In this document: positions 1 through 64,000 of the stretch, piece by piece | How the letters are laid out: every line of letters begins with the position of its first letter | Numbering within the stretch: position 1 is the first letter of the stretch | NCBI GenBank assembly: GCA_009663185.1 | Contig: VJZX01000003.1 | Span: 62,001-126,000 of the forward strand | Origin: Isoptericola halalbus | GTDB taxonomy: Bacteria > Actinomycetota > Actinomycetes > Actinomycetales > Cellulomonadaceae | DNA length: 64,000 nt | Direction of reading: 5' to 3' | Notes under the pieces: generated by a model | Told to the model about the DNA's origin: nothing | Databases searched by the model: none | The model's input: the letters and a program-made list of their open reading frames with translations, nothing else | Program-made: the position numbers and the translations under genes

Positions 1-1
1 C

Positions 2-409
2 GACGCGATGCTGCACGCCACCGCCCCGCGCCCCGAGCTGCCACCCCTCGAGCGGTTGCGGGACACGCTCGACCGGTTCGTCGAGTTCGTGCGCGAGCAC
101 GACGGGACCTTCTACTCGCTCGTGCGCGGAGCGGCGAGCGGCGACGAGCAGGTGCGGACCACGGTCCAGCACGCGCGCGACGTCCTGGCCGGCCACCTGC
201 GGGAGGTCGTCCGGGAGCTCGGCGTGGATAAGACACCGCTGCTCGACGTCGCGCTGCGATCCTGGATCTCGTTCGCCGAGCAGGCGCTCGCCGAGGCCGC
301 GACCGACCCCGACGTCGAGCCCGCCGACCTCGCCGCGTTCCTCGAGCGCAGCGCCCTGGGGGTCGTCGCCGCGCTGGATCCCGCGGCGCGTCCGTTCGGC
401 GCGCGGTAG
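2..409 (+). CDS. TetR-family regulator, C-terminal part (5' end outside window)
   Basis: The reading frame is open from the first bases of the window and ends at a TAG at 407-409, so the gene begins upstream and its helix-turn-helix is not visible. The visible part is all-helical with the composition of a TetR ligand-binding domain: it opens PPLERLRDTLDRFVEFVREH and later has a helix around SWISFAEQALAEA. The ligand and targets cannot be inferred. It converges with the htrA-type gene across a strong hairpin. An internal ATG at position 8 is probably not the true start. Confidence 0.7.
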   Translation, partial: DAMLHATAPRPELPPLERLRDTLDRFVEFVREHDGTFYSLVRGAASGDEQVRTTVQHARDVLAGHLREVVRELGVDKTPLLDVALRSWISFAEQALAEAATDPDVEPADLAAFLERSALGVVAALDPAARPFGAR

Positions 410-423
410 CCCTCCGGGCACGC

Positions 424-471
424 TGACGGCGCGAGGCAGAGTCGGGGGGGGGAGCTCTGCCTCGCGCGTCA
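424..471. terminator. Bidirectional hairpin between convergent genes
   Basis: A 13-bp perfect stem (429-441 with 455-467, GCGCGAGGCAGAG and its complement) extends to 17 bp if one bulged G is allowed. The loop is G-rich. There is no U-tract on either side, as is common for actinobacterial terminators. It lies in the gap between two convergent genes and probably ends both transcripts. Confidence 0.75.
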
Positions 472-484
472 GGTCTGGGGGTTG

Positions 485-2008
485 TCAGCCGTTGCCGCCG
501 AAGAGCTCCCCGAGCCAGCCCGGGACATTGTCGGGCTGCGTCGGGTCGGAGCCCTGCTCGGAGCCGCCCTGGCTGCCCTCGCTGCCCTGGCCCGACCCGG
601 AGGTCGACGACTCCTCGCGGACCGCGAGGGTCACCTCCGCCGTCCGCGTCTGACCGTCACGCACGTAGGTCACGGTCGACTCCGCGCCGGCCGAGCGCTC
701 GCGCACGTAGGCGGTGAGGGACTCGGCTCCGTTGACGGCGTCGTCGTCGATCGCGACGACGACGTCGCCCGCCTCCAGGCCAGCCTCGGCGGCCGGCGAG
801 CCCGAGGTCACCTCGACGACCTGCGCGCCCCGGCGCGTGACGCCGTCGGCGGTCGCCGTGGCGTCCTGGAGCGAGACACCCAGGAAGGCGTGCTGGGCCG
901 TGCCGTCGGCGATGAGCTGGTCGGCGATGTTCGTCGCGAGGTTGACCGGGATCGCGAAGCCGAGGCCGATCGAGCCCGACTGCCCACCCATGCCGCCGGA
1001 CAGCGTCGCGATCGACGACGTGATGCCGGTGACCTGTCCCTGAGCGTTGAACAGCGGGCCGCCCGAGTTGCCGGGGTTGATCGCGGCGTCGATCTGGATC
1101 GCGTTGGTCACGACGGTGTCGCTGCCGTCCTCGCCCGACGCCGAGACCGGGCGGTCGAGCGCCGAGACGATGCCCGTCGTCGCGGTGTTGGCCAGTCCGA
1201 GCGGGTTGCCGACCGCGAGCACCGCGTCGCCGACCTGGACGTCGTCCGAGTCCCCGAATGAGGCGGCGACGAGGTCGTCCGGCGGGTCGACGAGCTGGAC
1301 GACGGCGAGGTCCGTCGTCGGGTCGGTGCCCACGATCTTGGCCTCGTAGAGCCGTCCGTCGCTCAGGGTGACCTGGACCGTGCCGTCGCCGGCGCCCGCC
1401 ACGACGTGGTTGTTGGTCAGGACGTGGCCCTCGGTGTCGAGGATGACGCCCGAGCCCTCCGACCCTCCGCGTTGGCTCGCGACCTGGATCGCCACGACGG
1501 ACGGTGCGACAGCGGAGGTGACCGCCTCCCAGTCGGGGTTCTGGTTGGTCGAGCTCGACACGGGTGCGGAGTCGGTCTGGCGGGAGGTGCCGACGTCGGC
1601 CAGCGAGGCCGGGGCGGTGTCGCCGTCGAACGCACCGACGAGCGCCGCGGTGCCGCCGCTCGCCACCAGCGCGGCGATGACGGCCGCGCTCACGACCGGC
1701 GTCCAGCCGCGCGGCCCGCGCGAGCCACCCGGCGTCTCCTGGCCGGGCTGGAGGGGCGTGCCCGGCTGGCCCGGACCGCCGACGGCGCCGAGCGGCGCGG
1801 CGTACGGGTCCGACGACGGGGCCGGCTGCGGGTGGACCGCCGGCGGCTGCTGCGCCGTCTGACCCGGGGCGTACTGGCCGTACCGCGGATGTGCGTGCGC
1901 GGGCGGCACCGGCGCGGTCTGCTGCTCGGCGGGGTGTCCGCCGCCCGCCGACGGCTCGGCCTGGGTGTTCTCGCCGCGTGCGGCTTGGGGCGTGGTGTCG
2001 GTGCTCAT
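485..2008 (-). CDS. HtrA/DegP-like S1C serine protease, membrane-anchored, one PDZ domain
   Basis: Envelope quality-control protease of 507 residues. A Pro/Gln-rich cytoplasmic segment (about 1-100) leads into one membrane helix (about 103-125), a trypsin-like domain with the triad H201 (TNNHVV), D233 (TTDLAVV) and S315 (NPGNSGGPLF), then one PDZ domain (about 385-475) and a Ser/Gly/Gln-rich tail. This matches the actinobacterial HtrA/PepD type, in which the catalytic domain faces outside. I chose the ATG at 2008 because AAGGAGGAG stands 6-7 nt before it. A GTG at 2032 would add eight residues but would place this ribosome site inside the gene. It follows menD by 81 bp on the same strand. Confidence 0.93.
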   Translation of the reverse strand: MSTDTTPQAARGENTQAEPSAGGGHPAEQQTAPVPPAHAHPRYGQYAPGQTAQQPPAVHPQPAPSSDPYAAPLGAVGGPGQPGTPLQPGQETPGGSRGPRGWTPVVSAAVIAALVASGGTAALVGAFDGDTAPASLADVGTSRQTDSAPVSSSTNQNPDWEAVTSAVAPSVVAIQVASQRGGSEGSGVILDTEGHVLTNNHVVAGAGDGTVQVTLSDGRLYEAKIVGTDPTTDLAVVQLVDPPDDLVAASFGDSDDVQVGDAVLAVGNPLGLANTATTGIVSALDRPVSASGEDGSDTVVTNAIQIDAAINPGNSGGPLFNAQGQVTGITSSIATLSGGMGGQSGSIGLGFAIPVNLATNIADQLIADGTAQHAFLGVSLQDATATADGVTRRGAQVVEVTSGSPAAEAGLEAGDVVVAIDDDAVNGAESLTAYVRERSAGAESTVTYVRDGQTRTAEVTLAVREESSTSGSGQGSEGSQGGSEQGSDPTQPDNVPGWLGELFGGNG

Positions 2009-2089
2009 GACTGGCTCCTCCTTGGTCTCCACGACCTTGAGGAGACACCACCAGCCTGGTGCGGCCCTTGGGCGAACCTGAGAGTTTCC

Positions 2090-3907
2090 TCAGAGTGTCG
2101 CGCGGGCGGCGTCGGCGACCTGTGTCGCCAGGTCGCGCGTCTCGGCCAGCCGGCCGGACCGCGGCACGCGCACCTCGATCACCTGGATCCCCCGCGACGG
2201 GGCCTGCAGCGCGTGCCGCAGCGAGCCGACGTCGAGCACGAGCTGGTGGTCCACGCCGTAGCCTGCACACAGCTGCGCGAGGTTCGCGCCGTGCGGTGTG
2301 CCGAACACCCGCTCGAACGTCCGCTGCGCCTCCGGCCCGGTGGCGGCGAGCGCCCCGTGCTCGAGCGTCGCGAAGATCGAGCCGCCGTCGTCGTTGACCA
2401 CGACGATCTCGAGGTCGACGTCCGGCTCGTCGGGTCCGCGCAGCAGCCCGCCGACGTCGTGCAGGAACGTGAGGTCGCCGACGAGCGCGCGAGTGCGCCG
2501 CCCGCGACGCGCCTCGGCGAGCGCGACGCCGATCGCTGTCGAGACCGTCCCGTCGATGCCCGCGAGACCCCGGTTGGCGAGAACCTGCGGCGGCTCGGTG
2601 ACCCCGTGGTCGAGGCCGAGCACGAGATCGAGGTCTCGCACGGGGTTCGACGACCCGACCACCAGGACGTCGCCCGGCCCGAGCACCGCCGTGACTGCGC
2701 GCGCCACGGCGAGCGCGGCGTGCGGGGAGTCGAGCAGGCCGTCCGCGAGGGCGTCGTCGCTCGTGGCGGCGTCGACGACGGCGGCCGCGGCAAGCCCCGC
2801 GGCGCGCCACCGCACGAGGAACGCGGGGTCGCGGACCGGGTCGGGCGGCAGGTACCAGCGGTCGGCGAGCCCGGGCACGACCAGGCCTGCGTTGCGCGCC
2901 GCGTCGGGCCACGGACCTCCTCCGGGCGCGACGACGGTCACCGCTACGTCGGGCCGCGCGAGCAGGCGCAGCACCGGGCGGGACAGGGTGGGACGCCCCA
3001 TGACGACGACCTGCACGACGTCGCGGGCCAGCTCCTCGACGCCGAGCACCGACCGGTACGCGGCGATCGCGTTAGGGCCACCGCACGCGCCCGACGACGG
3101 CTCGGCGAGCAAGGGCCAGCCCTGCGCCTCGGCGAGCCACCGTGCCTCCGGCCCGGCGCCGTCGCCCGCGACGACGAGGGTGCGAGCCGGGTCTCCGCGC
3201 AGAACCGGGTCGGCGTCCGGGCCCGGCACGGGCTCCACGACCCGCGTCCGCAGCCGCGGGTTGTCGTCGAGCGGCGACTCGGACCGGTCGCGGTCCACGG
3301 GCCCGTGCTTGCCTCGTCCGGTGTCCGCGAGTCCGGGCACGAGGGGGCTGTCCGGGTGGAGCGGCTCGCGGTAGGAGAGGTTGAGGTGCACGGGCCCGGG
3401 GTACAGGTCGCGCCGGCCCAGGGCGGCGGCCAGGGCGCGCGAGGCTGTCGCGCGCAGGTCGCGGAGCTCGCCGTCGCGGCCGTCGGGCGCCGGGACGTCG
3501 ACGGCGTGGCGTACCGCGGTGCCGAAGATGCCGACCTGGTCGGTCGTCTGCGACGCGCCGGTGCCACGAAGCTCGTGCGGGCGGTCCGCGGTCAGCAGGA
3601 CCAGCGGGACGCCGGTGTGGTGCGCCTCCAGCACGGCCGGGTGCAGGTTGGCCACCGCCGTGCCCGACGTCGTCACCACGGCCACGGGGGCACCCCCGGC
3701 CCGGGTGAGCCCGAGCGCCAGGAACCCCGCCGACCGCTCGTCGACGCGCACGTGCAGCGTGACCCGGCCGGCGTCGGCGGCCTCGGCGACCGCGTACGCG
3801 AGCGGCGCGGACCTCGACCCGGGCGCGAGCACGACGTCGTGCACGCCGTGCGCCACGAGCTCGGCGACGAGCGCCCGGGCGGACTCGACGGACGGCGGCA
3901 CGCTCAT
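2090..3907 (-). CDS. menD: MenD, SEPHCHC synthase (menaquinone biosynthesis)
   Basis: ThDP-dependent enzyme of 605 residues that joins isochorismate and 2-oxoglutarate to make SEPHCHC, the committed step of classical menaquinone synthesis in the cytosol. Visible marks are the N-terminal APGSRSAPLAYAV segment, VRVDERSAGFLALGL, VTTSGTAVANLHPAV, ANRGLAGIDGTVSTAIG, and the cofactor region GDLTFLHDVGG followed by VVNDDGGSIF. Length is close to the usual 550-600. The ATG overlaps the menC stop (ATGA), so the two genes are probably translationally coupled in the order menC-menD. Confidence 0.96.
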   Translation of the reverse strand: MSVPPSVESARALVAELVAHGVHDVVLAPGSRSAPLAYAVAEAADAGRVTLHVRVDERSAGFLALGLTRAGGAPVAVVTTSGTAVANLHPAVLEAHHTGVPLVLLTADRPHELRGTGASQTTDQVGIFGTAVRHAVDVPAPDGRDGELRDLRATASRALAAALGRRDLYPGPVHLNLSYREPLHPDSPLVPGLADTGRGKHGPVDRDRSESPLDDNPRLRTRVVEPVPGPDADPVLRGDPARTLVVAGDGAGPEARWLAEAQGWPLLAEPSSGACGGPNAIAAYRSVLGVEELARDVVQVVVMGRPTLSRPVLRLLARPDVAVTVVAPGGGPWPDAARNAGLVVPGLADRWYLPPDPVRDPAFLVRWRAAGLAAAAVVDAATSDDALADGLLDSPHAALAVARAVTAVLGPGDVLVVGSSNPVRDLDLVLGLDHGVTEPPQVLANRGLAGIDGTVSTAIGVALAEARRGRRTRALVGDLTFLHDVGGLLRGPDEPDVDLEIVVVNDDGGSIFATLEHGALAATGPEAQRTFERVFGTPHGANLAQLCAGYGVDHQLVLDVGSLRHALQAPSRGIQVIEVRVPRSGRLAETRDLATQVADAARATL

Positions 3908-4923
3908 CGGGCCTCCCCCGCAAGCAGCGCGGCGAGCCGGTCGTGCCGCGCGAGCCACCGGCGGCGCACGTCGTCGGACGGGGCCGCGGCAGCGAGCGCC
4001 GCCTCTTCCGGGTCGACACGCCGCACCGGCAGCGTGCCGTCGACCGGCAGGAGCGGATCGGCGACGACGTCGTGCTCGAGCAGCTGCGACGTCGCGAGGC
4101 CGCACGCGTACGGGAGCTCGGGCAGCGCGGCCGCGAGCGCGACACCCGCCGCGAGCCCCACCGACGACTCGAGCGCGGACGACACGACGACGGGCAGCCC
4201 CACCTGCTCGGCGAGGTCGAGGCAGGCGCGCACGCCGCCGAGCGGCTGGACCTTGAGCACCACGACGTCGGCAGCGTCCTCGCGCACGACGCGCAGCGGG
4301 TCGGCCGCGCGTCGGACGGACTCGTCGGCCGCGATCGGCACGTCGGCGGTGAGGCGGCGGCGCACCTCGGCGAGCTCGGTGACCGTCGCGCACGGCTGCT
4401 CGACGTACTCCAGCCCGCCGGCGGAGATGTCGAGCTGTGGGATGCGCTCGAGGGCCTGGTCCACCGACCACGCACCGTTGGCGTCGATCCGGATCTTTCC
4501 GCCGAGCTCGCCGTAGAGGTCGTCGAGCGCGTCGCGCACCGCCGCGACGCGGTCCATCTCGATGGCGAGCGACTCGACCGTGCCGTCCGGCAGTCGCTGC
4601 GCGACCTTCACCTTGGCGGTGCGGCAGCCCGCGGAGCCGAGGACGATCGCGCGCGCCTCCTGCGGTCCGACGGCCGGCACGGTCACGTTGACGGGTACCT
4701 GGTCACGCACGGGCTCGGGCCAGCCGACGTCAGCGGCCTCGCGCGCGGCGCGCAGCCAGGTGAGCGACTCGACGTCGTCGTAGTCCCAGAAGGGGCTCAG
4801 CTCACCCCATCCGGCCTCGCCGCGCAGCAGCACGCCGTCGCGGACGCCGAGGCCGCGGAAGCGGGTGCGCAGGGGCGTCGACCAGACGGCCGGAGACGCC
4901 GGCGCAGCATGCGGTGGGGGCAC
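3904..4923 (-). CDS. menC: MenC, o-succinylbenzoate synthase
   Basis: Enolase-superfamily dehydratase of 339 residues that converts SHCHC to o-succinylbenzoate, downstream of MenD. Seen in order: the catalytic lysine motif AKVKVAQ, metal ligands in IRIDANGAW, YVEQP and IAADES, and the second lysine in VVLKVQPLGG. The start is taken as GTG at 4923 because a -10-like TACGAT lies five bases before it, which fits a leaderless transcript; no Shine-Dalgarno sequence is apparent and no ATG is in frame nearby. It is the first gene of a menC-menD operon. Confidence 0.93.
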   Translation of the reverse strand: MPPPHAAPASPAVWSTPLRTRFRGLGVRDGVLLRGEAGWGELSPFWDYDDVESLTWLRAAREAADVGWPEPVRDQVPVNVTVPAVGPQEARAIVLGSAGCRTAKVKVAQRLPDGTVESLAIEMDRVAAVRDALDDLYGELGGKIRIDANGAWSVDQALERIPQLDISAGGLEYVEQPCATVTELAEVRRRLTADVPIAADESVRRAADPLRVVREDAADVVVLKVQPLGGVRACLDLAEQVGLPVVVSSALESSVGLAAGVALAAALPELPYACGLATSQLLEHDVVADPLLPVDGTLPVRRVDPEEAALAAAAPSDDVRRRWLARHDRLAALLAGEAR

Positions 4924-4928
4924 GCCCC

Positions 4929-4934
4929 ATCGTA
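4929..4934 (-). promoter_or_regulatory. -10 box of menC, predicted leaderless
   Basis: TACGAT (reverse strand) is followed by five bases and then the menC GTG. This spacing predicts transcription starting at or next to the start codon. Confidence 0.5.
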
Positions 4935-5070
4935 GGCGTACCACACGAGCCGTCGCCTCGGCACCGATCCGGCTGCCGCCCGCATCACCCTGGGGTGTTG
5001 CACCCACCGGCCCGGGAGGATCATGGGGACCGCCGGGTTGGTCGGACGGCACGTCGCGAGGAGATGTGAC

Positions 5071-6237
5071 ATGGAGCTGTCGGAACGGGCACAGGCGGCG
5101 CGCGGCGCCATCGAGCCGGTCACGTCCTTCTTCCTGTCGTTGCGCGCGATGGACGGGCAGCCCGACGTCGTCGACCTGACGTTCGGCGACCCGCACGAGA
5201 TGCCGCTGCCGGCGCTCGTCGACGCCCTGCGTATGAACCTCGAGCCACGAGCCGAGGACTGGTTCGCCTACAAGACCAGCCTCGCCCCGGCTCGGGAGAC
5301 GATCGCCGCCGGCCTGCAGGGCGAGCTCGGGCTGCCCTTCGAGCCCGACGACATCGCGATGACCCAGGGCGCGTTCGGCGCCATCGCGCTCGCGTTCCGG
5401 CTGGTCGCCGACGCCGGCGACGAGGTCGTGATCCCCGAGCCGGGCTGGTTCTACGCTCCGATGCTCCGCGCGGCCGACCTGGTTCCCGTCAGGGCACCGC
5501 TCGCCGCGGACTCCTTCGACCTGGACGTCGAGGCCATCGCCCGGGCGGTCACGCCTCGTACTCGCATCGTCGTCGTGAACTCGCCCGCGAACCCCACCGG
5601 CCGCGTCTACGCCGAGGACCTGCTGGTCGAGCTCGCGACGGTGCTCGAGGCGGCGTCGAGGCGCCACGGGCGACGGATCTGGCTGCTGTCCGACGAGCCG
5701 TATCGGCGGATCCGCTTCGACGGCATCGGCTTCACGAGCCCCGCCGTCTGCTACCCGTGGACCTTGATCGACTACAGCTACGGCAAGGTCCTGCTCGCTC
5801 CCGGCCAGCGGCTCGGCTATCTCGCGCTCTCGCCCGAGATCCCCCGGGCGGTGCGCGACGAGCTGCGCGCCGCGATGCTCCCCCTGCAGATGGGGCTCGG
5901 CTGGGGTTTCCCCGATGCCCTCATGCAGTACGCGGTGCCCGCCCTGGAGACCGTGTCGATCGACCTCGTCGAGCTCGAGCGGCGGCGGGACCGCATGGTG
6001 CAGGCGCTCGGCGCGGCGGGATATGCACTCACCGTTCCCGAGGGCACGTTCTACCTGTGGGGCGCCGCACCGGGAGGTGACGCGGTCACGTTCGTCGCTG
6101 CGCTCGCCGAGCGCGGTGTGTACGTGCTCCCCGGGACCGTGTTCGACCGTCCCGGCCACTTCCGGATCAGCCTGACCGCCACGACCCCCATGCTCGAGCG
6201 GGCGCTGCCCGCCCTGCGCGACCTGGGTCCCGGTTGA
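5071..6237 (+). CDS. PLP-dependent aminotransferase, class I/II
   Basis: Fold-type I aminotransferase of 388 residues. Cofactor motifs are clear: NSPANPTG, LLSDEPYRRI (Asp and Tyr contacting PLP) and the Schiff-base lysine in DYSYGKVLLAPGQRLGY. The segment MTQGAFGAIALAFRL binds the phosphate. The amino donor and substrate cannot be told from the sequence. The ATG at 5071 is preceded by GAGGAG seven bases upstream, which decides it against an in-frame start at 5023. It is convergent with dinB, with only 7 bp between the stop codons. Confidence 0.9.
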   Translation: MELSERAQAARGAIEPVTSFFLSLRAMDGQPDVVDLTFGDPHEMPLPALVDALRMNLEPRAEDWFAYKTSLAPARETIAAGLQGELGLPFEPDDIAMTQGAFGAIALAFRLVADAGDEVVIPEPGWFYAPMLRAADLVPVRAPLAADSFDLDVEAIARAVTPRTRIVVVNSPANPTGRVYAEDLLVELATVLEAASRRHGRRIWLLSDEPYRRIRFDGIGFTSPAVCYPWTLIDYSYGKVLLAPGQRLGYLALSPEIPRAVRDELRAAMLPLQMGLGWGFPDALMQYAVPALETVSIDLVELERRRDRMVQALGAAGYALTVPEGTFYLWGAAPGGDAVTFVAALAERGVYVLPGTVFDRPGHFRISLTATTPMLERALPALRDLGPG

Positions 6238-6244
6238 CCCATGC

Positions 6245-7501
6245 TCACAGATCGTGCTCGGCGAGCTCGCGGAACTCGTCGGGCACGACGCCGTCGCGGC
6301 GCAGCACGACCGGGAGGTAACCGACGGCGTCCCCACCGAACCGCGTCCGGATCGCGTCCATCGACGCGTCGACGGCGCGCCGTGCCGCCCCTGGCGCGGA
6401 GCCGGGACGCCACGGGTCGGGCGGATCGAGGTCGAGCTCGAGCTGGATCGCCCGTTGGTCCGCGAGGTTCGAGACGGAGACGCCGAGCAGCGTGATCTCG
6501 CACGGTGCGGCATCCTCGATCGCGGACCAGGCCAGCCGCTCGGCGACCTCGGTGAGCGTGAGGGTGGCCGCGACCGGCACCGGCAGCGTGAGGGACCGCG
6601 TCGCCCGGCGCATGCCCGCGAAACGCACCGCGACCGTCACGGTGCGGCCGGCGTGGCCCTTGGCACGCAGCCGCCGCGACACCCTGTCGGACAGGTGCGC
6701 CAGGACCGCCCGGACGTCAGCAGCCTCGGGGTGGCGTCGGCTCAGGGCCGACTGGGCTCCTACCGAGCGTGCGCGGCGGGTGGTGACGACCCGGCGGGGA
6801 TCCTCGTCGTGCGCCATCGCGCTGAGCTTGTGCCCGACGGCCTGGCCGAGGATGCGCTCGACCGCCGAGGACGGAGTCCGTGTCAGCTCACCGATCGTCC
6901 GGATGCCCAGGTCGGCGAGGCGCTGCTCGTTCACGGGGCCCACGCCCCAGATGAGGCCGACGGGGAGCGGGTCGAGGAACGCCCGCTCCGTGCCCGGGGC
7001 GACGACGACGAGTCCGTCCGGCTTGGCCACCTGGGAGGCGATCTTGGCGAGGTGCTTGGTCCGCGCGGCGCCGACCGAGATGGGTAGCCCCACGTCGGCG
7101 CGGACGCGCTCGCGAATCCGCGTCCCGATCGCCTCGGGTGAGCCGAACAGGTGCGTCGCCCCGGACACGTCGAGGAACGCCTCGTCGATCGAGATCCGCT
7201 CGACCGTCGGCGTGACGTCCGCAAGGACGGCCATCACGGCATCGCCCAGCCGTTGATACTCCCCGAAGTGACCCCGGACGAACACGAGCTCCGGACAGAG
7301 CCGGGCCGCCCGCCAGCCGGGCATCCCGCCCTGAACACCGTGGACCTTGGCCTCGTAGGAGGCCGCGAGCACGACGCCCCCGCGGGGCCCGCCACCGACG
7401 GCGATCGGTCGCCCCCGCAGGGCGGGGTCCAGCAGCTGCTCGACCGATGCGTAGAACGCGTCGAGGTCGGCGTGCAGGATCGTGGCGCCGTGCGCGGGCA
7501 T
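6245..7501 (-). CDS. dinB: DNA polymerase IV (Y family), SOS-controlled
   Basis: Translesion polymerase of 418 residues. Catalytic acidic residues are visible in HADLDAFYASVE (D12) and SIDEAFLDVSG (D106, E107). The thumb and little-finger regions follow, with the helix-hairpin motif IWGVGPVNEQRLADLGI. QLELDL near the C-terminus could be the sliding-clamp peptide, though it is not a perfect match. A perfect LexA box lies directly upstream, so the gene should be induced by DNA damage. The promoter layout predicts a leaderless mRNA beginning at the ATG. Confidence 0.96.
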   Translation of the reverse strand: MPAHGATILHADLDAFYASVEQLLDPALRGRPIAVGGGPRGGVVLAASYEAKVHGVQGGMPGWRAARLCPELVFVRGHFGEYQRLGDAVMAVLADVTPTVERISIDEAFLDVSGATHLFGSPEAIGTRIRERVRADVGLPISVGAARTKHLAKIASQVAKPDGLVVVAPGTERAFLDPLPVGLIWGVGPVNEQRLADLGIRTIGELTRTPSSAVERILGQAVGHKLSAMAHDEDPRRVVTTRRARSVGAQSALSRRHPEAADVRAVLAHLSDRVSRRLRAKGHAGRTVTVAVRFAGMRRATRSLTLPVPVAATLTLTEVAERLAWSAIEDAAPCEITLLGVSVSNLADQRAIQLELDLDPPDPWRPGSAPGAARRAVDASMDAIRTRFGGDAVGYLPVVLRRDGVVPDEFRELAEHDL

Positions 7502-7507
7502 GGCACG

Positions 7508-7530
7508 AGTCTAGTCGAACACACGTTCGA
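7508..7530 (-). promoter_or_regulatory. LexA box and -10 element of dinB
   Basis: TCGAACNNNNGTTCGA at 7515-7530 is a perfect actinobacterial LexA operator. On the reverse strand a -10 element TAGACT (7508-7513) follows one base later, then six bases and the ATG. LexA bound here would cover the -35/-10 region. Confidence 0.92.
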
Positions 7531-7618
7531 ACTCGAGATGCCCGCTGACCGCCTGTGACCGCGAGCCCGCCCCGGGCGAGCGCCTCGTCCTCGGCCCTCA
7601 CCCTCCGCCTCGACCGGC

Positions 7619-7798
7619 TCAGTCGGTGAACTCCGACAGATGAGGCTCGTACGTCAGCGCGCTCGGCGCCGGCGCGTTGCCGACACCCCCCGCGTCGCGA
7701 CGCACGGTCGCCAGCTCGTAGACGTAGAGGTCGTCCGCTACCTCGGCGAGGTCGACCACCTCGGGCTCGGACCGATCCGGGTTCTGCATCGTGTGCAT
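7619..7798 (-). CDS. Small acidic protein of unknown function, 59 residues
   Basis: I do not recognise this gene. It has an acidic N-terminal half (SEPEVVDLAEVADDLYVYEL) and a Gly/Ala/Pro-containing tail ending LSEFTD. It has no membrane segment and no cysteine. A candidate -10 box CACGAT lies six bases before the ATG, fitting a leaderless transcript, and the gene is divergent from menB. The leader-like acidic helix followed by a small-residue tail recalls RiPP precursors, but no maturation enzyme is nearby, so that reading is weak. Confidence 0.55.
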   Translation of the reverse strand: MHTMQNPDRSEPEVVDLAEVADDLYVYELATVRRDAGGVGNAPAPSALTYEPHLSEFTD

Positions 7799-7910
7799 GA
7801 GTCCATCGTGCTCCCGTTGAGGCCGACTCACGGAGAATTCACCCGGGGCAACCGTCCGCGTGTCGTGAGCGCCCGACGTGCCCGACACCGGATGGCGCCG
7901 CCCGGCCGAA

Positions 7911-7916
7911 TAGGCT
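7911..7916 (+). promoter_or_regulatory. -10 box of menB, predicted leaderless
   Basis: TAGGCT is followed by seven bases and the menB GTG at 7924, with no ribosome-binding site between. Confidence 0.5.
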
Positions 7917-7923
7917 GGCGGGC

Positions 7924-8916
7924 GTGAGCAGCCAGGATCCCGCCGTGCCCCGCCAGGTCTCCGCAACGTTGGACCCCCAGCGCTGGCGCGACGTCGCAGG
8001 CTTCGGAGACCTCACCGACATGACGTACCACCGCGGCGTCGAGCGCACGGTGTCCGACGACGGGACGCCGGTCGTGCGCGACCTGCCCGTCGTGCGCGTC
8101 GCCTTCGACCGCGCCGACGTGCGCAACGCGTTCCGCCCGCACACGGTCGACGAGCTGTACCGGATCCTCGACCACGCACGCATGACGTCCGACGTCGGGA
8201 CCGTGCTGATCACCGGGAACGGCCCGAGCCCCAGGGACGGCGGCTGGGCGTTCTGCTCGGGTGGCGACCAGCGCATCCGCGGCCGGTCGGGCTACCAGTA
8301 CACGACGGCCGACGACGAGGGTCGTCCGGGGGACACGGCCGACAGGGTCGACCCCGCGCGCGCAGGGCGCCTGCACATCCTCGAGGTGCAGCGCCTCATC
8401 CGCACCATGCCCAAGGTCGTGATCGCCGTCGTCGACGGCTGGGCCGCGGGCGGCGGGCACTCGCTGCACGTCGTGGCGGACCTGTCGATCGCCTGCCGCG
8501 AGCACGGGCGCTTCAAGCAGACCGACGCGAACGTCGGCTCGTTCGACGGCGGGTACGGCTCGGCGTACCTGGCCCGACAGGTCGGCCAGAAGCGGGCGCG
8601 CGAGATCTTCTTCCTCGCGCGCGAGTACTCGGCCGACGACGCCGAGCGCTGGGGCGCGGTCAACGAGGTCGCCGAGCACGACGACCTCGAGCAGCTCGCG
8701 CTCGAGTACGCGTCAACGATCGCTACCAAGTCGCCGCAGGCGATCCGCATGCTCAAGTTCGCCTTCAACCTGGCCGACGACGGCCTGGCCGGCCAGCAGG
8801 TGTTCGCGGGCGAGGCGACGCGGCTCGCCTACATGACCGACGAGGCCGTCGAGGGCCGCGACGCGTTCCTCGCAAAGCGCGACCCGGACTGGTCGCAGTT
8901 CCCCTACTCCTTCTAG
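7924..8916 (+). CDS. menB: MenB, 1,4-dihydroxy-2-naphthoyl-CoA synthase
   Basis: Crotonase-fold enzyme of 330 residues that cyclises o-succinylbenzoyl-CoA to the naphthoyl-CoA. Family marks are FDRADVRNAFRPHTVDEL, the oxyanion-hole segment AFCSGGDQRIRG, DGWAAGGGHSLHVVADLSIA and the catalytic region TDANVGSFDGGYGSAYLAR. The C-terminus ends FPYSF, as in many actinobacterial MenB proteins. About 20 residues longer than average, with the extra length N-terminal and in the insert after GGDQ. GTG start at 7924, chosen from the leaderless -10. It stands alone, away from menC-menD and menE-menA. Confidence 0.96.
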   Translation: MSSQDPAVPRQVSATLDPQRWRDVAGFGDLTDMTYHRGVERTVSDDGTPVVRDLPVVRVAFDRADVRNAFRPHTVDELYRILDHARMTSDVGTVLITGNGPSPRDGGWAFCSGGDQRIRGRSGYQYTTADDEGRPGDTADRVDPARAGRLHILEVQRLIRTMPKVVIAVVDGWAAGGGHSLHVVADLSIACREHGRFKQTDANVGSFDGGYGSAYLARQVGQKRAREIFFLAREYSADDAERWGAVNEVAEHDDLEQLALEYASTIATKSPQAIRMLKFAFNLADDGLAGQQVFAGEATRLAYMTDEAVEGRDAFLAKRDPDWSQFPYSF

Positions 8917-9179
8917 TCGGCTGGGTCAGGAGTGCGGGACTGCTGCGCGGGGGTCCAGGTGACACCGAGCACGACCCGTTGGGCAACCGCACCAGAGCTG
9001 CCTGAGGATTGGCAAGACCGCGGGGATTGGCAGCATCAGGCCGAGACGGCGCACCAGAAGCGGCAGATTCCGACCCACGTCGAGTCGGTTCTAGTGTCGA
9101 AACGTCCCATGCTCCGCGACGCGCCGATGCGAGTCTGTTCGCCGCTCCGGATGACTCGGCTCTGTGTCAGGCTTCGTCC
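8917..9179. other. Intergenic stretch, no gene seen
   Basis: No convincing coding region or hairpin. A possible -10 (TAGTGT, near 9092) lies before the next gene, but its spacing to the chosen start is long. Confidence 0.4.
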
Positions 9180-9770
9180 GTGACGGGACAGCGGCGGCTC
9201 CGTGAGGTCTTCCATGCCCGGGTCGACTTGCTTCCGGGGACGCGAGAACTGCTGCCACTGGACGACCTGGCAGAGATCGCCCCTGCAACGTACGAGGCCG
9301 GCCTCGCGAAGTACGCGGGCAGCCCGGAGCGAGAACGACTGCGCGAGACCATCGTTCCGCTGCTGAACCGCCGGTGGACCCAGGTGGTGTTCCTGAGCCC
9401 TGTCCATCCGCATGCGATCTGGCGCACCTGGCTCGAAGTCACCGGGCGACAGTTGCCGCCCGTGGAATTCTGGTCGATTCCCGTCGACCGTCTCCCTGCG
9501 CCGTCGGTCGTATTCGACCGCAAGATCAGCACTGTGGGCGACCCCATCGACGCCTCCGAGGTCGTTCCGATCGATGTCTCGACGTTCCGTACGTCCCTGG
9601 AGACGACAGCGGCCAACCGTGCATGGCTTGAGTCACTGAGCGCGACGGGACGCCACGGAGCATGGTTCCACGGCGTGCCACACGTCCTCGTCGGAGCTCC
9701 TGTGCCGTTGACGCGCGCTCGCCTGGTGTGCTGGCACGAAGATCCGCTCGAGCCCGCCGAGCATTCCTGA
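9180..9770 (+). CDS. Hypothetical protein, about 196 residues
   Basis: I do not recognise the family. The sequence is globular and soluble, with well-mixed composition: FHARVDLLPGTRELLPLDDL near the start, WTQVVFLSPVHPHAIWRTWL in the middle and RLVCWHEDPLEPAEHS at the end. Third-position G/C is lower than in neighbouring genes, which hints at acquisition from elsewhere. The start is uncertain: GTG at 9180 is the best candidate and the frame stays open to a TTG at 9009. It stands alone between menB and a gene-free stretch. Confidence 0.6.
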   Translation: MTGQRRLREVFHARVDLLPGTRELLPLDDLAEIAPATYEAGLAKYAGSPERERLRETIVPLLNRRWTQVVFLSPVHPHAIWRTWLEVTGRQLPPVEFWSIPVDRLPAPSVVFDRKISTVGDPIDASEVVPIDVSTFRTSLETTAANRAWLESLSATGRHGAWFHGVPHVLVGAPVPLTRARLVCWHEDPLEPAEHS

Positions 9771-10089
9771 ACAAGACGAAGACAGAGATGACCCCCCGTC
9801 GCTGTTGTGAACGCTCCGCCTTGGTGTCGCCGCCCTGGCCGCCGGCCTCGCCGTGCTCGCCCGACGGGCGAGCAAAGCGGTAGTTCCCAATCGCGAGGGG
9901 CGCCCGAACCGCCGCCGTCTCTGACCACTCCGGCCGGTCGTCGGCGGCCGTTGCCGCCGGGTGCCTCGTTGGATACCTCGCCCTGACTGGGGCGCTCGTC
10001 TGAGTTGTCCTTCGACTTGAGCGAACGAGAGCCGTCGACCGTCCGGGTGTCGCTGTCCATCCGCTGACCCCGGCTTCGCCACGGTCAGA
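9771..10089. other. Gene-free stretch with possible gene remnant
   Basis: No intact gene. One plus-strand frame (about 9811-9920), opened only by a stop codon, reads LGVAALAAGLAVLARRASK and then ends in a basic tail and a stop. This looks like the last membrane helix of a lost gene. On the minus strand a frame from 10060 begins with a natural-looking polar segment but soon becomes an Arg-rich shadow. Both are consistent with decayed DNA. Confidence 0.3.
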
Positions 10090-11145
10090 TCAGGAGGTGC
10101 TCCAGCGGCCGGTGCCGCTCGGTACCAGCTCGACCCAGGTGTTGCCCGGGTCCAGCTCGACGGGCTTGCCGTTCGACGTGAGCACGACCGGCTTGTGCAG
10201 CCCCTTCTTCGACCACTTGACGTCGATCACCCGTCCACCCGAGGCGACGACGCCGCTGCCCGACCCGACGAGCTGCGTCTCGGGCACCGGCGCACCGGAC
10301 GCGTCCCGGTACTGGGTGTTGACCACCTTGACCGAGAGCACGACGACGTTGCGCGCCGCGTGCCGCTCCCCCGACGTCGAGACCGACCGGCTAGAGCCCT
10401 CCGAGCGCAACCACGTACGACTGTCGTTGTCCCAGTCCCAGACCGAGCGCTGGGCCGGCGACAGCGCCACGTCGAGGGTCCGGGCCTTCTTGCCCGACGT
10501 CGCCGCCGTGCCTTCGCCGACCTCGTCGGCGAACCGGAACTGCTGCCGCGGCGGCGCGGTGCGCTCGCCGTCGGCCTGAGAGAGGAAGGTCTCCGGCACT
10601 CCGATGACGTTGTGCGGGGCCGACCGGTTCGGGTCGCGCGAGAAGCCTGGGTCGCCGCGGTCCATGATCACCGACTGGGTGCCCGAGGCGTCGACCGCGT
10701 CGATGAAGACCCCCTGCGCACCCGAGTACGCGAGGATCCCGTCGAGGGGCGCGACGATCGCCGGGTCCATCGGGCGCACCGATCGGACGGGCTCGACCGT
10801 GTCCGGCAGGCGCGAGTGGTAGACGGCGACGAATCGCGTGATGCCGCCCTCGACGACCTCTTCCCAGACGATGTCGGCGTGCGTGAGCCCCGCCTGCGGT
10901 CGCGACGAGCTCGAGTTCTCGACCTTGATCGACAGCGCCGGACGCTTGGCGACCTGCTTCGTCTCGACGCCGGTCAGCGGCCACACCTTGGGGATGTCCG
11001 GCTTGGGCGGCTTGCCCTTGGTGGCGGCCTCGACCTGTGGGTCCACGGTCGTCGTCGGCGCAGGCGACGGTTCGCCGCCGCAGCCGCCGACCATCAGGCC
11101 GACCACGAGCGCCGAGGCCACGATCCGCACAGTCCGACCGATCAT
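10090..11145 (-). CDS. DUF3048 domain lipoprotein
   Basis: Predicted secreted lipoprotein of 351 residues. The N-terminus MIGRTVRIVASALVVGLMVG leads to a lipobox VGGC (Cys at about 22), then a Pro/Thr linker and the DUF3048 region with KVENSSSSRPQAGLTHADIV, PVRSVRPMDPAIVAPLDG and SAPHNVIGVPETFL. The C-terminal part (KWSKKGLHKPVVLTSNG, DPGNTWVELVP) fits the family's second domain. Its function is unknown; family members are often seen near cell-envelope genes. An ATG at 11145 with GGGAGGGG upstream sets the start. It is divergent from menE. Confidence 0.88.
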   Translation of the reverse strand: MIGRTVRIVASALVVGLMVGGCGGEPSPAPTTTVDPQVEAATKGKPPKPDIPKVWPLTGVETKQVAKRPALSIKVENSSSSRPQAGLTHADIVWEEVVEGGITRFVAVYHSRLPDTVEPVRSVRPMDPAIVAPLDGILAYSGAQGVFIDAVDASGTQSVIMDRGDPGFSRDPNRSAPHNVIGVPETFLSQADGERTAPPRQQFRFADEVGEGTAATSGKKARTLDVALSPAQRSVWDWDNDSRTWLRSEGSSRSVSTSGERHAARNVVVLSVKVVNTQYRDASGAPVPETQLVGSGSGVVASGGRVIDVKWSKKGLHKPVVLTSNGKPVELDPGNTWVELVPSGTGRWSTS

Positions 11146-11206
11146 CCGTCCCGTCCCCTCCCGGTGGCGAACGTCCTTGCCGCTCACCCTACGCCCGGCG
11201 GGGACA

Positions 11207-11212
11207 TAACCT
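11207..11212 (+). promoter_or_regulatory. -10 box of menE, predicted leaderless
   Basis: TAACCT is followed by six bases and the GTG at 11219, with no Shine-Dalgarno sequence. Confidence 0.5.
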
Positions 11213-11218
11213 GGGCAG

Positions 11219-12457
11219 GTGCTCGAGGACCTGGTCGGGGCGGTGCGCCGCGCGCTCGACGGTGGCCCCGCCGTCGCGCCCCTGCCCCGCCTCGCCCCCG
11301 ACGCGCCCCTGCCGCCGGGAACCGCGCTGGTGGTGCGCACGTCCGGCTCGACGGGCGCTCCCCGGGAGGTCGCGCTCAGCGCCGACGCGCTGCGCGCGTC
11401 CGCCTCGGCGACGCACGAACGGCTCGGCAAGGACGGGCGGTGGGTCCTGGCCCTGCCTCCCACGCACGTCGCGGGGTTGCAGGTGATCGTGCGGGCCCTG
11501 CTCTCCGGCGCCCCGCCCGCGGCGGCCGATCCCGGCGTGCCGTTCACGCCCGAGGGGTTCGCGGACCTCCTCGAGCCCGTGCTCGCCGGCGACGACCCCG
11601 TGTTCACCTCGCTCGTCCCGACCCAGCTGCACCGCCTCGTCGCGGCGGCCGACGGTGGCCGACCCCGCGGCCTGGCCGCCCTGGCCCGGTGCACCGCCGT
11701 GCTGCTCGGCGGCGCGACGACACCCCCGCCGCTGCTCGAGCGAGCGCGAGCGGCGGGGGTCCGGGTCGTGCGGACGTACGGCATGTCCGAGACCGCCGGC
11801 GGCTGCGTGTACGACGGCGTGCCGCTGCGCGGGGTGCGGGTACGCCTCGCTCCCGGGACGGACGTGGTCGAGCTCGCGGGCCCGATGCTCGCCGCCGGGT
11901 ACGTCGGCGACGACGCTGCCACCGCGGCCGCGTTCCGCACCGACGCCGAGTGGCCCGACGTCGGTACCCGCTGGTTCCGCACGAGCGACGTGGGCGCATG
12001 GGCCCCCGACGGGAGGCTGCGGGTGCTCGGCCGGGCCGACGACGTCGTCGTGACGGGCGGGGTCAACGTCGCCCCGGCGGCGGTCGAGGCGGCGCTCATC
12101 CCCGTGCTGCCGGAGGTGCTCGGGCCGGCGGCGACCGGCGAGTCGTGCGTCGTCGGCGTGCCCGACGCCGAGTGGGGCCAGTCGCTCGTGGCGGTCGTCG
12201 TCGTGCCTCCCGTAGAGCTGCCAGGCTCCGGGCGGCGTGCCCCCGGGCCTGAGCCCGACGACGCGACCGGGCTGACCGCCGTCGGGCAAGACGACCTCGC
12301 GCAGGTGCGTGCCACCGTCGCCGCTACGCTGGGGCCGCCGTCCGCGCCGAGGCGCGTCTACCGCGTCGCCGCGCTGCCCCTGCGCGGCCCCGGCAAGGTG
12401 GACCGTGCCGCGGTGGCCGCGATGGTCCGGACGCACGAGGCGCCGACCACCCCCTGA
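11219..12457 (+). CDS. menE: MenE, o-succinylbenzoate-CoA ligase
   Basis: ANL-superfamily adenylating enzyme of 412 residues that activates o-succinylbenzoate with CoA for MenB. The phosphate-binding loop VVRTSGSTGAPREVAL comes at only about residue 40, so the usual N-terminal subdomain is short; compact MenE proteins of this kind are normal in actinobacteria. Also seen are TYGMSETAGGCVYDG, the hinge Asp in RTSDVGAWAPDGRLRVLGR, VTGGVNVAPAAVE and the C-terminal catalytic lysine in RGPGKVDR. GTG start at 11219 from the promoter spacing. It is followed 10 bp later by menA. Confidence 0.93.
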   Translation: MLEDLVGAVRRALDGGPAVAPLPRLAPDAPLPPGTALVVRTSGSTGAPREVALSADALRASASATHERLGKDGRWVLALPPTHVAGLQVIVRALLSGAPPAAADPGVPFTPEGFADLLEPVLAGDDPVFTSLVPTQLHRLVAAADGGRPRGLAALARCTAVLLGGATTPPPLLERARAAGVRVVRTYGMSETAGGCVYDGVPLRGVRVRLAPGTDVVELAGPMLAAGYVGDDAATAAAFRTDAEWPDVGTRWFRTSDVGAWAPDGRLRVLGRADDVVVTGGVNVAPAAVEAALIPVLPEVLGPAATGESCVVGVPDAEWGQSLVAVVVVPPVELPGSGRRAPGPEPDDATGLTAVGQDDLAQVRATVAATLGPPSAPRRVYRVAALPLRGPGKVDRAAVAAMVRTHEAPTTP

Positions 12458-12467
12458 AGGAGGACGC

Positions 12468-13337
12468 ATGGCCACGACCCGCGAGTGGATCGCCGGCGCA
12501 CGCCCCCGCACGCTCCCGGCAGCGACAGCGCCGGTGCTCGTCGGCTCGGGCGCGGCGGCCCAGGTGGGCGAGTTCGCCTGGGTTCCGGCGCTCCTCGCGC
12601 TCGGCGTCGCGCTCGCGCTCCAGGTGGGCGTGAACTATGCGAACGACTACTCCGACGGCGTGCGGGGGACCGACGTCGACCGCGTCGGCCCGCTGCGGCT
12701 CACGGCGTCGCGCGCAGCCCCGCCCGGCCAGGTCCAGGCGGCCGCGTTCGCGGCGCTCGGCGTCGCAGGCGTCCTGGGTCTGCTCCTGTGCGCCGTCAGC
12801 GGCCACTGGTGGCTGCTCGCTGTCGGGGCGCTGTGCGTGCTGGCCGCCTGGTACTACACCGGCGGGAGGCGTCCGTACGGCTACCTGGGGCTCGGCGAGG
12901 TCGGGGTGTTCGTCTTCTTCGGGCTCGTCGCCACGCTCGGCACCGCGTACACGCAGGCCGACCGGATCACGTGGCCGGCGGTGCTGGGTGCGGTGGGCGT
13001 GGGACTCATCGCGTGCGCGCTGCTCATGGTCAACAACGTCCGGGACATCCCGACCGACGTCGCCGCCGGCAAGCGGACGCTCGCCGTGCGGGTCGGCGAC
13101 CGCCGGGCGCGACGCCTCTACACCGCCTGGATGGTGCTTCCCGTGCTGCTGGGCGCGCTGTGCGCGTTCTGGGCGCCGTGGACGCTGGTGGTGCTGTTCC
13201 TGCTCCTGCCCGCCGTCCTGCTCTCGACGCCGGTGCTTGCCGGCGTGCGCGGGAGGCTGCTCGTACCGGTGCTCGCGGGCACCGGGCTGTTCGAGCTGGG
13301 CTACGGCGTCCTGCTCGGCTTCGGCCTCGCCCTCTGA
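12468..13337 (+). CDS. menA: MenA, 1,4-dihydroxy-2-naphthoate polyprenyltransferase
   Basis: Integral membrane UbiA-family prenyltransferase of 289 residues that attaches the isoprenoid tail and makes demethylmenaquinone. The first Asp-rich motif is NYANDYSDGVRGTD and the second region is MVNNVRDIPTDVAAGKRTLA, with about eight membrane helices between and around them. The ATG at 12468 is preceded by AAGGAGG, which itself overlaps the end of menE, so menE and menA form an operon. No methyltransferase (menG/ubiE) is present in the window. Confidence 0.96.
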   Translation: MATTREWIAGARPRTLPAATAPVLVGSGAAAQVGEFAWVPALLALGVALALQVGVNYANDYSDGVRGTDVDRVGPLRLTASRAAPPGQVQAAAFAALGVAGVLGLLLCAVSGHWWLLAVGALCVLAAWYYTGGRRPYGYLGLGEVGVFVFFGLVATLGTAYTQADRITWPAVLGAVGVGLIACALLMVNNVRDIPTDVAAGKRTLAVRVGDRRARRLYTAWMVLPVLLGALCAFWAPWTLVVLFLLLPAVLLSTPVLAGVRGRLLVPVLAGTGLFELGYGVLLGFGLAL

Positions 13338-13470
13338 CGAGGTAGAACCGCTTCCCGCGAGGTAGAACCCGAACCGGCGAGGTAGAACGAAATCTCGCGA
13401 GGTAGAACGAACCGCACCCGGTACTCGTTCTACCTCGGCGCAGGCCGTCGGCGCTTGCGCTTCTACTTCG
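13338..13470. repeat. Four tandem copies of a terminator arm plus inverted copies
   Basis: CGAGGTAGAAC occurs at 13338, 13358, 13378 and 13398, a period of exactly 20 bp with 9 bp of unrelated sequence between copies. A perfect inverted copy lies at 13427-13437 and an imperfect one at 13460-13470. The element sits between the convergent menA and DUF4229 genes, so it should act as a terminator in which several left arms compete for the same right arm. The same core recurs at 23204-23288. Confidence 0.85.
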
Positions 13471-13738
13471 GCGAGTCGGCCTGGTCGACGACGGAGTCCT
13501 CGTAGGCGGCGTCCTCGTCGACGGTCTGCTCCTTCGCCGCCTGACGTCGCGCCGAGCGCTCGGCGAGCCACACCGCGGCGGCGTCCCGCTGCCGGCGCAG
13601 CGCCAGGTACGACACCGAGAAGGCGACGACGAGCGCGACGAGCAGCAGCAGCCAGCTCCGCAGACCGGCGAGGTACCCGACGACGAGCAGGGCGACGAAG
13701 AGACCGAGCCGCAGGAGGCTGTAGACGAGGAAGGGCAC
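13463..13738 (-). CDS. DUF4229 family small membrane protein
   Basis: A protein of 91 residues with two membrane helices (about 5-22 and 28-47: LLRLGLFVALLVVGYLAG and SWLLLLVALVVAFSVSYLAL) and then a charged cytoplasmic tail (LAERSARRQAAKEQTVDEDA). This is the DUF4229 layout found beside men and ccs genes in many actinobacteria; no function is known. The GTG at 13738 follows a -10 TACCCT (reverse strand, 13745-13750) by six bases, so it is probably leaderless. The stop codon lies inside the imperfect inverted repeat described above. Confidence 0.85.
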   Translation of the reverse strand: MPFLVYSLLRLGLFVALLVVGYLAGLRSWLLLLVALVVAFSVSYLALRRQRDAAAVWLAERSARRQAAKEQTVDEDAAYEDSVVDQADSPK

Positions 13739-13744
13739 ACCTCA

Positions 13745-13750
13745 AGGGTA
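13745..13750 (-). promoter_or_regulatory. -10 box of the DUF4229 gene
   Basis: TACCCT on the reverse strand, six bases before the GTG. Confidence 0.45.
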
Positions 13751-13837
13751 GGCGGCCCGACGGCAGGGCCTCGCACCCGTGGCGCAGGTTACGGTCACGG
13801 TCCGAGCACACATGCGGGCGAGCGGGCCGGGCGGCCC

Positions 13838-13843
13838 TACGCT
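13838..13843 (+). promoter_or_regulatory. -10 box of the PLDc_N gene
   Basis: TACGCT is followed by six bases (GGAGAC) and the ATG at 13850. GGAGAC could also serve as a ribosome site, so leaderless status is less certain here. Confidence 0.4.
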
Positions 13844-13849
13844 GGAGAC

Positions 13850-14224
13850 ATGTTCGTACGCGTCGTCCTGCCCCTGGCGATTCTGGGGCTCATGGTCTAC
13901 ACGCTCGCCGACCTCGCCGGGTCCGACGAGGAGGACCGCGGCGGCCTGCCCACGTGGCTGTGGGTCCTGATCATCGTCCTGCTGCCACTGTTCGGCGCGG
14001 CAGCGTGGATCGTGAGCAAGCAGCAGCGACGCAGGTCCGGCGGCTGGGGCCAGTCCGGCCGGGGCGCGCGGCCGGGCCGCGGTCCGCGTCGCCCCTCGGG
14101 CCCGGTCGCTCCCGACGACGACCCGGACTTCCTGTGGCGCCTCGAGCAAGAGCGCCGCCGCCAGCGGCGCGAGGACGGCGACTCCCCGGCCGATGGCACC
14201 GACGAGGATCCCCCTCCCTCCTGA
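13850..14224 (+). CDS. PLDc_N (phospholipase D N-terminal-like) membrane protein
   Basis: A protein of 124 residues with two membrane helices (about 4-22 and 35-56: RVVLPLAILGLMVYTLADL and LPTWLWVLIIVLLPLFGAAAWIV) joined by a short acidic loop, followed by a disordered Gly/Arg/Pro tail and an acidic end. The paired helices match the PLDc_N domain seen at the start of cardiolipin synthases. No catalytic HKD motif is present, so it is not itself a phospholipase. Homologues commonly lie near men and ccs genes; the role is unknown. Confidence 0.82.
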   Translation: MFVRVVLPLAILGLMVYTLADLAGSDEEDRGGLPTWLWVLIIVLLPLFGAAAWIVSKQQRRRSGGWGQSGRGARPGRGPRRPSGPVAPDDDPDFLWRLEQERRRQRREDGDSPADGTDEDPPPS

Positions 14225-14263
14225 GGAGCGCGGCGGGCACGAAGCCCGCATGTCCCTGCCGGT

Positions 14264-14307
14264 AAGGCCGTTGGGCCCTTCCGAAGGTCACCCGGAGCGC
14301 CCAGGCT
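14264..14307 (+). promoter_or_regulatory. DosR/DevR-like box and -10 of the ctpF-like gene
   Basis: AAGGCCGTTGGGCCCTT (14264-14280) resembles the RGGNCNNTGGNCCC form of mycobacterial DosR boxes. CAGGCT (14302-14307) is a candidate -10 with seven bases to the ATG at 14315. If transcription starts at that ATG, the box is centred near -43, where an activator would overlap the -35 region. The match is by eye and is not perfect. Confidence 0.5.
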
Positions 14308-14314
14308 GTGCCTC

Positions 14315-17077
<2,763 letters not shown>

Positions 17078-18010
17078 AGATCAGGTTCACGCCAGTGAAG
17101 TTGAACAGCACGCACGCGTACCCAACGACGACGAACCACGCGGCCCGGCGGCCCGACCACCCGCGCGTCGTGCGCGCGTGCAGGTACGCCGCGTACACGA
17201 CCCAGACGACGAAGCTCCAGACCTCCTTGACGTCCCAGCCCCAGTAGCGGCCCCAGGCGTGCTCGGCCCAGATCGCGCCGCCGATGAGCGTGAACGTCCA
17301 CAGCACGAAGCCGACCGCGTTGAGCCGGAACGACAGCGTCTCGAGCGAGCCCGGCGTCGGGACCCGGTCGAGCCAACGGAAGCCGGTCCGGGCGAGGAAC
17401 GGAACCCCCGAGTCGCGGCTGTCCCGCAGGAGCTGCAGGACCGACGCGACGAACGCGACCGTGAGGATGCCGGTCGCGGCGATGGCGACACCGACGTGGA
17501 TGACGAGCCAGTAGTTCTGGAGTGCGGGCTGAAGACCCGTCGCGGCGACGTAGAAGACGTTGACGCCGAGGGCGAGGAACAGCACCACGAGCCCCGTCAC
17601 GAACGTGCCGAGGAACCGCACGTCGCGGCGCGTCGACAGGCCCAGGAACACGGCGAGCGCCACGAACGACCCGACGAGGGTGAACTCGTACATGTTGGCC
17701 CACGGGGTGCGGCCCGCGGCGAGACCGCGCAGGACGATCGCGACGAGCAGCAACGCCGTGCCCACCCACGTCGTCGACATCGCGATGCCCGCGGCCCGGC
17801 GGCGCGGCTCGGTCCCGGACGGCGGCACCGACGCCGTGCCCGGAGCCCCGCTCACGGCAGCCTGCGCGGCACCGACGGCCGCCCGCGCGCGTGTCCCGGC
17901 ACGCTCCTCGGTACGCCGCCCCAGGTCGATGGCGAACGAGACGAGCGCGACGGCCAGCGCCGTCATCGCGGCCCAGACGAGCAGCACGCTCAGCTCGGCG
18001 ATCTCCATGG

Positions 18011-19759
18011 TCAGCCTTCCGTGGTGGTGTCGGTGGCGGAGGTGTCGGACGCCGACTCCCTGCAGGGCACGGCGCCGAGCGCCCGGTCGACCTCGTCCTG
18101 CAGGCCGGCGTCGTCGCCGCGCGCGAGCCCGGCGACCTCGACGCGCGTGACCGTGCGTCCGGCCCCGTCGGCAGGGTCGGCCTCGGACCATGATCGCACC
18201 CAGACGCGGCGTCGCGGCGTGAACAGCGAGACCGCCAGGCCCGCGAGGGCGAGCAGGGAGAACGTGAGCACCCAGGCGAGCGACGGGTCGTGCCGCAGGT
18301 CGAGCGCGACGTAGCGCGGGACGTCCTCGCCCAGCGTGACCGTGCCGAGCCCGTCGGGCAGGTCTGCTGTCTCGCCGGGCCGCAGCAGCACCTTCACGCG
18401 CTCGCCGTCCTCGCCGACCGACGCCGTGAGGTTCGCCGTGTCGAGGCGGTAGACATTCTGCGGCACGCCCTCGTCGAGCCCCAGGTCGCCCCGGTAGACC
18501 TCGAGCACGAGCAGCGGGTCGCGCGGCTGGGGGAACACGGAGCGGGCGGACCCGTCCTGCTCGACGACGGCGGTCGGCAGGAAGTAGCCGACGAGCCCGA
18601 TCTGCTCGAGGCCCGCCGAGACGTCGGGCACCTTGACGACGCCCCGCGAGGTGTACATCTGGTCCTCGGGCAGGAACGGCACCCGGCCGGAGAACGCGAC
18701 CTGCCCCTCGGCGTCGTTCACCGTGATCTCGGGCGCGAACCCGTTGCCCTGCAGGTAGATCTTCGACCCGTCGATCTGCAGCGGGTGGTTGACCTTGATG
18801 GTCTCGGCGCTGCTCTCGCCGTCGGGCTCGGTCACGGTCACGTACGCGGTGAAGTCGCGCGCCTGGGCGAACGCGACCCGGTCGGAGGCGAACTCGGAGG
18901 AGAACTCGTCGAGCGTCATCGAGAACGGCACGAGCGACCGGGGCGAGAACCACTCCCCGGACTCGAAGGTGTCGTAGTCGACGACGGCGTTGGCGAACCC
19001 GCGGCCCTCGGTCACGATCGCCTGCCCCCGGTAGTGCAGCAGCTGGCCGAGGACGACGGACACGAGCAGGCCGAGCAGGGCGAGGTGGAAGACGAGGTTG
19101 CCCGTCTCGCGCAGGTAGCCGCGCTCGGCGGCGACGGTGCGCGTGGCCGGGCGGCCCGGCACGCGCCCGCGCGCGGACCGGGCCTCCTCCGCACCCGCGT
19201 CGACGCGGAACACCGGCAGCCAGCGCACGCGCCCGCGCAGGTGCGCCACAACGGCGTCCGTGACCTCGTCGGGCGTGGCCGACGTCGTCGTCTCGGCGCG
19301 TGCCGGGAAGCGCTCGAACCGCGCGGGGGTGCGCGGCGGACGGTCCCGCATCGCCCGGGCGTGCGCGGCCGTGCGCGGCACGATGCACCCGACGAGCGAG
19401 ACGAACAGCATGAGGTAGATCGCCGAGAACCAGACGGACGAGTACACGTCGAAGAACCCGAGGCGGTCGAGCCACTCGCCGGCGGTCGGGTTGTCGGCCA
19501 GGTAGGTCAGCACCGCGGCCGGGTCCTGCGGGCGCTGCGGCAGGATCGAGCCGGGCACCGCGGCGACCGCCAGCAGCATGAGCAGCATGAGCGCGACGCG
19601 CATGCTCGTGAGCTGGCGCCACGTCCAGCGCAGCGTGCCGCGCCAGCCGAGCGCGGGGAGCGTGGGACCGGTGCCCGACGGCGGCACCTGCTCCGCGTAG
19701 GAGCCCTCGGAGAACTCGTCGGCGATGCCCTCGGGGCGGTACGTCGTGGAGTCGCTCAT
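18011..19759 (-). CDS. resB: ResB, cytochrome c maturation protein
   Basis: A protein of 582 residues that partners CcsB. Three N-terminal membrane helices (VALMLLMLLAVAAVPGS, VWFSAIYLMLFVSLVGCIVP and LVFHLALLGLLVSVVLGQLL) precede a large external domain (KVNHPLQIDGSKIYLQGNGF), and a last helix (WVLTFSLLALAGLAVSLF) follows near residue 510. SILPQRPQDP after the first helix is a family signature. The ATG overlaps the ccdA stop as TGATG, indicating coupled translation. A C-terminal acidic tail is less conserved. Confidence 0.95.
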   Translation of the reverse strand: MSDSTTYRPEGIADEFSEGSYAEQVPPSGTGPTLPALGWRGTLRWTWRQLTSMRVALMLLMLLAVAAVPGSILPQRPQDPAAVLTYLADNPTAGEWLDRLGFFDVYSSVWFSAIYLMLFVSLVGCIVPRTAAHARAMRDRPPRTPARFERFPARAETTTSATPDEVTDAVVAHLRGRVRWLPVFRVDAGAEEARSARGRVPGRPATRTVAAERGYLRETGNLVFHLALLGLLVSVVLGQLLHYRGQAIVTEGRGFANAVVDYDTFESGEWFSPRSLVPFSMTLDEFSSEFASDRVAFAQARDFTAYVTVTEPDGESSAETIKVNHPLQIDGSKIYLQGNGFAPEITVNDAEGQVAFSGRVPFLPEDQMYTSRGVVKVPDVSAGLEQIGLVGYFLPTAVVEQDGSARSVFPQPRDPLLVLEVYRGDLGLDEGVPQNVYRLDTANLTASVGEDGERVKVLLRPGETADLPDGLGTVTLGEDVPRYVALDLRHDPSLAWVLTFSLLALAGLAVSLFTPRRRVWVRSWSEADPADGAGRTVTRVEVAGLARGDDAGLQDEVDRALGAVPCRESASDTSATDTTTEG

Positions 19760-20541
19760 CACACCACCGTCACAAAGCCGCTGATCCAGCCCTGCAGCTG
19801 GCTCGTCAGCGCACCCCACAGGCCGCTGACGAGGGCCAGGCCGATGACGACGAGGAGGGCGCCGCCCGCGCGCTGGATCGTCAGGCGGTGCTGGCGCAGG
19901 AACGCGAGCATGCGCTGCGAGGACTGCATGCCGAGCGCCACCAGGAGGAACGGCACGCCCAGCCCCACGCAGTAGGCGATGCCGAGCAGGACGCCGCGTC
20001 CCGCGGACGCCTCGTTGAGCGACAGCGCCTGGACCGCGGCGAGCGTCGGGCCGATGCACGGCGTCCAGCCGAGCCCGAACACGAGGCCGAGCACGGGCGC
20101 GCCCCACAGCCCGGCCTGCGGGCTCAGGTGCAGGCGCCGTTCGTGCTGCAGGAACGGCACGCCGCCGACGAAAGCCATGCCCATGACCACGACGACGACG
20201 CCGAGCACGCGCGTGATCACGTCCTCCCAGCGCACCAGGTAGGAGCCGAACGCCCCCGCGGCGGCCATGAGGGCGACGAACACGACCGTGAAGCCGAGCA
20301 CGAAGAGGCCGACCCCGGCCACGACGCGAGTGCGCTCCGGCGCGGTGCGCACCGCCGTCGTGCCGCCTCCGGCCGCCGGGGCGGCGTTCGCCGCGGCCAT
20401 ACCGCTCACGTACCCGACATACCCGGGCACGAGCGGCAGCACGCACGGCGACGCGAACGACACGAGGCCGGCCAGCAGCGCGACCGGGACCGCGAGCAGG
20501 AGCGAGCCGCTGAACGCCGTCGTGGCGAAGGCCTCGCCCAT
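19759..20541 (-). CDS. ccdA: CcdA, thiol-disulfide electron carrier
   Basis: DsbD-family membrane protein of 260 residues with six helices. It passes electrons from cytoplasmic thioredoxin to TlpA outside, keeping apocytochrome c cysteines reduced. The two essential cysteines lie in FASPCVLPLVPGYVGYVSGM and GLGWTPCIGPTLAAV. Start and stop overlap both neighbours as TGATG. Confidence 0.96.
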   Translation of the reverse strand: MGEAFATTAFSGSLLLAVPVALLAGLVSFASPCVLPLVPGYVGYVSGMAAANAAPAAGGGTTAVRTAPERTRVVAGVGLFVLGFTVVFVALMAAAGAFGSYLVRWEDVITRVLGVVVVVMGMAFVGGVPFLQHERRLHLSPQAGLWGAPVLGLVFGLGWTPCIGPTLAAVQALSLNEASAGRGVLLGIAYCVGLGVPFLLVALGMQSSQRMLAFLRQHRLTIQRAGGALLVVIGLALVSGLWGALTSQLQGWISGFVTVV

Positions 20542-21158
20542 CAGGCGCCCTCCGCTGCGTCTCCGGCGTCCTCGGAGAGGACCTCGTCGATGATCGCGTC
20601 CAGCGTGGAGCCCGCGACCTGGCCGATGACGCGAGCGGCGACGCGGCCCTCGGGGTCGAGCACCACGGTGGACGGCACGGCCTGCAGCGGCACGACGCCG
20701 GACAGCCGTGCGACGACCTGACCGCTGCGGTCCTCGATCGACGGGTACGGCACGGAGAACGTGCGCTGGAACGCCAGAGCGGTGCCGGCGTCGTCCTCGG
20801 TGTTGATGCCGAGCAGCCGCACGCCGTCGTCGGCCCGGTCGGTGGCGAGCTCGACGAGGTCGGGCGCCTCGGCACGGCACGGCGCGCAGCCGGCGTACCA
20901 GGTGTTGAGCACGACGACGTCGCCGCGCCAGTCCGCCGTGGAGACCTCGTCGCCCTCGAAGGTGGCACCGGTGACGGTCACCGGGTCGGTGCGGTCGTCG
21001 GGCTCCCACTGCTGCACGGAGCCGTCGCCCGAGACGAACCCCTGCCCGACGACGTCGCCGGCGCCCGAGTCCTCGGCCCCGCACGCGGCGAGCCCGAGCA
21101 CGAGCACACCGGCGGCGCCTGTCGCTGCCACGGAACGGGTGATCCTGCGCACCGTCAC
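20541..21158 (-). CDS. TlpA/ResA-like thioredoxin lipoprotein
   Basis: Extracytoplasmic thioredoxin-like protein of 205 residues. The lipobox LAAC (Cys26) predicts a membrane lipid anchor. The active site is C91-A-P-C94 in NTWYAGCAPCRAEAP, and the cis-Pro region is LQAVPSTVVLDPEGRV. It probably reduces cytochrome c haem-site cysteines using electrons from CcdA. I take GTG at 21158, which overlaps the upstream stop as GTGA; GTG at 21152 is an alternative. Confidence 0.9.
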   Translation of the reverse strand: MTVRRITRSVAATGAAGVLVLGLAACGAEDSGAGDVVGQGFVSGDGSVQQWEPDDRTDPVTVTGATFEGDEVSTADWRGDVVVLNTWYAGCAPCRAEAPDLVELATDRADDGVRLLGINTEDDAGTALAFQRTFSVPYPSIEDRSGQVVARLSGVVPLQAVPSTVVLDPEGRVAARVIGQVAGSTLDAIIDEVLSEDAGDAAEGA

Positions 21159-21802
21159 AGCGCCCCTGGCAGCTGGTTCGCGCCCGCGAGCAGCTCGGCG
21201 GCGGGCTCGGAGTAGTGCAGGCCGGCGAACCGGTCTCCGTCGAACGTCAGAGACGTGAGCGACGCGAGCGTGCACTGCCGGCGGCGCGGGTCGTGCGCGA
21301 GCGTCCGGCCCTCGAACGAGCGGCGCGTGAGCCACACCGGCAGCTGGTGGCTCACGAGCACGACCTCGCGGCCGGCGTACGCCTGGCGGGCGTCGTCGAC
21401 GGCGGCGCGCATGCGCGCCACCTGCAGGGTGTACGCCTCGCCCCATGAGGGACGCAGCGGGTTCCACAGGTACCGCCAGTAGCGTGGGTGCGCCAGCTGC
21501 CCGGGACGCGAGCCGATCGTGCTGCCCTCGAAGAAGTTGCCCGCCTCGAGGAGGCGCTCGTCCGAGGCGAGCTCGAGCCCGAACGCGTCGGCGACCGGCG
21601 TCGCCGTCTCCTGCGCGCGCTGCAGCGGCGAGGCGACGACCGCGACGACGTCACGGCCCGCGTCGGACAGGTGCGTCGCGACGCGGCGTGCCATCTCGAG
21701 GCCGCGCTCCGAGAGCCGGTAACCCGCGATGCGGCCGTAGAGAACACCGTCAGGGTTGTGGACCTCGCCGTGGCGCATCAGGTGCACGGTGGTGGTGGCC
21801 AT
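21155..21802 (-). CDS. Histidine phosphatase (phosphoglycerate mutase-like)
   Basis: A protein of 215 residues with the RHG motif at the N-terminus (VHLMRHGEVHNPDGVLYG), the second catalytic region SPLQRAQETATP and the late histidine in VVLVSHQLPVWL. The substrate is unknown. It is the first gene of the ccs operon and overlaps tlpA, the usual arrangement in actinobacteria, which suggests a role tied to cytochrome maturation or simply shared transcription. A -10 GACACT lies seven bases before the ATG. Confidence 0.9.
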   Translation of the reverse strand: MATTTVHLMRHGEVHNPDGVLYGRIAGYRLSERGLEMARRVATHLSDAGRDVVAVVASPLQRAQETATPVADAFGLELASDERLLEAGNFFEGSTIGSRPGQLAHPRYWRYLWNPLRPSWGEAYTLQVARMRAAVDDARQAYAGREVVLVSHQLPVWLTRRSFEGRTLAHDPRRRQCTLASLTSLTFDGDRFAGLHYSEPAAELLAGANQLPGAL

Positions 21803-21809
21803 GGACCCC

Positions 21810-21815
21810 AGTGTC
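21810..21815 (-). promoter_or_regulatory. -10 box of the cytochrome c maturation operon
   Basis: GACACT on the reverse strand, seven bases before the first ATG of the operon. Confidence 0.4.
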
Positions 21816-21947
21816 CCAGATGACGGGCGCCCCCAGGCCCCGCCCAGGTTCGCACGTGAGGTGTCTCACCGCCGCGGCCGTCGTTCACCCGCTCGGGCTG
21901 CAATGAGCGCGCGGCGATCGCAACGCGCGCCGCTACGCCGTGTCGGG

Positions 21948-22487
21948 TCACACGTTCGCGGCGCGCAAGCCCGCCTGACCGGCGGCGTCCTGCGCCCGCG
22001 CAACCTCGGCGCGCGCGGCGTCGGCGACCTTGGCCATCGCGCGCCCGAGCGTGGCCATCTCCTCGGGCTCGAGCACGTCGACCAGGAGCCGGCGTACGGC
22101 CATGACGTGCTGCGGCGCGGCATCGACGAGAGCCGCGAACCCCGCGTCGGTCATCACGCAGTTGACACCGCGCCGGTCGCCCGGGACCGGACGCCGCTCG
22201 ACCAGGCCTCGCGCTTCCATGCGGTCGACCGTGTGGGTGAGACGGCTGCGCGACAGCGCGAGGAACTCGGCCAGCGCCGACATCCGCAGCGTGCGCTCGG
22301 GCGCCTCGGAGAGCTGCGCGAGCAGGTGGTACTCGCTCAGCGTCAGCGGCATGCCGACGTCGTGCGCCCGGTCGAGCGCCTCGTAGAAGCGCGACGTGCC
22401 CTCGAGAAAGCGTCGCCACGCCCACTGCTGGCCGTCGTCGAGCCAGCGGACCGAGACCTCGGCGCGAGATTCGGTCTGCTGGTTCAT
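21948..22487 (-). CDS. MarR-family transcriptional regulator
   Basis: Winged-helix regulator of 179 residues. The recognition region is RMSALAEFLALSRSRLTHTV with the wing RMEARGLVERRPVPGDRRGV. The ATG at 22487 has GGAGGCGAAGG just upstream, which decides it against a GTG at 22532. It is divergent from a YceI-family gene, and a near-perfect 18-bp palindrome lies between them. It probably represses both genes and itself; the ligand is unknown. Confidence 0.92.
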   Translation of the reverse strand: MNQQTESRAEVSVRWLDDGQQWAWRRFLEGTSRFYEALDRAHDVGMPLTLSEYHLLAQLSEAPERTLRMSALAEFLALSRSRLTHTVDRMEARGLVERRPVPGDRRGVNCVMTDAGFAALVDAAPQHVMAVRRLLVDVLEPEEMATLGRAMAKVADAARAEVARAQDAAGQAGLRAANV

Positions 22488-22573
22488 CCTTCGCCTCCGG
22501 TGCGGGGCCCCCTCGGACGTGACGGTGCTCACGGGAATAGGCTACGAGACATCGCGGTTGTCGCACTCGGACG

Positions 22574-22591
22574 TAGTTGAGCCCTCAACTA
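22574..22591. promoter_or_regulatory. MarR operator palindrome
   Basis: TAGTTGAGCCCTCAACTA is symmetric except for the two central bases. MarR relatives such as HucR bind sites of this form. It lies between the divergent marR and yceI genes. Confidence 0.82.
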
Positions 22592-22644
22592 TGACCCCCT
22601 GCACCACTGGTCAGCCCACGAACAACCGCGAGAGGACCTCCACC

Positions 22645-23196
22645 ATGGCCACGCCCCTGCCCGCCGGCCTTACCACCGGCACCTACGTCATCGACGGCTC
22701 GCACTCCACCGCGTCGTTCACCGTCCGCCACGCCGGCATCGCCAAGGTCCGCGGGACCCTGGCCATCACGTCCGGCACCATCACCGTCGGCGAGGACCTC
22801 GAGTCCTCCTCCGTCTCGGCCGAGCTCGACGCTGCCTCGGTGAACACGGGGGACGCGGGCCGCGACGCGCACCTCAAGAGCGCCGACTTCTGGGACGCCG
22901 AGGAGAAGCCGGTCTGGTCCTTCACCTCGACGTCGATCAAGGCCGACGGCGACGAGCACGTCATCACCGGCGACCTGACGATCAACGGTGTCACCAACAC
23001 CGTGGACCTCGTGACCGAGTTCTCCGGCACCGCGCTCGACCCGTTCGGCAACTCGCGCGCCGGCTTCGAGTCCGAGCTCGAGATCTCCCGCAAGGACTAC
23101 GGCCTGACCTGGAACGCCGCGCTCGAGACCGGTGGCGTCCTCGTGGGCGACAAGGTCAAGATCGCCCTCGACATCTCGTCGATCAAGCAGGTCTGA
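22645..23196 (+). CDS. YceI family protein
   Basis: Lipocalin-like polyisoprenoid-binding protein of 183 residues. Family features are YVIDGSHSTASFTVRHAGI, RGTLAITSGTI, DAGRDAHLKSADFWDAE and GDLTINGVTNTVDLVTEF. It has no signal peptide, so it is probably cytoplasmic, as are many actinobacterial members. The ATG at 22645 has GAGAGGAC upstream. It is probably controlled by the divergent MarR regulator. An isoprenoid or quinone ligand is plausible given the men genes in the window, but this is inference. Confidence 0.92.
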   Translation: MATPLPAGLTTGTYVIDGSHSTASFTVRHAGIAKVRGTLAITSGTITVGEDLESSSVSAELDAASVNTGDAGRDAHLKSADFWDAEEKPVWSFTSTSIKADGDEHVITGDLTINGVTNTVDLVTEFSGTALDPFGNSRAGFESELEISRKDYGLTWNAALETGGVLVGDKVKIALDISSIKQV

Positions 23197-23203
23197 CCTG
23201 TGC

Positions 23204-23288
23204 CGAGGTAGAACTCGAGATCCCCGAGGTAGAACTCGGGATCGCCGAGGTAGAAGGCGAGGCGTTCTCGCCTTCTACCTCGGCGATC
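23204..23288. repeat. Tandem terminator arms with a 22-bp perfect hairpin
   Basis: CGAGGTAGAA occurs at 23204, 23225 and 23246 (period 21 bp). The last copy pairs with an inverted copy: 23240-23261 with 23267-23288 form a perfect 22-bp stem with a 5-base loop. It lies between the convergent yceI and rex genes. The core is the same as at 13338-13470. Confidence 0.88.
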
Positions 23289-23313
23289 TTCGTGCTACCC
23301 CGCGCCGTGCGTC

Positions 23314-24000
23314 CTACGTCGCGGTGATGCGTTCCACCCCGGCGGACCTCGCCTGCGACGTCGCTGCGCGCGCCGCCGCGTGGAAGGCCAGGATCTGCAG
23401 CTCGCCGGCCACGTCCACGCTGCGTACGACGACGTCGTCGGGCAGCTGCAGCGCCACCGGCGCGAACGACAGGATCTCGCGCACGCCGCACGCCACGACA
23501 CGCTCGGCGACGGCCTGCGCCACCGGCCCGGGAGTAGCGAGCACGACCATCGAGACCTTCTTGCTCTCGACCACGTCCTCGAGGCCGTCGACGTGCTCGA
23601 CCTCGATGCCCGCGGCGTTCGTGCCGACCACCTGCGGGTCGGCGTCGAGCAGGGCGACCACCTGGAACCCACGGGCGGCGTACCCGGAGTAGTTGGCCAG
23701 GGCGTGCCCCAGGTTGCCGATGCCGATGATGGCGAGCCGGTGCTCGGACTCGAGGCCGAGTGCCGCGGAGATGTACGCCGAGAGCGACTCGACGTCGTAC
23801 CCCACGCCGCGCGTGCCGAAGGACCCCAGGTACGACAGGTCCTTGCGCAGCTGCGCGGACCCCACGCCCGAGCGCTCCGCGAGCTCGGACGACGACGTCG
23901 TCGTCACGCCGCGGGACGCCAGGTCGCGCAGGGCGCGCAGATAGTAGGGAAGGCGCGCGACCGTCGCCGCCGGTACCGCTACCTCACCGAGCTCGATCAC
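23314..24000 (-). CDS. rex: Rex, redox-sensing repressor
   Basis: NADH/NAD+ sensing repressor of 228 residues. The winged helix covers about 1-80 (LPYYLRALRDLASRGVTTT, SGVGSAQLRKDLSYLGSFG); the Rossmann domain starts at LAIIGIGNLGHALANY. When NADH is low, Rex represses respiratory genes; cytochrome and menaquinone genes nearby are natural targets, but I found no clear TTGTGAN6TTCACAA site in the window. GTG at 24000 overlaps the glutaredoxin stop (GTGA), so both are translated from one message. Confidence 0.95.
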   Translation of the reverse strand: MIELGEVAVPAATVARLPYYLRALRDLASRGVTTTSSSELAERSGVGSAQLRKDLSYLGSFGTRGVGYDVESLSAYISAALGLESEHRLAIIGIGNLGHALANYSGYAARGFQVVALLDADPQVVGTNAAGIEVEHVDGLEDVVESKKVSMVVLATPGPVAQAVAERVVACGVREILSFAPVALQLPDDVVVRSVDVAGELQILAFHAAARAATSQARSAGVERITAT

Positions 24001-24293
24001 GTCCGTTCCCCTCCCCGGGCCCCGCCGGCCAGGCGTCGCGCGAGCCGCGTCGCGTCCACCCGCCAGAAGCCCTGCTGCACGCCGTCCACCTCGACGACGG
24101 GCACGTATTCCCCGTATCTGCCGACCAACGAGCCGCTCGGGTCGTCATCGATGTCGACCTCGACCCACTCCTCACCCACGTCCGCGCACACCTGCCGGAC
24201 CACCTCGCGTGCGTCGTCGCACAGGTGGCACCCCGGCCGCGTGAACAGCACGACCCTGGGATTGCCGACGGGCTCCGTCTGCGGCCTGCTCAC
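23997..24293 (-). CDS. Glutaredoxin-like thiol protein
   Basis: A protein of 98 residues with the DUF836/glutaredoxin-like fold. CHLC in LFTRPGCHLCDDAREVV is the redox pair, and VPVVEVDG carries the cis-Pro. Such a gene before rex is common in actinobacteria. A -10 TACGCT ends at 24300; GTG at 24293 is then six bases away, while GTG at 24299 touches it, so 24293 is preferred. Confidence 0.85.
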   Translation of the reverse strand: MSRPQTEPVGNPRVVLFTRPGCHLCDDAREVVRQVCADVGEEWVEVDIDDDPSGSLVGRYGEYVPVVEVDGVQQGFWRVDATRLARRLAGGARGGERT

Positions 24294-24299
24294 CAGCAC

Positions 24300-24305
24300 A
24301 GCGTA
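24300..24305 (-). promoter_or_regulatory. -10 box of the glutaredoxin-rex operon
   Basis: TACGCT on the reverse strand, six bases before the GTG at 24293. Confidence 0.5.
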
Positions 24306-24377
24306 TCGGCGCGCGGGCGCGCGCCGTACGCCGTCCGGAAAGGCCTCGCCGTCCGCGAGCGGCGCGTGCGCCGCCGA

Positions 24378-24383
24378 TACAGT
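24378..24383 (+). promoter_or_regulatory. -10 box of the HAD hydrolase gene
   Basis: TACAGT, seven bases before the ATG at 24391, with no ribosome site between. Confidence 0.55.
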
Positions 24384-24390
24384 GGACGGC

Positions 24391-25194
24391 ATGCCGTCGC
24401 CCGCCGAGTCAGCTCCTCTCCCGCAGGCCGCGGCGTTCTTCGACGTCGACAACACGATCATCCGGGGCGCGAGCTCGTTCCATCTCGCGCGTGCCCTGTA
24501 CCAGCGCAGGTTCTTCGGCACGCGTGACCTGGTCCGATTCGGCCTCATCCAGGCCAAGTATCTGCTGTTCGGCGAGTCGCGCACGCAGATCGAGGTGGTG
24601 CGGTCCAAGGCGCTGTCGCTCATCGCGGGCCGGTCGGTGGCGGAGATCACCGCGGTCGGCGAGGAGGTCTACGACACCGTGCTCGAGCTGCGCATCTTCC
24701 CGGGCACCAAGCGGCTGCTGGACGAGCACGTGGCGGCGGGCGACCAGGTGTGGCTCGTGACGGCGACGCCCGTCGAGATCGGCGCGCTCATCGCGCGCCG
24801 CCTCGGCGCGACCGGCTGTCTGGGCACCGTCGCCGACCACGCCGAGGGCTTCTACACCGGGCGGCTCGTGGGCGACCTCATGCACGGGGAGGCCAAGGCG
24901 GCCTCGGTGCGCGAGCTGGCCGAGCGGGAGAACATCGACCTGGGGGCGTCCTACGCCTACGGCGACTCCCTGAACGACCTGCCGATGATGCGGTCCGTGG
25001 GGCACCCCTGCCCGATCAACCCTGACGTCCGCCTGCGCCGGCACGCGAAGGAGATCGGCTGGCCCATCCGCGAGTTCCGCGGGCGCGGGCAGCGAGTGGC
25101 CGGCCGCGGCGTCAAGACGGCGTCGTGGGCGGGCGCCGCCTGGGTCGCCGGGCTCGTGCTGCGTGCCGCCCAGCGCCGGATCCGCGGGCGCTGA
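24391..25194 (+). CDS. HAD-IB family hydrolase
   Basis: A protein of 267 residues. HAD motif I is FFDVDNTIIRGAS (nucleophile and second Asp), motif II is WLVTATP, a lysine lies in MHGEAKAASV and motif IV is YAYGDSLNDLPMM. The cap is small and helical (RFFGTRDLVRFGLIQAKYLL). Such subfamily IB enzymes act on phosphoserine or phospholipid-type substrates; the actual substrate is not known. The C-terminus (SWAGAAWVAGLVLRAAQRR) could associate with the membrane. Confidence 0.88.
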   Translation: MPSPAESAPLPQAAAFFDVDNTIIRGASSFHLARALYQRRFFGTRDLVRFGLIQAKYLLFGESRTQIEVVRSKALSLIAGRSVAEITAVGEEVYDTVLELRIFPGTKRLLDEHVAAGDQVWLVTATPVEIGALIARRLGATGCLGTVADHAEGFYTGRLVGDLMHGEAKAASVRELAERENIDLGASYAYGDSLNDLPMMRSVGHPCPINPDVRLRRHAKEIGWPIREFRGRGQRVAGRGVKTASWAGAAWVAGLVLRAAQRRIRGR

Positions 25195-25217
25195 CGGGAA
25201 CCTCTCTCAAGACGCGA

Positions 25218-25275
25218 CGAGCCCGGCATCCCATCGGGACCCGGGCTCGGAGCGCGCTGCCCGCCGATGGCGGGC
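25218..25275. terminator. Two hairpins between the HAD and bS22 genes
   Basis: CGAGCCCGG (25218-25226) pairs with 25241-25249, and GCCCGCC (25259-25265) pairs with 25269-25275 over a 3-base loop. They lie between convergent genes. Confidence 0.65.
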
Positions 25276-25281
25276 GCGACG

Positions 25282-25380
25282 TCACTTCTTGTTGCGGCGC
25301 TGGTGACGCGTCTTGCGAAGCAGCTTGCGGTGCTTCTTCTTCGCCATGCGCTTGCGGCGCTTCTTGATGACGGAGCCCAT
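25282..25380 (-). CDS. Ribosomal protein bS22 (COX24/AURKAIP1 domain)
   Basis: A tiny 32-residue basic protein that begins MGSVIKKRRKRMAKKKHRKL and ends RRNKK. It matches the actinobacterial bS22, which sits in the small ribosomal subunit near the decoding centre. GAGGACCTC precedes the ATG. Confidence 0.95.
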   Translation of the reverse strand: MGSVIKKRRKRMAKKKHRKLLRKTRHQRRNKK

Positions 25381-25555
25381 GAGGTCCTCACAATGCTGGT
25401 CGGTTGGTGGAACACGGTTGGTCCCACGCTCCCTGCGCGCAGGGTGCCGACCAACACGGAAAAGTCCGTCCCTCAGGGTACCCGATCCACCCGCCAGCCC
25501 CCGAACCGGCCTCGTCGATTCTGTTGTCGACCCGAGCCTGCGGCTCCGCTCCGGC

Positions 25556-26731
25556 TCAGTCGAGCAGCGGATCCAGACCCCAGTGCGGGAACACGCTGCG
25601 CCGCGTCGCCAGCACGGCACGGTCGACGGCGTCGGCCGGGTCGTAGCCGGCGGTCCAGGGCTTGAAGTCGACGGGCCCGTCGCCGAGCGCGCGGGCCGCG
25701 GGCAGACCCGACCGCTCCTCGACGTCGCGCCGCCACTGCTCGGGCAGGGGCGTGCCGGGCTCGATCGGGCGGTGGACCGCCTCGGCCACCAGGGCTGACC
25801 ACACGAGCGGCACGACGTCCACGACGGCGTACCCTCCGCCGCCGAGCGCGACCCACCGGCCGTCGCACAGCTCGTGCGCGAGCTCGTGCAGCCACCGTGC
25901 CGCGAGCACCTGCGCCTCGACATCGACGTCAAGGTCGGTCAACGGGTCGTTGCCGTGCGCGTCGCAGCCGTGCTGGGACACGATGACCTGCGGCTTGTGC
26001 TCGCGCAGGACGGCCGGCACGACGGCGTCGATGGCGCGCAGCCATCGAGCTCCGTCGGTGCGCGGCGGCAGCGCGACGTTGACGGCCGTGCCGTGCGCGC
26101 CGTCGCCGCCCGCGTCGGCAGGGTTGCCCGTACCCGGGAAGAGGGTGTGCCCGTCCTGGTGGACCGAGACCGTCAGGACGCGCTCGTCATCCCAGAACGC
26201 GGCCTCGACGCCGTCGCCGTGGTGCGCGTCGAGATCGACGTACGCGACGCGTTCCGCGCCCAGGTCGAGCAGGCGCTGTACGGCTGCGGAGGCGTCGTTG
26301 TAGATGCAGAAGCCCGACGCCGCGTCCCGCCGCGCGTGGTGCATCCCGCCCGCGACGTTGACGCCGTGCAGGGCGTCGCCGCACCAGACCGCCTCGGCGG
26401 CGTCCACGGACGCGGCGACGATGCGCGCGGCGGCCTCGTGCATGCCGGGGAACACCGGGTCGTCCTCCGTGCCGAGCCCGCGCAGCAGGTCGGGGGTGCC
26501 GGTCGCCGCCGCCCGGCGCACGGCCTCGACGTAGTCGGCGTCGTGCACGGTGTGCAGGACGTCGTCGGACGCGGGCCCGACGTCGGACACCTCCAGGCCG
26601 GGCGCGTCGAGCAGGCCGAGGTCGTGGACGAGGCGCATGGTCAGGTCGAGGCGCACGGGCGCCATCGGGTGCCCGGGACCGAAGTCGTACCGCAGGAGCT
26701 CGGGGCTCCACAGCAGGCGGGCGACGCGCAT
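25556..26731 (-). CDS. acuC: AcuC-like histone deacetylase family protein
   Basis: Zinc-dependent arginase/deacetylase-fold enzyme of 391 residues. Metal and catalytic residues are visible in GGMHHARRDAASGFCIYND and YVDLDAHHGDGVE, with VSQHGCDAHGNDPLTDL and GGGGYAVVDVVPLVW later. It probably removes acetyl groups from lysines such as that of acetyl-CoA synthetase, as AcuC does, though no acs gene lies nearby. A -10 TACGGT six bases before the ATG indicates a leaderless message. Confidence 0.9.
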   Translation of the reverse strand: MRVARLLWSPELLRYDFGPGHPMAPVRLDLTMRLVHDLGLLDAPGLEVSDVGPASDDVLHTVHDADYVEAVRRAAATGTPDLLRGLGTEDDPVFPGMHEAAARIVAASVDAAEAVWCGDALHGVNVAGGMHHARRDAASGFCIYNDASAAVQRLLDLGAERVAYVDLDAHHGDGVEAAFWDDERVLTVSVHQDGHTLFPGTGNPADAGGDGAHGTAVNVALPPRTDGARWLRAIDAVVPAVLREHKPQVIVSQHGCDAHGNDPLTDLDVDVEAQVLAARWLHELAHELCDGRWVALGGGGYAVVDVVPLVWSALVAEAVHRPIEPGTPLPEQWRRDVEERSGLPAARALGDGPVDFKPWTAGYDPADAVDRAVLATRRSVFPHWGLDPLLD

Positions 26732-26737
26732 CCCGCC

Positions 26738-26743
26738 ACCGTA
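26738..26743 (-). promoter_or_regulatory. -10 box of the acuC gene
   Basis: TACGGT on the reverse strand, six bases before the ATG at 26731. Confidence 0.5.
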
Positions 26744-26845
26744 GCCGAACCCGTGGCAGGCTGGGGCAGCACGCTCCGTCGCAAGACGGGGCGTGCGGCC
26801 GGTGCGCTCACGGTGCGCATTGGCGCGGCGGACGAGGGAGGATCG

Positions 26846-28234
26846 GTGGCGACGAGGTGGCGCGGCCGCGGGCGGGCCCTGCGGGAGTGGGTCGACCAGG
26901 TCGCTCGCGAGTACCCGGCGCGCCTGGCCATGACCGTGTTCGCCGCAGTCATCTCGATCTTCACGGTCCTGCTGCTGGCGCCGTTCGCGACGGCGTCGGG
27001 ACAGCGCGCGCCGTTCGTCGACGCCCTGTTCACCGCGACGTCGGCCGTCTGCATCACCGGGCTCGTCGTCGTCGACACGGGCGAGTACTGGTCCGACTAC
27101 GGCCGCGTCGTCATCCTCACCGGCATCAAGGTCGGCGGTCTCGGCGTCATGACGATCGCGTCGCTGCTCGGCATGGCCGTCTCGAAGCGGATCGGGCTGA
27201 CGCAGCGCCTCCTCACCGCATCCGAGATCAAGTCGAGCCGGCTCGGCGAGGTCGGCACTCTGGTCCGCATCATCATCGTGACCGCGACGACGATCGAGGC
27301 GATCATCGCCCTGGTCCTCCTGCCGCGCTTCCTCTCCCTGGGCGAGAGCGTCGGCGACGCCGTGTGGCACTCGGTGTTCTACGGCATCTCCGCGTTCAAC
27401 AACGCGGGCTTCGTGCCGACGCCCGAAGGACTCGAGCCGTACGCAGCCGACTGGCTCATCGTGCTACCGATCGGCCTGGGCCTGCTCGTCGGAGCGCTGG
27501 GCTTCCCGGTCATCCACAACCTGGTGGTCACGCGCCACGAGGGCCGCCGCTGGGTCCGCAGCTGGTCGCTGCACACGAAGCTCACGATGGCGACGAGCTT
27601 CGCGCTGCTGATCGCCGGCATGGTCCTCATCTCCACGCTCGAGCGGGACAACGAGCGGACGTTGGCGGGCCAGGACCCGTGGCACCGGCTGCTGTCGGTC
27701 TTCTTCACCGCGGTCAACCCACGCTCGGGCGGTTTCAGCACCGTCGACACCGGCGACCTACGACAGGAGACCTGGCTCGTCATCGACGCGCTCATGTTCG
27801 TGGGCGGCGGCTCGGCGTCGACCGCTGGTGGAATCAAGGTCACGACCCTCGCGGTCATGCTCCTGGCGATCGTCGCGGAGGCCCGCGGCGACCGCGACAT
27901 CGAGGTGTTCGGTCGGCGCGTGCCGCGCGACACGCTCCGCCTGTCGATCGCGGTGGTGTTCATCGGCGCGACGGCGGTGCTCATCTCGTGCGTCGCCCTG
28001 CTGCGGATGACGGAGTTCCCGCTCTCGCAGATCCTGTTCGAGGTCCTCTCGGCCTACGCCACCGTCGGCCTGTCCACCGGCATCACCGGCCTGCTGCCCG
28101 ACGCCGCCAAGTACTGGCTGTGTGCGCTGATGTTCCTCGGACGCGTCGGCACGATCTCCGTCCTCGGCGCTCTCGCCCTGCGCGACCGGCGCCGCATCGT
28201 ACGCTTCCCCGAGGAACGCCCGATCATCGGTTGA
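26846..28234 (+). CDS. TrkH/KtrB-type potassium channel subunit
   Basis: Potassium uptake membrane subunit of 462 residues with four M1-P-M2 repeats. Selectivity-loop glycines are seen in SAVCITGLVV, SAFNNAGFVPTPEG, NPRSGGFSTVDTGD and SAYATVGLSTGITG, the KtrB/TrkH pattern. The size fits KtrB. GTG at 26846 has AGGGAGGA six bases before it. The regulatory subunit gene follows 13 bp later, so the two form an operon. Confidence 0.93.
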   Translation: MATRWRGRGRALREWVDQVAREYPARLAMTVFAAVISIFTVLLLAPFATASGQRAPFVDALFTATSAVCITGLVVVDTGEYWSDYGRVVILTGIKVGGLGVMTIASLLGMAVSKRIGLTQRLLTASEIKSSRLGEVGTLVRIIIVTATTIEAIIALVLLPRFLSLGESVGDAVWHSVFYGISAFNNAGFVPTPEGLEPYAADWLIVLPIGLGLLVGALGFPVIHNLVVTRHEGRRWVRSWSLHTKLTMATSFALLIAGMVLISTLERDNERTLAGQDPWHRLLSVFFTAVNPRSGGFSTVDTGDLRQETWLVIDALMFVGGGSASTAGGIKVTTLAVMLLAIVAEARGDRDIEVFGRRVPRDTLRLSIAVVFIGATAVLISCVALLRMTEFPLSQILFEVLSAYATVGLSTGITGLLPDAAKYWLCALMFLGRVGTISVLGALALRDRRRIVRFPEERPIIG

Positions 28235-28247
28235 GAGGAATCCACAC

Positions 28248-28919
28248 GTGCCTGACAAGAAGGCCCCCGAGCGGGACGCTGGCGTGCTCGTGATCGGCCT
28301 GGGCCGCTTCGGGTCGTCCCTGGCCCTGACGCTCGACCGGCTCGGCCAGGACGTGCTCGCCGTCGAGCGCGACGAGCGGCTCGTCGCGCACTACTCCGGG
28401 CGGCTTCCCCTGGTCGAGGCGGACGCCTCGAACCCCGAGTCGCTCGAGCAGCTCGGCGCGAAAGACTTCGGGGTCGCCGTCGTAGGCGTCGGCACGTCGC
28501 TCGAGGCGTCGGTGCTCATCACGGGCAACCTGGTGGACCTCGGCACGCCGCAGATCTGGGCCAAGGCGGTCTCGGCCGAGCACGGGCGCATCCTCACGCG
28601 CATCGGTGCGCATCACGTGGTCTTCCCCGAGGCCGACGCCGGGTCGCGGGTCGCGCACCTCGTGAGCGGCAAGATGCTCGACTACATCGAGGTCGAGGAC
28701 GGCTTCACGATCGTCAAGATGCGGCCGCCGAAGGAGATGCAGGGCTTCACCCTCGCCGAGTCCGGGATCCGCAAGCGCTACGGGGTGACCGTCATCGGTG
28801 TGAAGTCGCCCGGCCTGGAGTTCCAGTACGCCACGCCCGAGACCCGCGTGAGCGCCAACGACCTCATCGTGTGCTCGGGCCACGCCGAGCTGCTCGAGCG
28901 GTTCTCCGCCCGGCCGTGA
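28248..28919 (+). CDS. TrkA/KtrA potassium uptake regulatory subunit
   Basis: A protein of 223 residues with an RCK_N Rossmann domain (VLVIGLGRFGSSLALTL, VEADASNPESLEQLG) and an RCK_C domain (about 140-223). It gates the membrane subunit in response to nucleotides. RCK_C domains bind c-di-AMP in several Gram-positive bacteria, and a c-di-AMP synthase gene (disA) lies 5 kb downstream; the functional link is inference. GTG start at 28248. Confidence 0.93.
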   Translation: MPDKKAPERDAGVLVIGLGRFGSSLALTLDRLGQDVLAVERDERLVAHYSGRLPLVEADASNPESLEQLGAKDFGVAVVGVGTSLEASVLITGNLVDLGTPQIWAKAVSAEHGRILTRIGAHHVVFPEADAGSRVAHLVSGKMLDYIEVEDGFTIVKMRPPKEMQGFTLAESGIRKRYGVTVIGVKSPGLEFQYATPETRVSANDLIVCSGHAELLERFSARP

Positions 28920-28935
28920 GGACCGCGCGCCGCCG

Positions 28936-29658
28936 TCACGGAGTACGACGGCGCAGGGTCGACACGCCCAGCACGACGGCACCGACGATGAACATGATGA
29001 TGACGGCCACCGCCCCGCGCACGTCGACCCACTCGGCGCCGGCCGCGAGGTCCTGCATCGCCTCGACGGCGTACGTCAGGGGAAACACGCGCGACAGCCA
29101 CTCGAGCAGCTCGGGCATCTGGTCGCGCGGCATGATCAGCCCGCACGTGATGAGCTGCGGGAAGATGATCGCCGGCATCATCTGCACGGCCTGGAACTCG
29201 GTCCGCGCGAGGGCAGATGCCGCCAGCCCGAGGCACGAGCCGAGCACGGCGTCGAGCAGCGCAACCACGATGACGAGCCACATAGGCCCGGCGACGTCCA
29301 TGCCGACGGCCGTCGCGAACCCCACGACGACGAGCGCCTGGACGAGCGCGAGAGTGGCGAACGCGATCGCGTAGCCCGCGACGAAGTCGCCCTTGCCCAG
29401 CGGCGTCGTCATGAGCCGCTCGAGCGTGCCGGACTGCCGCTCGCGCAGCGTCGCGACACTCGTGACCAGGAACATCACGATGAGCGGGAACAGGCCCACG
29501 AGCATCGGCCCGAACTGGTCGAGCACCGGCGTGCCCCGGAACATCCACGCGATGAGGCCGAGCAGCAGGCACGGCAGCACCAGGATGAGCACGATCGTGC
29601 GGCGGTCGAACCGGAGCTGGGCCAGCACCCGGGCCGCGGTCGTCCAGGTGAGGTTCAT
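28936..29658 (-). CDS. ABC-2 type transporter permease
   Basis: A protein of 240 residues with six membrane helices. It has the ABC-2 exporter signature around LRERQSGTLERLMTTPLGKGDF and QLITCGLIMPRDQMPELLEW. It pairs with the ATPase gene upstream through an ATGA overlap. The substrate is unknown; a drug or lipid is typical for this type with an adjacent TetR gene. Confidence 0.9.
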   Translation of the reverse strand: MNLTWTTAARVLAQLRFDRRTIVLILVLPCLLLGLIAWMFRGTPVLDQFGPMLVGLFPLIVMFLVTSVATLRERQSGTLERLMTTPLGKGDFVAGYAIAFATLALVQALVVVGFATAVGMDVAGPMWLVIVVALLDAVLGSCLGLAASALARTEFQAVQMMPAIIFPQLITCGLIMPRDQMPELLEWLSRVFPLTYAVEAMQDLAAGAEWVDVRGAVAVIIMFIVGAVVLGVSTLRRRTP

Positions 29659-30434
29659 CGAGGCTGCACCTCGCCCGCCGATGCGCGCTCCACGAGAGCG
29701 AGGAACGCACGTTCGGGGTCGGGCGCGCCCGTCGTGCGCATGAGCTCGTCGGGCGTCGTGTCGGCGACGAGCGCACCTTCGCGCAGGAGCAGCAGCCGGT
29801 CGCACCGGGTCGCCTCGTCCATCACGTGGCTCGACACGAGCAGCGTCCGTCCCCCGGCGGCGAGCCGCCGGAACGTGTCCCACAGGTCACGCCGCAGCAC
29901 CGGGTCGAGGCCCACGGTCGGTTCGTCGAGGACGAGCAGCTCGGGCTCGCCGACGAGCGCCGCGGCGAGCGACACGCGCGACAGCTCGCCGCCCGACAGC
30001 GTCCCCACGCGCTGCCGCTCGTGCCCACCGAGGTCGACGGTCGCCACCGCCTTCGCGACCGCCTCGCGCGTGGCCGACGCCGGTACCCCGGCGAGGCGTG
30101 CGAAGTAGCCCAGGTTCTGGGTCACCGTGAGGTCCTTGTAGACCGACGCGTCCTGGGTGACGTACCCGACCCGGTGCCGCAGGCCCGGCGAACCGGCGGG
30201 CTCGCCGAGGACCGTCAGCTCGCCGGTCACGCGGTCCTGGACGCCGACGATCGCGCGCATCAGCGTCGTCTTGCCGGACCCGGACGGGCCGAGGAGCCCG
30301 ACCACCTGCCGCTCGGGGACGTCGACGTCGATCCCGTGCAGGACCTCGCGACCGCCCCGGACGACCCCGAGCCCGCGCACGCGTACCGCGGCAGCCGGGG
30401 CTCCGCCGTCGGGCACGGACGCGTTATTCATCAT
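29655..30434 (-). CDS. ABC transporter ATP-binding protein
   Basis: A protein of 259 residues. Walker A is LLGPSGSGKTTLM, the signature is TLSGGELSRVSLAAAL, Walker B is LLVLDEPTVGLD and the switch His is in LLVSSHVMDEA. Two ATGs stand in tandem at the start (30434 and 30431). It lies 40 bp after the tetR gene and couples to the permease. Confidence 0.92.
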   Translation of the reverse strand: MMNNASVPDGGAPAAAVRVRGLGVVRGGREVLHGIDVDVPERQVVGLLGPSGSGKTTLMRAIVGVQDRVTGELTVLGEPAGSPGLRHRVGYVTQDASVYKDLTVTQNLGYFARLAGVPASATREAVAKAVATVDLGGHERQRVGTLSGGELSRVSLAAALVGEPELLVLDEPTVGLDPVLRRDLWDTFRRLAAGGRTLLVSSHVMDEATRCDRLLLLREGALVADTTPDELMRTTGAPDPERAFLALVERASAGEVQPR

Positions 30435-30474
30435 GTGAGGAATTCTGCTCCCGCGCACGGCTCCGCGCAAGAGC

Positions 30475-31080
30475 TCAGGCGAGATCCCCTGTGAGGTAGC
30501 GCTGCAGGTTCGGCCCGACCAGCGCGGCGAGCTCGTCGGAGCCCAAGGAGGCCACGGGCTCGATCGGCACGAGGTAGCGCGTCATGAGCAGACCGGCCAT
30601 CTGCGAGGCGACGAGCGAGCCGCGCAGCCGGGCGTCGTCGACCCCGAGCCGACGGACGATCGGACCGAGCAGCTCTGCGCCGAGGAACTGCGGCATGAGC
30701 CTCCGCAGCGTCGGGTCCGCCAGCACGGCGGGGATCACGAGCCGCACCGTCTCGCCGTACTCGGAGTCCCACGCGGCCACGACCGCCCGGACGAGCCGCT
30801 CACCCAGGCCGTCGACCGGCCCGGCAGCGACCTCACGCACGATGGCCGCCGGATCGATGTCCGCCACGCCCAGGGTCGCGGTGAACAGGTGGACCTTGTC
30901 CTCGAACCAGTGCCGCACCGTCCCGGGGTCGACGCCGGCACGCCGGGCCACGCTGCGCAGGGAAGCGGCGTCGTACCCCCGCTCGAGGAACTCCTCGCGC
31001 GCCGCGGCGAGCACGAGCGCGCGCGTGTCCTGACCCGCGGGACGGCGCCCGCGGCGCGGAGGCGTGATGGCGTCGGTCAC
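30475..31080 (-). CDS. TetR-family regulator (probable repressor of the ABC exporter)
   Basis: A protein of 201 residues. The N-terminal helix-turn-helix is LRSVARRAGVDPGTVRHWFEDK. The C-terminal domain has LVRAVVAAWDSEYGETVRL and QMAGLLMTRYLV, as in the TetR_C 'PsrA-type' groups. GTG at 31080 lies 3 bp after the proC stop, so it may be co-transcribed with proC and with the ABC genes that follow. Confidence 0.88.
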   Translation of the reverse strand: MTDAITPPRRGRRPAGQDTRALVLAAAREEFLERGYDAASLRSVARRAGVDPGTVRHWFEDKVHLFTATLGVADIDPAAIVREVAAGPVDGLGERLVRAVVAAWDSEYGETVRLVIPAVLADPTLRRLMPQFLGAELLGPIVRRLGVDDARLRGSLVASQMAGLLMTRYLVPIEPVASLGSDELAALVGPNLQRYLTGDLA

Positions 31081-31083
31081 GGG

Positions 31084-31959
31084 TCAGCCGAGCTCGGCCG
31101 CCAGCTCGCGCGCCCGGTCGCGGGCGGCTTCGAGCGCGTCGAGGAACGCGGCCCGCACGCCGCCGTCGTCGAGCCGGCGCAGCGCCGCGACGGTCGTGCC
31201 GCCGGGCGAGGAGACGCGCTCGCGCAGGGCCACGGGGTGCTCGCCGGTCTCGTCGAGCAGGCGGCCCGCGCCGAGCACGGTCTGCACGGCGAGCGTGCGT
31301 GCGACGTCGCGCGTCAGACCGAGCAGCACGCCGGCCTCGGCCATCGCGTCGACCACGTAGAACACGTACGCGGGGCCCGAGCCCGCGAGCGCCCCGACCG
31401 CGTCCATGTCCTTCTCCGCGACGCGCACGACCATGCCCGAGCCGGAGAGGATCCGCTCGACGAGCGCGAGGTCCTCGTCGCTCGCCGCCGCCCCGCCCAC
31501 GATCGCGGTCACGCCCGCGCCGACCTGCGCCGGGGTGTTGGGCATGGCCCGCACGACGGCGGTGCCCTCCGGCAGCCGCTCGGAGAAGAAGCGCACAGGC
31601 AGCCCGGCCGCGACGCTCACGACGACGGCGCCGGGCGCGAGCGAGCCGGCGATCTCGTCGAGCATCGCCGCGGCGTCCTTCGGCTTGACCCCGACGACGA
31701 CGACGTGCGCGTCGGCCGCGGCGGCCGCGTTGTCCGTCGTCGTGCGTACGCCGTACCGGCTCTCGAGCTCGGCGGCGCGCTCGGGGCGGCGCACGGTCGC
31801 GACGACGTCGCCCGGCGCGACCCCGCTCGCGAGCGCGCCAGCGAGCACGGCCTCGCCCATGTTGCCGGTGCCGCAGAAGGCCAGCCGTGTCCCTGCGATC
31901 GTCGCTGCGACCGTCTCTGTGACCGTCTCTGTGACCGTCCCTGTGATCTGCTCGTCCAC
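31084..31959 (-). CDS. proC: ProC, pyrroline-5-carboxylate reductase
   Basis: Last enzyme of proline synthesis, 291 residues. The Rossmann motif is LAFCGTGNMGEAVLAG, the substrate region is AMPNTPAQVGAGVTAI and the C-terminal signature is LRERVSSPGGTTVAALRRL. The N-terminus carries an extra stretch of about 23 residues (TVTETVTETVAATIAG) coded by tandem 12-bp units. GTG at 31959 is favoured by a -10 TACGGT seven bases upstream. Confidence 0.94.
   Translation of the reverse strand: MDEQITGTVTETVTETVAATIAGTRLAFCGTGNMGEAVLAGALASGVAPGDVVATVRRPERAAELESRYGVRTTTDNAAAAADAHVVVVGVKPKDAAAMLDEIAGSLAPGAVVVSVAAGLPVRFFSERLPEGTAVVRAMPNTPAQVGAGVTAIVGGAAASDEDLALVERILSGSGMVVRVAEKDMDAVGALAGSGPAYVFYVVDAMAEAGVLLGLTRDVARTLAVQTVLGAGRLLDETGEHPVALRERVSSPGGTTVAALRRLDDGGVRAAFLDALEAARDRARELAAELG
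31909..31944. repeat. Tandem 12-bp repeat inside the proC 5' end
   Basis: GACCGTCTCTGT occurs at 31909 and 31921, and with one change at 31933. The repeats encode Thr-Val-Thr-Glu units. The length keeps the reading frame, so slippage would change the protein tail length without breaking it. Confidence 0.85.
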
Positions 31960-31966
31960 GGGGACA

Positions 31967-31972
31967 ACCGTA
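31967..31972 (-). promoter_or_regulatory. -10 box of proC
   Basis: TACGGT on the reverse strand, seven bases before the GTG at 31959. Confidence 0.45.
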
Positions 31973-31981
31973 CGCGTCAGG

Positions 31982-32674
31982 TCACATCGGGAACGCGGTG
32001 TAGAAGTCCTCGACCAGGTCCGCCGGACCGGTGGCCTGCAGCACGGCGCTGCCGTTGCGCCACGTGACGATTGACGTGCCCTCCTCGGGACCGGGCGTGA
32101 CGGCGTAGGTGCCTGCCTTCTCGCCGTCGACCGTGACGTCTCCCGACACGGTCGGCTCGCCCGCGTCCTCGAGCAGGCTGTCGAGCACGCCTCCCGCCTC
32201 GTCGGCCTCCTCCCACTGCCCGGCCACGAGCCGCACGACGGCTGCCCCTTCGGCCTCCGGGTCGTTCCCGTCGGCGTAGGTCAGGCGCCAGGCCTCGATC
32301 GCGTCCCGGTTGTCCTCCCACGGCGTGTGCACCTTCACCCCGCGGACCGCGAGCTGCAGCGCGGTGTCGGGCATGGCCTTGAGGAAGGCGGTCTGGTTCT
32401 CGGGGCGGCCGGCCGGCTCGACCGTCGGGGTCGGCACCGGGGCCGTGACCGTGACGGCCGGCAGCGGCTCGTCGTCAGGCCGGGCGAACCCGGGCCAGAC
32501 GAACGCGGTCAGCACGGCCACGAGCAGCACGAGACCGAGCGCCAGCCCGGCGACGACGCGGCGACGGCGGCGCAGGACCTCGGCCGACGGCCGCCGGTGG
32601 ACCCGCTCGCCCGGCGACCGATACTGCGCGGAGAGATAGCTGGGACGCTTGTCGCCCGCCCGCTGAGCGCTCAT
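31982..32674 (-). CDS. Membrane-anchored hypothetical protein
   Basis: A protein of 230 residues of unknown function. A basic N-terminus (VLRRRRR) precedes one membrane helix (about 42-62: VAGLALGLVLLVAVLTAFVW), then a Pro/Thr linker and an external domain (FLKAMPDTALQLAVRGVKV through WRNGSAVLQATGPADLVED) without cysteines. It lies 22 bp before proC and may share its message. GAGAGGACG lies before the ATG. Confidence 0.75.
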   Translation of the reverse strand: MSAQRAGDKRPSYLSAQYRSPGERVHRRPSAEVLRRRRRVVAGLALGLVLLVAVLTAFVWPGFARPDDEPLPAVTVTAPVPTPTVEPAGRPENQTAFLKAMPDTALQLAVRGVKVHTPWEDNRDAIEAWRLTYADGNDPEAEGAAVVRLVAGQWEEADEAGGVLDSLLEDAGEPTVSGDVTVDGEKAGTYAVTPGPEEGTSIVTWRNGSAVLQATGPADLVEDFYTAFPM

Positions 32675-32777
32675 CGTCGTCCTCTCGTGCGTTGCCCGGC
32701 CGCCTCACGGCGGCCCTGACGGAACCCTAGACGCTCAGCACCGTACGTGCGCCGACGGCGCTGTCGGTGGCGGCACC

Positions 32778-32783
32778 TACGGT
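32778..32783 (+). promoter_or_regulatory. -10 box of radA
   Basis: TACGGT, eight bases before the GTG at 32792. Confidence 0.45.
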
Positions 32784-32791
32784 GTGTCGGC

Positions 32792-34240
32792 GTGAGCACC
32801 TCCACCTCGCGCGCCGCCCGCGCGACCAAGGCGTCCCGGCCCGCCTACCGCTGCTCGGAGTGCGGCTGGGCCACGACCAAGTGGGTCGGCCGCTGCGGCG
32901 AGTGCCAGGCGTGGGGCACGGTCACCGACGACGGACCGGCCGCGGCGGGCCCGCGCACCGTCGCGGTCACGCCGACGCGCTCGCCGGCCCGCCCGATCGC
33001 CGAGATCGACGTCGACGCCGCCCGGGCCGTGCCGACGGGCGAGGACGAGCTCGACCGCGTGCTCGGCGGCGGGCTCGTGCCGGGCGCGGTCGTCCTGCTC
33101 GCCGGCGAGCCCGGCGTCGGGAAGTCGACGCTGCTGCTGTCCGTCGCGTCGAGCTACGCGCGCGGGCCGAGTGGGCGCGACGCCCGCACCGTGCTGTACG
33201 TGACGGGAGAGGAGTCCGCGGGTCAGGTGCGGCTGCGGGCCGAGCGCGTCGGGGCGCTCGCGCCGCGTCTCCTGCTGGCGGCCGAGACCGACCTGGCCAC
33301 CGTGCTGGGCCACGTCGAGGCCTCGGCCCCGGCCCTGCTCGTGGTCGACTCGGTCCAGACGATCGCGTCGGCCGAGGTCGACGGAGCACCGGGCGGCGTC
33401 AGCCAGGTGCGCGAGGTCGCCGCGGCGCTCATCGCGGCCGCCAAGGAGCGCCAGGTGCCCGTGCTGCTCGTGGGCCACGTGACCAAGGACGGCACCGTCG
33501 CCGGCCCGCGCACGCTCGAGCACCTCGTCGACGTCGTGTGCCAGTTCGAGGGCGACCGGCACTCGCGGCTGCGCATGGTCCGGGCCGTCAAGAACCGGTA
33601 CGGCCCGACGGACGAGGTCGGCTGCTTCGAGCTGTCGGAGTCGGGCATCGTGGGGCTCAGCGACCCGAGCGGGCTGTTCCTCTCCCATCTGGGTGCGGGC
33701 GTGCCGGGGACCTGCGTGACCGTCACGGTCGAGGGCCGGCGCCCGCTCGCGCTCGAGATCCAGTCGCTCGTGGCGCCGTCGCCGCTGGCCAACCCGCGCC
33801 GCACGACGAGCGGTCTGGAGTCCTCACGTCTGGCGATGATCCTGGCCGTGCTGCACCGCCACGGCGGCCTGCGGCTCGCGGACCAGGACGTCTACGTCTC
33901 GACGATCGGCGGCGCGCGGGTGTCCGAGCCGGCGGCAGACCTCGCCACCGCGCTCGCGATCGTCTCCGCGCGCACGGGCGGGGCGCTGCCCCCGGGAACG
34001 ATCGCGTTCGGCGAGGTGGGCCTCGCCGGCGACATCCGCCCGGTGACCGCGATCGACAGGCGGCTGAGCGAGGCCGCGCGGCTCGGCTTCGTGCGCGCGG
34101 TCGTGCCGGCCGGGGCGACGACGTCGGTCCCCGCCGGTCTGCAGGTCCTCGAGGCGAGGCACATCGCCGAGGCGGTCGAGCTGTCCGGGGTCGGATCCGG
34201 GCCTGCTCCCGGCCGGTCCTCAGAAGGCGCCGCATCGTAG
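32792..34240 (+). CDS. radA: RadA, DNA repair helicase
   Basis: RecA-like branch-migration helicase of 482 residues. A zinc finger (C21-X2-C24 and C35-X2-C38) is followed by Walker A GEPGVGKST (about 105-113), the RadA-specific KNRYGPTDEVG motif and a C-terminal Lon-like domain (GGARVSEPAADLATALAI, GEVGLAGDIRPV). It processes recombination intermediates. disA follows after 9 bp, the usual pair in which RadA restrains DisA. Confidence 0.96.
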   Translation: MSTSTSRAARATKASRPAYRCSECGWATTKWVGRCGECQAWGTVTDDGPAAAGPRTVAVTPTRSPARPIAEIDVDAARAVPTGEDELDRVLGGGLVPGAVVLLAGEPGVGKSTLLLSVASSYARGPSGRDARTVLYVTGEESAGQVRLRAERVGALAPRLLLAAETDLATVLGHVEASAPALLVVDSVQTIASAEVDGAPGGVSQVREVAAALIAAAKERQVPVLLVGHVTKDGTVAGPRTLEHLVDVVCQFEGDRHSRLRMVRAVKNRYGPTDEVGCFELSESGIVGLSDPSGLFLSHLGAGVPGTCVTVTVEGRRPLALEIQSLVAPSPLANPRRTTSGLESSRLAMILAVLHRHGGLRLADQDVYVSTIGGARVSEPAADLATALAIVSARTGGALPPGTIAFGEVGLAGDIRPVTAIDRRLSEAARLGFVRAVVPAGATTSVPAGLQVLEARHIAEAVELSGVGSGPAPGRSSEGAAS

Positions 34241-34243
34241 GAT
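34238..34243 (+). promoter_or_regulatory. Internal -10 box before disA
   Basis: TAGGAT overlaps the radA stop codon and lies six bases before the disA GTG. disA may therefore have its own leaderless transcript besides read-through from radA. Confidence 0.5.
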
Positions 34244-34249
34244 GCCTAC

Positions 34250-35335
34250 GTGGCCCCTTCGCACGCGCACCCCGACGCCCTGCTCCGGGAAACCCTGGCA
34301 GCGGTGGCTCCCGGGACGGAGCTGCGCGACGGTCTCGAGCGCATCCTGCGCGGCCGAACGGGAGCCCTGATCGTCCTGGGACTCGACAGGACGGTCGAGG
34401 AGATCTGCTCCGGCGGCTTCGAGCTCGACGTCGAGTTCTCCGCGACGCGCCTGCGTGAGCTGTCCAAGATGGACGGCGCCGTCGTCCTCGACCGCGACGC
34501 CGTGCGCATCCGGCGCGCTGCGGTCCAGCTGCTGCCCGATCCGACGATCGAGACGAGCGAGTCGGGCACGCGGCACCGTACGGCCGAGCGGGTCGCCAAG
34601 CAGTCCGGCTTTCCCGTCATCTCGGTGAGCCAGTCCATGCGGATCGTCGCGATCTACGTGGGCAGCATGCGCCACGTGCTCGAGGACTCCGACACCATCC
34701 TGGGCCGCGCCAACCAGGCGCTTGCCACGCTCGAGCGCTACCGCGCCCGGCTCGACGAGGTGTCGGGCACCCTCTCGGCGCTCGAGATCGAGGACCTCGT
34801 GACCGTGCGCGACGTGTGCTCGGTGGTCCAGCGCCTCGAGATGGTGCGCCGCATCTCCGAGGAGATCGACGGCTACGTCATCGAGCTGGGCGTCGACGGC
34901 CGCCTGCTCGCCCTGCAGCTCGACGAGCTCATCGGCGGCATCGGCGCGGACCGCGACCTGGTGGTGCGCGACTACGTCGACCTCGAGCGCTCCGGGCGCT
35001 CCCTCACCGACGTGCAGGCCGACCTCGCGGCCCTCGACTCGGCGCAGCTCCTCGACTTCGGCCACATCGGCCGGGTGCTCGGCCTGCCGGGCGGCGGCGT
35101 CGCACTCGACGCCGCGGTCGCGCCGCACGGCTTCCGTCTGCTGTCCAAGGTGCCGCGCCTGCCCTTGACGGTCATCGACCGGCTCGTGGCGCACTTCGGC
35201 GGCCTGCAGAAGCTCCTCGCCGCCAGCGTCGACGACCTCATGGCCGTCGACGGCGTGGGCGAGCAGCGCGCCCGCGCGATCCGCGAGGGCCTGTCGCGCC
35301 TTGCCGAGTCGAGCATCCTCGAGCGGTACGTCTAG
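34250..35335 (+). CDS. disA: DisA, diadenylate cyclase / DNA integrity scanner
   Basis: A protein of 361 residues that makes c-di-AMP and scans DNA. Cyclase motifs are D75-G-A (SKMDGAVVL) and RHRTAE (about 108-113). A linker with long helices (about 150-280) and a C-terminal helix-hairpin-helix domain ([20 protein letters not shown]) follow. Its TAG stop lies in CTAG at 35332-35335, which is also the stop of the convergent neighbour. Confidence 0.97.
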
Positions 35336-36366
35336 CCCTTCTGCTTGCTGCCCTTGGCCCCGTCGTTGCGTGCCTTGGCGCCCGCGTCATCGGGCTTGCC
35401 CGCGTCTTCCTCCTGCGTCGTGCTGTCCGGCGCGTCGTCGGCGGCAGGCTCGTCGGTCGCGGGCGACGAGGGCTCCGGGGTGGGCGCGGCGCGCCCGGTC
35501 ACGGTGAAGGTCACGACGTTGCTCGTGGCCCCCGGCACGTCGGCGAGCGTGACCCTGGCCTGGTAAGCGCCGGCACCGACCGCCGGCTGGCCGCCCGCGC
35601 ACCCGGGCACGGTCCGCACGGACGACCACCGCACGTCGCGCGCGGGCGCGACGTCACCCGGACCGAGCATCAGCGTCTGCGACCCGTCCGTGCAGTCGGC
35701 CGACGACCACACGCGGTCCTCGCCCGACGCGTCGGTGATCGTCACGGCCCGGCTCGCGTCGGCGCCGTCGACGAGGCACGGCACACGACCCACGTTCTCG
35801 ACCCGGATGCTGAACACGACGGGGCTGCCCTCGATGACGGAGGTGGGGCTCGCCGTGAGCCGGATGTCGAGCTCCTCGGGCAGGCAGGTCTCCGCCGGGC
35901 CGGACAGGTCGATGGGCTTCGGCGGCTCGACCTTGTCCGCGAGGAGCTGAGGTGGCGAGTCCGGCCACACCTCACGGACCGCCTCCACGGCGCGGCCGAT
36001 CCCGTAGCCGCCGAACGTGCCCGCGGTCAGGAGTGCCCCCACGACGACGACGACGAACGGCGTGGGGCGCCGCTGCCGGGCGCCCGCGCGTCGTCGAGCG
36101 GAGCTCCGCCCACCTCGCCCGGCCGATCCCGACCGCGTCGACGCCGACGCCCGCGACGACGCGGCACCCGGGGCCTGCAGGTACGACGCCGTGGCGACCC
36201 GGCGGTCGGAACGCCCGCTCGACGAGGCGCGAGCCGGAGTCGTGCGAGCGGCGGGCTTCTTCGCCGCGGGCGTACGCGCCGAGGCCGCGCCTGAGCCAGG
36301 CTTGCGTGCCGCCGAGCGGCCGCGGGAGGTGCCACCGGACCGTCGCCGGTCGTGCGCAGCTGCCAC
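35332..36366 (-). CDS. Membrane-anchored protein with basic N-terminus and external beta domain
   Basis: A protein of 344 residues, unknown function. Residues 1-105 are disordered and rich in Arg, Ser, Ala and Lys, like a histone tail. One helix (about 107-130: [20 protein letters not shown]) is followed by an external beta-rich domain with four cysteines ([29 protein letters not shown]), probably two disulfides. An acidic/lysine tail ends it. GTG at 36366 has GGGGAG upstream. It is conserved next to disA/mutY in related genomes to my knowledge, without a known role. Confidence 0.72.
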
Positions 36367-36540
36367 GCGCTCCCCTTCCCTCCAGTCGTTGTGGCCGGCA
36401 CGTGTCACGTCACGGTCGGCGCCACCGTACGACGCCGGGACGTGCTGTTCGGAGTGCCGCGCCGCACATGATCTCAGTCCCGGCCACCTCCCTGCTCGCC
36501 CGCTCGCAGCGTCGCCGGTCGTGGGAAAGAATGGTCGCTC

Positions 36541-37434
36541 GTGCCCACCGATCACGCCGCGCTCGTGGACCAGGTCACCACCTGGTACGACGACGTCGCG
36601 CGCGACCTGCCCTGGCGCAGCCCCGACCGTACCGCCTGGGGCGTGCTCGTGAGCGAGGTCATGCTGCAGCAGACCCCGGTCGTGCGCGTCGAGCCGGTCT
36701 GGCGCACGTGGATGTCGCGCTGGCCCACCCCAGCGGACCTCGCCGCCGCCTCGACCGCGGACGTGCTGCGCGCCTGGGACCGCCTCGGCTACCCGCGTCG
36801 CGCGCTGCGCCTCGCCGAGTGCGCACGGGCGATCGTCGACCGGCACGACGGCACGGTGCCCGACGACGAGACCGCCCTGCGTGCCCTGCCCGGCATAGGC
36901 GAGTACACGGCCGCCGCCGTGCGTGCGTTCGCGTTCCGCCGTCGTGCCGTCGTCGTGGACACGAACGTCCGGCGTGTGCTCGCGCGCGTGGTCGCGGGGT
37001 CGGCGCTCCCCGCGCCGTCGTACACGGTCGCCGAGCGCACCCTCGCCGAGGCGGTCGCCCCGCACGACGACGCGACGGCCGCACGCTGGGCCGCGGCGTC
37101 GATGGAGCTCGGCGCACTGGTGTGCACCGCGCGCGTGCCGCGCTGCGCCGGCTGCCCGGTGAGCACGCTGTGTGCGTGGCGCGCGGCCGGTCACCCGCCC
37201 GACGCCCACGCGGACCGGCGCCGCGTCCAGGCGTGGCACGGCACCGACCGGCAGGTGCGCGGCCGGGTCATGTCCGTGCTCCGCGGTGCGACCGGGCCGG
37301 TCCACCGCGACCTGCTCGGCGACGTCGGCAACGACGCCGCCCAGGTCGAGCGGTGCCTCGCCGGCCTCATCGAGGACGGCCTGGTCGAACAGGACGCGGA
37401 CGGCCGCTACGCCCTCCCGGCCGGGCGGCCGTAG
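36541..37434 (+). CDS. mutY: MutY, A/G-specific adenine glycosylase
   Basis: Base-excision repair enzyme of 297 residues that removes A opposite 8-oxoG. The catalytic Glu lies in SEVMLQQTPV, the helix-hairpin-helix in LPGIGEYTAAAV, the catalytic Asp in VVDTNVRRVLAR and the [4Fe-4S] cysteines in CTARVPRCAGCPVSTLC. The C-terminal region is short and lacks a full NUDIX-like domain, as in many actinobacterial MutY. GTG start at 36541 with AATGGT, a weak -10, five bases before it. Confidence 0.93.
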   Translation: MPTDHAALVDQVTTWYDDVARDLPWRSPDRTAWGVLVSEVMLQQTPVVRVEPVWRTWMSRWPTPADLAAASTADVLRAWDRLGYPRRALRLAECARAIVDRHDGTVPDDETALRALPGIGEYTAAAVRAFAFRRRAVVVDTNVRRVLARVVAGSALPAPSYTVAERTLAEAVAPHDDATAARWAAASMELGALVCTARVPRCAGCPVSTLCAWRAAGHPPDAHADRRRVQAWHGTDRQVRGRVMSVLRGATGPVHRDLLGDVGNDAAQVERCLAGLIEDGLVEQDADGRYALPAGRP

Positions 37435-37611
37435 CCCCGGCAGCGTGCCGCCGCATCACCGTCACAGCCTCACCAGCTGGATGAAGTTCAGGGCGAGCGC
37501 GGCGAGCACTCCGGCGGCCCGTCGACCTCACCGTCCGAGGGCCGCCATGGGGGGTCGAGCTGTCGAGAGCGACCGTCTGTGACGGATCCGTCAGGCCGCT
37601 GGTCGCCCACC
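37435..37611. other. Intergenic stretch with a 14-bp palindrome
   Basis: No gene. TGACGGATCCGTCA at 37580-37593 is a perfect palindrome shortly after the small SOS gene stop on the minus strand. It has no loop, so it fits an operator better than a terminator; its role is unknown. Confidence 0.4.
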
Positions 37612-37773
37612 TCACCGCTCGGCGCTCCTTGCTGTGGGCGCTGAGCGCGCCGCGGCAGGCGGGGCCGGCGACGCCGCGGTTCCCCCTTTGCCCGCTTCCC
37701 GCGCCATCGCCGTCGTGATCGCCATCATCGCCATGAGATTGCGGGCGTCCCAGCCCCCCTCGAAGTAGCTCAT
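37612..37773 (-). CDS. Small SOS-controlled protein, 53 residues
   Basis: Not a family I recognise. The sequence begins MSYFEGGWDARNLMAMMAIT, continues as an amphipathic helix (TAMAREAG) and ends in an Ala/Pro/Ser/Arg-rich tail. A perfect LexA box and a -10 stand directly before the ATG, with the same offset as in dinB, which is the main reason to call it real. It may be a damage-induced small protein such as a division inhibitor (compare ChiZ, DivS, SidA by role only), but it lacks a membrane helix or LysM domain. Confidence 0.72.
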   Translation of the reverse strand: MSYFEGGWDARNLMAMMAITTAMAREAGKGGTAASPAPPAAARSAPTARSAER

Positions 37774-37780
37774 GGCCGGG

Positions 37781-37802
37781 ACCATATCGAACAAACGTTC
37801 GA
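37781..37802 (-). promoter_or_regulatory. LexA box and -10 of the small SOS gene
   Basis: TCGAACNNNNGTTCGA at 37787-37802, perfect. On the reverse strand a -10 TATGGT (37781-37786) follows, then seven bases and the ATG at 37773. The box starts 14 bp from the start codon, identical to dinB. Confidence 0.88.
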
Positions 37803-37913
37803 CTGCCCAGCTCTCTTACGGCTGTCGGTGGCGGCGAGTACGGTCCGGGCGAACTGTCCCGCGGTGCAGGCGGACGTGCGAGCCCGCCGTACTGCTTGTT
37901 TCGAGGAGGATCC

Positions 37914-38339
37914 ATGACGCATCCGGTCAAGAACCACATCGGCGGGATCTTCGTGCCCGTTCGCGACGTGGTGAAGGCGCGCGAGTGGTACCGCCGACTG
38001 CTCGGGCTGTCGGCGGACGACGCGCCGCTGGACGGCCAACATCTGTGCGTGGTGCCGCTGAAGGACGACCGACACCTGATCCTGGACGAGATGCCGATGT
38101 GGGACGGCGACCAACCCGACGGGCCGCCCACCTACCAGACGCCGGCGTTCATGTTCGACACGGACGACGTGCACGCCGCGCACGTCTTCGTCCGCGAGCA
38201 CGGCGCCGAGGTGGTCACGGACGTGAACGAGTTCGACTGCTCGGGCTGGTTCGCCTTCCGCGACCCCGACGGCAACCTCCTCATGGTCTGCGGCGCCAAC
38301 GCGCAACGTAGCGACTCGGCGCCGACACCGGCGCCATGA
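37914..38339 (+). CDS. VOC (glyoxalase/bleomycin-resistance) family protein
   Basis: A protein of 141 residues with two beta-alpha-beta-beta-beta modules. GGIFVPVRDVVKAREWYRRL begins the first, PAFMFDTDDVHAAHVFVREH the second, and FRDPDGNLLMVCG carries the last metal-ligand region. The substrate is unknown. ATG at 37914 after GAGGAGGA. It may be acquired, since it opens a stretch of isolated small genes. Confidence 0.88.
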   Translation: MTHPVKNHIGGIFVPVRDVVKAREWYRRLLGLSADDAPLDGQHLCVVPLKDDRHLILDEMPMWDGDQPDGPPTYQTPAFMFDTDDVHAAHVFVREHGAEVVTDVNEFDCSGWFAFRDPDGNLLMVCGANAQRSDSAPTPAP

Positions 38340-38563
38340 CGGCACCTGTCGGCACCGGTCTCCTGGGTCGAGAAGCTTGGGGTCGGCTGGCACACCACGT
38401 AGGGGGCCGCCATCCGTGCCGCCGAACTGGACCAGTTTTGAAGCGTCCACAAAACCGGTTTCGAATGCGCTCAGAATCGGCCGGTGTTGGAGCATCGGGC
38501 GCGACTGTCGAGAATCGACCGATCCTTGACGGTCGGCGTTGTTCGATGCGCAAGGATGACGCC
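38340..38563. other. Intergenic stretch with a GntR/MocR-like palindrome
   Basis: No gene. AACTGGACCAGTT (38425-38437) is a perfect 13-bp palindrome. CCAGTTTTG (38432) and CAAAACCGG (38450) form a second, imperfect inverted pair. Such sequence suits a GntR/MocR-type operator, but no such regulator is adjacent. Confidence 0.5.
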
Positions 38564-39067
38564 ATGTCAGTGGTTCCTGATGTGCCCGCCGCCATCCGTC
38601 CCGCCACGCCCGACGACGCCTTCGGCTGCGCGAACGTCCACCACGCGTCGTGGGTCCAGACGTACTCCGAGCTGCTCCCGGCGATTTATTGGGAGTCCGA
38701 CACCCTCGAACGCCGCACTGCGACGTGGCAGCGCTGGCTCGCCGGCGACGGGGTGGTAACCGTGGCCGAGTCCGGCGGCCAGATCATCGGAATCGCCTTC
38801 GCCAGTGCCGGCCGGCAGGTCGGGAACCACCCGCCCGTGCGCGACCGCGAGCTCTGGCTTCTCTACGTGCTGGAGGCACACCACGGGACCGGCGTCGGCC
38901 GGGCGCTGCTCGACGCCGTCCTGACGCCGGGCACGCCCGCCCAGCTCTGGGTCGTCGAGCACAACCCGCGGGCCCGGCGGTTCTACGAGCGCAACGGGTT
39001 CCTACCCGACGGCACGCGCTTCGTCGACGAGCAGATGGACCTCGCCCAGGTCCGCCACGTCCGCTGA
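38564..39067 (+). CDS. GNAT family N-acetyltransferase
   Basis: A protein of 167 residues. The acetyl-CoA loop is seen in LEAHHGTGVGRALLDAVL and the late motif in NPRARRFYERNGFLPDGT. RPATPDDAFGCANVHHASWV is the usual first strand and helix. The substrate is unknown. ATG at 38564 is chosen because AAGGA lies about eight bases before it; an ATG at 38546 is possible. Confidence 0.85.
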   Translation: MSVVPDVPAAIRPATPDDAFGCANVHHASWVQTYSELLPAIYWESDTLERRTATWQRWLAGDGVVTVAESGGQIIGIAFASAGRQVGNHPPVRDRELWLLYVLEAHHGTGVGRALLDAVLTPGTPAQLWVVEHNPRARRFYERNGFLPDGTRFVDEQMDLAQVRHVR

Positions 39068-39440
39068 CGCCCGAGGGCCACGGACGGTTGAGCGCCTATG
39101 TGGAACCGAAGAGCCGCACCGGGCACTTGGTACATGTGACCGATGCTGCAGCCGCCGCGGATGCGCCTCCGCAGCCCCTCCAGTTGAGTCCTGCAGAGTG
39201 GTGTAGCGCGGTCGCCGGGATCGTCTTCGACGAGACGAGGAGCGGCCACCGCGTGATCCTTCGAGTGACCTTCCACAGCACTCTCGAACGGAGCATCACG
39301 ATGACCGCGCCTCGCATTGTCGAGGATCCCGCCGCTTGACGGCGGCCCGGTCGCCACGCTCGACGTCGTCAACGGTGACGAAGCGGCGACGGTGACGAGG
39401 TCGAGGCTGGCGGCCCCGAGCTGTGAACCGGCGGCAGCAC
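39068..39440. other. Low-density stretch, one doubtful ORF
   Basis: The only frame of note is plus strand 39100-39339 (79 codons from GTG) that ends RSITMTAPRIVEDPAA. Its composition is more protein-like than that of a shadow frame, but there is no ribosome site or promoter and I recognise no domain. It may be a fragment. Confidence 0.3.
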
Positions 39441-39689
39441 GTGAGCGAGCAGACGACCATTGAGACCCCGCCGCGCGGGATCTTGACCCGCGAGGTCGGC
39501 GCGATCAACGTCGTGACCACCCCGGGCCCGGACGGTGTGGCCGTTGCCGTCGCCTACGAGGGCGCCGCCGAGCAGTACACCGCGCAGGGCAGCCCGGTGC
39601 CGGCGACGGTCACGCACGCCGACGTCGTCGAGCCCTTGAGCGGGGACCCTGGCATGACGGCCACGGGAACCCGGCCACGGTGGACCTGA
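39441..39689 (+). CDS. Small hypothetical protein
   Basis: A frame of about 82 residues from GTG 39441 (or 88 from GTG 39423). The first two thirds look natural (TREVGAINVVTTPGPDGVAV, AAEQYTAQGSPVPATVTHAD); the end (MTATGTRPRWT) looks like read-through into unrelated sequence, so this could be a truncated gene. No clear ribosome site and no known domain. Confidence 0.35.
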   Translation: MSEQTTIETPPRGILTREVGAINVVTTPGPDGVAVAVAYEGAAEQYTAQGSPVPATVTHADVVEPLSGDPGMTATGTRPRWT

Positions 39690-39856
39690 CCGGTCTAAGA
39701 ATGACTGTGACGCCGAGGGCATCGACGATCGCCTGGGCAGTTCTCCCCATCGCCACACCAAAGTCGCTCGCCATACGGTCGCCGTGGCTCGGCGCCTGCC
39801 GTGCCACGCACGGCTCAGGTTGAGCCGAGCGGTCAAGAGACGGGGGGATCCACACG
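39690..39856. other. Short intergenic stretch
   Basis: Nothing firm. A minus-strand frame from ATG 39771 starts MASDFGVAMGRTAQAIVDAL, which looks helical and natural, but it runs into an Arg-rich end with no stop in a sensible place; it may be a gene remnant. Confidence 0.3.
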
Positions 39857-40288
39857 ATGCGAAAGATTCGTGTACTGGTCGCGACACTCGCGCTCGCGGC
39901 GGTTTCGATGGCCGGCTCTGCAGGGGCGGCCGTCGCGGCAGAGCAGAACTGGACATGGAAAGTGACCGGTGGGAACCGGATCGCGACCGCCAGCTACACC
40001 GACTCCGGCGACATCGTGCGCGTCAACGACATGGAGAAGGACGGCCACTCTGCGCTGCTCGAGGTCTGGCGAGTCGGACACCGCAGTGGCGTGCATGTCT
40101 ACTGCTGGGACTCCACCGGCTATGACGGTCCCGGGGTCGCTTGCAAGGACGCCTTCAAGGGGACCGGCTGGGGTGCGAACGCCAAGCTCAAGGGGCGGGT
40201 GTGCATCGGCGAGTCGGGCCCTGGGCCGAAGGGCGGGAAGATCCTGAAGTGCCAGCCCAAGGCAGGCTGGAAGACCTTCTACCGCTGA
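39857..40288 (+). CDS. Small secreted protein with four cysteines
   Basis: A protein of 143 residues. A signal peptide (MRKIRVLVATLALAAVSMAG then AAVAA) is probably cleaved near residue 28. The mature part has WTWKVTGGNRIATASYTDSG, HVYCWDSTGYDGPGVACKD and later cysteines in GRVCIG and LKCQPK, so two disulfides are likely. I recognise no family. GGGGGG lies about 11 bases before the ATG. It stands alone and ends at a strong hairpin. Confidence 0.75.
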   Translation: MRKIRVLVATLALAAVSMAGSAGAAVAAEQNWTWKVTGGNRIATASYTDSGDIVRVNDMEKDGHSALLEVWRVGHRSGVHVYCWDSTGYDGPGVACKDAFKGTGWGANAKLKGRVCIGESGPGPKGGKILKCQPKAGWKTFYR

Positions 40289-40312
40289 CACACGGTAGGC
40301 AGCAGTCGAAGC

Positions 40313-40352
40313 GGGGAGCCCCCGCAGACGCACTGGCGCCCGGGGGCTCCCC
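40313..40352. terminator. Strong hairpin between convergent genes
   Basis: GGGGAGCCCCCG (40313-40324) pairs perfectly with 40341-40352, followed by TTGTG. It lies between the secreted protein gene and the N-acetylglutamate synthase gene. Confidence 0.8.
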
Positions 40353-40465
40353 TTGTGCGCGCCAACCGAGTTTGGCGTGTGGGCGGATCGTGGCGGGGAC
40401 ACGTCCAGGGCGTCGACGCCGGCGCGTGCAGCGCGTCACGCTGGGCATCAGGGCCCTGCACGTCG

Positions 40466-40996
40466 TCACAGATCGAGGAGCATGCGCGAGTTGCCGAGCG
40501 TGTTGGGCTTCACGCGCGCGAGGTCGAGGAACTCGGCCACGCCGTCGTCGTGCGAGCGCAGCAGCTCGGCGTAGACCTCGGGCGTAACGGGCGTCCCGTC
40601 GATCTCGCGGAACCCGTGCGCCGTGAAGAAGTCGACCTCGAACGTCAGGCAGAACACGCGCCGCAGCCCGAGCGCCCGCGCGCGGTCCAGCAGTGCATCG
40701 ACGAGCGCATGTCCCACGCCGCGCCCCAGCCACGCGGGGTCGACCGCGAGCGTGCGGATCTCGGCCAGGTCGTCCCACATGACGTGCAGCGCCCCGCAGC
40801 CGACCACTGCGCCGCGCGCATCGCCGTCGGGCACGTCCTCCTGCGCGACGACGAACTCCTGCACGGCCTCGTAGTACCCGACCATCTCCTTGGCCAGGAG
40901 GATGCGTTGCTGGGCGTACGGCTCGACGAGCGCGCGCACCGCGCGCACGTCCGCGGGCAGGGCGGGCCGGACGGTGAACGACACGTCGCGAGTCAC
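40466..40996 (-). CDS. argA: Amino-acid N-acetyltransferase (short N-acetylglutamate synthase)
   Basis: A GNAT enzyme of 176 residues of the short actinobacterial N-acetylglutamate synthase type (compare Mtb Rv2747): VRPALPADVRAVRALVEPYA, MWDDLAEIRTLAVDPAWLGRG with the acetyl-CoA loop, and RVFCLTFEVDFFTAHGFREI. It would start arginine synthesis; no other arg gene is present. A GTG at 41005 overlaps the -10 box, while the in-frame GTG at 40996 lies seven bases after it, so the latter is preferred. Confidence 0.85.
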   Translation of the reverse strand: MTRDVSFTVRPALPADVRAVRALVEPYAQQRILLAKEMVGYYEAVQEFVVAQEDVPDGDARGAVVGCGALHVMWDDLAEIRTLAVDPAWLGRGVGHALVDALLDRARALGLRRVFCLTFEVDFFTAHGFREIDGTPVTPEVYAELLRSHDDGVAEFLDLARVKPNTLGNSRMLLDL

Positions 40997-41003
40997 GCGC
41001 GTC

Positions 41004-41009
41004 ACTGTA
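41004..41009 (-). promoter_or_regulatory. -10 box of the N-acetylglutamate synthase gene
   Basis: TACAGT on the reverse strand. It overlaps the upstream GTG codon and sits seven bases before the GTG at 40996. Confidence 0.5.
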
Positions 41010-41051
41010 CGACGGCGGGGCGTCCGACCGCGGGACGCACCACCACCGCGG

Positions 41052-42005
41052 TCACGTGCCCTCGACGAGCCGCGCGGCGGTGAGCTCGTCGAGCACCAGA
41101 TCGGTCACGACGCCCGCGGCGAGCGCCGCGCGCAGGGGTGCCACCTTGTTGTCGCCCGCGACGGCGCACAGTCGCCGCGGGATGCGCCGGAGCTGGTGCG
41201 GCGTCGGACCCGACGCGCGGGCGTTGATCGGGATGTCCCGGTATGTGCCGTCGGCGCGCAGGAACACGGTGCACACGTCACCCACGACGCCCTCGGCGTC
41301 GAGCGTCGCCACGTCCTCGGGGTCGAGGTAGCCCGCGGCGTACACGTGTGACGGCAGACCACCCGAGACCGCGCCGACCGAGAACAGCGCGATGTCGGCC
41401 TGCGCCTGCACATCGAGCACGCGGCGCACCGAGCGCTCGCGCCACATGGCGGCCTTGGTCTCGGCGTAGTCGAAGAACGCGGGGACGGTGAAGTGGTTCA
41501 CCTGGGCGTCGAACGCCTCGCCGAACGACGCGATGATCTCCCCCGCGTAGCCCACGCCCGACGTGCGCGTGTTCGCGGCCCCGTTGAGCTGAACGACAGC
41601 GGCACCGCGGGTCGCCTTGTGGTGCAGGTGGCGGGCGATCGCCGCGAGCGTGGTGCCCCACGCCACGCCGAGCACCATTCCCGAGTCGAACCAGCGGGCC
41701 AGCAACCGGGCCGTCGCGATCGCGACCTGCTCGAGCCGCGCCTCGTCGCCGGCCGAGTCGGGCACCGGCACCACGTACGCGTCGATGCCGTACGCGGCCG
41801 AGATCTCCTTGCCGAGGCCGGGTGCGCGCGAGTGCGCGGGGCGCAGCGTGATCTCGACGACGCCGGTCTGGCGGGCGTGCTTGATCAGGCGCGAGACCGT
41901 CGAGCGCGACGTGCGCAGGTGTCGCGCGATGGTCTCCATCTTCATGTCCTGCAGGTAGTACATGGTCGCGGCCATGAGCACGTCCCGCTCGCGATCCGTC
42001 GTCAT
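41052..42005 (-). CDS. SorC-family regulator of the glycerol genes
   Basis: A regulator of 317 residues. The N-terminal helix-turn-helix is MKMETIARHLRTSRSTVSRL, followed by the SorC sugar-phosphate-binding domain (LGVAWGTTLAAIARHL, HVYAAGYLDPEDVATLDAEG, VAGDNKVAPLRAALAAG). It is divergent from glpD, so glycerol-3-phosphate or dihydroxyacetone phosphate is a likely effector; this is inferred from position. A TGCAC-N4-GTGCA palindrome lies in the shared promoter region. Confidence 0.9.
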   Translation of the reverse strand: MTTDRERDVLMAATMYYLQDMKMETIARHLRTSRSTVSRLIKHARQTGVVEITLRPAHSRAPGLGKEISAAYGIDAYVVPVPDSAGDEARLEQVAIATARLLARWFDSGMVLGVAWGTTLAAIARHLHHKATRGAAVVQLNGAANTRTSGVGYAGEIIASFGEAFDAQVNHFTVPAFFDYAETKAAMWRERSVRRVLDVQAQADIALFSVGAVSGGLPSHVYAAGYLDPEDVATLDAEGVVGDVCTVFLRADGTYRDIPINARASGPTPHQLRRIPRRLCAVAGDNKVAPLRAALAAGVVTDLVLDELTAARLVEGT

Positions 42006-42026
42006 GGTAGCCCACTGTGCCACCTC

Positions 42027-42040
42027 TGCACGTTTGTGCA
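42027..42040. promoter_or_regulatory. Candidate SorC operator
   Basis: TGCACGTTTGTGCA: perfect 5-bp arms around four bases, 22 bp before the regulator start and 68 bp before the glpD ATG. Confidence 0.6.
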
Positions 42041-42108
42041 CACCGGTTGCGCGAATGTGCTGACGATGTTGACGTTGGTGCCGTCGTCGCGGCGAGGGAG
42101 GAACAACG

Positions 42109-43854
42109 ATGGCGTCCACAAGGCTCACGGCGGAGTCTCGCGAGAAGGCACTGGCGGCCCTCGAGGCATCACGGGAGGCGGTTGGCGAGCTCGACATCCT
42201 CGTCGTCGGCGGCGGCGTCACGGGCGCCGGCATCGCGCTCGACGCCGTGACCCGCGGCCTGTCCACCGCCGTCGTCGAGGCGCAGGACTGGGCGTCCGGG
42301 ACGTCGAGCCGCTCGAGCAAGCTCGTGCACGGCGGCCTGCGCTACCTGCAGATGCTCGACTTCCACCTGGTGCACGAGGCGCTCACCGAGCGCGACCTGC
42401 TGCTCAAGGAGCTCGCGCCCCACCTCGTGCGGCCGGTGCCGTTCCTCTACCCGCTCGAGCACCGGGTCTGGGAGCGCGCGTACGTCGGCGCGGGCATCGC
42501 GCTGTACGACACGCTCGCCGCGCTCGCCCCCGGTCGCCGCGCGATGCCGATCCACCGTCACCTCACGCGCCGCCAGATCGCGCGCAAGTTCCCCGACCTC
42601 GCCCACGACGCCGCGATCGGCGCCGTGCAGTACTGGGACGCGTCCGTCGACGACGCCCGACTGGTCACCACGCTCATCCGCACCGCGGCGAGCTACGGCG
42701 CCCACGTCGCCTCACGCACCCAGGTCGTCGAGCTCACCAAGGGCGCGACCGGAGCGGTCAACGGCGCCGTCGTCGTCGACCTCGAGACCGGCCGGGAGAT
42801 CTCCGTCCGGGCGCGCCACGTCGTCAACGCGACGGGCGTGTGGACGGAGGACACGGAGTCGCTCGCGGGCGACCAGGGCGGGCTGAACGTGCTCGCGTCC
42901 AAGGGCGTTCACGTTGTCGTGCCGCGCGAGCGGATCAAGGGCCAGGTCGGCCTGATCCTGCAGACCGAGAAGTCGGTGCTGTTCATCATCCCGTGGTCGC
43001 GGTACTGGGTGATCGGCACCACCGACACCCCGTGGGACCTCGACCCCGTGCACCCCGTGGCGACCGCGGCCGACATCGACTACGTGCTCGACCACGCCAA
43101 CGCCGTCCTGGCCCACCCGCTCACGCGCGACGACGTCATCGGCACCTACGCGGGCCTGCGCCCGCTGCTGCAGCCCGGGACCAAGGAGGGCACAGGCTCG
43201 GCCAAGGTCTCGCGCGAGCACACGGTCGCCTCGCCCGCGCCCGGCCTGACCGTCGTCGCGGGCGGCAAGCTCACGACGTACCGGGTGATGGCCAAGGACG
43301 CGGTCGACTTCGCGATCGGCTCGCGCGCCTCCGCGCTGCCGTCGATCACCCACCGCATCCCGCTGCTCGGCGCGGTCGGGCTGCTGGCCGTGCAGCGCCA
43401 GGCGCGCGCGTGGGCGCAGCGCTACCGCTGGACGCCCGCGATGGTCGACCACCTGCTGCACCGGTACGGCTCGAACCTGCGCGAGATCGTCGAGCTGTGC
43501 GAGGCCGACCCGTCGCTCGCCAGGCCGCTCGAGCACGCTCCGGCGTACCTGCGCGCCGAGGTCCACTACGGCGTGAGCCACGAGGGCGCGCTCCACCTCG
43601 AGGACCTGCTGCTGCACCGCACGCGCCTCGTCTACGAGGTTCCCGACCGCGGCCTGGCCGCGCTGGGCGAGATCGCCGACGTCGTCGCGCCCCTGCTCGG
43701 GTGGGACGACGCCACGCGCGACGCCGAGATCGCGTCCTACGCCGCGCGCGTCGAGGCGGAGGAGGCCGCGGCGCGCGAGCCTGACGACGCCGCCGCCGAG
43801 GCGGCACGACGGCGGGCCGCGGACGTCGCGGCCATGCGCCCGCTGCGAACCTGA
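42109..43854 (+). CDS. glpD: GlpD, aerobic glycerol-3-phosphate dehydrogenase
   Basis: FAD enzyme of 581 residues at the membrane surface. It oxidises glycerol-3-phosphate and delivers electrons to menaquinone. FAD motif DILVVGGGVTGAGIALDAV; substrate region SSRSSKLVHGGLRYLQ; C-terminal FAD contact VVAGGKLTTYRVMAKDAVDF; C-terminal helical domain with TPAMVDHLLHRYGSNLREI. An Ala/Glu-rich tail is extra. GAGGGAGGA lies before the ATG. It leads the glpD-glpF-glpK operon. Confidence 0.96.
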   Translation: MASTRLTAESREKALAALEASREAVGELDILVVGGGVTGAGIALDAVTRGLSTAVVEAQDWASGTSSRSSKLVHGGLRYLQMLDFHLVHEALTERDLLLKELAPHLVRPVPFLYPLEHRVWERAYVGAGIALYDTLAALAPGRRAMPIHRHLTRRQIARKFPDLAHDAAIGAVQYWDASVDDARLVTTLIRTAASYGAHVASRTQVVELTKGATGAVNGAVVVDLETGREISVRARHVVNATGVWTEDTESLAGDQGGLNVLASKGVHVVVPRERIKGQVGLILQTEKSVLFIIPWSRYWVIGTTDTPWDLDPVHPVATAADIDYVLDHANAVLAHPLTRDDVIGTYAGLRPLLQPGTKEGTGSAKVSREHTVASPAPGLTVVAGGKLTTYRVMAKDAVDFAIGSRASALPSITHRIPLLGAVGLLAVQRQARAWAQRYRWTPAMVDHLLHRYGSNLREIVELCEADPSLARPLEHAPAYLRAEVHYGVSHEGALHLEDLLLHRTRLVYEVPDRGLAALGEIADVVAPLLGWDDATRDAEIASYAARVEAEEAAAREPDDAAAEAARRRAADVAAMRPLRT

Positions 43855-43942
43855 GCGCGGGCCCACGAGCTCCGGCGTGGCGACGACCTCGCCGCGCCGG
43901 CGAGCTGAGACAAGGAAGTCCTCTCGAGAAAGCGAGATCGCA

Positions 43943-44677
43943 ATGTCGACAGGCCAGATCTTCGTCACCGAGATGCTGGGCACGATGATGCTCCTGCTGC
44001 TCGGCTGCGGCGTCGTAGCGAACGTGATCCTGCCCAGGACCAAGGGGTTCGGCGGCGGCTGGCTCCTGATCAACTTCGGGTGGGGCCTGGCGGTGTTCGC
44101 CGGCGTCTTCGTCGCGTTCAGGAGCGGCGCCCACATCAACCCGGCCGTGACCGTCGGACTGATGGCGAGCGGGGCGCAGGAGTTCGGCCCCGGCATCGAG
44201 GCGACGGCCGGCAACGCCGTCGTCTACATCGCGGGCCAGATGGTCGGCGCGTTCCTCGGCGCCGTCCTGACCTACCTGGTCTACAAGCGGCACTTCGACG
44301 AGGAGGCCCCGGGCGCCGTCAAGCTCGCGGTCTTCTCGACCGGGCCCGAGCTGCGCTCCTACGGCTGGAACCTCATGACCGAGATCGTCGGCACGTTCGT
44401 CCTGGTCTTCGTGGTGCTCTCGTTCGCCAATTGGCCCGGCGACCTCGGACCGCTCGCCGTCGCCCTCCTCGTGGTCGGCATCGGCGCGAGCCTCGGTGGC
44501 CCCACGGGCTACGCCATCAACCCCGCCCGTGACCTCGGTCCGCGCATCGCGCACGCAGTCCTGCCCATCAGGGGCAAGCGCTCGAGCGACTGGTCCTACT
44601 CCTGGGTGCCCGTCGCCGGTCCCCTCGTCGGCGGCAGCCTCGCCGGCCTGCTCGCCCCCGCGGTGGCCTTCGGCTGA
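43943..44677 (+). CDS. glpF: GlpF, glycerol facilitator (aquaporin family)
   Basis: Membrane channel of 244 residues with six helices and two half-helices. The two pore motifs are intact: HINPAVTVGL and YAINPARDLGPR. The Asp after the second NPAR motif marks the glycerol-conducting type. It starts 89 bp after glpD. Six residues before the end the chain is still hydrophobic, so no cytoplasmic tail is present. Confidence 0.95.
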   Translation: MSTGQIFVTEMLGTMMLLLLGCGVVANVILPRTKGFGGGWLLINFGWGLAVFAGVFVAFRSGAHINPAVTVGLMASGAQEFGPGIEATAGNAVVYIAGQMVGAFLGAVLTYLVYKRHFDEEAPGAVKLAVFSTGPELRSYGWNLMTEIVGTFVLVFVVLSFANWPGDLGPLAVALLVVGIGASLGGPTGYAINPARDLGPRIAHAVLPIRGKRSSDWSYSWVPVAGPLVGGSLAGLLAPAVAFG

Positions 44678-44737
44678 CCCTCTCCTCTCTCCCTGACCGA
44701 CCGCAAACCATCCACGACGACGTGAAGGACTCACACC

Positions 44738-46252
44738 ATGGCTGACTACGTCCTCGCCATCGACCAGGGCACGACGAGCTCGCGTGCCATCGTCTTCGAC
44801 CACTCGGGCCGCATCGTGGCGACCGGCCAGCTCGAGCACGACCAGATCTTCCCCAAGGCCGGCTGGGTCGAGCACAACCCCGAGCAGATCTGGAACAACG
44901 TGCGCGAGGTGGTGGGCATCGCCCTGACCCGCGCCAACATCAACTACAGCGACCTCGCCGCCGTCGGCATCACCAACCAGCGCGAGACCACGGTCGTCTG
45001 GGACAGGACGACCGGCAGGCCCGTCTACAACGCGATCGTCTGGCAGGACACGCGCACCCAGGCGATCGTGGACGAGCTCGCCGGCGACGCCGGGGCGGAG
45101 AAGTACAAGTCCGTCGTCGGGCTGCCGCTCGCCACGTACTTCTCCGGTCCCAAGGTCAAGTGGATCCTCGACAACGTCGAGGGCGCGCGCGAGGCCGCCG
45201 AGCGCGGCGACCTCCTCTTCGGCAACACCGACGCGTGGGTCCTGTGGAACATGACCGGCGGCGTCGACGGCGGCGTGCACGTCACCGACGTCACGAACGC
45301 CTCACGCACGATGCTCATGGACCTGGACACCCTGTCGTGGCGCGAGGACATCGCCGCGGACATGGGCATCCCGATGTCGATGCTCCCCGAGATCCGCTCG
45401 TCGTCCGAGGTCTACGGCCAGGGCCGGCCGCGCGGCATGGTCCCGGGCGTGCCCATCGCGGGAATCCTCGGCGACCAGCAGGCGGCCACCTTCGGCCAGG
45501 CGTGCTTCGAGGTCGGCACCGCGAAGAACACCTACGGCACCGGCAACTTCATGCTGCTCAACACGGGCACCGAGATGGTGCCCTCGAAGAACGGCCTGCT
45601 CACCACGGTCTGCTACAAGATCGGCGACGCGCCGCAGATCTACGCGCTCGAGGGCTCGATCGCCGTGACCGGTTCGCTCATCCAGTGGCTGCGGGACAAC
45701 CTCGGCCTGTTCACCGACGCACCCGACGTCGAGTGGATGGCCCGCAAGGTCGACGACAACGGCGGCGCGTACTTCGTGCCGGCGTTCTCGGGCCTGTTCG
45801 CGCCGTACTGGCGGCCCGACGCGCGCGGCGCGCTCGTCGGCCTGACCCGGTACGTCAACCGCAACCACATCGCCCGCGCCGCGCTCGAGGCCACCGCGTA
45901 CCAGACCCGCGAGGTCATGGACGCGATGAACGCGGACTCCGGCGTCGACCTCACCGAGCTCAAGGTCGACGGCGGCATGGTCGCCAACGAGCTGCTCATG
46001 CAGTTCCAGGCCGACCAGCTCGGCGTCGACGTCGTGCGGCCCAAGGTCGCCGAGACGACGGCGCTCGGGGCGGCGTACGCGGCGGGCATCGCCGTCGGGT
46101 TCTGGAAGGGCGAGGAAGACGTCACCGCCAACTGGGCCGAGGACAAGCGGTGGTCGCCGTCCATGGCCTCCGGCGAGCGGGAGCGGCTGTACCGGTCGTG
46201 GAAGAAGGCCGTGACGAAGACGTTCGACTGGGTGGACGGCGACACGCACTAG
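44738..46252 (+). CDS. glpK: GlpK, glycerol kinase
   Basis: FGGY-family kinase of 504 residues that traps glycerol as glycerol-3-phosphate. Signatures: [17 protein letters not shown] at the N-terminus, [41 protein letters not shown] and [20 protein letters not shown]. The ATG follows GAAGGAC. It completes the glycerol pathway with GlpF (entry) and GlpD (oxidation). Confidence 0.98.
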
Positions 46253-46286
46253 TCCTCCGCCGCCGAGCGAGGACCCCGTTCGGCCC

Positions 46287-46390
46287 GCGGCGGGGGAGGA
46301 CCTCGTGCGGGCGGCCGCGTTCACGGGCGCCAGCGGCGCCCTCCACATCGGGAGAGATACGGCCGCCCGCACGAGGTCCTTCCCCGCCGC
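46287..46390. terminator. Long inverted repeat with nested hairpin after glpK
   Basis: Thirty-base arms (46287-46316 and 46361-46390) match at 29 positions. The 44-base loop contains another stem, GGGCGCC and GGCGCCC (near 46325-46341). It probably terminates the glp operon before the next gene. Confidence 0.8.
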
Positions 46391-46413
46391 TCGATCAGTA
46401 CCCGGCGAAAACG

Positions 46414-46419
46414 TAGGGT
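46414..46419 (+). promoter_or_regulatory. -10 box of the S33 peptidase gene
   Basis: TAGGGT, seven bases before the GTG at 46427. Confidence 0.45.
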
Positions 46420-46426
46420 GCTGTGG

Positions 46427-47734
46427 GTGAGCGTCACCTCGAGCGTCGAGTACACGGTTCCTGGCATGCATGTCACCGACCGGACGTTGGAGGTGCCGCT
46501 CGACCGGTCGCGGCCCGACGACGGACGGTCGCTGTCGCTGTTCGCGCGTGAGGTCGTGGCGCCGCAGCGCCGGGGCGACGACCTGCCGCTGCTCGTCTTC
46601 CTCCAGGGCGGACCGGGCGGGAAGGGGCCGCGGCCGACCGGACCCGACGGCTGGCTGGGTGCGGCGCTCGAGCGGTTCCGCGTGGTGCTGCTCGACCAGC
46701 GTGGGACGGGGCGGTCGAGCGCGGTGCGGGCGAAGGCTCTGCAGGCGCTCGGCTCCGGCGTCGAGCAGGCCGAGCACCTCTCGCACTTCCGGGCGGACGC
46801 GATCGTGGCCGACGCCGAGCACGTTCGCAAGACGGTCTACGGCGGGCGGCGATGGTGCACGCTGGGGCAGTCCTACGGCGGGTTCCTGACGCTGACGTAC
46901 CTGTCGCAGGCACCTGAAGGGGTGGCGGCGTCGTTCGTGACCGGCGGGCTCGCGGGCCTCACCGCGAGCGCGCGCGAGGTCTACGAACGCACCCAGGCGC
47001 GCGTCGTCGAGAAGAACGCGCGGTACCGCGAGCGGTACCCGCGCGACACCGAGCGGGTCGCGCGCATCGCCGAACGTCTCGCCGCGGGCGACGTCCGGCT
47101 GCCGGGCGGCGACGTGCTGACCGTCGAGCGGTTCCAGTCGCTCGGCATGGACCTCGGGATGAAGGCGGGCTTCGAGCGGGTGCACTGGATCCTCGACGAG
47201 GCGTTCGACGACGGTGCCCCGGACGAGCTCACCGACACGTTCCTCGCCTCGGTCGCCCACGAGACCGGGTTCGCCGCCAACCCGCTTTACGCCGTGCTGC
47301 ACGAGTCCATCTACGCGCAGTCGTCGACCGGCGCGACCGCATGGGCGGCGCAGCAGGTGCGCGACGCCGACCCGCGGTTCGCGACGGACGCCTGGCCGCT
47401 GCTGTTCACGGGCGAGATGATCTACCCCTGGATGTTCGAGCAGGTCTCCGCACTGCGGCCGTTCCGCGAGGCGGCCGAGGCGCTCGCGGCGCGCACCGAG
47501 TGGGACGACCTGTACGACCTGGAGCGCCTCGCGGCCAACGAGGTGCCCGTCGAGGCGGCCGTCTACTTCGACGACATGTTCGTCGACGCCGAGCTGTCGC
47601 TCGCGACGGCCGCGCACGTGGGCAACGCGCGCGCCTGGGTGACCAACGAGTTCGAGCACGACGGGCTGCGGCTCGGCGACGTGTTCCCGCGCCTGCTGGA
47701 GCGCATGGACGCCCGCGGCGCCACGCCGAAGTAG
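46427..47734 (+). CDS. Prolyl aminopeptidase-like alpha/beta hydrolase (S33 family)
   Basis: A protein of 435 residues. The oxyanion region is FLQGGPGGKGP, then LLDQRGTGRSS, the nucleophile elbow LGQSYGGFLTLTYL, and late catalytic segments near YFDDMFVDAELS and NEFEHDGLR. This is the S33 pattern (proline iminopeptidase). It has no signal peptide, so it is cytosolic. GTG at 46427 is chosen from the -10 spacing; GTG at 46418 is in frame upstream. Confidence 0.88.
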   Translation: MSVTSSVEYTVPGMHVTDRTLEVPLDRSRPDDGRSLSLFAREVVAPQRRGDDLPLLVFLQGGPGGKGPRPTGPDGWLGAALERFRVVLLDQRGTGRSSAVRAKALQALGSGVEQAEHLSHFRADAIVADAEHVRKTVYGGRRWCTLGQSYGGFLTLTYLSQAPEGVAASFVTGGLAGLTASAREVYERTQARVVEKNARYRERYPRDTERVARIAERLAAGDVRLPGGDVLTVERFQSLGMDLGMKAGFERVHWILDEAFDDGAPDELTDTFLASVAHETGFAANPLYAVLHESIYAQSSTGATAWAAQQVRDADPRFATDAWPLLFTGEMIYPWMFEQVSALRPFREAAEALAARTEWDDLYDLERLAANEVPVEAAVYFDDMFVDAELSLATAAHVGNARAWVTNEFEHDGLRLGDVFPRLLERMDARGATPK

Positions 47735-47906
47735 CGCGCTCCCCGCGAAGCAGCGCGCCGCCCGGCTTGCCCACGAGTGCTTGGGCAGTCCCCTGGGTCT
47801 GGGCTTCGCACTTGTGATGTTCGTGTGACATCGGTGGATCGCCGGCGTTGTGTTCGCGTTCGACGCTCTGGGTCGTCCGAGAGTCGGGCACGAGAGGAGA
47901 ACTGCG

Positions 47907-48425
47907 ATGGAGACGACGATGCGGCGGGCCAAGCGTGTGGTGACGCCCGTGATCGGGGGACTGCTGCTGGCACTGGGTGGGACGGCGGCCTGGCAGCTGG
48001 GTGCGCAGCCCGCCGCCGATGCGGCGCCGATGGTCGCGCTGGCAGACGACGCGAGCGAGAGCGCCGAGGCGAGCTCGACCTACCTGCTCACCTGCAGCGA
48101 CGACGCGGCGAGCGAGCCGGTGACCTACCAGCTGCTCTGCGGGCTCGGGCTGGACGCTTTCGACCAGCTGGAGTGGACGGACTGGGGCGCCGGAGAGGCC
48201 CACGCCGTCGGGAGGTACGAGGAGAAGATCTGCGACCCGAGCTGCGCTGCGGGGTCGATCATCAGCTACCCGGTGTACGTCACCGCCGAGGACCTCGAGG
48301 CGCAGGACGGTGCGTCGTTCTACCGGACGCTGACCGTAGAGTTCCCCGGGATGCGGCCGGGCTGGGCGGACGAGGCAACGCAGACCTTCGACGTCGCGGA
48401 GCTGATGGCGGCCGACGCCGCCTGA
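47907..48425 (+). CDS. Secreted four-cysteine protein upstream of the two-component system
   Basis: A protein of 172 residues. The signal peptide (VVTPVIGGLLLALGGTAAWQ and onward to about 38) is followed by a mature domain with LLTCSDD, QLLCGLGLDAFDQLEWTDWG, AVGRYEEKICDPSCAAGS and FPGMRPGWADEATQTF. The W-x2-WG plus CxPSCAxG pattern is a common secreted actinobacterial family of unknown function. GAGAGGAG lies before the ATG. Only 39 bp separate it from the response regulator gene, so the three genes may form one operon. Confidence 0.82.
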   Translation: METTMRRAKRVVTPVIGGLLLALGGTAAWQLGAQPAADAAPMVALADDASESAEASSTYLLTCSDDAASEPVTYQLLCGLGLDAFDQLEWTDWGAGEAHAVGRYEEKICDPSCAAGSIISYPVYVTAEDLEAQDGASFYRTLTVEFPGMRPGWADEATQTFDVAELMAADAA

Positions 48426-48464
48426 GGCCGCGGACGCAAGGAGTCACGAGCGCATCGCGGGAAC

Positions 48465-49136
48465 GTGGAGATGGAACCTTTCGAGCTGCTTCTCGTCGAG
48501 GACGACGCCGATGTCCGCGACACCACTCGACTGATCTTGGAACGACACGGGTTCGCGGTGCGCACCGCGGCGGACGGGACCGAGGGGTACGCGCTGGCCA
48601 GCGCGTACCTCCCGGCCCTCGCCGTCGTCGACGTGGCCATGCCGGGCGTGGACGGACTGACCCTGACCCGGCGGCTGCGGGAGGAGTTCTCGACCCCGGT
48701 CGTGCTGCTGACGGCGCGCGACCTCAACGTCGACGTGGTCGCCGGTCTGGAGGCGGGGGCCGATGACTACGTCGTCAAGCCGTTCGACGGAGCGGTCCTG
48801 GTGGCCCGCATCCGAGCGGTGCTGCGCCGTACCCGCCGAGGTTCGGCGGAGACGGTCCGGCTCGGGGACCTGCTGATCGACCGGGGTGCCATGACGATCC
48901 GTCGCGGCGAGGAAGAGGTGCAAGTGAGCGCCACCGAGTTCCGGTTGTTGATGCTGCTGCTCGACCACAAGCCGGCGGTCCTGTCGCGCGCCCAGATCCT
49001 GCGGCACGTGTGGGGGGACGAGAGCTGGGGCGAGGGGCGGGTGGTGGACGTCAACATCCAGCGGTTGCGGGCCAAGCTCGGGACACCGGCGATCGTGACC
49101 GTGCGCGGGGCCGGCTACAAGATCGTGGATCCATGA
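48465..49136 (+). CDS. OmpR/PhoB-type response regulator
   Basis: A protein of 223 residues. The receiver domain has acidic residues E12-D13-D14 (LLVEDDAD), the phosphorylated D56 (VVDVAMPGVDG), T83 (LLTARD) and K105 (VVKPFDG). The winged helix covers about 130-223 (EVQVSATEFRLLMLLLDHKP, RVVDVNIQRLRAKLG, TVRGAGYKI). GTG at 48465 or ATG at 48471 may be the start; neither has a good ribosome site. Confidence 0.93.
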   Translation: MEMEPFELLLVEDDADVRDTTRLILERHGFAVRTAADGTEGYALASAYLPALAVVDVAMPGVDGLTLTRRLREEFSTPVVLLTARDLNVDVVAGLEAGADDYVVKPFDGAVLVARIRAVLRRTRRGSAETVRLGDLLIDRGAMTIRRGEEEVQVSATEFRLLMLLLDHKPAVLSRAQILRHVWGDESWGEGRVVDVNIQRLRAKLGTPAIVTVRGAGYKIVDP

Positions 49137-50386
49137 GCGCGGCGAGCTGGTCGAGCGGAGCAGCCCCGGCGCCGGGCGCCCGCCCGGTCCGCTGGTGGCG
49201 CTCGTTGCGCTTCCGTCTGGCGGCCGCCATCGCACTCCTCTCGGCCGTGCTGGTGGTCGGTTTCGGCGCCCTGGTGACGAGGCAGGCGCTGATCGACGAC
49301 CGGGAGCGGCTGCGGGAGTCGGCCGTCGCGCAGGTCCAGCAGGCGGCGGCCGTGTACCGCGACACGGGCACGCTGCCGTCGCAAGCCTCGCTCGACGACC
49401 AGTGGCCGCCCGACGTTCTCCTCGGCGCGCTCCCGCATGAGGGTGTGGCCAGCTACGACGACGGAGAGCATCTGTGGGCGGCACGCCGACTTCCGACCGG
49501 TGAGCTGGTGTCGACCCGGCTGTCCAGGACCCCGTTGACGCAGCAGCAGGAGGACCTGCGCTCTACCGTCCTGCGCTCTGCGGGCCTGGTGACGCCGTTG
49601 GCGTGGCTGCTCGGCTGGTTCGCCGCCGACGCCCTGACCTCGCGGCTGCGGGCGACGGCCAGGCAGGCACGCACCGCTGGCCGGGACGGCGGATCCCGGA
49701 TCTACTCCGGCGGCGAGGACGAGGTCGCCGAGCTTGCCCGAGCGATCGACGACATGGCGGAGGCGCTGTCGGAGCGGTACGCCAGCGAGCGGGCGTTCTC
49801 CGCCGACGTCGCCCACGAGCTCCGGACACCGCTGACGGCCCTGGTCAGCGCGGCCGAGCTGTTGCCGGACGGACCTGACACCCAACGCGTCCGGAGCCAG
49901 GTGGCACGGCTGCGCGGCCTGGTCGAGGACCTGCTCGACCTCGCCAGGCTCGACGGCGCGCCACCCAGCGACACCGTCGGGACGGTGGACCTGTGCGGCG
50001 AGGTCGCAGCGGCGCTCGCCGATCTGCCCGGGGCGCTGTCGGTGGAGCTCCTCGCAGATGCCTGCGCCGTCGTACGGGCGCAGCCCGCCGCGATCCGCCG
50101 GATCGTGGCCAACCTCGTCACCAACGCCCACCGCCACGGGAGGGAACCGGTGACGGTACAGGTGCGCGGCGCCGCTCTCGTTGTCAGCGACTCCGGCCCT
50201 GGGTTCCCACCGGAGGTTCTCGACCGCGGACCCCGGCGGTTCCACCGCGTCGGCACCCGACCCGGGTCCGGACTGGGCCTGGAGATCGTCGTTCGACACG
50301 CCGACCGCATCGGGGCCACCGTACGGCTGCGCAACACGGGGTCAGGGGCCTGTGCGGAGGTCTCCTTCGTGGAGGCACCTTCCTGA
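49133..50386 (+). CDS. Sensor histidine kinase
   Basis: A protein of 417 residues. Two membrane helices (about 26-48 and 145-168) flank a short external sensor region of about 95 residues; then HAMP, the H-box with H228 (FSADVAHELRTPLTAL), the N-box NLVTNAHRHGREPV, G1 VVSDSGPGFPPE and G2 GSGLGLEIV. It starts in an ATGA overlap with the regulator gene. The signal is unknown; the upstream secreted protein is a candidate partner. Confidence 0.93.
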   Translation: MSAASWSSGAAPAPGARPVRWWRSLRFRLAAAIALLSAVLVVGFGALVTRQALIDDRERLRESAVAQVQQAAAVYRDTGTLPSQASLDDQWPPDVLLGALPHEGVASYDDGEHLWAARRLPTGELVSTRLSRTPLTQQQEDLRSTVLRSAGLVTPLAWLLGWFAADALTSRLRATARQARTAGRDGGSRIYSGGEDEVAELARAIDDMAEALSERYASERAFSADVAHELRTPLTALVSAAELLPDGPDTQRVRSQVARLRGLVEDLLDLARLDGAPPSDTVGTVDLCGEVAAALADLPGALSVELLADACAVVRAQPAAIRRIVANLVTNAHRHGREPVTVQVRGAALVVSDSGPGFPPEVLDRGPRRFHRVGTRPGSGLGLEIVVRHADRIGATVRLRNTGSGACAEVSFVEAPS

Positions 50387-50407
50387 GTCGCGCACGGAGC
50401 CGCCGCT

Positions 50408-51877
50408 CTACGCCGGGTCGTCGTCGGGCGCGTGGCGCTCGAGGAACGAGTACACCTCGGTGTCGTCCACGCCGGGGAACACGCCCCGCGGCATGGCGGC
50501 GAGGATCTGCTGGTGCATGCGTGCGCTGGGCCACGACGCGCCTTCCCATCGCTCGGCGAGGTCCGGGGCCGGCCGCTGGCAGCATGCGGGGTCGGGGCAG
50601 GTGGACTTACGGCGCACCTGCGTGTCACGCCCGCGGAACCACTTCGCGTGCGCGTACGGGACGCCGACCGTCACGGAGAACTGCCGCCCGTCGGCCGCCA
50701 CGCCGGTCTGCACGGAGTCCCAGAACGTCCCCGCGGGCGTGTCGGTATACTGGTACGACTCCGATGCGCGGTCGCGGCTCGTGAACGCCTCGCGACCGGC
50801 CCACCACCGGCACACGAGCTGCCCCTCGATCGCGCCCGTCACGTCCATCGGCAAGGGCAGCCCGTCGTTCGCGTACCCGCGGAAGAGGGCGCCGTCGTCG
50901 CCCACGCGCAGGAAGTGCAGCGGGATGCCGAGGTGGACGGTCGCAAGGTTCGTCAGCCGCATGGCCGCTGCCTCGTGGGTGACGCCGAACGCGTCGCGGA
51001 AGTCCTCGACGGCGAGGTCCCGCTCGCGCTTGCGTTGCGCCAGGAAGTCGACGGCGGCCGACTGCGGCATGAGGCATGCCGCGGCGAAGTACGTGATCTC
51101 GACACGCTGGCGCAGGAACTCCGCGTACGAGCGCGGCCGCTCGTGGCCCAGCACCCGGTGCGCGATCGCCTGCAGCGCGAGCGAGCGCAGCCCGTGCCCG
51201 CCCGGGATCGACGCCGCAGGCAGGTAGATGCGCCCGTTCCGCCAGTCGGTCACCGACCGGGCTGATCGCGGCAGGTCGTCGACGTGGAGGATCGTCAGGC
51301 CGAGGTCCTCGGCCATGCGCGCGACCGTCCGGTGCATCAGCGCGCCGCGCGTGTACCCCGCTCGGCGCGTCATGTCCTCGGCGAGCGCCTCGATCTGCGG
51401 CATGTGGTTGTCGCGCGCCTGCCGCTCGAGGCGCAGCTCGGTGTTGGCCCGCCGCGCCTCCTCGGGTGTCGCGATCGCCTCCTCCTCGCGGCGCGCGATC
51501 TCCGCGTGCAGGCCGACGAGCTGCTCGAGCACGGGCATGGGCAGCTTCTGGCTCGGCTTGATCGCCGGCAGCCCGAGCACGCCGAACAACGGCCCGCGCT
51601 GTGCCCGCTCGAGCGCGATCTCGAGCTGGGCGCGACGCGACGGCGGCTCGGCGGCAAGGAGGTCGGCGAGCGGGACGTCGAGCGCCTCGGCGATTGCACG
51701 CAGGAGCGACAGGCGCGGCTCCCGCCGTCCGTTCTCGACCAGCGACAGCAGGCTCGGTGCCGAGCTCACGCGCTCCCCCAGCGCCTCGAGCGTCAGACCG
51801 CGCGACGTGCGCGCGTGCCGGATCCGTCGGCCGAGGGTGATCAGGTCGGGGGTGTCCGACGTCGGGACCGCAGACAT
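50408..51877 (-). CDS. ScfR/RamB-type XRE regulator of carbon metabolism
   Basis: A protein of 489 residues. An N-terminal XRE helix-turn-helix (LGRRIRHARTSRGLTLEALG, LVENGRREPRLSLL) is followed by a helical segment (about 80-160), an IrrE-like domain (ILHVDDLPRSARSV, LQAIAHRVLGHERP) and the C-terminal domain of short-chain fatty acyl regulators with CPDPACCQRPAPDL. RamB of corynebacteria, a member of this family, controls acetate and glyoxylate genes. A motif upstream of this gene also occurs before pckG. Confidence 0.9.
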   Translation of the reverse strand: MSAVPTSDTPDLITLGRRIRHARTSRGLTLEALGERVSSAPSLLSLVENGRREPRLSLLRAIAEALDVPLADLLAAEPPSRRAQLEIALERAQRGPLFGVLGLPAIKPSQKLPMPVLEQLVGLHAEIARREEEAIATPEEARRANTELRLERQARDNHMPQIEALAEDMTRRAGYTRGALMHRTVARMAEDLGLTILHVDDLPRSARSVTDWRNGRIYLPAASIPGGHGLRSLALQAIAHRVLGHERPRSYAEFLRQRVEITYFAAACLMPQSAAVDFLAQRKRERDLAVEDFRDAFGVTHEAAAMRLTNLATVHLGIPLHFLRVGDDGALFRGYANDGLPLPMDVTGAIEGQLVCRWWAGREAFTSRDRASESYQYTDTPAGTFWDSVQTGVAADGRQFSVTVGVPYAHAKWFRGRDTQVRRKSTCPDPACCQRPAPDLAERWEGASWPSARMHQQILAAMPRGVFPGVDDTEVYSFLERHAPDDDPA

Positions 51878-51904
51878 GGATTCACCGTAGTACGTGAGGA
51901 TCCC

Positions 51905-51916
51905 CGAATCTTCACG
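51905..51916. promoter_or_regulatory. Motif shared by the ScfR promoter and pckG
   Basis: CGAATCTTCACG here and CGAAACTTCACG at 59529-59540 agree in 11 of 12 bases. It lies 28 bp upstream of the ScfR gene start. A ScfR site is possible but unproven. Confidence 0.35.
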
Positions 51917-51971
51917 CCCCGGTTGCCGGAAAGCCCGCGCGGAAGGCGCCAGCCGCTGGTGCAGACCCCGG

Positions 51972-52014
51972 GGAAGCCGGAAGGAAGGTTCTGGGAAGGC
52001 GGTCCGAGGAGAGT
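51972..52014 (+). promoter_or_regulatory. SARP-type direct repeats and -10 before azlC
   Basis: Heptamers GGAAGCC (51972), GGAAGGT (51983) and GGAAGGC (51994) recur at exactly 11 bp. The last ends at 52000; eight bases later a weak -10 GAGAGT (52009-52014) follows. This is the spacing reported for SARP activators. Further GGAAAG and GGAAGG copies at 51928 and 51941 are out of phase. Confidence 0.65.
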
Positions 52015-52050
52015 GACGTTCGTCAGCGCAGACCGACCCAGGAGTACGAG

Positions 52051-52776
52051 ATGCACACGACGGACGTCATCGCCGACGTCGTCGCGACGCCGCGCGGATA
52101 CGCCGACGAGCTCGCCGGAGGCGCCCGGGCGATGCTGCCGTGGCTGGCCGGGGTCGTCCCGTTCGGTCTCGTCATCGGCGTCGCCGCGGCCCAGGCGAAC
52201 ATCTCCACTTTCGCCGGCTGGCTGACCGGGCCGCTGATCTACGGCGGGAGCGCGCAGATCGCCACGATCGAGATGCTGAGCGCCGGCGCGTCTCCGGCTG
52301 TCGTGGTGCTGACCGCACTCGTGATCAACCTCCGGCTGGTCCTCTACTCCGGCGCGATGGCCGCGTACTGGCGCGGGACACCACGGTGGTGGCGCGCCCT
52401 CGCGGCGTACCTGCTGATCGATCCCTCGTTCGTGGTCGGCAGCGACCGCTACGAGCGCGGCGGGGACCACACCCGCGGGCATGTCCACTACCTGGGCGGC
52501 GCCGTCCTGCTCTGGGTCGCCTGGTTGCTGGCCATCACGGCCGGCGCCACCCTGGGCGCGCGGATCCCTGCGGCACTGCACCTCGAGTTCGTCGTCCCGC
52601 TGTACCTGATCGGAGAGGTCAGCCGCAGGCTCTCCGACGTCGCGACCCGCCGGGCGGCACTGACCGCCGCGGTCGTCGCCGTCGTCGCCTTCGCGCTGCC
52701 TCTCCACCTGGGCGTGCTGCTGGCGATCGTCGCAGGCCTGGCCGCCGGGCTCACGGCTCAGGGGGTGCGGTCATGA
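52051..52776 (+). CDS. azlC: AzlC, branched-chain amino acid exporter subunit
   Basis: Membrane protein of 241 residues with about seven helices. AzlC signatures are LPWLAGVVPFGLVIGVAAAQ, GGSAQIATIEMLSAG and NLRLVLYSGAMAAYWRG. With AzlD it forms a two-component permease exporting branched-chain amino acids or related compounds. AGGAG precedes the ATG. It is divergent from the ScfR gene and overlaps azlD (ATGA). Confidence 0.92.
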   Translation: MHTTDVIADVVATPRGYADELAGGARAMLPWLAGVVPFGLVIGVAAAQANISTFAGWLTGPLIYGGSAQIATIEMLSAGASPAVVVLTALVINLRLVLYSGAMAAYWRGTPRWWRALAAYLLIDPSFVVGSDRYERGGDHTRGHVHYLGGAVLLWVAWLLAITAGATLGARIPAALHLEFVVPLYLIGEVSRRLSDVATRRAALTAAVVAVVAFALPLHLGVLLAIVAGLAAGLTAQGVRS

Positions 52777-53093
52777 CCGCCTTCGTGGTGATCGTGCTGG
52801 CCGGGATGGGCAGCTACGTGTTCCGCGTCAGCATGCTCGTGCTCGCCGAGCGGGCCAGGCTGCCCGAGCCGCTGGAACGGGCGTCAGGTTTCGTCGCCCC
52901 GGCCGCCTTCGCGGCGCTCGCCGCCACCGGAGTCGCCGCGGCAAGCCTGGGTGCCGACGTCGCGACCGCCGTCCCGCCGCTCGGTGCGGTCGCGGCTGCC
53001 GTCGCCGCCGTCCGCCTGACCAGGCGTTCCTACGCCGCACCGCTCGTCGGCATGCCGGTGCTGTGGCTGCTCACCGCCCTGGTGGGTGACTGA
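52773..53093 (+). CDS. azlD: AzlD, branched-chain amino acid exporter small subunit
   Basis: A protein of 106 residues with three to four helices. VVIVLAGMGSYVFRVSMLVL, FVAPAAFAALAATGVAAASL and RRSYAAPLVGMPVLWLL fit the AzlD family. Its ATG overlaps the azlC stop. Confidence 0.9.
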   Translation: MTAFVVIVLAGMGSYVFRVSMLVLAERARLPEPLERASGFVAPAAFAALAATGVAAASLGADVATAVPPLGAVAAAVAAVRLTRRSYAAPLVGMPVLWLLTALVGD

Positions 53094-53125
53094 TGCGCAG
53101 CCCTTTCCCTGTGCGAGCCCCACCG

Positions 53126-53157
53126 GGAAGGTTCCGGGAAGCCTACCGACCTAGCTT
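53126..53157 (+). promoter_or_regulatory. SARP-type direct repeats and -10 before the osmC-like gene
   Basis: GGAAGGT (53126) and GGAAGCC (53137) are 11 bp apart. Exactly eight bases after the second heptamer stands a -10 TAGCTT (53152-53157). The same heptamers precede azlC. Transcription should start near 53164, leaving a leader of about 50 bases. Confidence 0.72.
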
Positions 53158-53170
53158 TCGACATGTCCCC

Positions 53171-53202
53171 GACACCACACCGAAGAGACACCACACCGAA
53201 GA
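53171..53202. repeat. Perfect tandem 16-bp repeat in the osmC-like gene leader
   Basis: GACACCACACCGAAGA occurs twice in a row (53171-53186, 53187-53202). The second copy runs into the ribosome-binding site GAGAGG. Confidence 0.9.
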
Positions 53203-53213
53203 GAGGTTCCACC

Positions 53214-53783
53214 ATGACCAGCACCACCGAACGTCCGGCCCTCAACGGGGTCGACACGCCCACGTTGTTCACCACCCTCGACGCCGTGCGCGAGCAGCCG
53301 GAGATCGCCAAGTTCCAGTTCCGCGCGACCAACCGTTGGGTGAGCGGCACGCACAACCGCAGCACGATCCACGGCTACTACGGCGCCGGCCAGGAGTTCG
53401 AGCACCGCGCGCCGACCGTCATCGACGCCGACCACCCGCCGGTGCTCGTCGGCAACGACAACGGACCCGCGCCGGTCGAGTACGTCCTGGGGGCGCTGGC
53501 CGCGTGCCTCACGTCCGGCCTGGCCAACATCGCTGCCGCGCGCGGCATCGAGCTGACCGAGGTCGAGTCGTCCGTCACCGGCGACATCAACCTGCTGGGC
53601 ATCTTCGGCATGTCCGACGAGGTCCGCAACGGCTACGAGCAGATCCAGGTCGACTTCACGATCAAGGGCAACGCGCCCGAGGAGAAGCTCCGCGAGCTCG
53701 TCGAGCAGTCCCGCGACCGCTCGGCCGTGTACGACGTGATCACCGGCTCCGTACCCGTGAAGCTCAACATCACGACCGGTTGA
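53214..53783 (+). CDS. OsmC-family protein with a single conserved cysteine
   Basis: A protein of 189 residues. The OsmC fold is recognised by HRAPTVIDADHPPVLVGNDN, PAPVEYVLGALAACLTSGLA (first active-site Cys) and KLNITTG at the end. The second cysteine of peroxide-reducing OsmC/Ohr proteins is absent: the matching region reads SRDRSAVYDVITGSVPV. It therefore probably does not act as a classic hydroperoxide reductase. AAGAGAGG lies before the ATG. It is first in a row with two flavoproteins and the SARP gene. Confidence 0.88.
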   Translation: MTSTTERPALNGVDTPTLFTTLDAVREQPEIAKFQFRATNRWVSGTHNRSTIHGYYGAGQEFEHRAPTVIDADHPPVLVGNDNGPAPVEYVLGALAACLTSGLANIAAARGIELTEVESSVTGDINLLGIFGMSDEVRNGYEQIQVDFTIKGNAPEEKLRELVEQSRDRSAVYDVITGSVPVKLNITTG

Positions 53784-53860
53784 GCCTCCGGCGGCACGGC
53801 CGGCGGGAGTCGCCTCCCGCCGGCCGTGCCGCACCCGCGCACGACAGGACTGAGGACGAG

Positions 53861-55102
53861 ATGAGAACGATCGACACCCTCGTGATCGGTGCCGGGCAGG
53901 CCGGCCTCGCGACCAGCCGATGCCTCACCGAAGCAGGCCGCGAGCACGTCGTGCTGGACCGCGCCCGCCCGGCGGAGAGCTGGCGCAGCGCTCGCTGGGA
54001 CTCCTTGCGCCTCGTCACGCCGAACTGGATGAGCCGCCTGCCCGGGTGGAGCTACCAGGGCGACGACCCCGAGGGGTACATGTCGGTGCCCGACCTCGTG
54101 CGCTACCTCGACGCCTACGCGACCTCGTTCGAGGCCCCCGTCCAGACCTGGACGACGGTGCTCGACGTCCGGCCGGGCGACGGTGGCTATCAGGTGACCA
54201 CCTCGTCCGGCGGCTGGAGGGCACGCCACGTCGTCGTGGCCGCCGGACCACGGCCGCGGGTGCCCACCGTGGCGGCAGACCTGGCGCCCGGACTGTGGCA
54301 GCTGCACACCGATCGTTACCGCAACCCGCGCAGCCTGCCATCGGGAGGCGCGCTCGTGGTCGGCGCCTCGGCCTCAGGAGTGCAGATCGCGAGCGAGCTG
54401 CGCGGCGCAGGCCGCGACGTCGTGCTCGCCGTCGGTCAGCACACCCGGCTGCCGCGTCGCTACCGGGGCATGGACATCCTGTGGTGGCTCGAACGCATCG
54501 GCGCGCTCGACCGCACCGTCGACGACCTCGGAGACGTCCGGCGGGCCCGTCGCGAACCGTCCTTGCAGCTGGCCGCCGGACGCGAGCTCGACCTCGACCG
54601 CCTCGCACGCCACGGCGTCATGATCACCGGTCGGCTCACAGCGGCCGACGGCTACCGGGTCCGCTTCGCCGACGACCTGCCGACGACGACGGCCGCCGCG
54701 GAGAGGCGTCTGCGCCGGACCCTGGCCGCCATCGACGGGCACGTTCGTGCCGCGGGGCTCAGGGGCGAGGTGCTCGCGCCGGCGGACATCCACCCGGTGC
54801 GCGTGCCGCCCGGACCGGCGGAGCTGGACCTGCGCGCGGCCGGGATCTCGACCGTCATCTGGGCCACCGGCTTCGACTATCGCTATCCGTGGCTGCGGGT
54901 GCCCGTGCACGACGCCGACGGCGAGATCAAGCAGTACCGAGGGGCCACCGACGCCCCGGGTCTGTACACCGTCGGGCTGCGGTTCATGCATCGCCGCAAC
55001 GCCCAGTTCATCGACGGTGTGCGCCACGACGCGCACGCGATCGTTCGGCACCTGACCGGGACCACCGACACCGCGGCCCCGGTCCTTGCGACGAAGGAGT
55101 GA
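53861..55102 (+). CDS. Flavin-containing monooxygenase-like oxidoreductase
   Basis: A protein of 413 residues. FAD motif TLVIGAGQAGLATSRCL, then WRSARWDSLRLVTPNWMSRL, the NAD(P)H motif LVVGASASGVQIASEL and the late ATG-type motif VIWATGFDYRYPWL. It resembles single-component FMO/CzcO-like proteins. The substrate is unknown. TGAGGACGAG lies before the ATG. It starts 77 bp after the osmC-like gene and ends 4 bp before the next gene. Confidence 0.88.
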   Translation: MRTIDTLVIGAGQAGLATSRCLTEAGREHVVLDRARPAESWRSARWDSLRLVTPNWMSRLPGWSYQGDDPEGYMSVPDLVRYLDAYATSFEAPVQTWTTVLDVRPGDGGYQVTTSSGGWRARHVVVAAGPRPRVPTVAADLAPGLWQLHTDRYRNPRSLPSGGALVVGASASGVQIASELRGAGRDVVLAVGQHTRLPRRYRGMDILWWLERIGALDRTVDDLGDVRRARREPSLQLAAGRELDLDRLARHGVMITGRLTAADGYRVRFADDLPTTTAAAERRLRRTLAAIDGHVRAAGLRGEVLAPADIHPVRVPPGPAELDLRAAGISTVIWATGFDYRYPWLRVPVHDADGEIKQYRGATDAPGLYTVGLRFMHRRNAQFIDGVRHDAHAIVRHLTGTTDTAAPVLATKE

Positions 55103-55106
55103 GCAG

Positions 55107-56282
55107 ATGACCGCTTCCCCTGACGTGATCGTCGTGGGTGCGCGCTGCGCCGGGTCGGCGACCGCGATGCTGTTGGCCCGCCAGGGCCTCGACGTGCTCG
55201 TTCTCGATCGCGGGCAGCACGGCGGCGACACGGTCTCGACGCACGCGCTGATGCGCGGCGGGGTGCTGCAGCTGCAGCGCTGGGGCGTGCTGGACCGGAT
55301 CGTCGCCGCGGGTACCCCACCGGTGCGGCAGGCCGTGTTCCACTACCCGGGCGAGTCCGTCCGCATCACGATCAAGCCGGCCGCGGGCGTGGACGCGCTC
55401 TACGCGCCACGCCGCACCGTGCTCGACCCGGCGCTCGCCGATGCGGCCGCGGAGGCCGGAGCCGACGTGCGATTCGGCACGGGTGTCACCGACCTGCTCC
55501 GCGACGACACCCGACGGGTCACCGGCGTCGTCGCGCGGGATCGCGCGGGTCGGGTCCTGCAGGCGACCGCACCGCTGACCATCGGTGCGGACGGCATCCG
55601 GTCGACGGTCGCGGACGCGGTGGGCGCGCCCGTGCTCCGACGAGCGCGCGGGTCGGGTGGGGCCTTCCTCTACGGTCACTGGGACGAGCTGCCGGTCGAC
55701 GGCTATGAGTGGGTCTACGCGCCCGGCACGAGCGCGGGGCTCATCCCGACGAACGACGGCCGGACGACCGTCTTCGTGGGCACGACGCCATCCCGGATGA
55801 AGCAGGTTCGGTCGGGCGCGAGCACGTTCCAGGTGCTCGACGACCTGCTGCGCTCCGCGTCGCCGTCCGTGGCCGACCGCGTGGCCAGCGCCCGGCGGCC
55901 AGCCCGGCTGCGCGGGTTCGCCGGCACTCCGGGCTATCTGCGGAAGGCCTGGGGACCGGGCTGGGCGCTCGTCGGAGACGCCGGCGGGTTCGAGGACCCG
56001 CTGAGCACGCACGGCATCACCGACGCGTTGCGCGACGCGGAGCTGCTGGCCCGGGCGGTGCACGCGTCCCGCGAAGGTACGGATGGCGAGCAGGAGGCGA
56101 TGGCCGCCTACCAGGCAGTACGTGACGGCATGGCCGACCACCTGTTCGACGTGGTGGACACGATCGCGTCGTACTCGTGGACGATGCCCGAGCTGCGCCG
56201 TCTGCTGCTCGAGGCCACCTCCGCGATGAGCGAGCAGGTCGAGCGGCTGGAGCGGCTCGACCCGGCCGCCGTCGACGCCTGA
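55107..56282 (+). CDS. FAD-dependent oxidoreductase (geranylgeranyl reductase/halogenase-like fold)
   Basis: A protein of 391 residues. FAD binding is seen in VIVVGARCAGSATAMLLARQ, the middle DG motif in TIGADGIRSTVADAVG and the late motif in LVGDAGGFEDPLSTHGITDA. It belongs to the PHBH-like superfamily. No tryptophan pattern of flavin halogenases (GWxWxIP) is seen. The substrate is unknown. AAGGAGTGAGCAG lies before the ATG, so it is coupled to the gene upstream. Confidence 0.85.
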   Translation: MTASPDVIVVGARCAGSATAMLLARQGLDVLVLDRGQHGGDTVSTHALMRGGVLQLQRWGVLDRIVAAGTPPVRQAVFHYPGESVRITIKPAAGVDALYAPRRTVLDPALADAAAEAGADVRFGTGVTDLLRDDTRRVTGVVARDRAGRVLQATAPLTIGADGIRSTVADAVGAPVLRRARGSGGAFLYGHWDELPVDGYEWVYAPGTSAGLIPTNDGRTTVFVGTTPSRMKQVRSGASTFQVLDDLLRSASPSVADRVASARRPARLRGFAGTPGYLRKAWGPGWALVGDAGGFEDPLSTHGITDALRDAELLARAVHASREGTDGEQEAMAAYQAVRDGMADHLFDVVDTIASYSWTMPELRRLLLEATSAMSEQVERLERLDPAAVDA

Positions 56283-56312
56283 GGCCCCTGTACATCGCCG
56301 ACGTGCACGCAC

Positions 56313-59300
56313 ATGATGGTTCGGGGGGCGTCGGTTCTCATGGAGGCGACGTTGGACAGACCGTCCGGTGCCAAGATCGAGATCACCGTCCTCGGCGGAT
56401 TCGAGGTCGTCGTCGACGGCGCGCCCGTGGAGGCGTCCGCGTGGCCGCGCCCCCAGGCGGCGAGCCTGGTCAAGGTCCTCGCCCTTGCGCACGGACACAG
56501 GCTCCACCGCGAGCAGCTGATCGACCGGCTCTGGCCGGAGCTGCCCGTGGCCGAGGCCGCACCGCGCCTGCACAAGCTCGCGCACTACGCGCGCCGTGCG
56601 CTCGGGGAGGGGCCCTCCGTCGTCCTGCGCGACGAGACCGTCGCCCTCCTGCCCGACGGCGACGTCGTCGTGGACGCCGACGTCTTCGCGGACGCCGCCT
56701 CCACGGCCTTGAGAGACGGGTCGGCTGACGCGGCGTCGGCCGCTGCCGACGTCTACGCGGGCCCGCTGCTGCCGGACGACCGGTACCAGCCCTGGACCGA
56801 GGACCTGCGCGAACACCTGCGGATGCGGTATCACGAGCTGCTCCGGGCGGCGGGCCGGTGGGACGACCTGCTGGCGGACGACCCCACTGACGAGGATGCG
56901 CATCTGGCACTGATGACCCAGCACTTCGAGGCCGGCGACCATCGGTCGGCGCTCCGCCAGTTCGAGCGCATGGACCAGGCGCTGCGTCAGGAGCTCGGGC
57001 TCGGACCGGGCCGCGCGGCGCTGGCGCTGCGCGACCGGATCCTCGCCGACGCGCCGGACGAGCCCACCGTCGGCCTGGGTGAGCTCGTCGGCCGTCGCGG
57101 TACGCAGGAACAGCTTCAGCGCCTGATGGCCGACGCGCTGCACGGCCGCGGGCGCACCGTCCTCGTGGACGGACCACCCGGGGTGGGCAAGTCCGCCCTG
57201 CTGGAATGGGTGCGCGCCCACGCCGAGCGGTCCGGGTGGCGGACCGGTCACGGTGTCGCCGCCACGGTCGAGGGTGCGTGGCCGTACGCACCGGTCCTGG
57301 ACGCCCTCGCCGATCTCTATCGGCGGCACCCCAGCCTGCTCGACGGCCTGGACGACACGTACCGCAAGGAGATCGAGCGGGCGATCACCGGCGAGGAGCT
57401 CACCTGGAGCGGGGAGGGAACGCACCAGCGTCTGTTCGTGGCCGCGGCCGAGCTCCTCCGGCTCGGCGCCGCCGGCACGGGTCTGGTCCTCACCCTCGAC
57501 GACGTGCACGAGGCGGACGACGCGAGCCTCCGGCTGCTGCACTACCTTGCCCGGCGGCTCGGGGGCGAGCGGCTGCTCCTGGTCGTCGGCCACCGACCGG
57601 GTGGACACCGGATCGACCAGCTCCGGGCCAGCCTGCTGCGCCGCGGCGTCGCGTACGACCTGCCGCTCGGCCCGCTCGACCGGGCAGGCACGGACGCGCT
57701 CGTGCGAGCGCTGCGACCGGGCCCGGGCATGGACGTGCTCGACCACATCTGGGCGGTGTCCGCCGGGCTGCCGTTCGCGGTCGTCGAGATGGCGGGGGCC
57801 ACGCCGGCCGGCGCCGCAGCGCGGGTCGGCACGCTCGGCCTGTCCCGGCTCGCGGTCAGGACCCGCAGAGCGCTGCAGCAGGTCGCGGTGATCGGGATGA
57901 CGTTCGACACCGACCAGTTCGTCGCCCTCACCGCGTTGCCCGAACCCGAGGCCTTCGCAGCGCTCGACGCCGCGGTGTCCGCCCTCGTGCTCGTCCACGG
58001 CGGCTCGGGCTACCGGTTCCGGCACGCGCTGATCCGCGACGCGCTCCTGCACGACGTCGCGCCGGCCGAGCGCCGCGCGTTCCACCGCCACGCCGCGGAG
58101 CGGCTCGACGCGATCGGTGCGCCCCAGGCCCGGATCGCTCACCATCTCATCGCCGCCGGCAAGCTCTCCGACGCGGTCCCGCACGTGCTGCAGGCGGTCG
58201 AGACCCAGGCGGCGATCGGGGCGTACCGAGATGCGCTGGCGTTGATCGACGCCGTCCGGGAGCAGGCTCGACCCGACGACCATGCGCGCCTCCTGGCGTT
58301 GCGCGCGAACCTGCTGGCTGCCCTCGGGGACCGGTCGACCGTCGCCGCGTTCCGTGCGGCCCTGGCCGTCGCGGACGACGCAGAGGTGCCGCTGCTGCGG
58401 GCCCGGATGGCGCAGGCGGCGGTGATGGAGGGCGACCTCGAGACGGCAGCGACCATCGTCGAGGGGTTGGAGCCCTCCGGGGGCCGGGCCGACGTCCCGA
58501 TCCTGCTCGCCAAGGGCAGCGTGGCGTACCTGAGCGGCGACGTCGACACCGCGTGGAAGGTGTCGGACCAGGTCTGCGGCATGGTGCGACCGGAGGAGAA
58601 CACCTGGCAGCGGCTGGACCTGCTGACCCTGCAGGCTCTCATCGCCCACCACCGTGGCGAGATGTTCACCCGGCTGCGGGTCGAGCTGCGCAGGGCGCAC
58701 GACGACCCCGCACTGACGCGCACGCTGTACGACCCGTACCTGTGCGTCGTCGAGTACCTGCTGTACGGCACGACGCCGTACTCGGAGATCCGCACCATGA
58801 TGACGTCGCTGCGTGATACCGCACGACGCTCGGGCGTGCTCCGCGCGGAAGCGTTCGCCACCGCCGTGCTCGGGGAGGCGGCATTGCTGGCGGGCGACCT
58901 GGCCGAGTCGGAGCGGCAGCTCGAGGAGGCCGTCGACCTCTACCGCGACCTGGCGGCTCCGGCGGCCGAGGCCAGCACGCTCCAGCGGCTTGCCGAGCTG
59001 AGGCTCGTGCAGGGGGACCGCGTCGAGGCCGACCGCCTGCTCCGGCTGGCGTTGCCCCGGGCCCGGTGGTCGATGCTCTCCCTCCACCTCGTCCAGCGGA
59101 TCTTCGGCACCTTGATCCGCGCCGCGGCGGACCCCGTGGCCGCGCGGGCGGTGGTCGAGGAGGCGAGCGCGGTGATGGGGCGCGAGGACGCGTGCGTCTT
59201 CTGCGACATCATGTTCGCCGTCCCCGCGGCGATCGCCTGCGCCGACGTCGGCGACCTCGACGACGCCAGGCGGTACCTCGCCGTGGCGGAGCGGTCGTCG

Positions 59301-59480
59301 ATGCTCTGGGAGGGGACCGCGTGGCAGGCTGCCGTCCTCGAGGTGCGTGCGCATCTCGCCCGGGCCGAGAACGACCTGAGCACCGGTGCGCGTCTGCTGG
59401 ACGAGGCGGCGGTCCTGTTCGACCAGGCCGGCCAGCCGCTGGACGCCGAACGCTGCCGCGACGAGCACCGCGCGGCGTGA
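56313..59480 (+). CDS. Large SARP-family regulator with AAA ATPase and TPR-like region
   Basis: A protein of 1055 residues. An OmpR-like winged helix at about 20-105 (ITVLGGFEVVVDGAPVEASA) is followed by the BTAD domain at about 105-250 (DEDAHLALMTQHFEAGDHRS, MDQALRQELGLGP), an AAA ATPase with Walker A GPPGVGKS (287-294) and Walker B LVLTLDDVHEADD (about 393-405), and a long alpha-helical TPR-like half. No C-terminal LuxR domain. This is the AfsR-like 'large SARP' plan. The start is uncertain: ATG 56313, 56316 or 56340. SARP-type repeats lie before azlC and the osmC-like gene. Confidence 0.9.
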   Translation: MMVRGASVLMEATLDRPSGAKIEITVLGGFEVVVDGAPVEASAWPRPQAASLVKVLALAHGHRLHREQLIDRLWPELPVAEAAPRLHKLAHYARRALGEGPSVVLRDETVALLPDGDVVVDADVFADAASTALRDGSADAASAAADVYAGPLLPDDRYQPWTEDLREHLRMRYHELLRAAGRWDDLLADDPTDEDAHLALMTQHFEAGDHRSALRQFERMDQALRQELGLGPGRAALALRDRILADAPDEPTVGLGELVGRRGTQEQLQRLMADALHGRGRTVLVDGPPGVGKSALLEWVRAHAERSGWRTGHGVAATVEGAWPYAPVLDALADLYRRHPSLLDGLDDTYRKEIERAITGEELTWSGEGTHQRLFVAAAELLRLGAAGTGLVLTLDDVHEADDASLRLLHYLARRLGGERLLLVVGHRPGGHRIDQLRASLLRRGVAYDLPLGPLDRAGTDALVRALRPGPGMDVLDHIWAVSAGLPFAVVEMAGATPAGAAARVGTLGLSRLAVRTRRALQQVAVIGMTFDTDQFVALTALPEPEAFAALDAAVSALVLVHGGSGYRFRHALIRDALLHDVAPAERRAFHRHAAERLDAIGAPQARIAHHLIAAGKLSDAVPHVLQAVETQAAIGAYRDALALIDAVREQARPDDHARLLALRANLLAALGDRSTVAAFRAALAVADDAEVPLLRARMAQAAVMEGDLETAATIVEGLEPSGGRADVPILLAKGSVAYLSGDVDTAWKVSDQVCGMVRPEENTWQRLDLLTLQALIAHHRGEMFTRLRVELRRAHDDPALTRTLYDPYLCVVEYLLYGTTPYSEIRTMMTSLRDTARRSGVLRAEAFATAVLGEAALLAGDLAESERQLEEAVDLYRDLAAPAAEASTLQRLAELRLVQGDRVEADRLLRLALPRARWSMLSLHLVQRIFGTLIRAAADPVAARAVVEEASAVMGREDACVFCDIMFAVPAAIACADVGDLDDARRYLAVAERSSMLWEGTAWQAAVLEVRAHLARAENDLSTGARLLDEAAVLFDQAGQPLDAERCRDEHRAA

Positions 59481-59528
59481 CGGGGGCGACGATCGAAGAG
59501 GCATGGGTTCACGTGGTGTAAAGATTCA

Positions 59529-59540
59529 CGAAACTTCACG
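59529..59540. promoter_or_regulatory. Motif before pckG shared with the ScfR promoter
   Basis: CGAAACTTCACG, with a second TTCACG ten bases upstream (59525-59530). See the copy at 51905-51916. Confidence 0.35.
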
Positions 59541-59613
59541 GCTGTCGGGCTGGTAAGCACCTTCAGATCGGCGCAGGCTGGAAGCAGGACTTCCCCGACG
59601 GACGGAGCACGTC

Positions 59614-61509
59614 ATGACTTTCACCGCGAACCCGCGCCGGACCCGACTCGCCCTCGCCGAGCTGGTGCCCGACGTCGCGCCCGCGAGCTCGACCGGCGGT
59701 GTATCGACGGTGCCGCGCCCGGCCGACCCGCGCGCCTGGGTCGCCGAGATCGTCGAGCTGACGCAGCCCGACGAGGTCGTGTGGTGCGACGGCTCGGCCG
59801 CCGAGAAGCAGCGACTGATCGACCTCATGGTCGACGCCGGGACACTCCTGAAGCTGAACGAGGAGAAGCGCCCGGGCTCGTTCCTCGCCCGCTCGGACCC
59901 GTCTGACGTCGCGCGCGTCGAGTCGCGCACCTACATCTGCTCGGAGCGCGAGGACGACGCCGGCCCGACCAACAACTGGCGTGCCCCCGCCGAGATGCGC
60001 GCCGAGCTGCGCGACGTCTTCGCCGGCTCGATGCGCGGCCGCACGATGTACGTGGTGCCGTTCTCGATGGGCCCCGTCGGCGGCCCGATCTCGCAGGTCG
60101 GCATCGAGATCACCGACTCGCCCTACGTCGTCGTGTCGATGCACGTCATGACGCGCGTGTCGAGCACGGTCCTCGACCTCATCGACGGCGGCCAGCAGTG
60201 GGTGCCCGCCGTGCACTCGGTCGGCGCGCCGCTCGCGCCGGGCCAGCAGGACGTCGCGTGGCCGTGCAACGACACGAAGTACATCGTCCACTACCCCGAG
60301 TCGCGTGAGATCTGGTCGTACGGCTCCGGCTACGGCGGCAACGCGCTGCTCGGCAAGAAGTGCTTCGCGCTGCGCATCGCGTCGGCGATGGCCCGCGACG
60401 AGGGCTGGCTCGCCGAGCACATGCTGCTCGTCCGCGTGACCTCGCCCGAGCAGCGGCAGTACCACGTCGCCGCTGCCTTCCCGAGCGCGTGCGGCAAGAC
60501 CAACCTCGCGATGCTCCGGCCCACCATCCCCGGCTGGAAGGTCGAGACGATCGGCGACGACATCGTGTGGATGCGCCGCGGGCCCGACGGCTCGTTGCGC
60601 GCGATCAACCCCGAGGCTGGCTTCTTCGGCGTCGCGCCGGGCACGGGCGTCGTGACCAACCCGACCGCCGTCGACACGCTCACGCACGACGTCATCTTCA
60701 CCAACGTCGCGCTGACCGACGACGGCGACGTGTGGTGGGAGGGCCTGACGCCCGAGCCGCCCGCGCACCTCGTCGACTGGCAGGGCCAGGACTGGACGCC
60801 CGACGCCGGCCGCCCGGCAGCGCACCCGAACTCGCGGTTCACGGTCGCCGCGGCGCAGTGCCCGACGATCGCCGACTCCTGGGAGGACCCCGCCGGCGTG
60901 CCGGTCGACGCGATCGTGTTCGGCGGCCGCCGCGCCAGCAACGTGCCGCTCGTGACGCAGGCCCTCAGCTGGGACCACGGCGTGTTCATGGGCGCGACGA
61001 TCTCCTCCGAGCAGACCGCCGCAGCGGAGGGCACGGTCGGCGAGCTGCGCCGGGACCCGTTCGCCATGCTGCCGTTCTGCGGCTACAACATGGCCGACCA
61101 CTGGGCGCACTGGCTGGAGGTGGGCGACGACCTCGACCCGAAGAAGCGGCCCAAGGTCTTCCAGGTCAACTGGTTCCGCAAGGGCGCCGACGGGAAGTTC
61201 CTGTGGCCCGGGTTCGGCGAGAACGCACGCGTCATCGAGTGGATCGTCGCGCAGCTCGACCGCTCGCGTGGCCTGCGGACCGACGACGGCGCCGTCCGGT
61301 CCCCGATCGGGCTGCTGCCCGCGCCCGGCGCGTTGAACACCGACGGCCTTGAGGTGTCCGACGACGACCTCGCCGCGCTCTTCGACGTGCCCACCGAGCC
61401 GTGGCGCACCGAGGCCGCGCTGACGGCGGAGTTCTTCGAGACCTTCGGCGACCGCGTGCACCTGCGGCTGCGGGAGCAGCTCGACAGGCTGCGCGAGCGC
61501 CTCGCCTGA
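59614..61509 (+). CDS. pckG: PEP carboxykinase (GTP)
   Basis: A protein of 631 residues that interconverts oxaloacetate and phosphoenolpyruvate using GTP; the entry to gluconeogenesis. Seen: [37 protein letters not shown], the P-loop [13 protein letters not shown], the metal site [17 protein letters not shown] and [22 protein letters not shown] precedes the ATG. It ends at a 30-bp hairpin. Confidence 0.97.
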
Positions 61510-61516
61510 GAAGCCC

Positions 61517-61586
61517 GGGTGTTGTGAGCGGACTTTTGGCCCGGTCTCCGGTCGGAGACCGGGCCAAAAGTCCGCTCACAACATCC
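61517..61586. terminator. 30-bp perfect inverted repeat after pckG
   Basis: Bases 61521-61550 and 61553-61582 are exact reverse complements, 30 bp. Four more outer pairs (one a G-T wobble) extend it to 61517-61586. It lies between the convergent pckG and kinase-fold gene. Confidence 0.9.
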
Positions 61587-61601
61587 CCGGCGGACCGTGA
61601 G

Positions 61602-62639
61602 TCAGGTGGGGGTCGAGGTGGGGCGGAAGGCGTACACCGCTTCAAGCCGCGCGGCGGCCACCGCCTGCCACGCGGGCACCCGCCCCAGCACGCCCGGGCC
61701 AGGCCGGTACCCGTCCAGGACCGCCGCCCACAGCGGCTCGTCGTCCGCGCACAGCCCCTGATGCCGGCGCAGGCGCAGGTGCACGCGCAGGTTCGCCAGG
61801 TCGAGGGCCGGGTCGCCGGCGGCGACCAGGTCGAAGTCGAGCAGCCCGACGGAGCCGTCGTCGTCGACGAGAACCTGCTTGTCGTGCAGGTCGCGGTGAA
61901 CGAGCACGCGCTCGGCCGCAGGCACCTCGGGGGGCGACGGCGGCCCGACGTCGGCCGGCCCGACCCCGTAGGCGTGGGCGTGGTCCGCCCAGGTGCGCGT
62001 CACGGTGAGCTCGGCCGCGGCGTCGTGCACCGCCGTCCCCGGCAGGACAGGCTGCGCGTGCAGCCGTGCGAGGGCCTCCCCCAGCCGTCGCGCCGCCGTC
62101 GTGGCGAGCGGGGAGTCGAGCAGGTCGTGCAGCGGACGTCCCGGGAGCGACTCGAGGACGACGACGTGCGCACCGGAGTCGACGACGAGGACCGCGGGGG
62201 TGCGCAGCGGCAGCGTCTCGGCGGCACGCGCCGCCGACACCAGCGCGTCGAACCGCGAGCGGCGCGTCGTCTTGGCGTAGACCGCCCGCCCGGCCTCGGT
62301 GCGCCGCACGACCGCGCGCCGCTCGGGGCGGTGGGCGACCACCCGCCCGGAGGCCGCCAGGTCGCGCAGCGCCGGCAGCCGCCGGTCCGCACCGCCGGGC
62401 TGCAGCACGAGCGAGCCGTGCACCCGCGCTCCGGGCGTCGCGGCCCCGACCTCGGTCGCACGGCCGGAGTCGGCGAACCACTGCGCCGCGACGCGCCCGT
62501 CGTCCGACGCCGCGTCGTCCGAGGCCGCGTCGCGGGGCGCCAGCTCGAGCAGCAGGTGCGCGGCGTCGCGCGGCCAGGCGCGCACGACGTCGGTCCCCGC
62601 GTCGTCGGCGGCCGCGATCACTTCCGCGAACAGGCTCAC
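61602..62639 (-). CDS. Phosphotransferase (aminoglycoside kinase fold), second copy
   Basis: A protein of 345 residues. The catalytic loop is VLVHRDLHDKQVLVDDDGSV and the metal-binding Asp follows in GLLDFDLVAAGDPALDLANL. The N-terminal part has VYAKTTRRSRFDALV with a candidate nucleotide-binding Lys. The substrate is unknown. GTG at 62639 overlaps the upstream stop (GTGA). It is the last gene of an operon with another kinase-fold protein and an ABC ATPase. Confidence 0.85.
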   Translation of the reverse strand: MSLFAEVIAAADDAGTDVVRAWPRDAAHLLLELAPRDAASDDAASDDGRVAAQWFADSGRATEVGAATPGARVHGSLVLQPGGADRRLPALRDLAASGRVVAHRPERRAVVRRTEAGRAVYAKTTRRSRFDALVSAARAAETLPLRTPAVLVVDSGAHVVVLESLPGRPLHDLLDSPLATTAARRLGEALARLHAQPVLPGTAVHDAAAELTVTRTWADHAHAYGVGPADVGPPSPPEVPAAERVLVHRDLHDKQVLVDDDGSVGLLDFDLVAAGDPALDLANLRVHLRLRRHQGLCADDEPLWAAVLDGYRPGPGVLGRVPAWQAVAAARLEAVYAFRPTSTPT

Positions 62640-63865
62640 CCGAGCAGCTCCTCGGCCCGGTCCAGCATCCGCTCGACGCCGGCGGGCCAGTCTCGCTCGG
62701 CGTGGCGGAACGGCTCGGGAGAGCGGCGCAGCAGCGCCGCGGCGGTGCGAACGTGGAGCCGGCCGGGCAGCGGCCGCAGCTCGGCGTAGCCGTCGTGCAA
62801 CGCGGTGAGCGCCGGGCCCTCGAGCCCGGCTGCGGCCGCGCCGGCGAGGTCGTCGCCGGCAGCGCCGGTGCACGCGTGGTCCCAGTCGATCAAGGAGACC
62901 GCGCCGTCCGGGCGCAGGACGACCTGGTCCGCCGAGAAGTCACCGTGACAGAGCACCGCGGCATCGTCCGCGACCGGGGCGAGGCCGGCCTCGACTCGCG
63001 CGGCGAGGTCGTGCACCCGGTCTGCCAGGTGCGGCAGCAGCCGCGCGACCTGGCGTGCCGAGGCGCCGTGCGCGCCGGCGTCGGCGGCAGGCAGGTAGGG
63101 GCGCCGGGACGCGTGCAGCCCGGCCAGCGCCCGGCCCACGGCACGGAGCTCCGCGTCGCCGGCGTGCCCGCGCGCGAGCGCCGCGTCGAGCGGTTCGCCG
63201 GGTACGAACGCGACGGCGAGCGTCGCGCGCCGCGTGCTGTGCGTCAGCAGGGGTGGCGCGAGGGGAGTGAGGTCGCCCACGCGCCGCAGCACCTGGAGGT
63301 GCGCCCGGAACCGGCCGTGCCGGTAAGCGCGCAGCAGCACGGCGCCCCCATCGGCCCCGTCGGCGCTCTCGGTACCGCCGGCACCGCCGTCGACCGGCCG
63401 CACCTGCGCGACCCACCGCCGCTGAGCGTTGTGCACCAGCGTCCGCAAGGTGTGGGGTCGTGCGAAGAGGCCCGGCACCAGCCGGCGCAGGGTCCGCTCC
63501 GGGTAGCGGGCGCCGGGCAGGTCCCGGTCGGCCGCCGGACGGGCGAGCACCAGCCCGCCGTCGACGTCGGCCGCGATGATCGAGCCGACCGGTGCCCGCA
63601 ACGTGGTCTTGGCGATCTTCGCCGTGACCGCAGGCGTGGTGCCCAGCAGCCACGCCGGTCCGTCGTCGAGCTCGAGGGTGACGACGACGCTCGTGCCGGG
63701 CTTGTAGCGCACGGCACGACGGGCCCGCAGACGCCGCCCGTGCTCGGCCAGCAGGTCGGCGAGCCGGCCGTCGTCGAGCGCGACCGGCAGCGCGGCCAGC
63801 TCGGGGTCCGCCTCGACGAGGCGCGCGACGGCGGCCTCGGTCGTCGTATCAGACACGCTCGGCAC
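62636..63865 (-). CDS. Phosphotransferase (aminoglycoside kinase fold), first copy
   Basis: A protein of 409 residues. The catalytic loop is VLCHGDFSADQVVLRPDGAV with the metal Asp in SLIDWDHACTGAAGDDLAG. A candidate ATP-binding Lys lies in TAKIAKTTLRAPVG. It differs from the second copy in its longer N-terminus. GTG at 63865 lies inside the end of the upstream gene (17-bp overlap). The substrate is unknown; a resistance role is not implied by the fold. Confidence 0.85.
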   Translation of the reverse strand: MPSVSDTTTEAAVARLVEADPELAALPVALDDGRLADLLAEHGRRLRARRAVRYKPGTSVVVTLELDDGPAWLLGTTPAVTAKIAKTTLRAPVGSIIAADVDGGLVLARPAADRDLPGARYPERTLRRLVPGLFARPHTLRTLVHNAQRRWVAQVRPVDGGAGGTESADGADGGAVLLRAYRHGRFRAHLQVLRRVGDLTPLAPPLLTHSTRRATLAVAFVPGEPLDAALARGHAGDAELRAVGRALAGLHASRRPYLPAADAGAHGASARQVARLLPHLADRVHDLAARVEAGLAPVADDAAVLCHGDFSADQVVLRPDGAVSLIDWDHACTGAAGDDLAGAAAAGLEGPALTALHDGYAELRPLPGRLHVRTAAALLRRSPEPFRHAERDWPAGVERMLDRAEELLG

Positions 63866-64000
63866 GGTTCATCGCCCCCAGCACGGACTCGGGATCGCCC
63901 TCCAGGCGCACGGCGCCGTCATCGATCCACACGACGCGGTCGGTGTCGCGGGCGGCCTCGCGGTCGTGCGTGACGACGAACGTGGTGCGGCCCGCGCACA
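63849..64000 (-). CDS. ABC transporter ATP-binding protein, C-terminal end (continues past window)
   Basis: The last 50 codons are in the window. GRTTFVVTHDREAARDTDRV contains the switch histidine, followed by VVWIDDGAVRLEGDPESV and a stop at 63849-63851. The rest, including any membrane domain, lies outside. It overlaps the next gene by 17 bp. Confidence 0.8.
   Translation of the reverse strand, partial: CAGRTTFVVTHDREAARDTDRVVWIDDGAVRLEGDPESVLGAMNRAERV

What the first reader, a model, noticed from the sequence alone, without database searches (positions are those of the whole stretch)
51972..59480. A self-contained SARP regulon: 11-bp heptamer repeats before azlCD and an osmC-flavoprotein-SARP cluster
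Heptamers of form GGAAGSY repeat at exactly 11 bp three times before azlC (51972, 51983, 51994) and twice before the osmC-like gene (53126, 53137). In both cases the last heptamer ends 8 bp before a candidate -10. SARP activators are known to bind such repeats with this spacing. The only SARP in the window, a 1055-residue SARP-ATPase, is encoded at the end of the second cluster. Together, an amino-acid exporter, a one-cysteine OsmC-like protein and two flavoproteins under one SARP form a set I cannot match to a described pathway. It may be a small specialised-metabolite or thiol/redox system. An alternative binder is the OmpR-type regulator at 48465.
Basis: partly seen in the sequence, partly recalled or inferred. 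Interest (0 to 1): 0.75.

Follow-up and report, generated by a model that had tools for sequence, protein, structure and literature searches.

The report
SARP-controlled thiol/redox regulon with conserved operators
A regulator of the antibiotic-activator (SARP) family appears to switch on a small, sporadic set of redox and export genes, through DNA repeats kept with exact spacing across several families of actinobacteria; the mode of action is textbook, but the set of genes it controls was not found described.

Summary
GGAAGSY heptamers at 11-bp spacing stand before azlC (three) and osmC (two), each array ending exactly 8 bp before a -10-like hexamer (GAGAGT, TAGCTT). The window has three such pairs; 1 of 300 simulated windows had one. 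Two heptamers plus that hexamer occur at three places in the 4.1-Mb genome: these two, and one outside the window before a 52-codon ORF and mshD, mycothiol synthase. So the regulon is not self-contained.

Three genomes of another family keep azlC-azlD-osmC-fl1-fl2-SARP complete. In 17 array promoters of azlC, osmC, fl1 or mshD from 12 genomes the hexamer lies at exactly 8 bp in 17 of 17; over all other distances 0-19 one match was seen. Of 27 other OsmC-bearing genomes, arrays lie upstream of osmC in 7 of 8 with a related SARP DNA-binding domain and 0 of 19 without (p = 9e-6).

Canonical SARP activation is well supported, though untested at the bench. A second SARP in the genome, fused to an alpha/beta-hydrolase, shares the putative recognition helix and may share the sites. 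The function, thiol/electrophile protection with export, is inferred. New member of a known kind.

The parts
51972..52000 (+). operator before azlC: heptamers GGAAGCC/GGAAGGT/GGAAGGC at 51972, 51983, 51994
   Evidence: arrays also before azlC, or a short ORF and azlC, in G155, G277, G252, G441
52009..52014 (+). candidate -10 GAGAGT, 8 bp after the last heptamer
52051..52776 (+). azlC, amino-acid exporter large subunit
   Evidence: PF03591 101.7 bits
52773..53093 (+). azlD, small subunit
   Evidence: PF05437 39.2 bits
53126..53143 (+). operator before osmC: heptamers GGAAGGT/GGAAGCC at 53126 and 53137
   Evidence: arrays also before osmC in 7 other genomes, one of them (G335) a MaoC-osmC promoter
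53152..53157 (+). candidate -10 TAGCTT, 8 bp after the last heptamer
53214..53783 (+). OsmC-like protein, single Cys (C98)
   Evidence: PF02566 69.3 bits (longer ORF 53163-53783); C98 invariant in 6 of 6 sequences aligned; one Cys in 189 aa
53861..55103 (+). fl1, flavin-dependent oxidoreductase resembling TIGR04046 and ArsO
   Evidence: 340.9 bits, cut-off 498.35 not reached; ArsO 126.1 bits, cut-off 425 not reached
55107..56282 (+). fl2, FAD_binding_3 / geranylgeranyl-reductase-like flavoprotein
   Evidence: TIGR02032 105.3 bits, cut-off 158.8 not reached
56313..59480 (+). SARP-ATPase (BTAD, AAA_16, MalT-like TPR)
   Evidence: relatives of nearly full length at 51-68% identity in 5 other genomes that also have osmC next to it

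Best explanation
The cluster is a SARP regulon. The large SARP (winged helix + BTAD + STAND-type ATPase + TPR) is activated by an unknown signal. It binds side by side on GGAAGGY repeats that end 8 bp upstream of a weak -10, in place of a -35, and recruits RNA polymerase to (i) azlCD, (ii) osmC-fl1-fl2 and, by read-through, its own gene, and (iii) a short ORF followed by mshD elsewhere in the genome. Operator, spacing and co-occurrence with the SARP domain are shown by comparison; binding and activation are inferred. What the regulon does is inferred (about 0.5): protection against thiol-reactive or oxidising compounds (one-Cys OsmC, mycothiol synthase, two flavoproteins) combined with export of a small amino acid or thiol compound by AzlCD. 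It seems to be a sporadic, probably horizontally moved module and not the local switch of an antibiotic cluster.
For: Array + hexamer at only 3 places in the genome, control 0. Whole six-gene set in three genomes of another family; osmC-fl1-fl2-SARP in Nocardioides ungokensis; osmC-fl2-SARP in G072. N. ungokensis has arrays before osmC and, at another locus, before a short ORF and an azlC only 34% identical to ours, so the regulon is kept while linkage is not. In G164, G250 and G372 arrays precede fl1, and in G292 osmC-fl1, with the full-length SARP gene elsewhere. Hexamer at exactly 8 bp in 17 of 17; for the 13 of these found without the hexamer in the search pattern, 13 of 13. Array + hexamer in the 1.5 kb upstream of the best osmC in 7 of 8 genomes with the SARP domain (6 strict, 1 relaxed; in G252 it is the array before azlC) and 0 of 19 without, p = 9e-6. 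Helix PRLHKxxHxARxA in 14 of 14 domain sequences from 10 genomes with GGAAG arrays; G063, with variant repeats GGAACGC/GGAAACG, has NLRK instead of RLHK. Published SARP rule: repeats 11 or 22 bp apart, last one 8 bp from -10, weak -10 CACTGT in afsS (PMC10936776, passages). The model of the DNA-binding part has AfsR and EmbR as best matches.
Against: No binding or expression data. Without the hexamer the pair pattern shows no excess in ten other genomes (21 matches, 19 controls). Three of those 21 lie before the SARP gene itself in G164 (1) and G372 (2) and lack a -10 at 8 bp. G252 has no array before osmC; G164 none before osmC and G063 none before its second osmC. G064 has a relative of the ATPase/TPR part but no matching DNA-binding part and no array. 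8 of 34 hits with the hexamer are in genomes without the SARP domain, away from osmC. The mshD site is known from one genome only. The structure model is of low confidence and its TM-scores to AfsR/EmbR are only 0.27-0.38. The cell chemistry is guessed from enzyme families.
Confidence: 0.78

Rival explanations
1. The sites are bound mainly, or jointly, by the second SARP of the genome (contig C67, 538 aa), whose DNA-binding half is fused to an alpha/beta-hydrolase domain that may act as ligand sensor.
For: DNA-binding part 54% identical with the same PRLHKxxHxARRA helix; the protein is 56-60% identical, over its hydrolase half, to the regulator divergent from azlC in G155, G252 and G277; hydrolase-fused regulators with other DNA-binding domains stand near osmC/fl2 in G064 and G055.
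Against: It is not linked to any exact array in this genome; in the five other genomes with osmC next to a SARP it is the ATPase SARP that accompanies the arrays.
Confidence: 0.3
2. The genes are part of a small specialised-metabolite pathway with AzlCD as exporter and the flavoproteins as tailoring enzymes.
For: SARPs are best known as activators of antibiotic biosynthesis (starts of abstracts of PMC10936776 and PMC7040171); two flavoproteins.
Against: No PKS, NRPS or other core enzyme among the genes assigned to arrays in the genomes read; the assigned genes vary towards detoxification types (mshD, GNAT, MaoC, glyoxalase family). Several sites in the large genomes were not assigned.
Confidence: 0.2
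3. The repeats bind the OmpR-type response regulator at 48465.
For: OmpR family winged helices also bind direct repeats (recalled).
Against: The gene models of the orthologous clusters fetched have no homologue of it, whereas array presence follows the SARP domain.
Confidence: 0.03
4. The repeats are chance.
For: Heptamer pairs are not in excess in the ten-genome set, nor here with one mismatch.
Against: Simulation, arrays at orthologous promoters and the 17 of 17 spacing.
Confidence: 0.01

Closest known systems
AfsR-afsS of Streptomyces coelicolor (large SARP; PMC10936776, start of abstract and passages seen)
   Same: SARP domain + nucleotide-binding domain + TPR; 11-bp direct repeats overlapping the -35, 8 bp before a weak -10; best structural match of the model
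   Different: Other repeat sequence (recalled); [quoted passage not shown] 23-24% identity to AfsR over the domain
PimR-type SARP-LAL (PMC5930380, passages seen)
   Same: Two or three heptamers separated by 4 bp
   Different: Consensus CGGCAAG; the operator does not overlap the -35; the target is pimM of a polyene cluster
EmbR of Mycobacterium tuberculosis (PDB 2fez/2ff4)
   Same: SARP DNA-binding fold; only PDB sequence match
   Different: FHA instead of ATPase/TPR (passage)
TIGR04046 (MSMEG_0569) and ArsO flavoproteins; PDB 2opl OsmC-like protein
   Same: Nearest named or solved relatives of fl1 and of OsmC
   Different: fl1 is below both curated cut-offs; 2opl is labelled hypothetical protein

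Membership tests
SARP (AfsR/DnrI/RedD) regulators | BTAD behind a winged helix | tested here: met
   BTAD 37 bits, cut-off 22.1; the winged helix is not scored by Pfam in our protein, but the model, of low confidence (pLDDT 65.9), matches AfsR 8k60/8hvr and EmbR with Foldseek probability 1.00 over 242-268 alignment columns, TM-scores only 0.27-0.38
SARP (AfsR/DnrI/RedD) regulators | Targets carry direct repeats 11 or 22 bp apart, the last 8 bp from -10 | tested here: met
   17 of 17 promoters with the hexamer at 8 bp; three further sites before SARP genes do not have it; spacings 11, 11+11, 22+11, and 12+11 in N. ungokensis
SARP (AfsR/DnrI/RedD) regulators | Binding to the repeats and activation of transcription | not testable with these tools
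   needs gel shift, in vitro transcription or RNA-seq
Large SARPs (AfsR type) | Nucleotide-binding domain behind the SARP domain | tested here: met
   AAA_16 84.7 bits, cut-off 32.6
Large SARPs (AfsR type) | C-terminal TPR region | tested here: inconclusive
   TPR_MalT 25.8 bits, below its cut-off of 45; the N. ungokensis relative has TPR_12 at 31.8 bits, cut-off 30.1
OsmC/Ohr superfamily | OsmC domain | tested here: met
   PF02566 69.3 bits, cut-off 27.5
OsmC/Ohr peroxidases | Two catalytic cysteines | tested here: not met
   A single Cys, C98; OsmC-like, peroxidase activity unproven. The two-Cys rule is recalled; the start of the abstract of PMC4486171 says that both Cys matter in Ohr
AzlCD/BrnFE branched-chain amino-acid exporters | AzlC and AzlD subunits encoded together | tested here: met
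   TIGR00346 azlC equivalog cut-off not reached (41.2 of 332.35 bits), so the substrate is open
Antibiotic biosynthetic gene cluster under a SARP | Core biosynthetic enzymes in the regulon | tested here: inconclusive
   none among the genes assigned to arrays, but several sites in large genomes were not assigned

The most novel reading that the evidence does not exclude
A mobile electrophile/thiol-stress regulon of actinobacteria in which one operator code (GGAAGGY repeats read by an RLHK helix) is shared by two sensors in one cell, a STAND-ATPase SARP and a SARP whose sensor is an alpha/beta-hydrolase domain, the latter domain being swapped in other genomes onto OmpR- and LuxR-type DNA-binding domains near the same genes. 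The hydrolase would work as a hydrolysing receptor, as in plant strigolactone perception (recalled), telling the cell of a small lactone- or ester-like compound that the flavoproteins and OsmC then detoxify.
Probability: 0.2. Interest if true: 0.75.

Novelty: new member of a known kind. Interest (0 to 1): 0.55.

Why it matters
SARPs are known mainly as antibiotic switches, with exceptions such as the phosphate and nitrogen targets of AfsR (PMC10936776, passage) and EmbR. A conserved SARP regulon of redox and export genes, with an operator that can be read off the sequence and an apparent match between recognition helix and repeat (RLHK with GGAAGGY; NLRK with GGAACGC/GGAAACG, one genome), gives predicted target sites for a branch of large SARPs and a handle on the SARP recognition code. 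The linkage with mycothiol synthesis makes a function directly testable.

Tried and rejected
OmpR-type regulator as binder: no homologue in the gene models of the orthologous clusters fetched. Chance repeats: rejected. Viral contigs: the OsmC search gave no relative. One-mismatch operators in the own genome: 19 against 24 controls, so not used, apart from noting the near-match beside the mshD site. Ten further genomes with the pair pattern: 21 matches against 19 controls; 4 of the 21 precede osmC or fl1; 3 precede the SARP gene (G164 one, G372 two) without a -10 at 8 bp; 3 more have a hexamer at 8 bp before other genes (G292 C49 just behind the SARP gene, G292 C334, G164 5482112); the other 11 lie in coding or unclear places. 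Hits with the hexamer: 34 in 34 genomes against 2 controls; 8 of the 34 are in 6 genomes without the SARP domain, none on a contig that carries an osmC hit listed. Short ORFs (38-81 codons) behind arrays match no Pfam or NCBIfam family; whether they are genes is open. The G063 heptamers were recognised by eye and only then covered by the looser rule. Arrays were not searched in the congeners. Papers: searches showed no report of this heptamer or of a SARP over osmC, azlC or mycothiol genes; others returned no paper, of the others only listings and starts of abstracts were seen (10 of 16 papers listed); subscription journals are not held.
Full report
WHAT IS IN THE WINDOW. Three heptamers (GGAAGCC, GGAAGGT, GGAAGGC) start at 51972, 51983 and 51994, and two (GGAAGGT, GGAAGCC) at 53126 and 53137. 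After each array come 8 bp and then GAGAGT (52009-52014) or TAGCTT (53152-53157). The genes behind them are azlC 52051-52776, azlD 52773-53093, osmC 53214-53783, fl1 53861-55103, fl2 55107-56282 and the SARP-ATPase 56313-59480; PEPCK follows. OsmC has a single cysteine, C98, invariant in 6 of 6 aligned sequences. The gaps fl1-fl2 (3 bp) and fl2-SARP (30 bp) suggest one transcript from the osmC promoter, so the SARP would raise its own level (inference).

CHANCE. The window has 3 GGAAGSY-N4-GGAAGSY pairs; of 300 windows simulated from its dinucleotides 1 had one pair and 299 none. The whole genome has 4 matches at 3 places, against 2 of the reversed pattern. With one mismatch there are 19 against 24 controls, so loosened matches mean nothing by themselves. 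With the hexamer at 8 bp required, 3 places remain, control 0: azlC, osmC and C31:32501-32532.

THE THIRD SITE. On contig C31 (read as L001 and L050) GGAAGGT-N4-GGAAGGC, 8 bp, GAGTCT stands on the minus strand; the ATG of a 52-codon ORF follows 46 bp after the last heptamer (L050:10310-10468). Behind it lies mshD, mycothiol synthase (TIGR03448, 293.7 bits, cut-off 163.1). A near-match on the opposite strand 17 bp away (GGATGGT-N4-GGAAGGC) points to a SgcJ/EcaC-type gene (TIGR02246). An array at mshD is seen in this genome only.

CONSERVATION OF THE CLUSTER. OsmC of this kind (E <= 1e-20) is absent from 17 of 17 other genomes of the genus, and the SARP matches listed for them are at most 40% identical. 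The nearest clusters are elsewhere. G155, G252 and G277, three genomes of one other family, hold azlC-azlD-osmC-fl1-fl2-SARP complete (SARP 66-68%, OsmC 77-80% identity); G072 holds osmC-fl2-SARP; Nocardioides ungokensis holds osmC-fl1-fl2-SARP. A sporadic, probably horizontally moved module is the simplest reading; the GC content of the cluster does not stand out from its surroundings.

CONSERVATION OF THE OPERATOR. In six genomes GGAAGGYN4GGAAGSY has 12 matches (4 controls), 9 of them before azlC (three times with a short ORF between), osmC or the C31 ORF. The single match in the 4.6-Mb N. ungokensis genome stands before a 45-codon ORF and an azlC that is 34% identical to ours and lies 1.36 Mb from its osmC cluster. 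In ten further genomes the pattern has 21 matches against 19 controls, hence no general excess. Yet 4 of the 21 lie before fl1 (G164, G250, G372) or osmC-fl1 (G292), each with 8 bp to TAGCTT, and the full-length SARP gene is elsewhere in those genomes. Three more lie before the SARP gene in G164 and G372 without a -10 at 8 bp. G335 has GGAAGGA, GGCAGGC, GGAAGGT before MaoC-osmC-fl1-fl2 with a 902-aa SARP about 4 kb away; G063 has four variant heptamers (GGAAACG, GGAACGC, GGAACGC, GGAAACG), all 11 bp apart, then 8 bp and TAGCGT. Over 17 such promoters from 12 genomes NANNNT stands at distance 8 in 17 of 17; over all other distances from 0 to 19 one match was seen. For the 13 sites found without the hexamer in the search pattern it is 13 of 13; I left the three SARP-promoter sites out of that count, and with them it is 13 of 16.

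WHO BINDS. The first 251 residues of the SARP were searched in 29 genomes that carry OsmC: 10 have a match at E <= 1e-25, 19 do not. With one rule applied to the 1.5 kb upstream of the best osmC of each genome (less where the contig ends), 7 of 8 genomes with the domain (own and N. ungokensis left out) have array + hexamer and 0 of 19 without it (Fisher p = 9e-6). Six of the 7 meet the strict form and G335 a relaxed one; in G252 the array is the one before azlC. The exception, G164, has its array at fl1. Genomes are not independent samples and further osmC copies without a locus were not read, so p is indicative. The putative recognition helix reads PRLHKxxHxARxA in 14 of 14 domain sequences covering it from 10 genomes with GGAAG arrays (G250, G372 and G395 were not aligned), and NLRK in G063, whose repeats differ; the six SARPs of congeners aligned read LRVALHAAR there (arrays were not searched in the congeners). 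The published rule for SARP targets, repeats 11 or 22 bp apart with the last 8 bp from -10 and a weak -10 CACTGT in afsS (PMC10936776, passages), is met; G277 azlC even has CACTGT. The predicted model (mean pLDDT 65.9, low) has AfsR and EmbR as best matches, with low TM-scores of 0.27-0.38.

A SECOND SENSOR. Contig C67 carries another SARP (L053:10055-11671) with a 54% identical DNA-binding part, the same helix, and an alpha/beta-hydrolase domain. It is 56-60% identical, over the hydrolase half, to a winged-helix/hydrolase regulator that stands divergent from azlC in G155, G252 and G277. There the promoter region facing that regulator has its own three heptamers 11 bp apart. G064 has a winged-helix/hydrolase and G055 a LuxR/hydrolase protein near osmC/fl2. 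So the second SARP is a serious alternative or additional binder.

FUNCTION. The genes assigned to arrays are azlC(D), osmC, fl1, mshD, a MaoC-type gene (G335), two related GNATs (G335, G441; 58% identity) and a glyoxalase-family gene divergent from the SARP in G153, with the same arrangement in G395. No core biosynthetic enzyme was seen, but several sites in the large genomes were not assigned. I take protection against thiol-reactive or oxidising compounds, plus export, as most likely (about 0.5); a specialised-metabolite role is the main alternative (0.2).

NOVELTY. Operator and mode of action are classical SARP. The regulon, its conservation across families and the apparent helix/repeat match were not found in the library searched. 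I rate it a new member of a known kind, of above-average interest because it takes SARPs out of antibiotic clusters and is easy to test.

Noticed in passing
L053:10055-11671 (own genome, contig C67): SARP DNA-binding domain fused to an alpha/beta-hydrolase domain; related hydrolase domains are fused to OmpR-type (L068, L070, L123) or LuxR-type (L121) DNA-binding domains near azlC/osmC/fl2 in other genomes.
   Followed up: partly
L068:3734-3762, L069:4007-4035, L070:4448-4476: Between azlC and the divergent winged-helix/hydrolase gene lies a second array of three 11-bp-spaced heptamers (GTGGAGA-like) facing that gene.
   Followed up: partly
L050:10310-10468 (-), L069:4156-4347, L068:3878-4123, L082:1317-1454 (-), L179:1568-1684: Short ORFs of 38-81 codons directly behind the arrays, mostly Arg-rich, two beginning MxTNLS; no family match.
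   Followed up: partly
L050:10713-11238: SgcJ/EcaC-type gene opposite the mshD site; its signal-peptide-like upstream stretch is in another frame than the conserved part, so it may be broken or misassembled (read by eye). Left as seen.
   Followed up: no
L195:5324-6653 (Nocardioides ungokensis): A small SARP with the same recognition helix overlaps an ArsI/CadI-family gene (NF041414, 167.7 bits, cut-off 116), hinting at a SARP over arsenic or metal resistance.
   Followed up: partly
L193:13593-15623 (G164): A second small SARP stands directly before an azlC (58% identity; PF03591), about 12 kb from the array-bearing fl1; no GGAAG array seen before either gene.
   Followed up: partly
L102-L104, L106-L110, L112, L117: osmC and fl1 relatives (about 40-48% identity) stay neighbours in these loci, from genomes without the SARP domain or an array upstream of osmC, suggesting an old functional pair; L105 (G164, with the domain) has the same pair.
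   Followed up: partly
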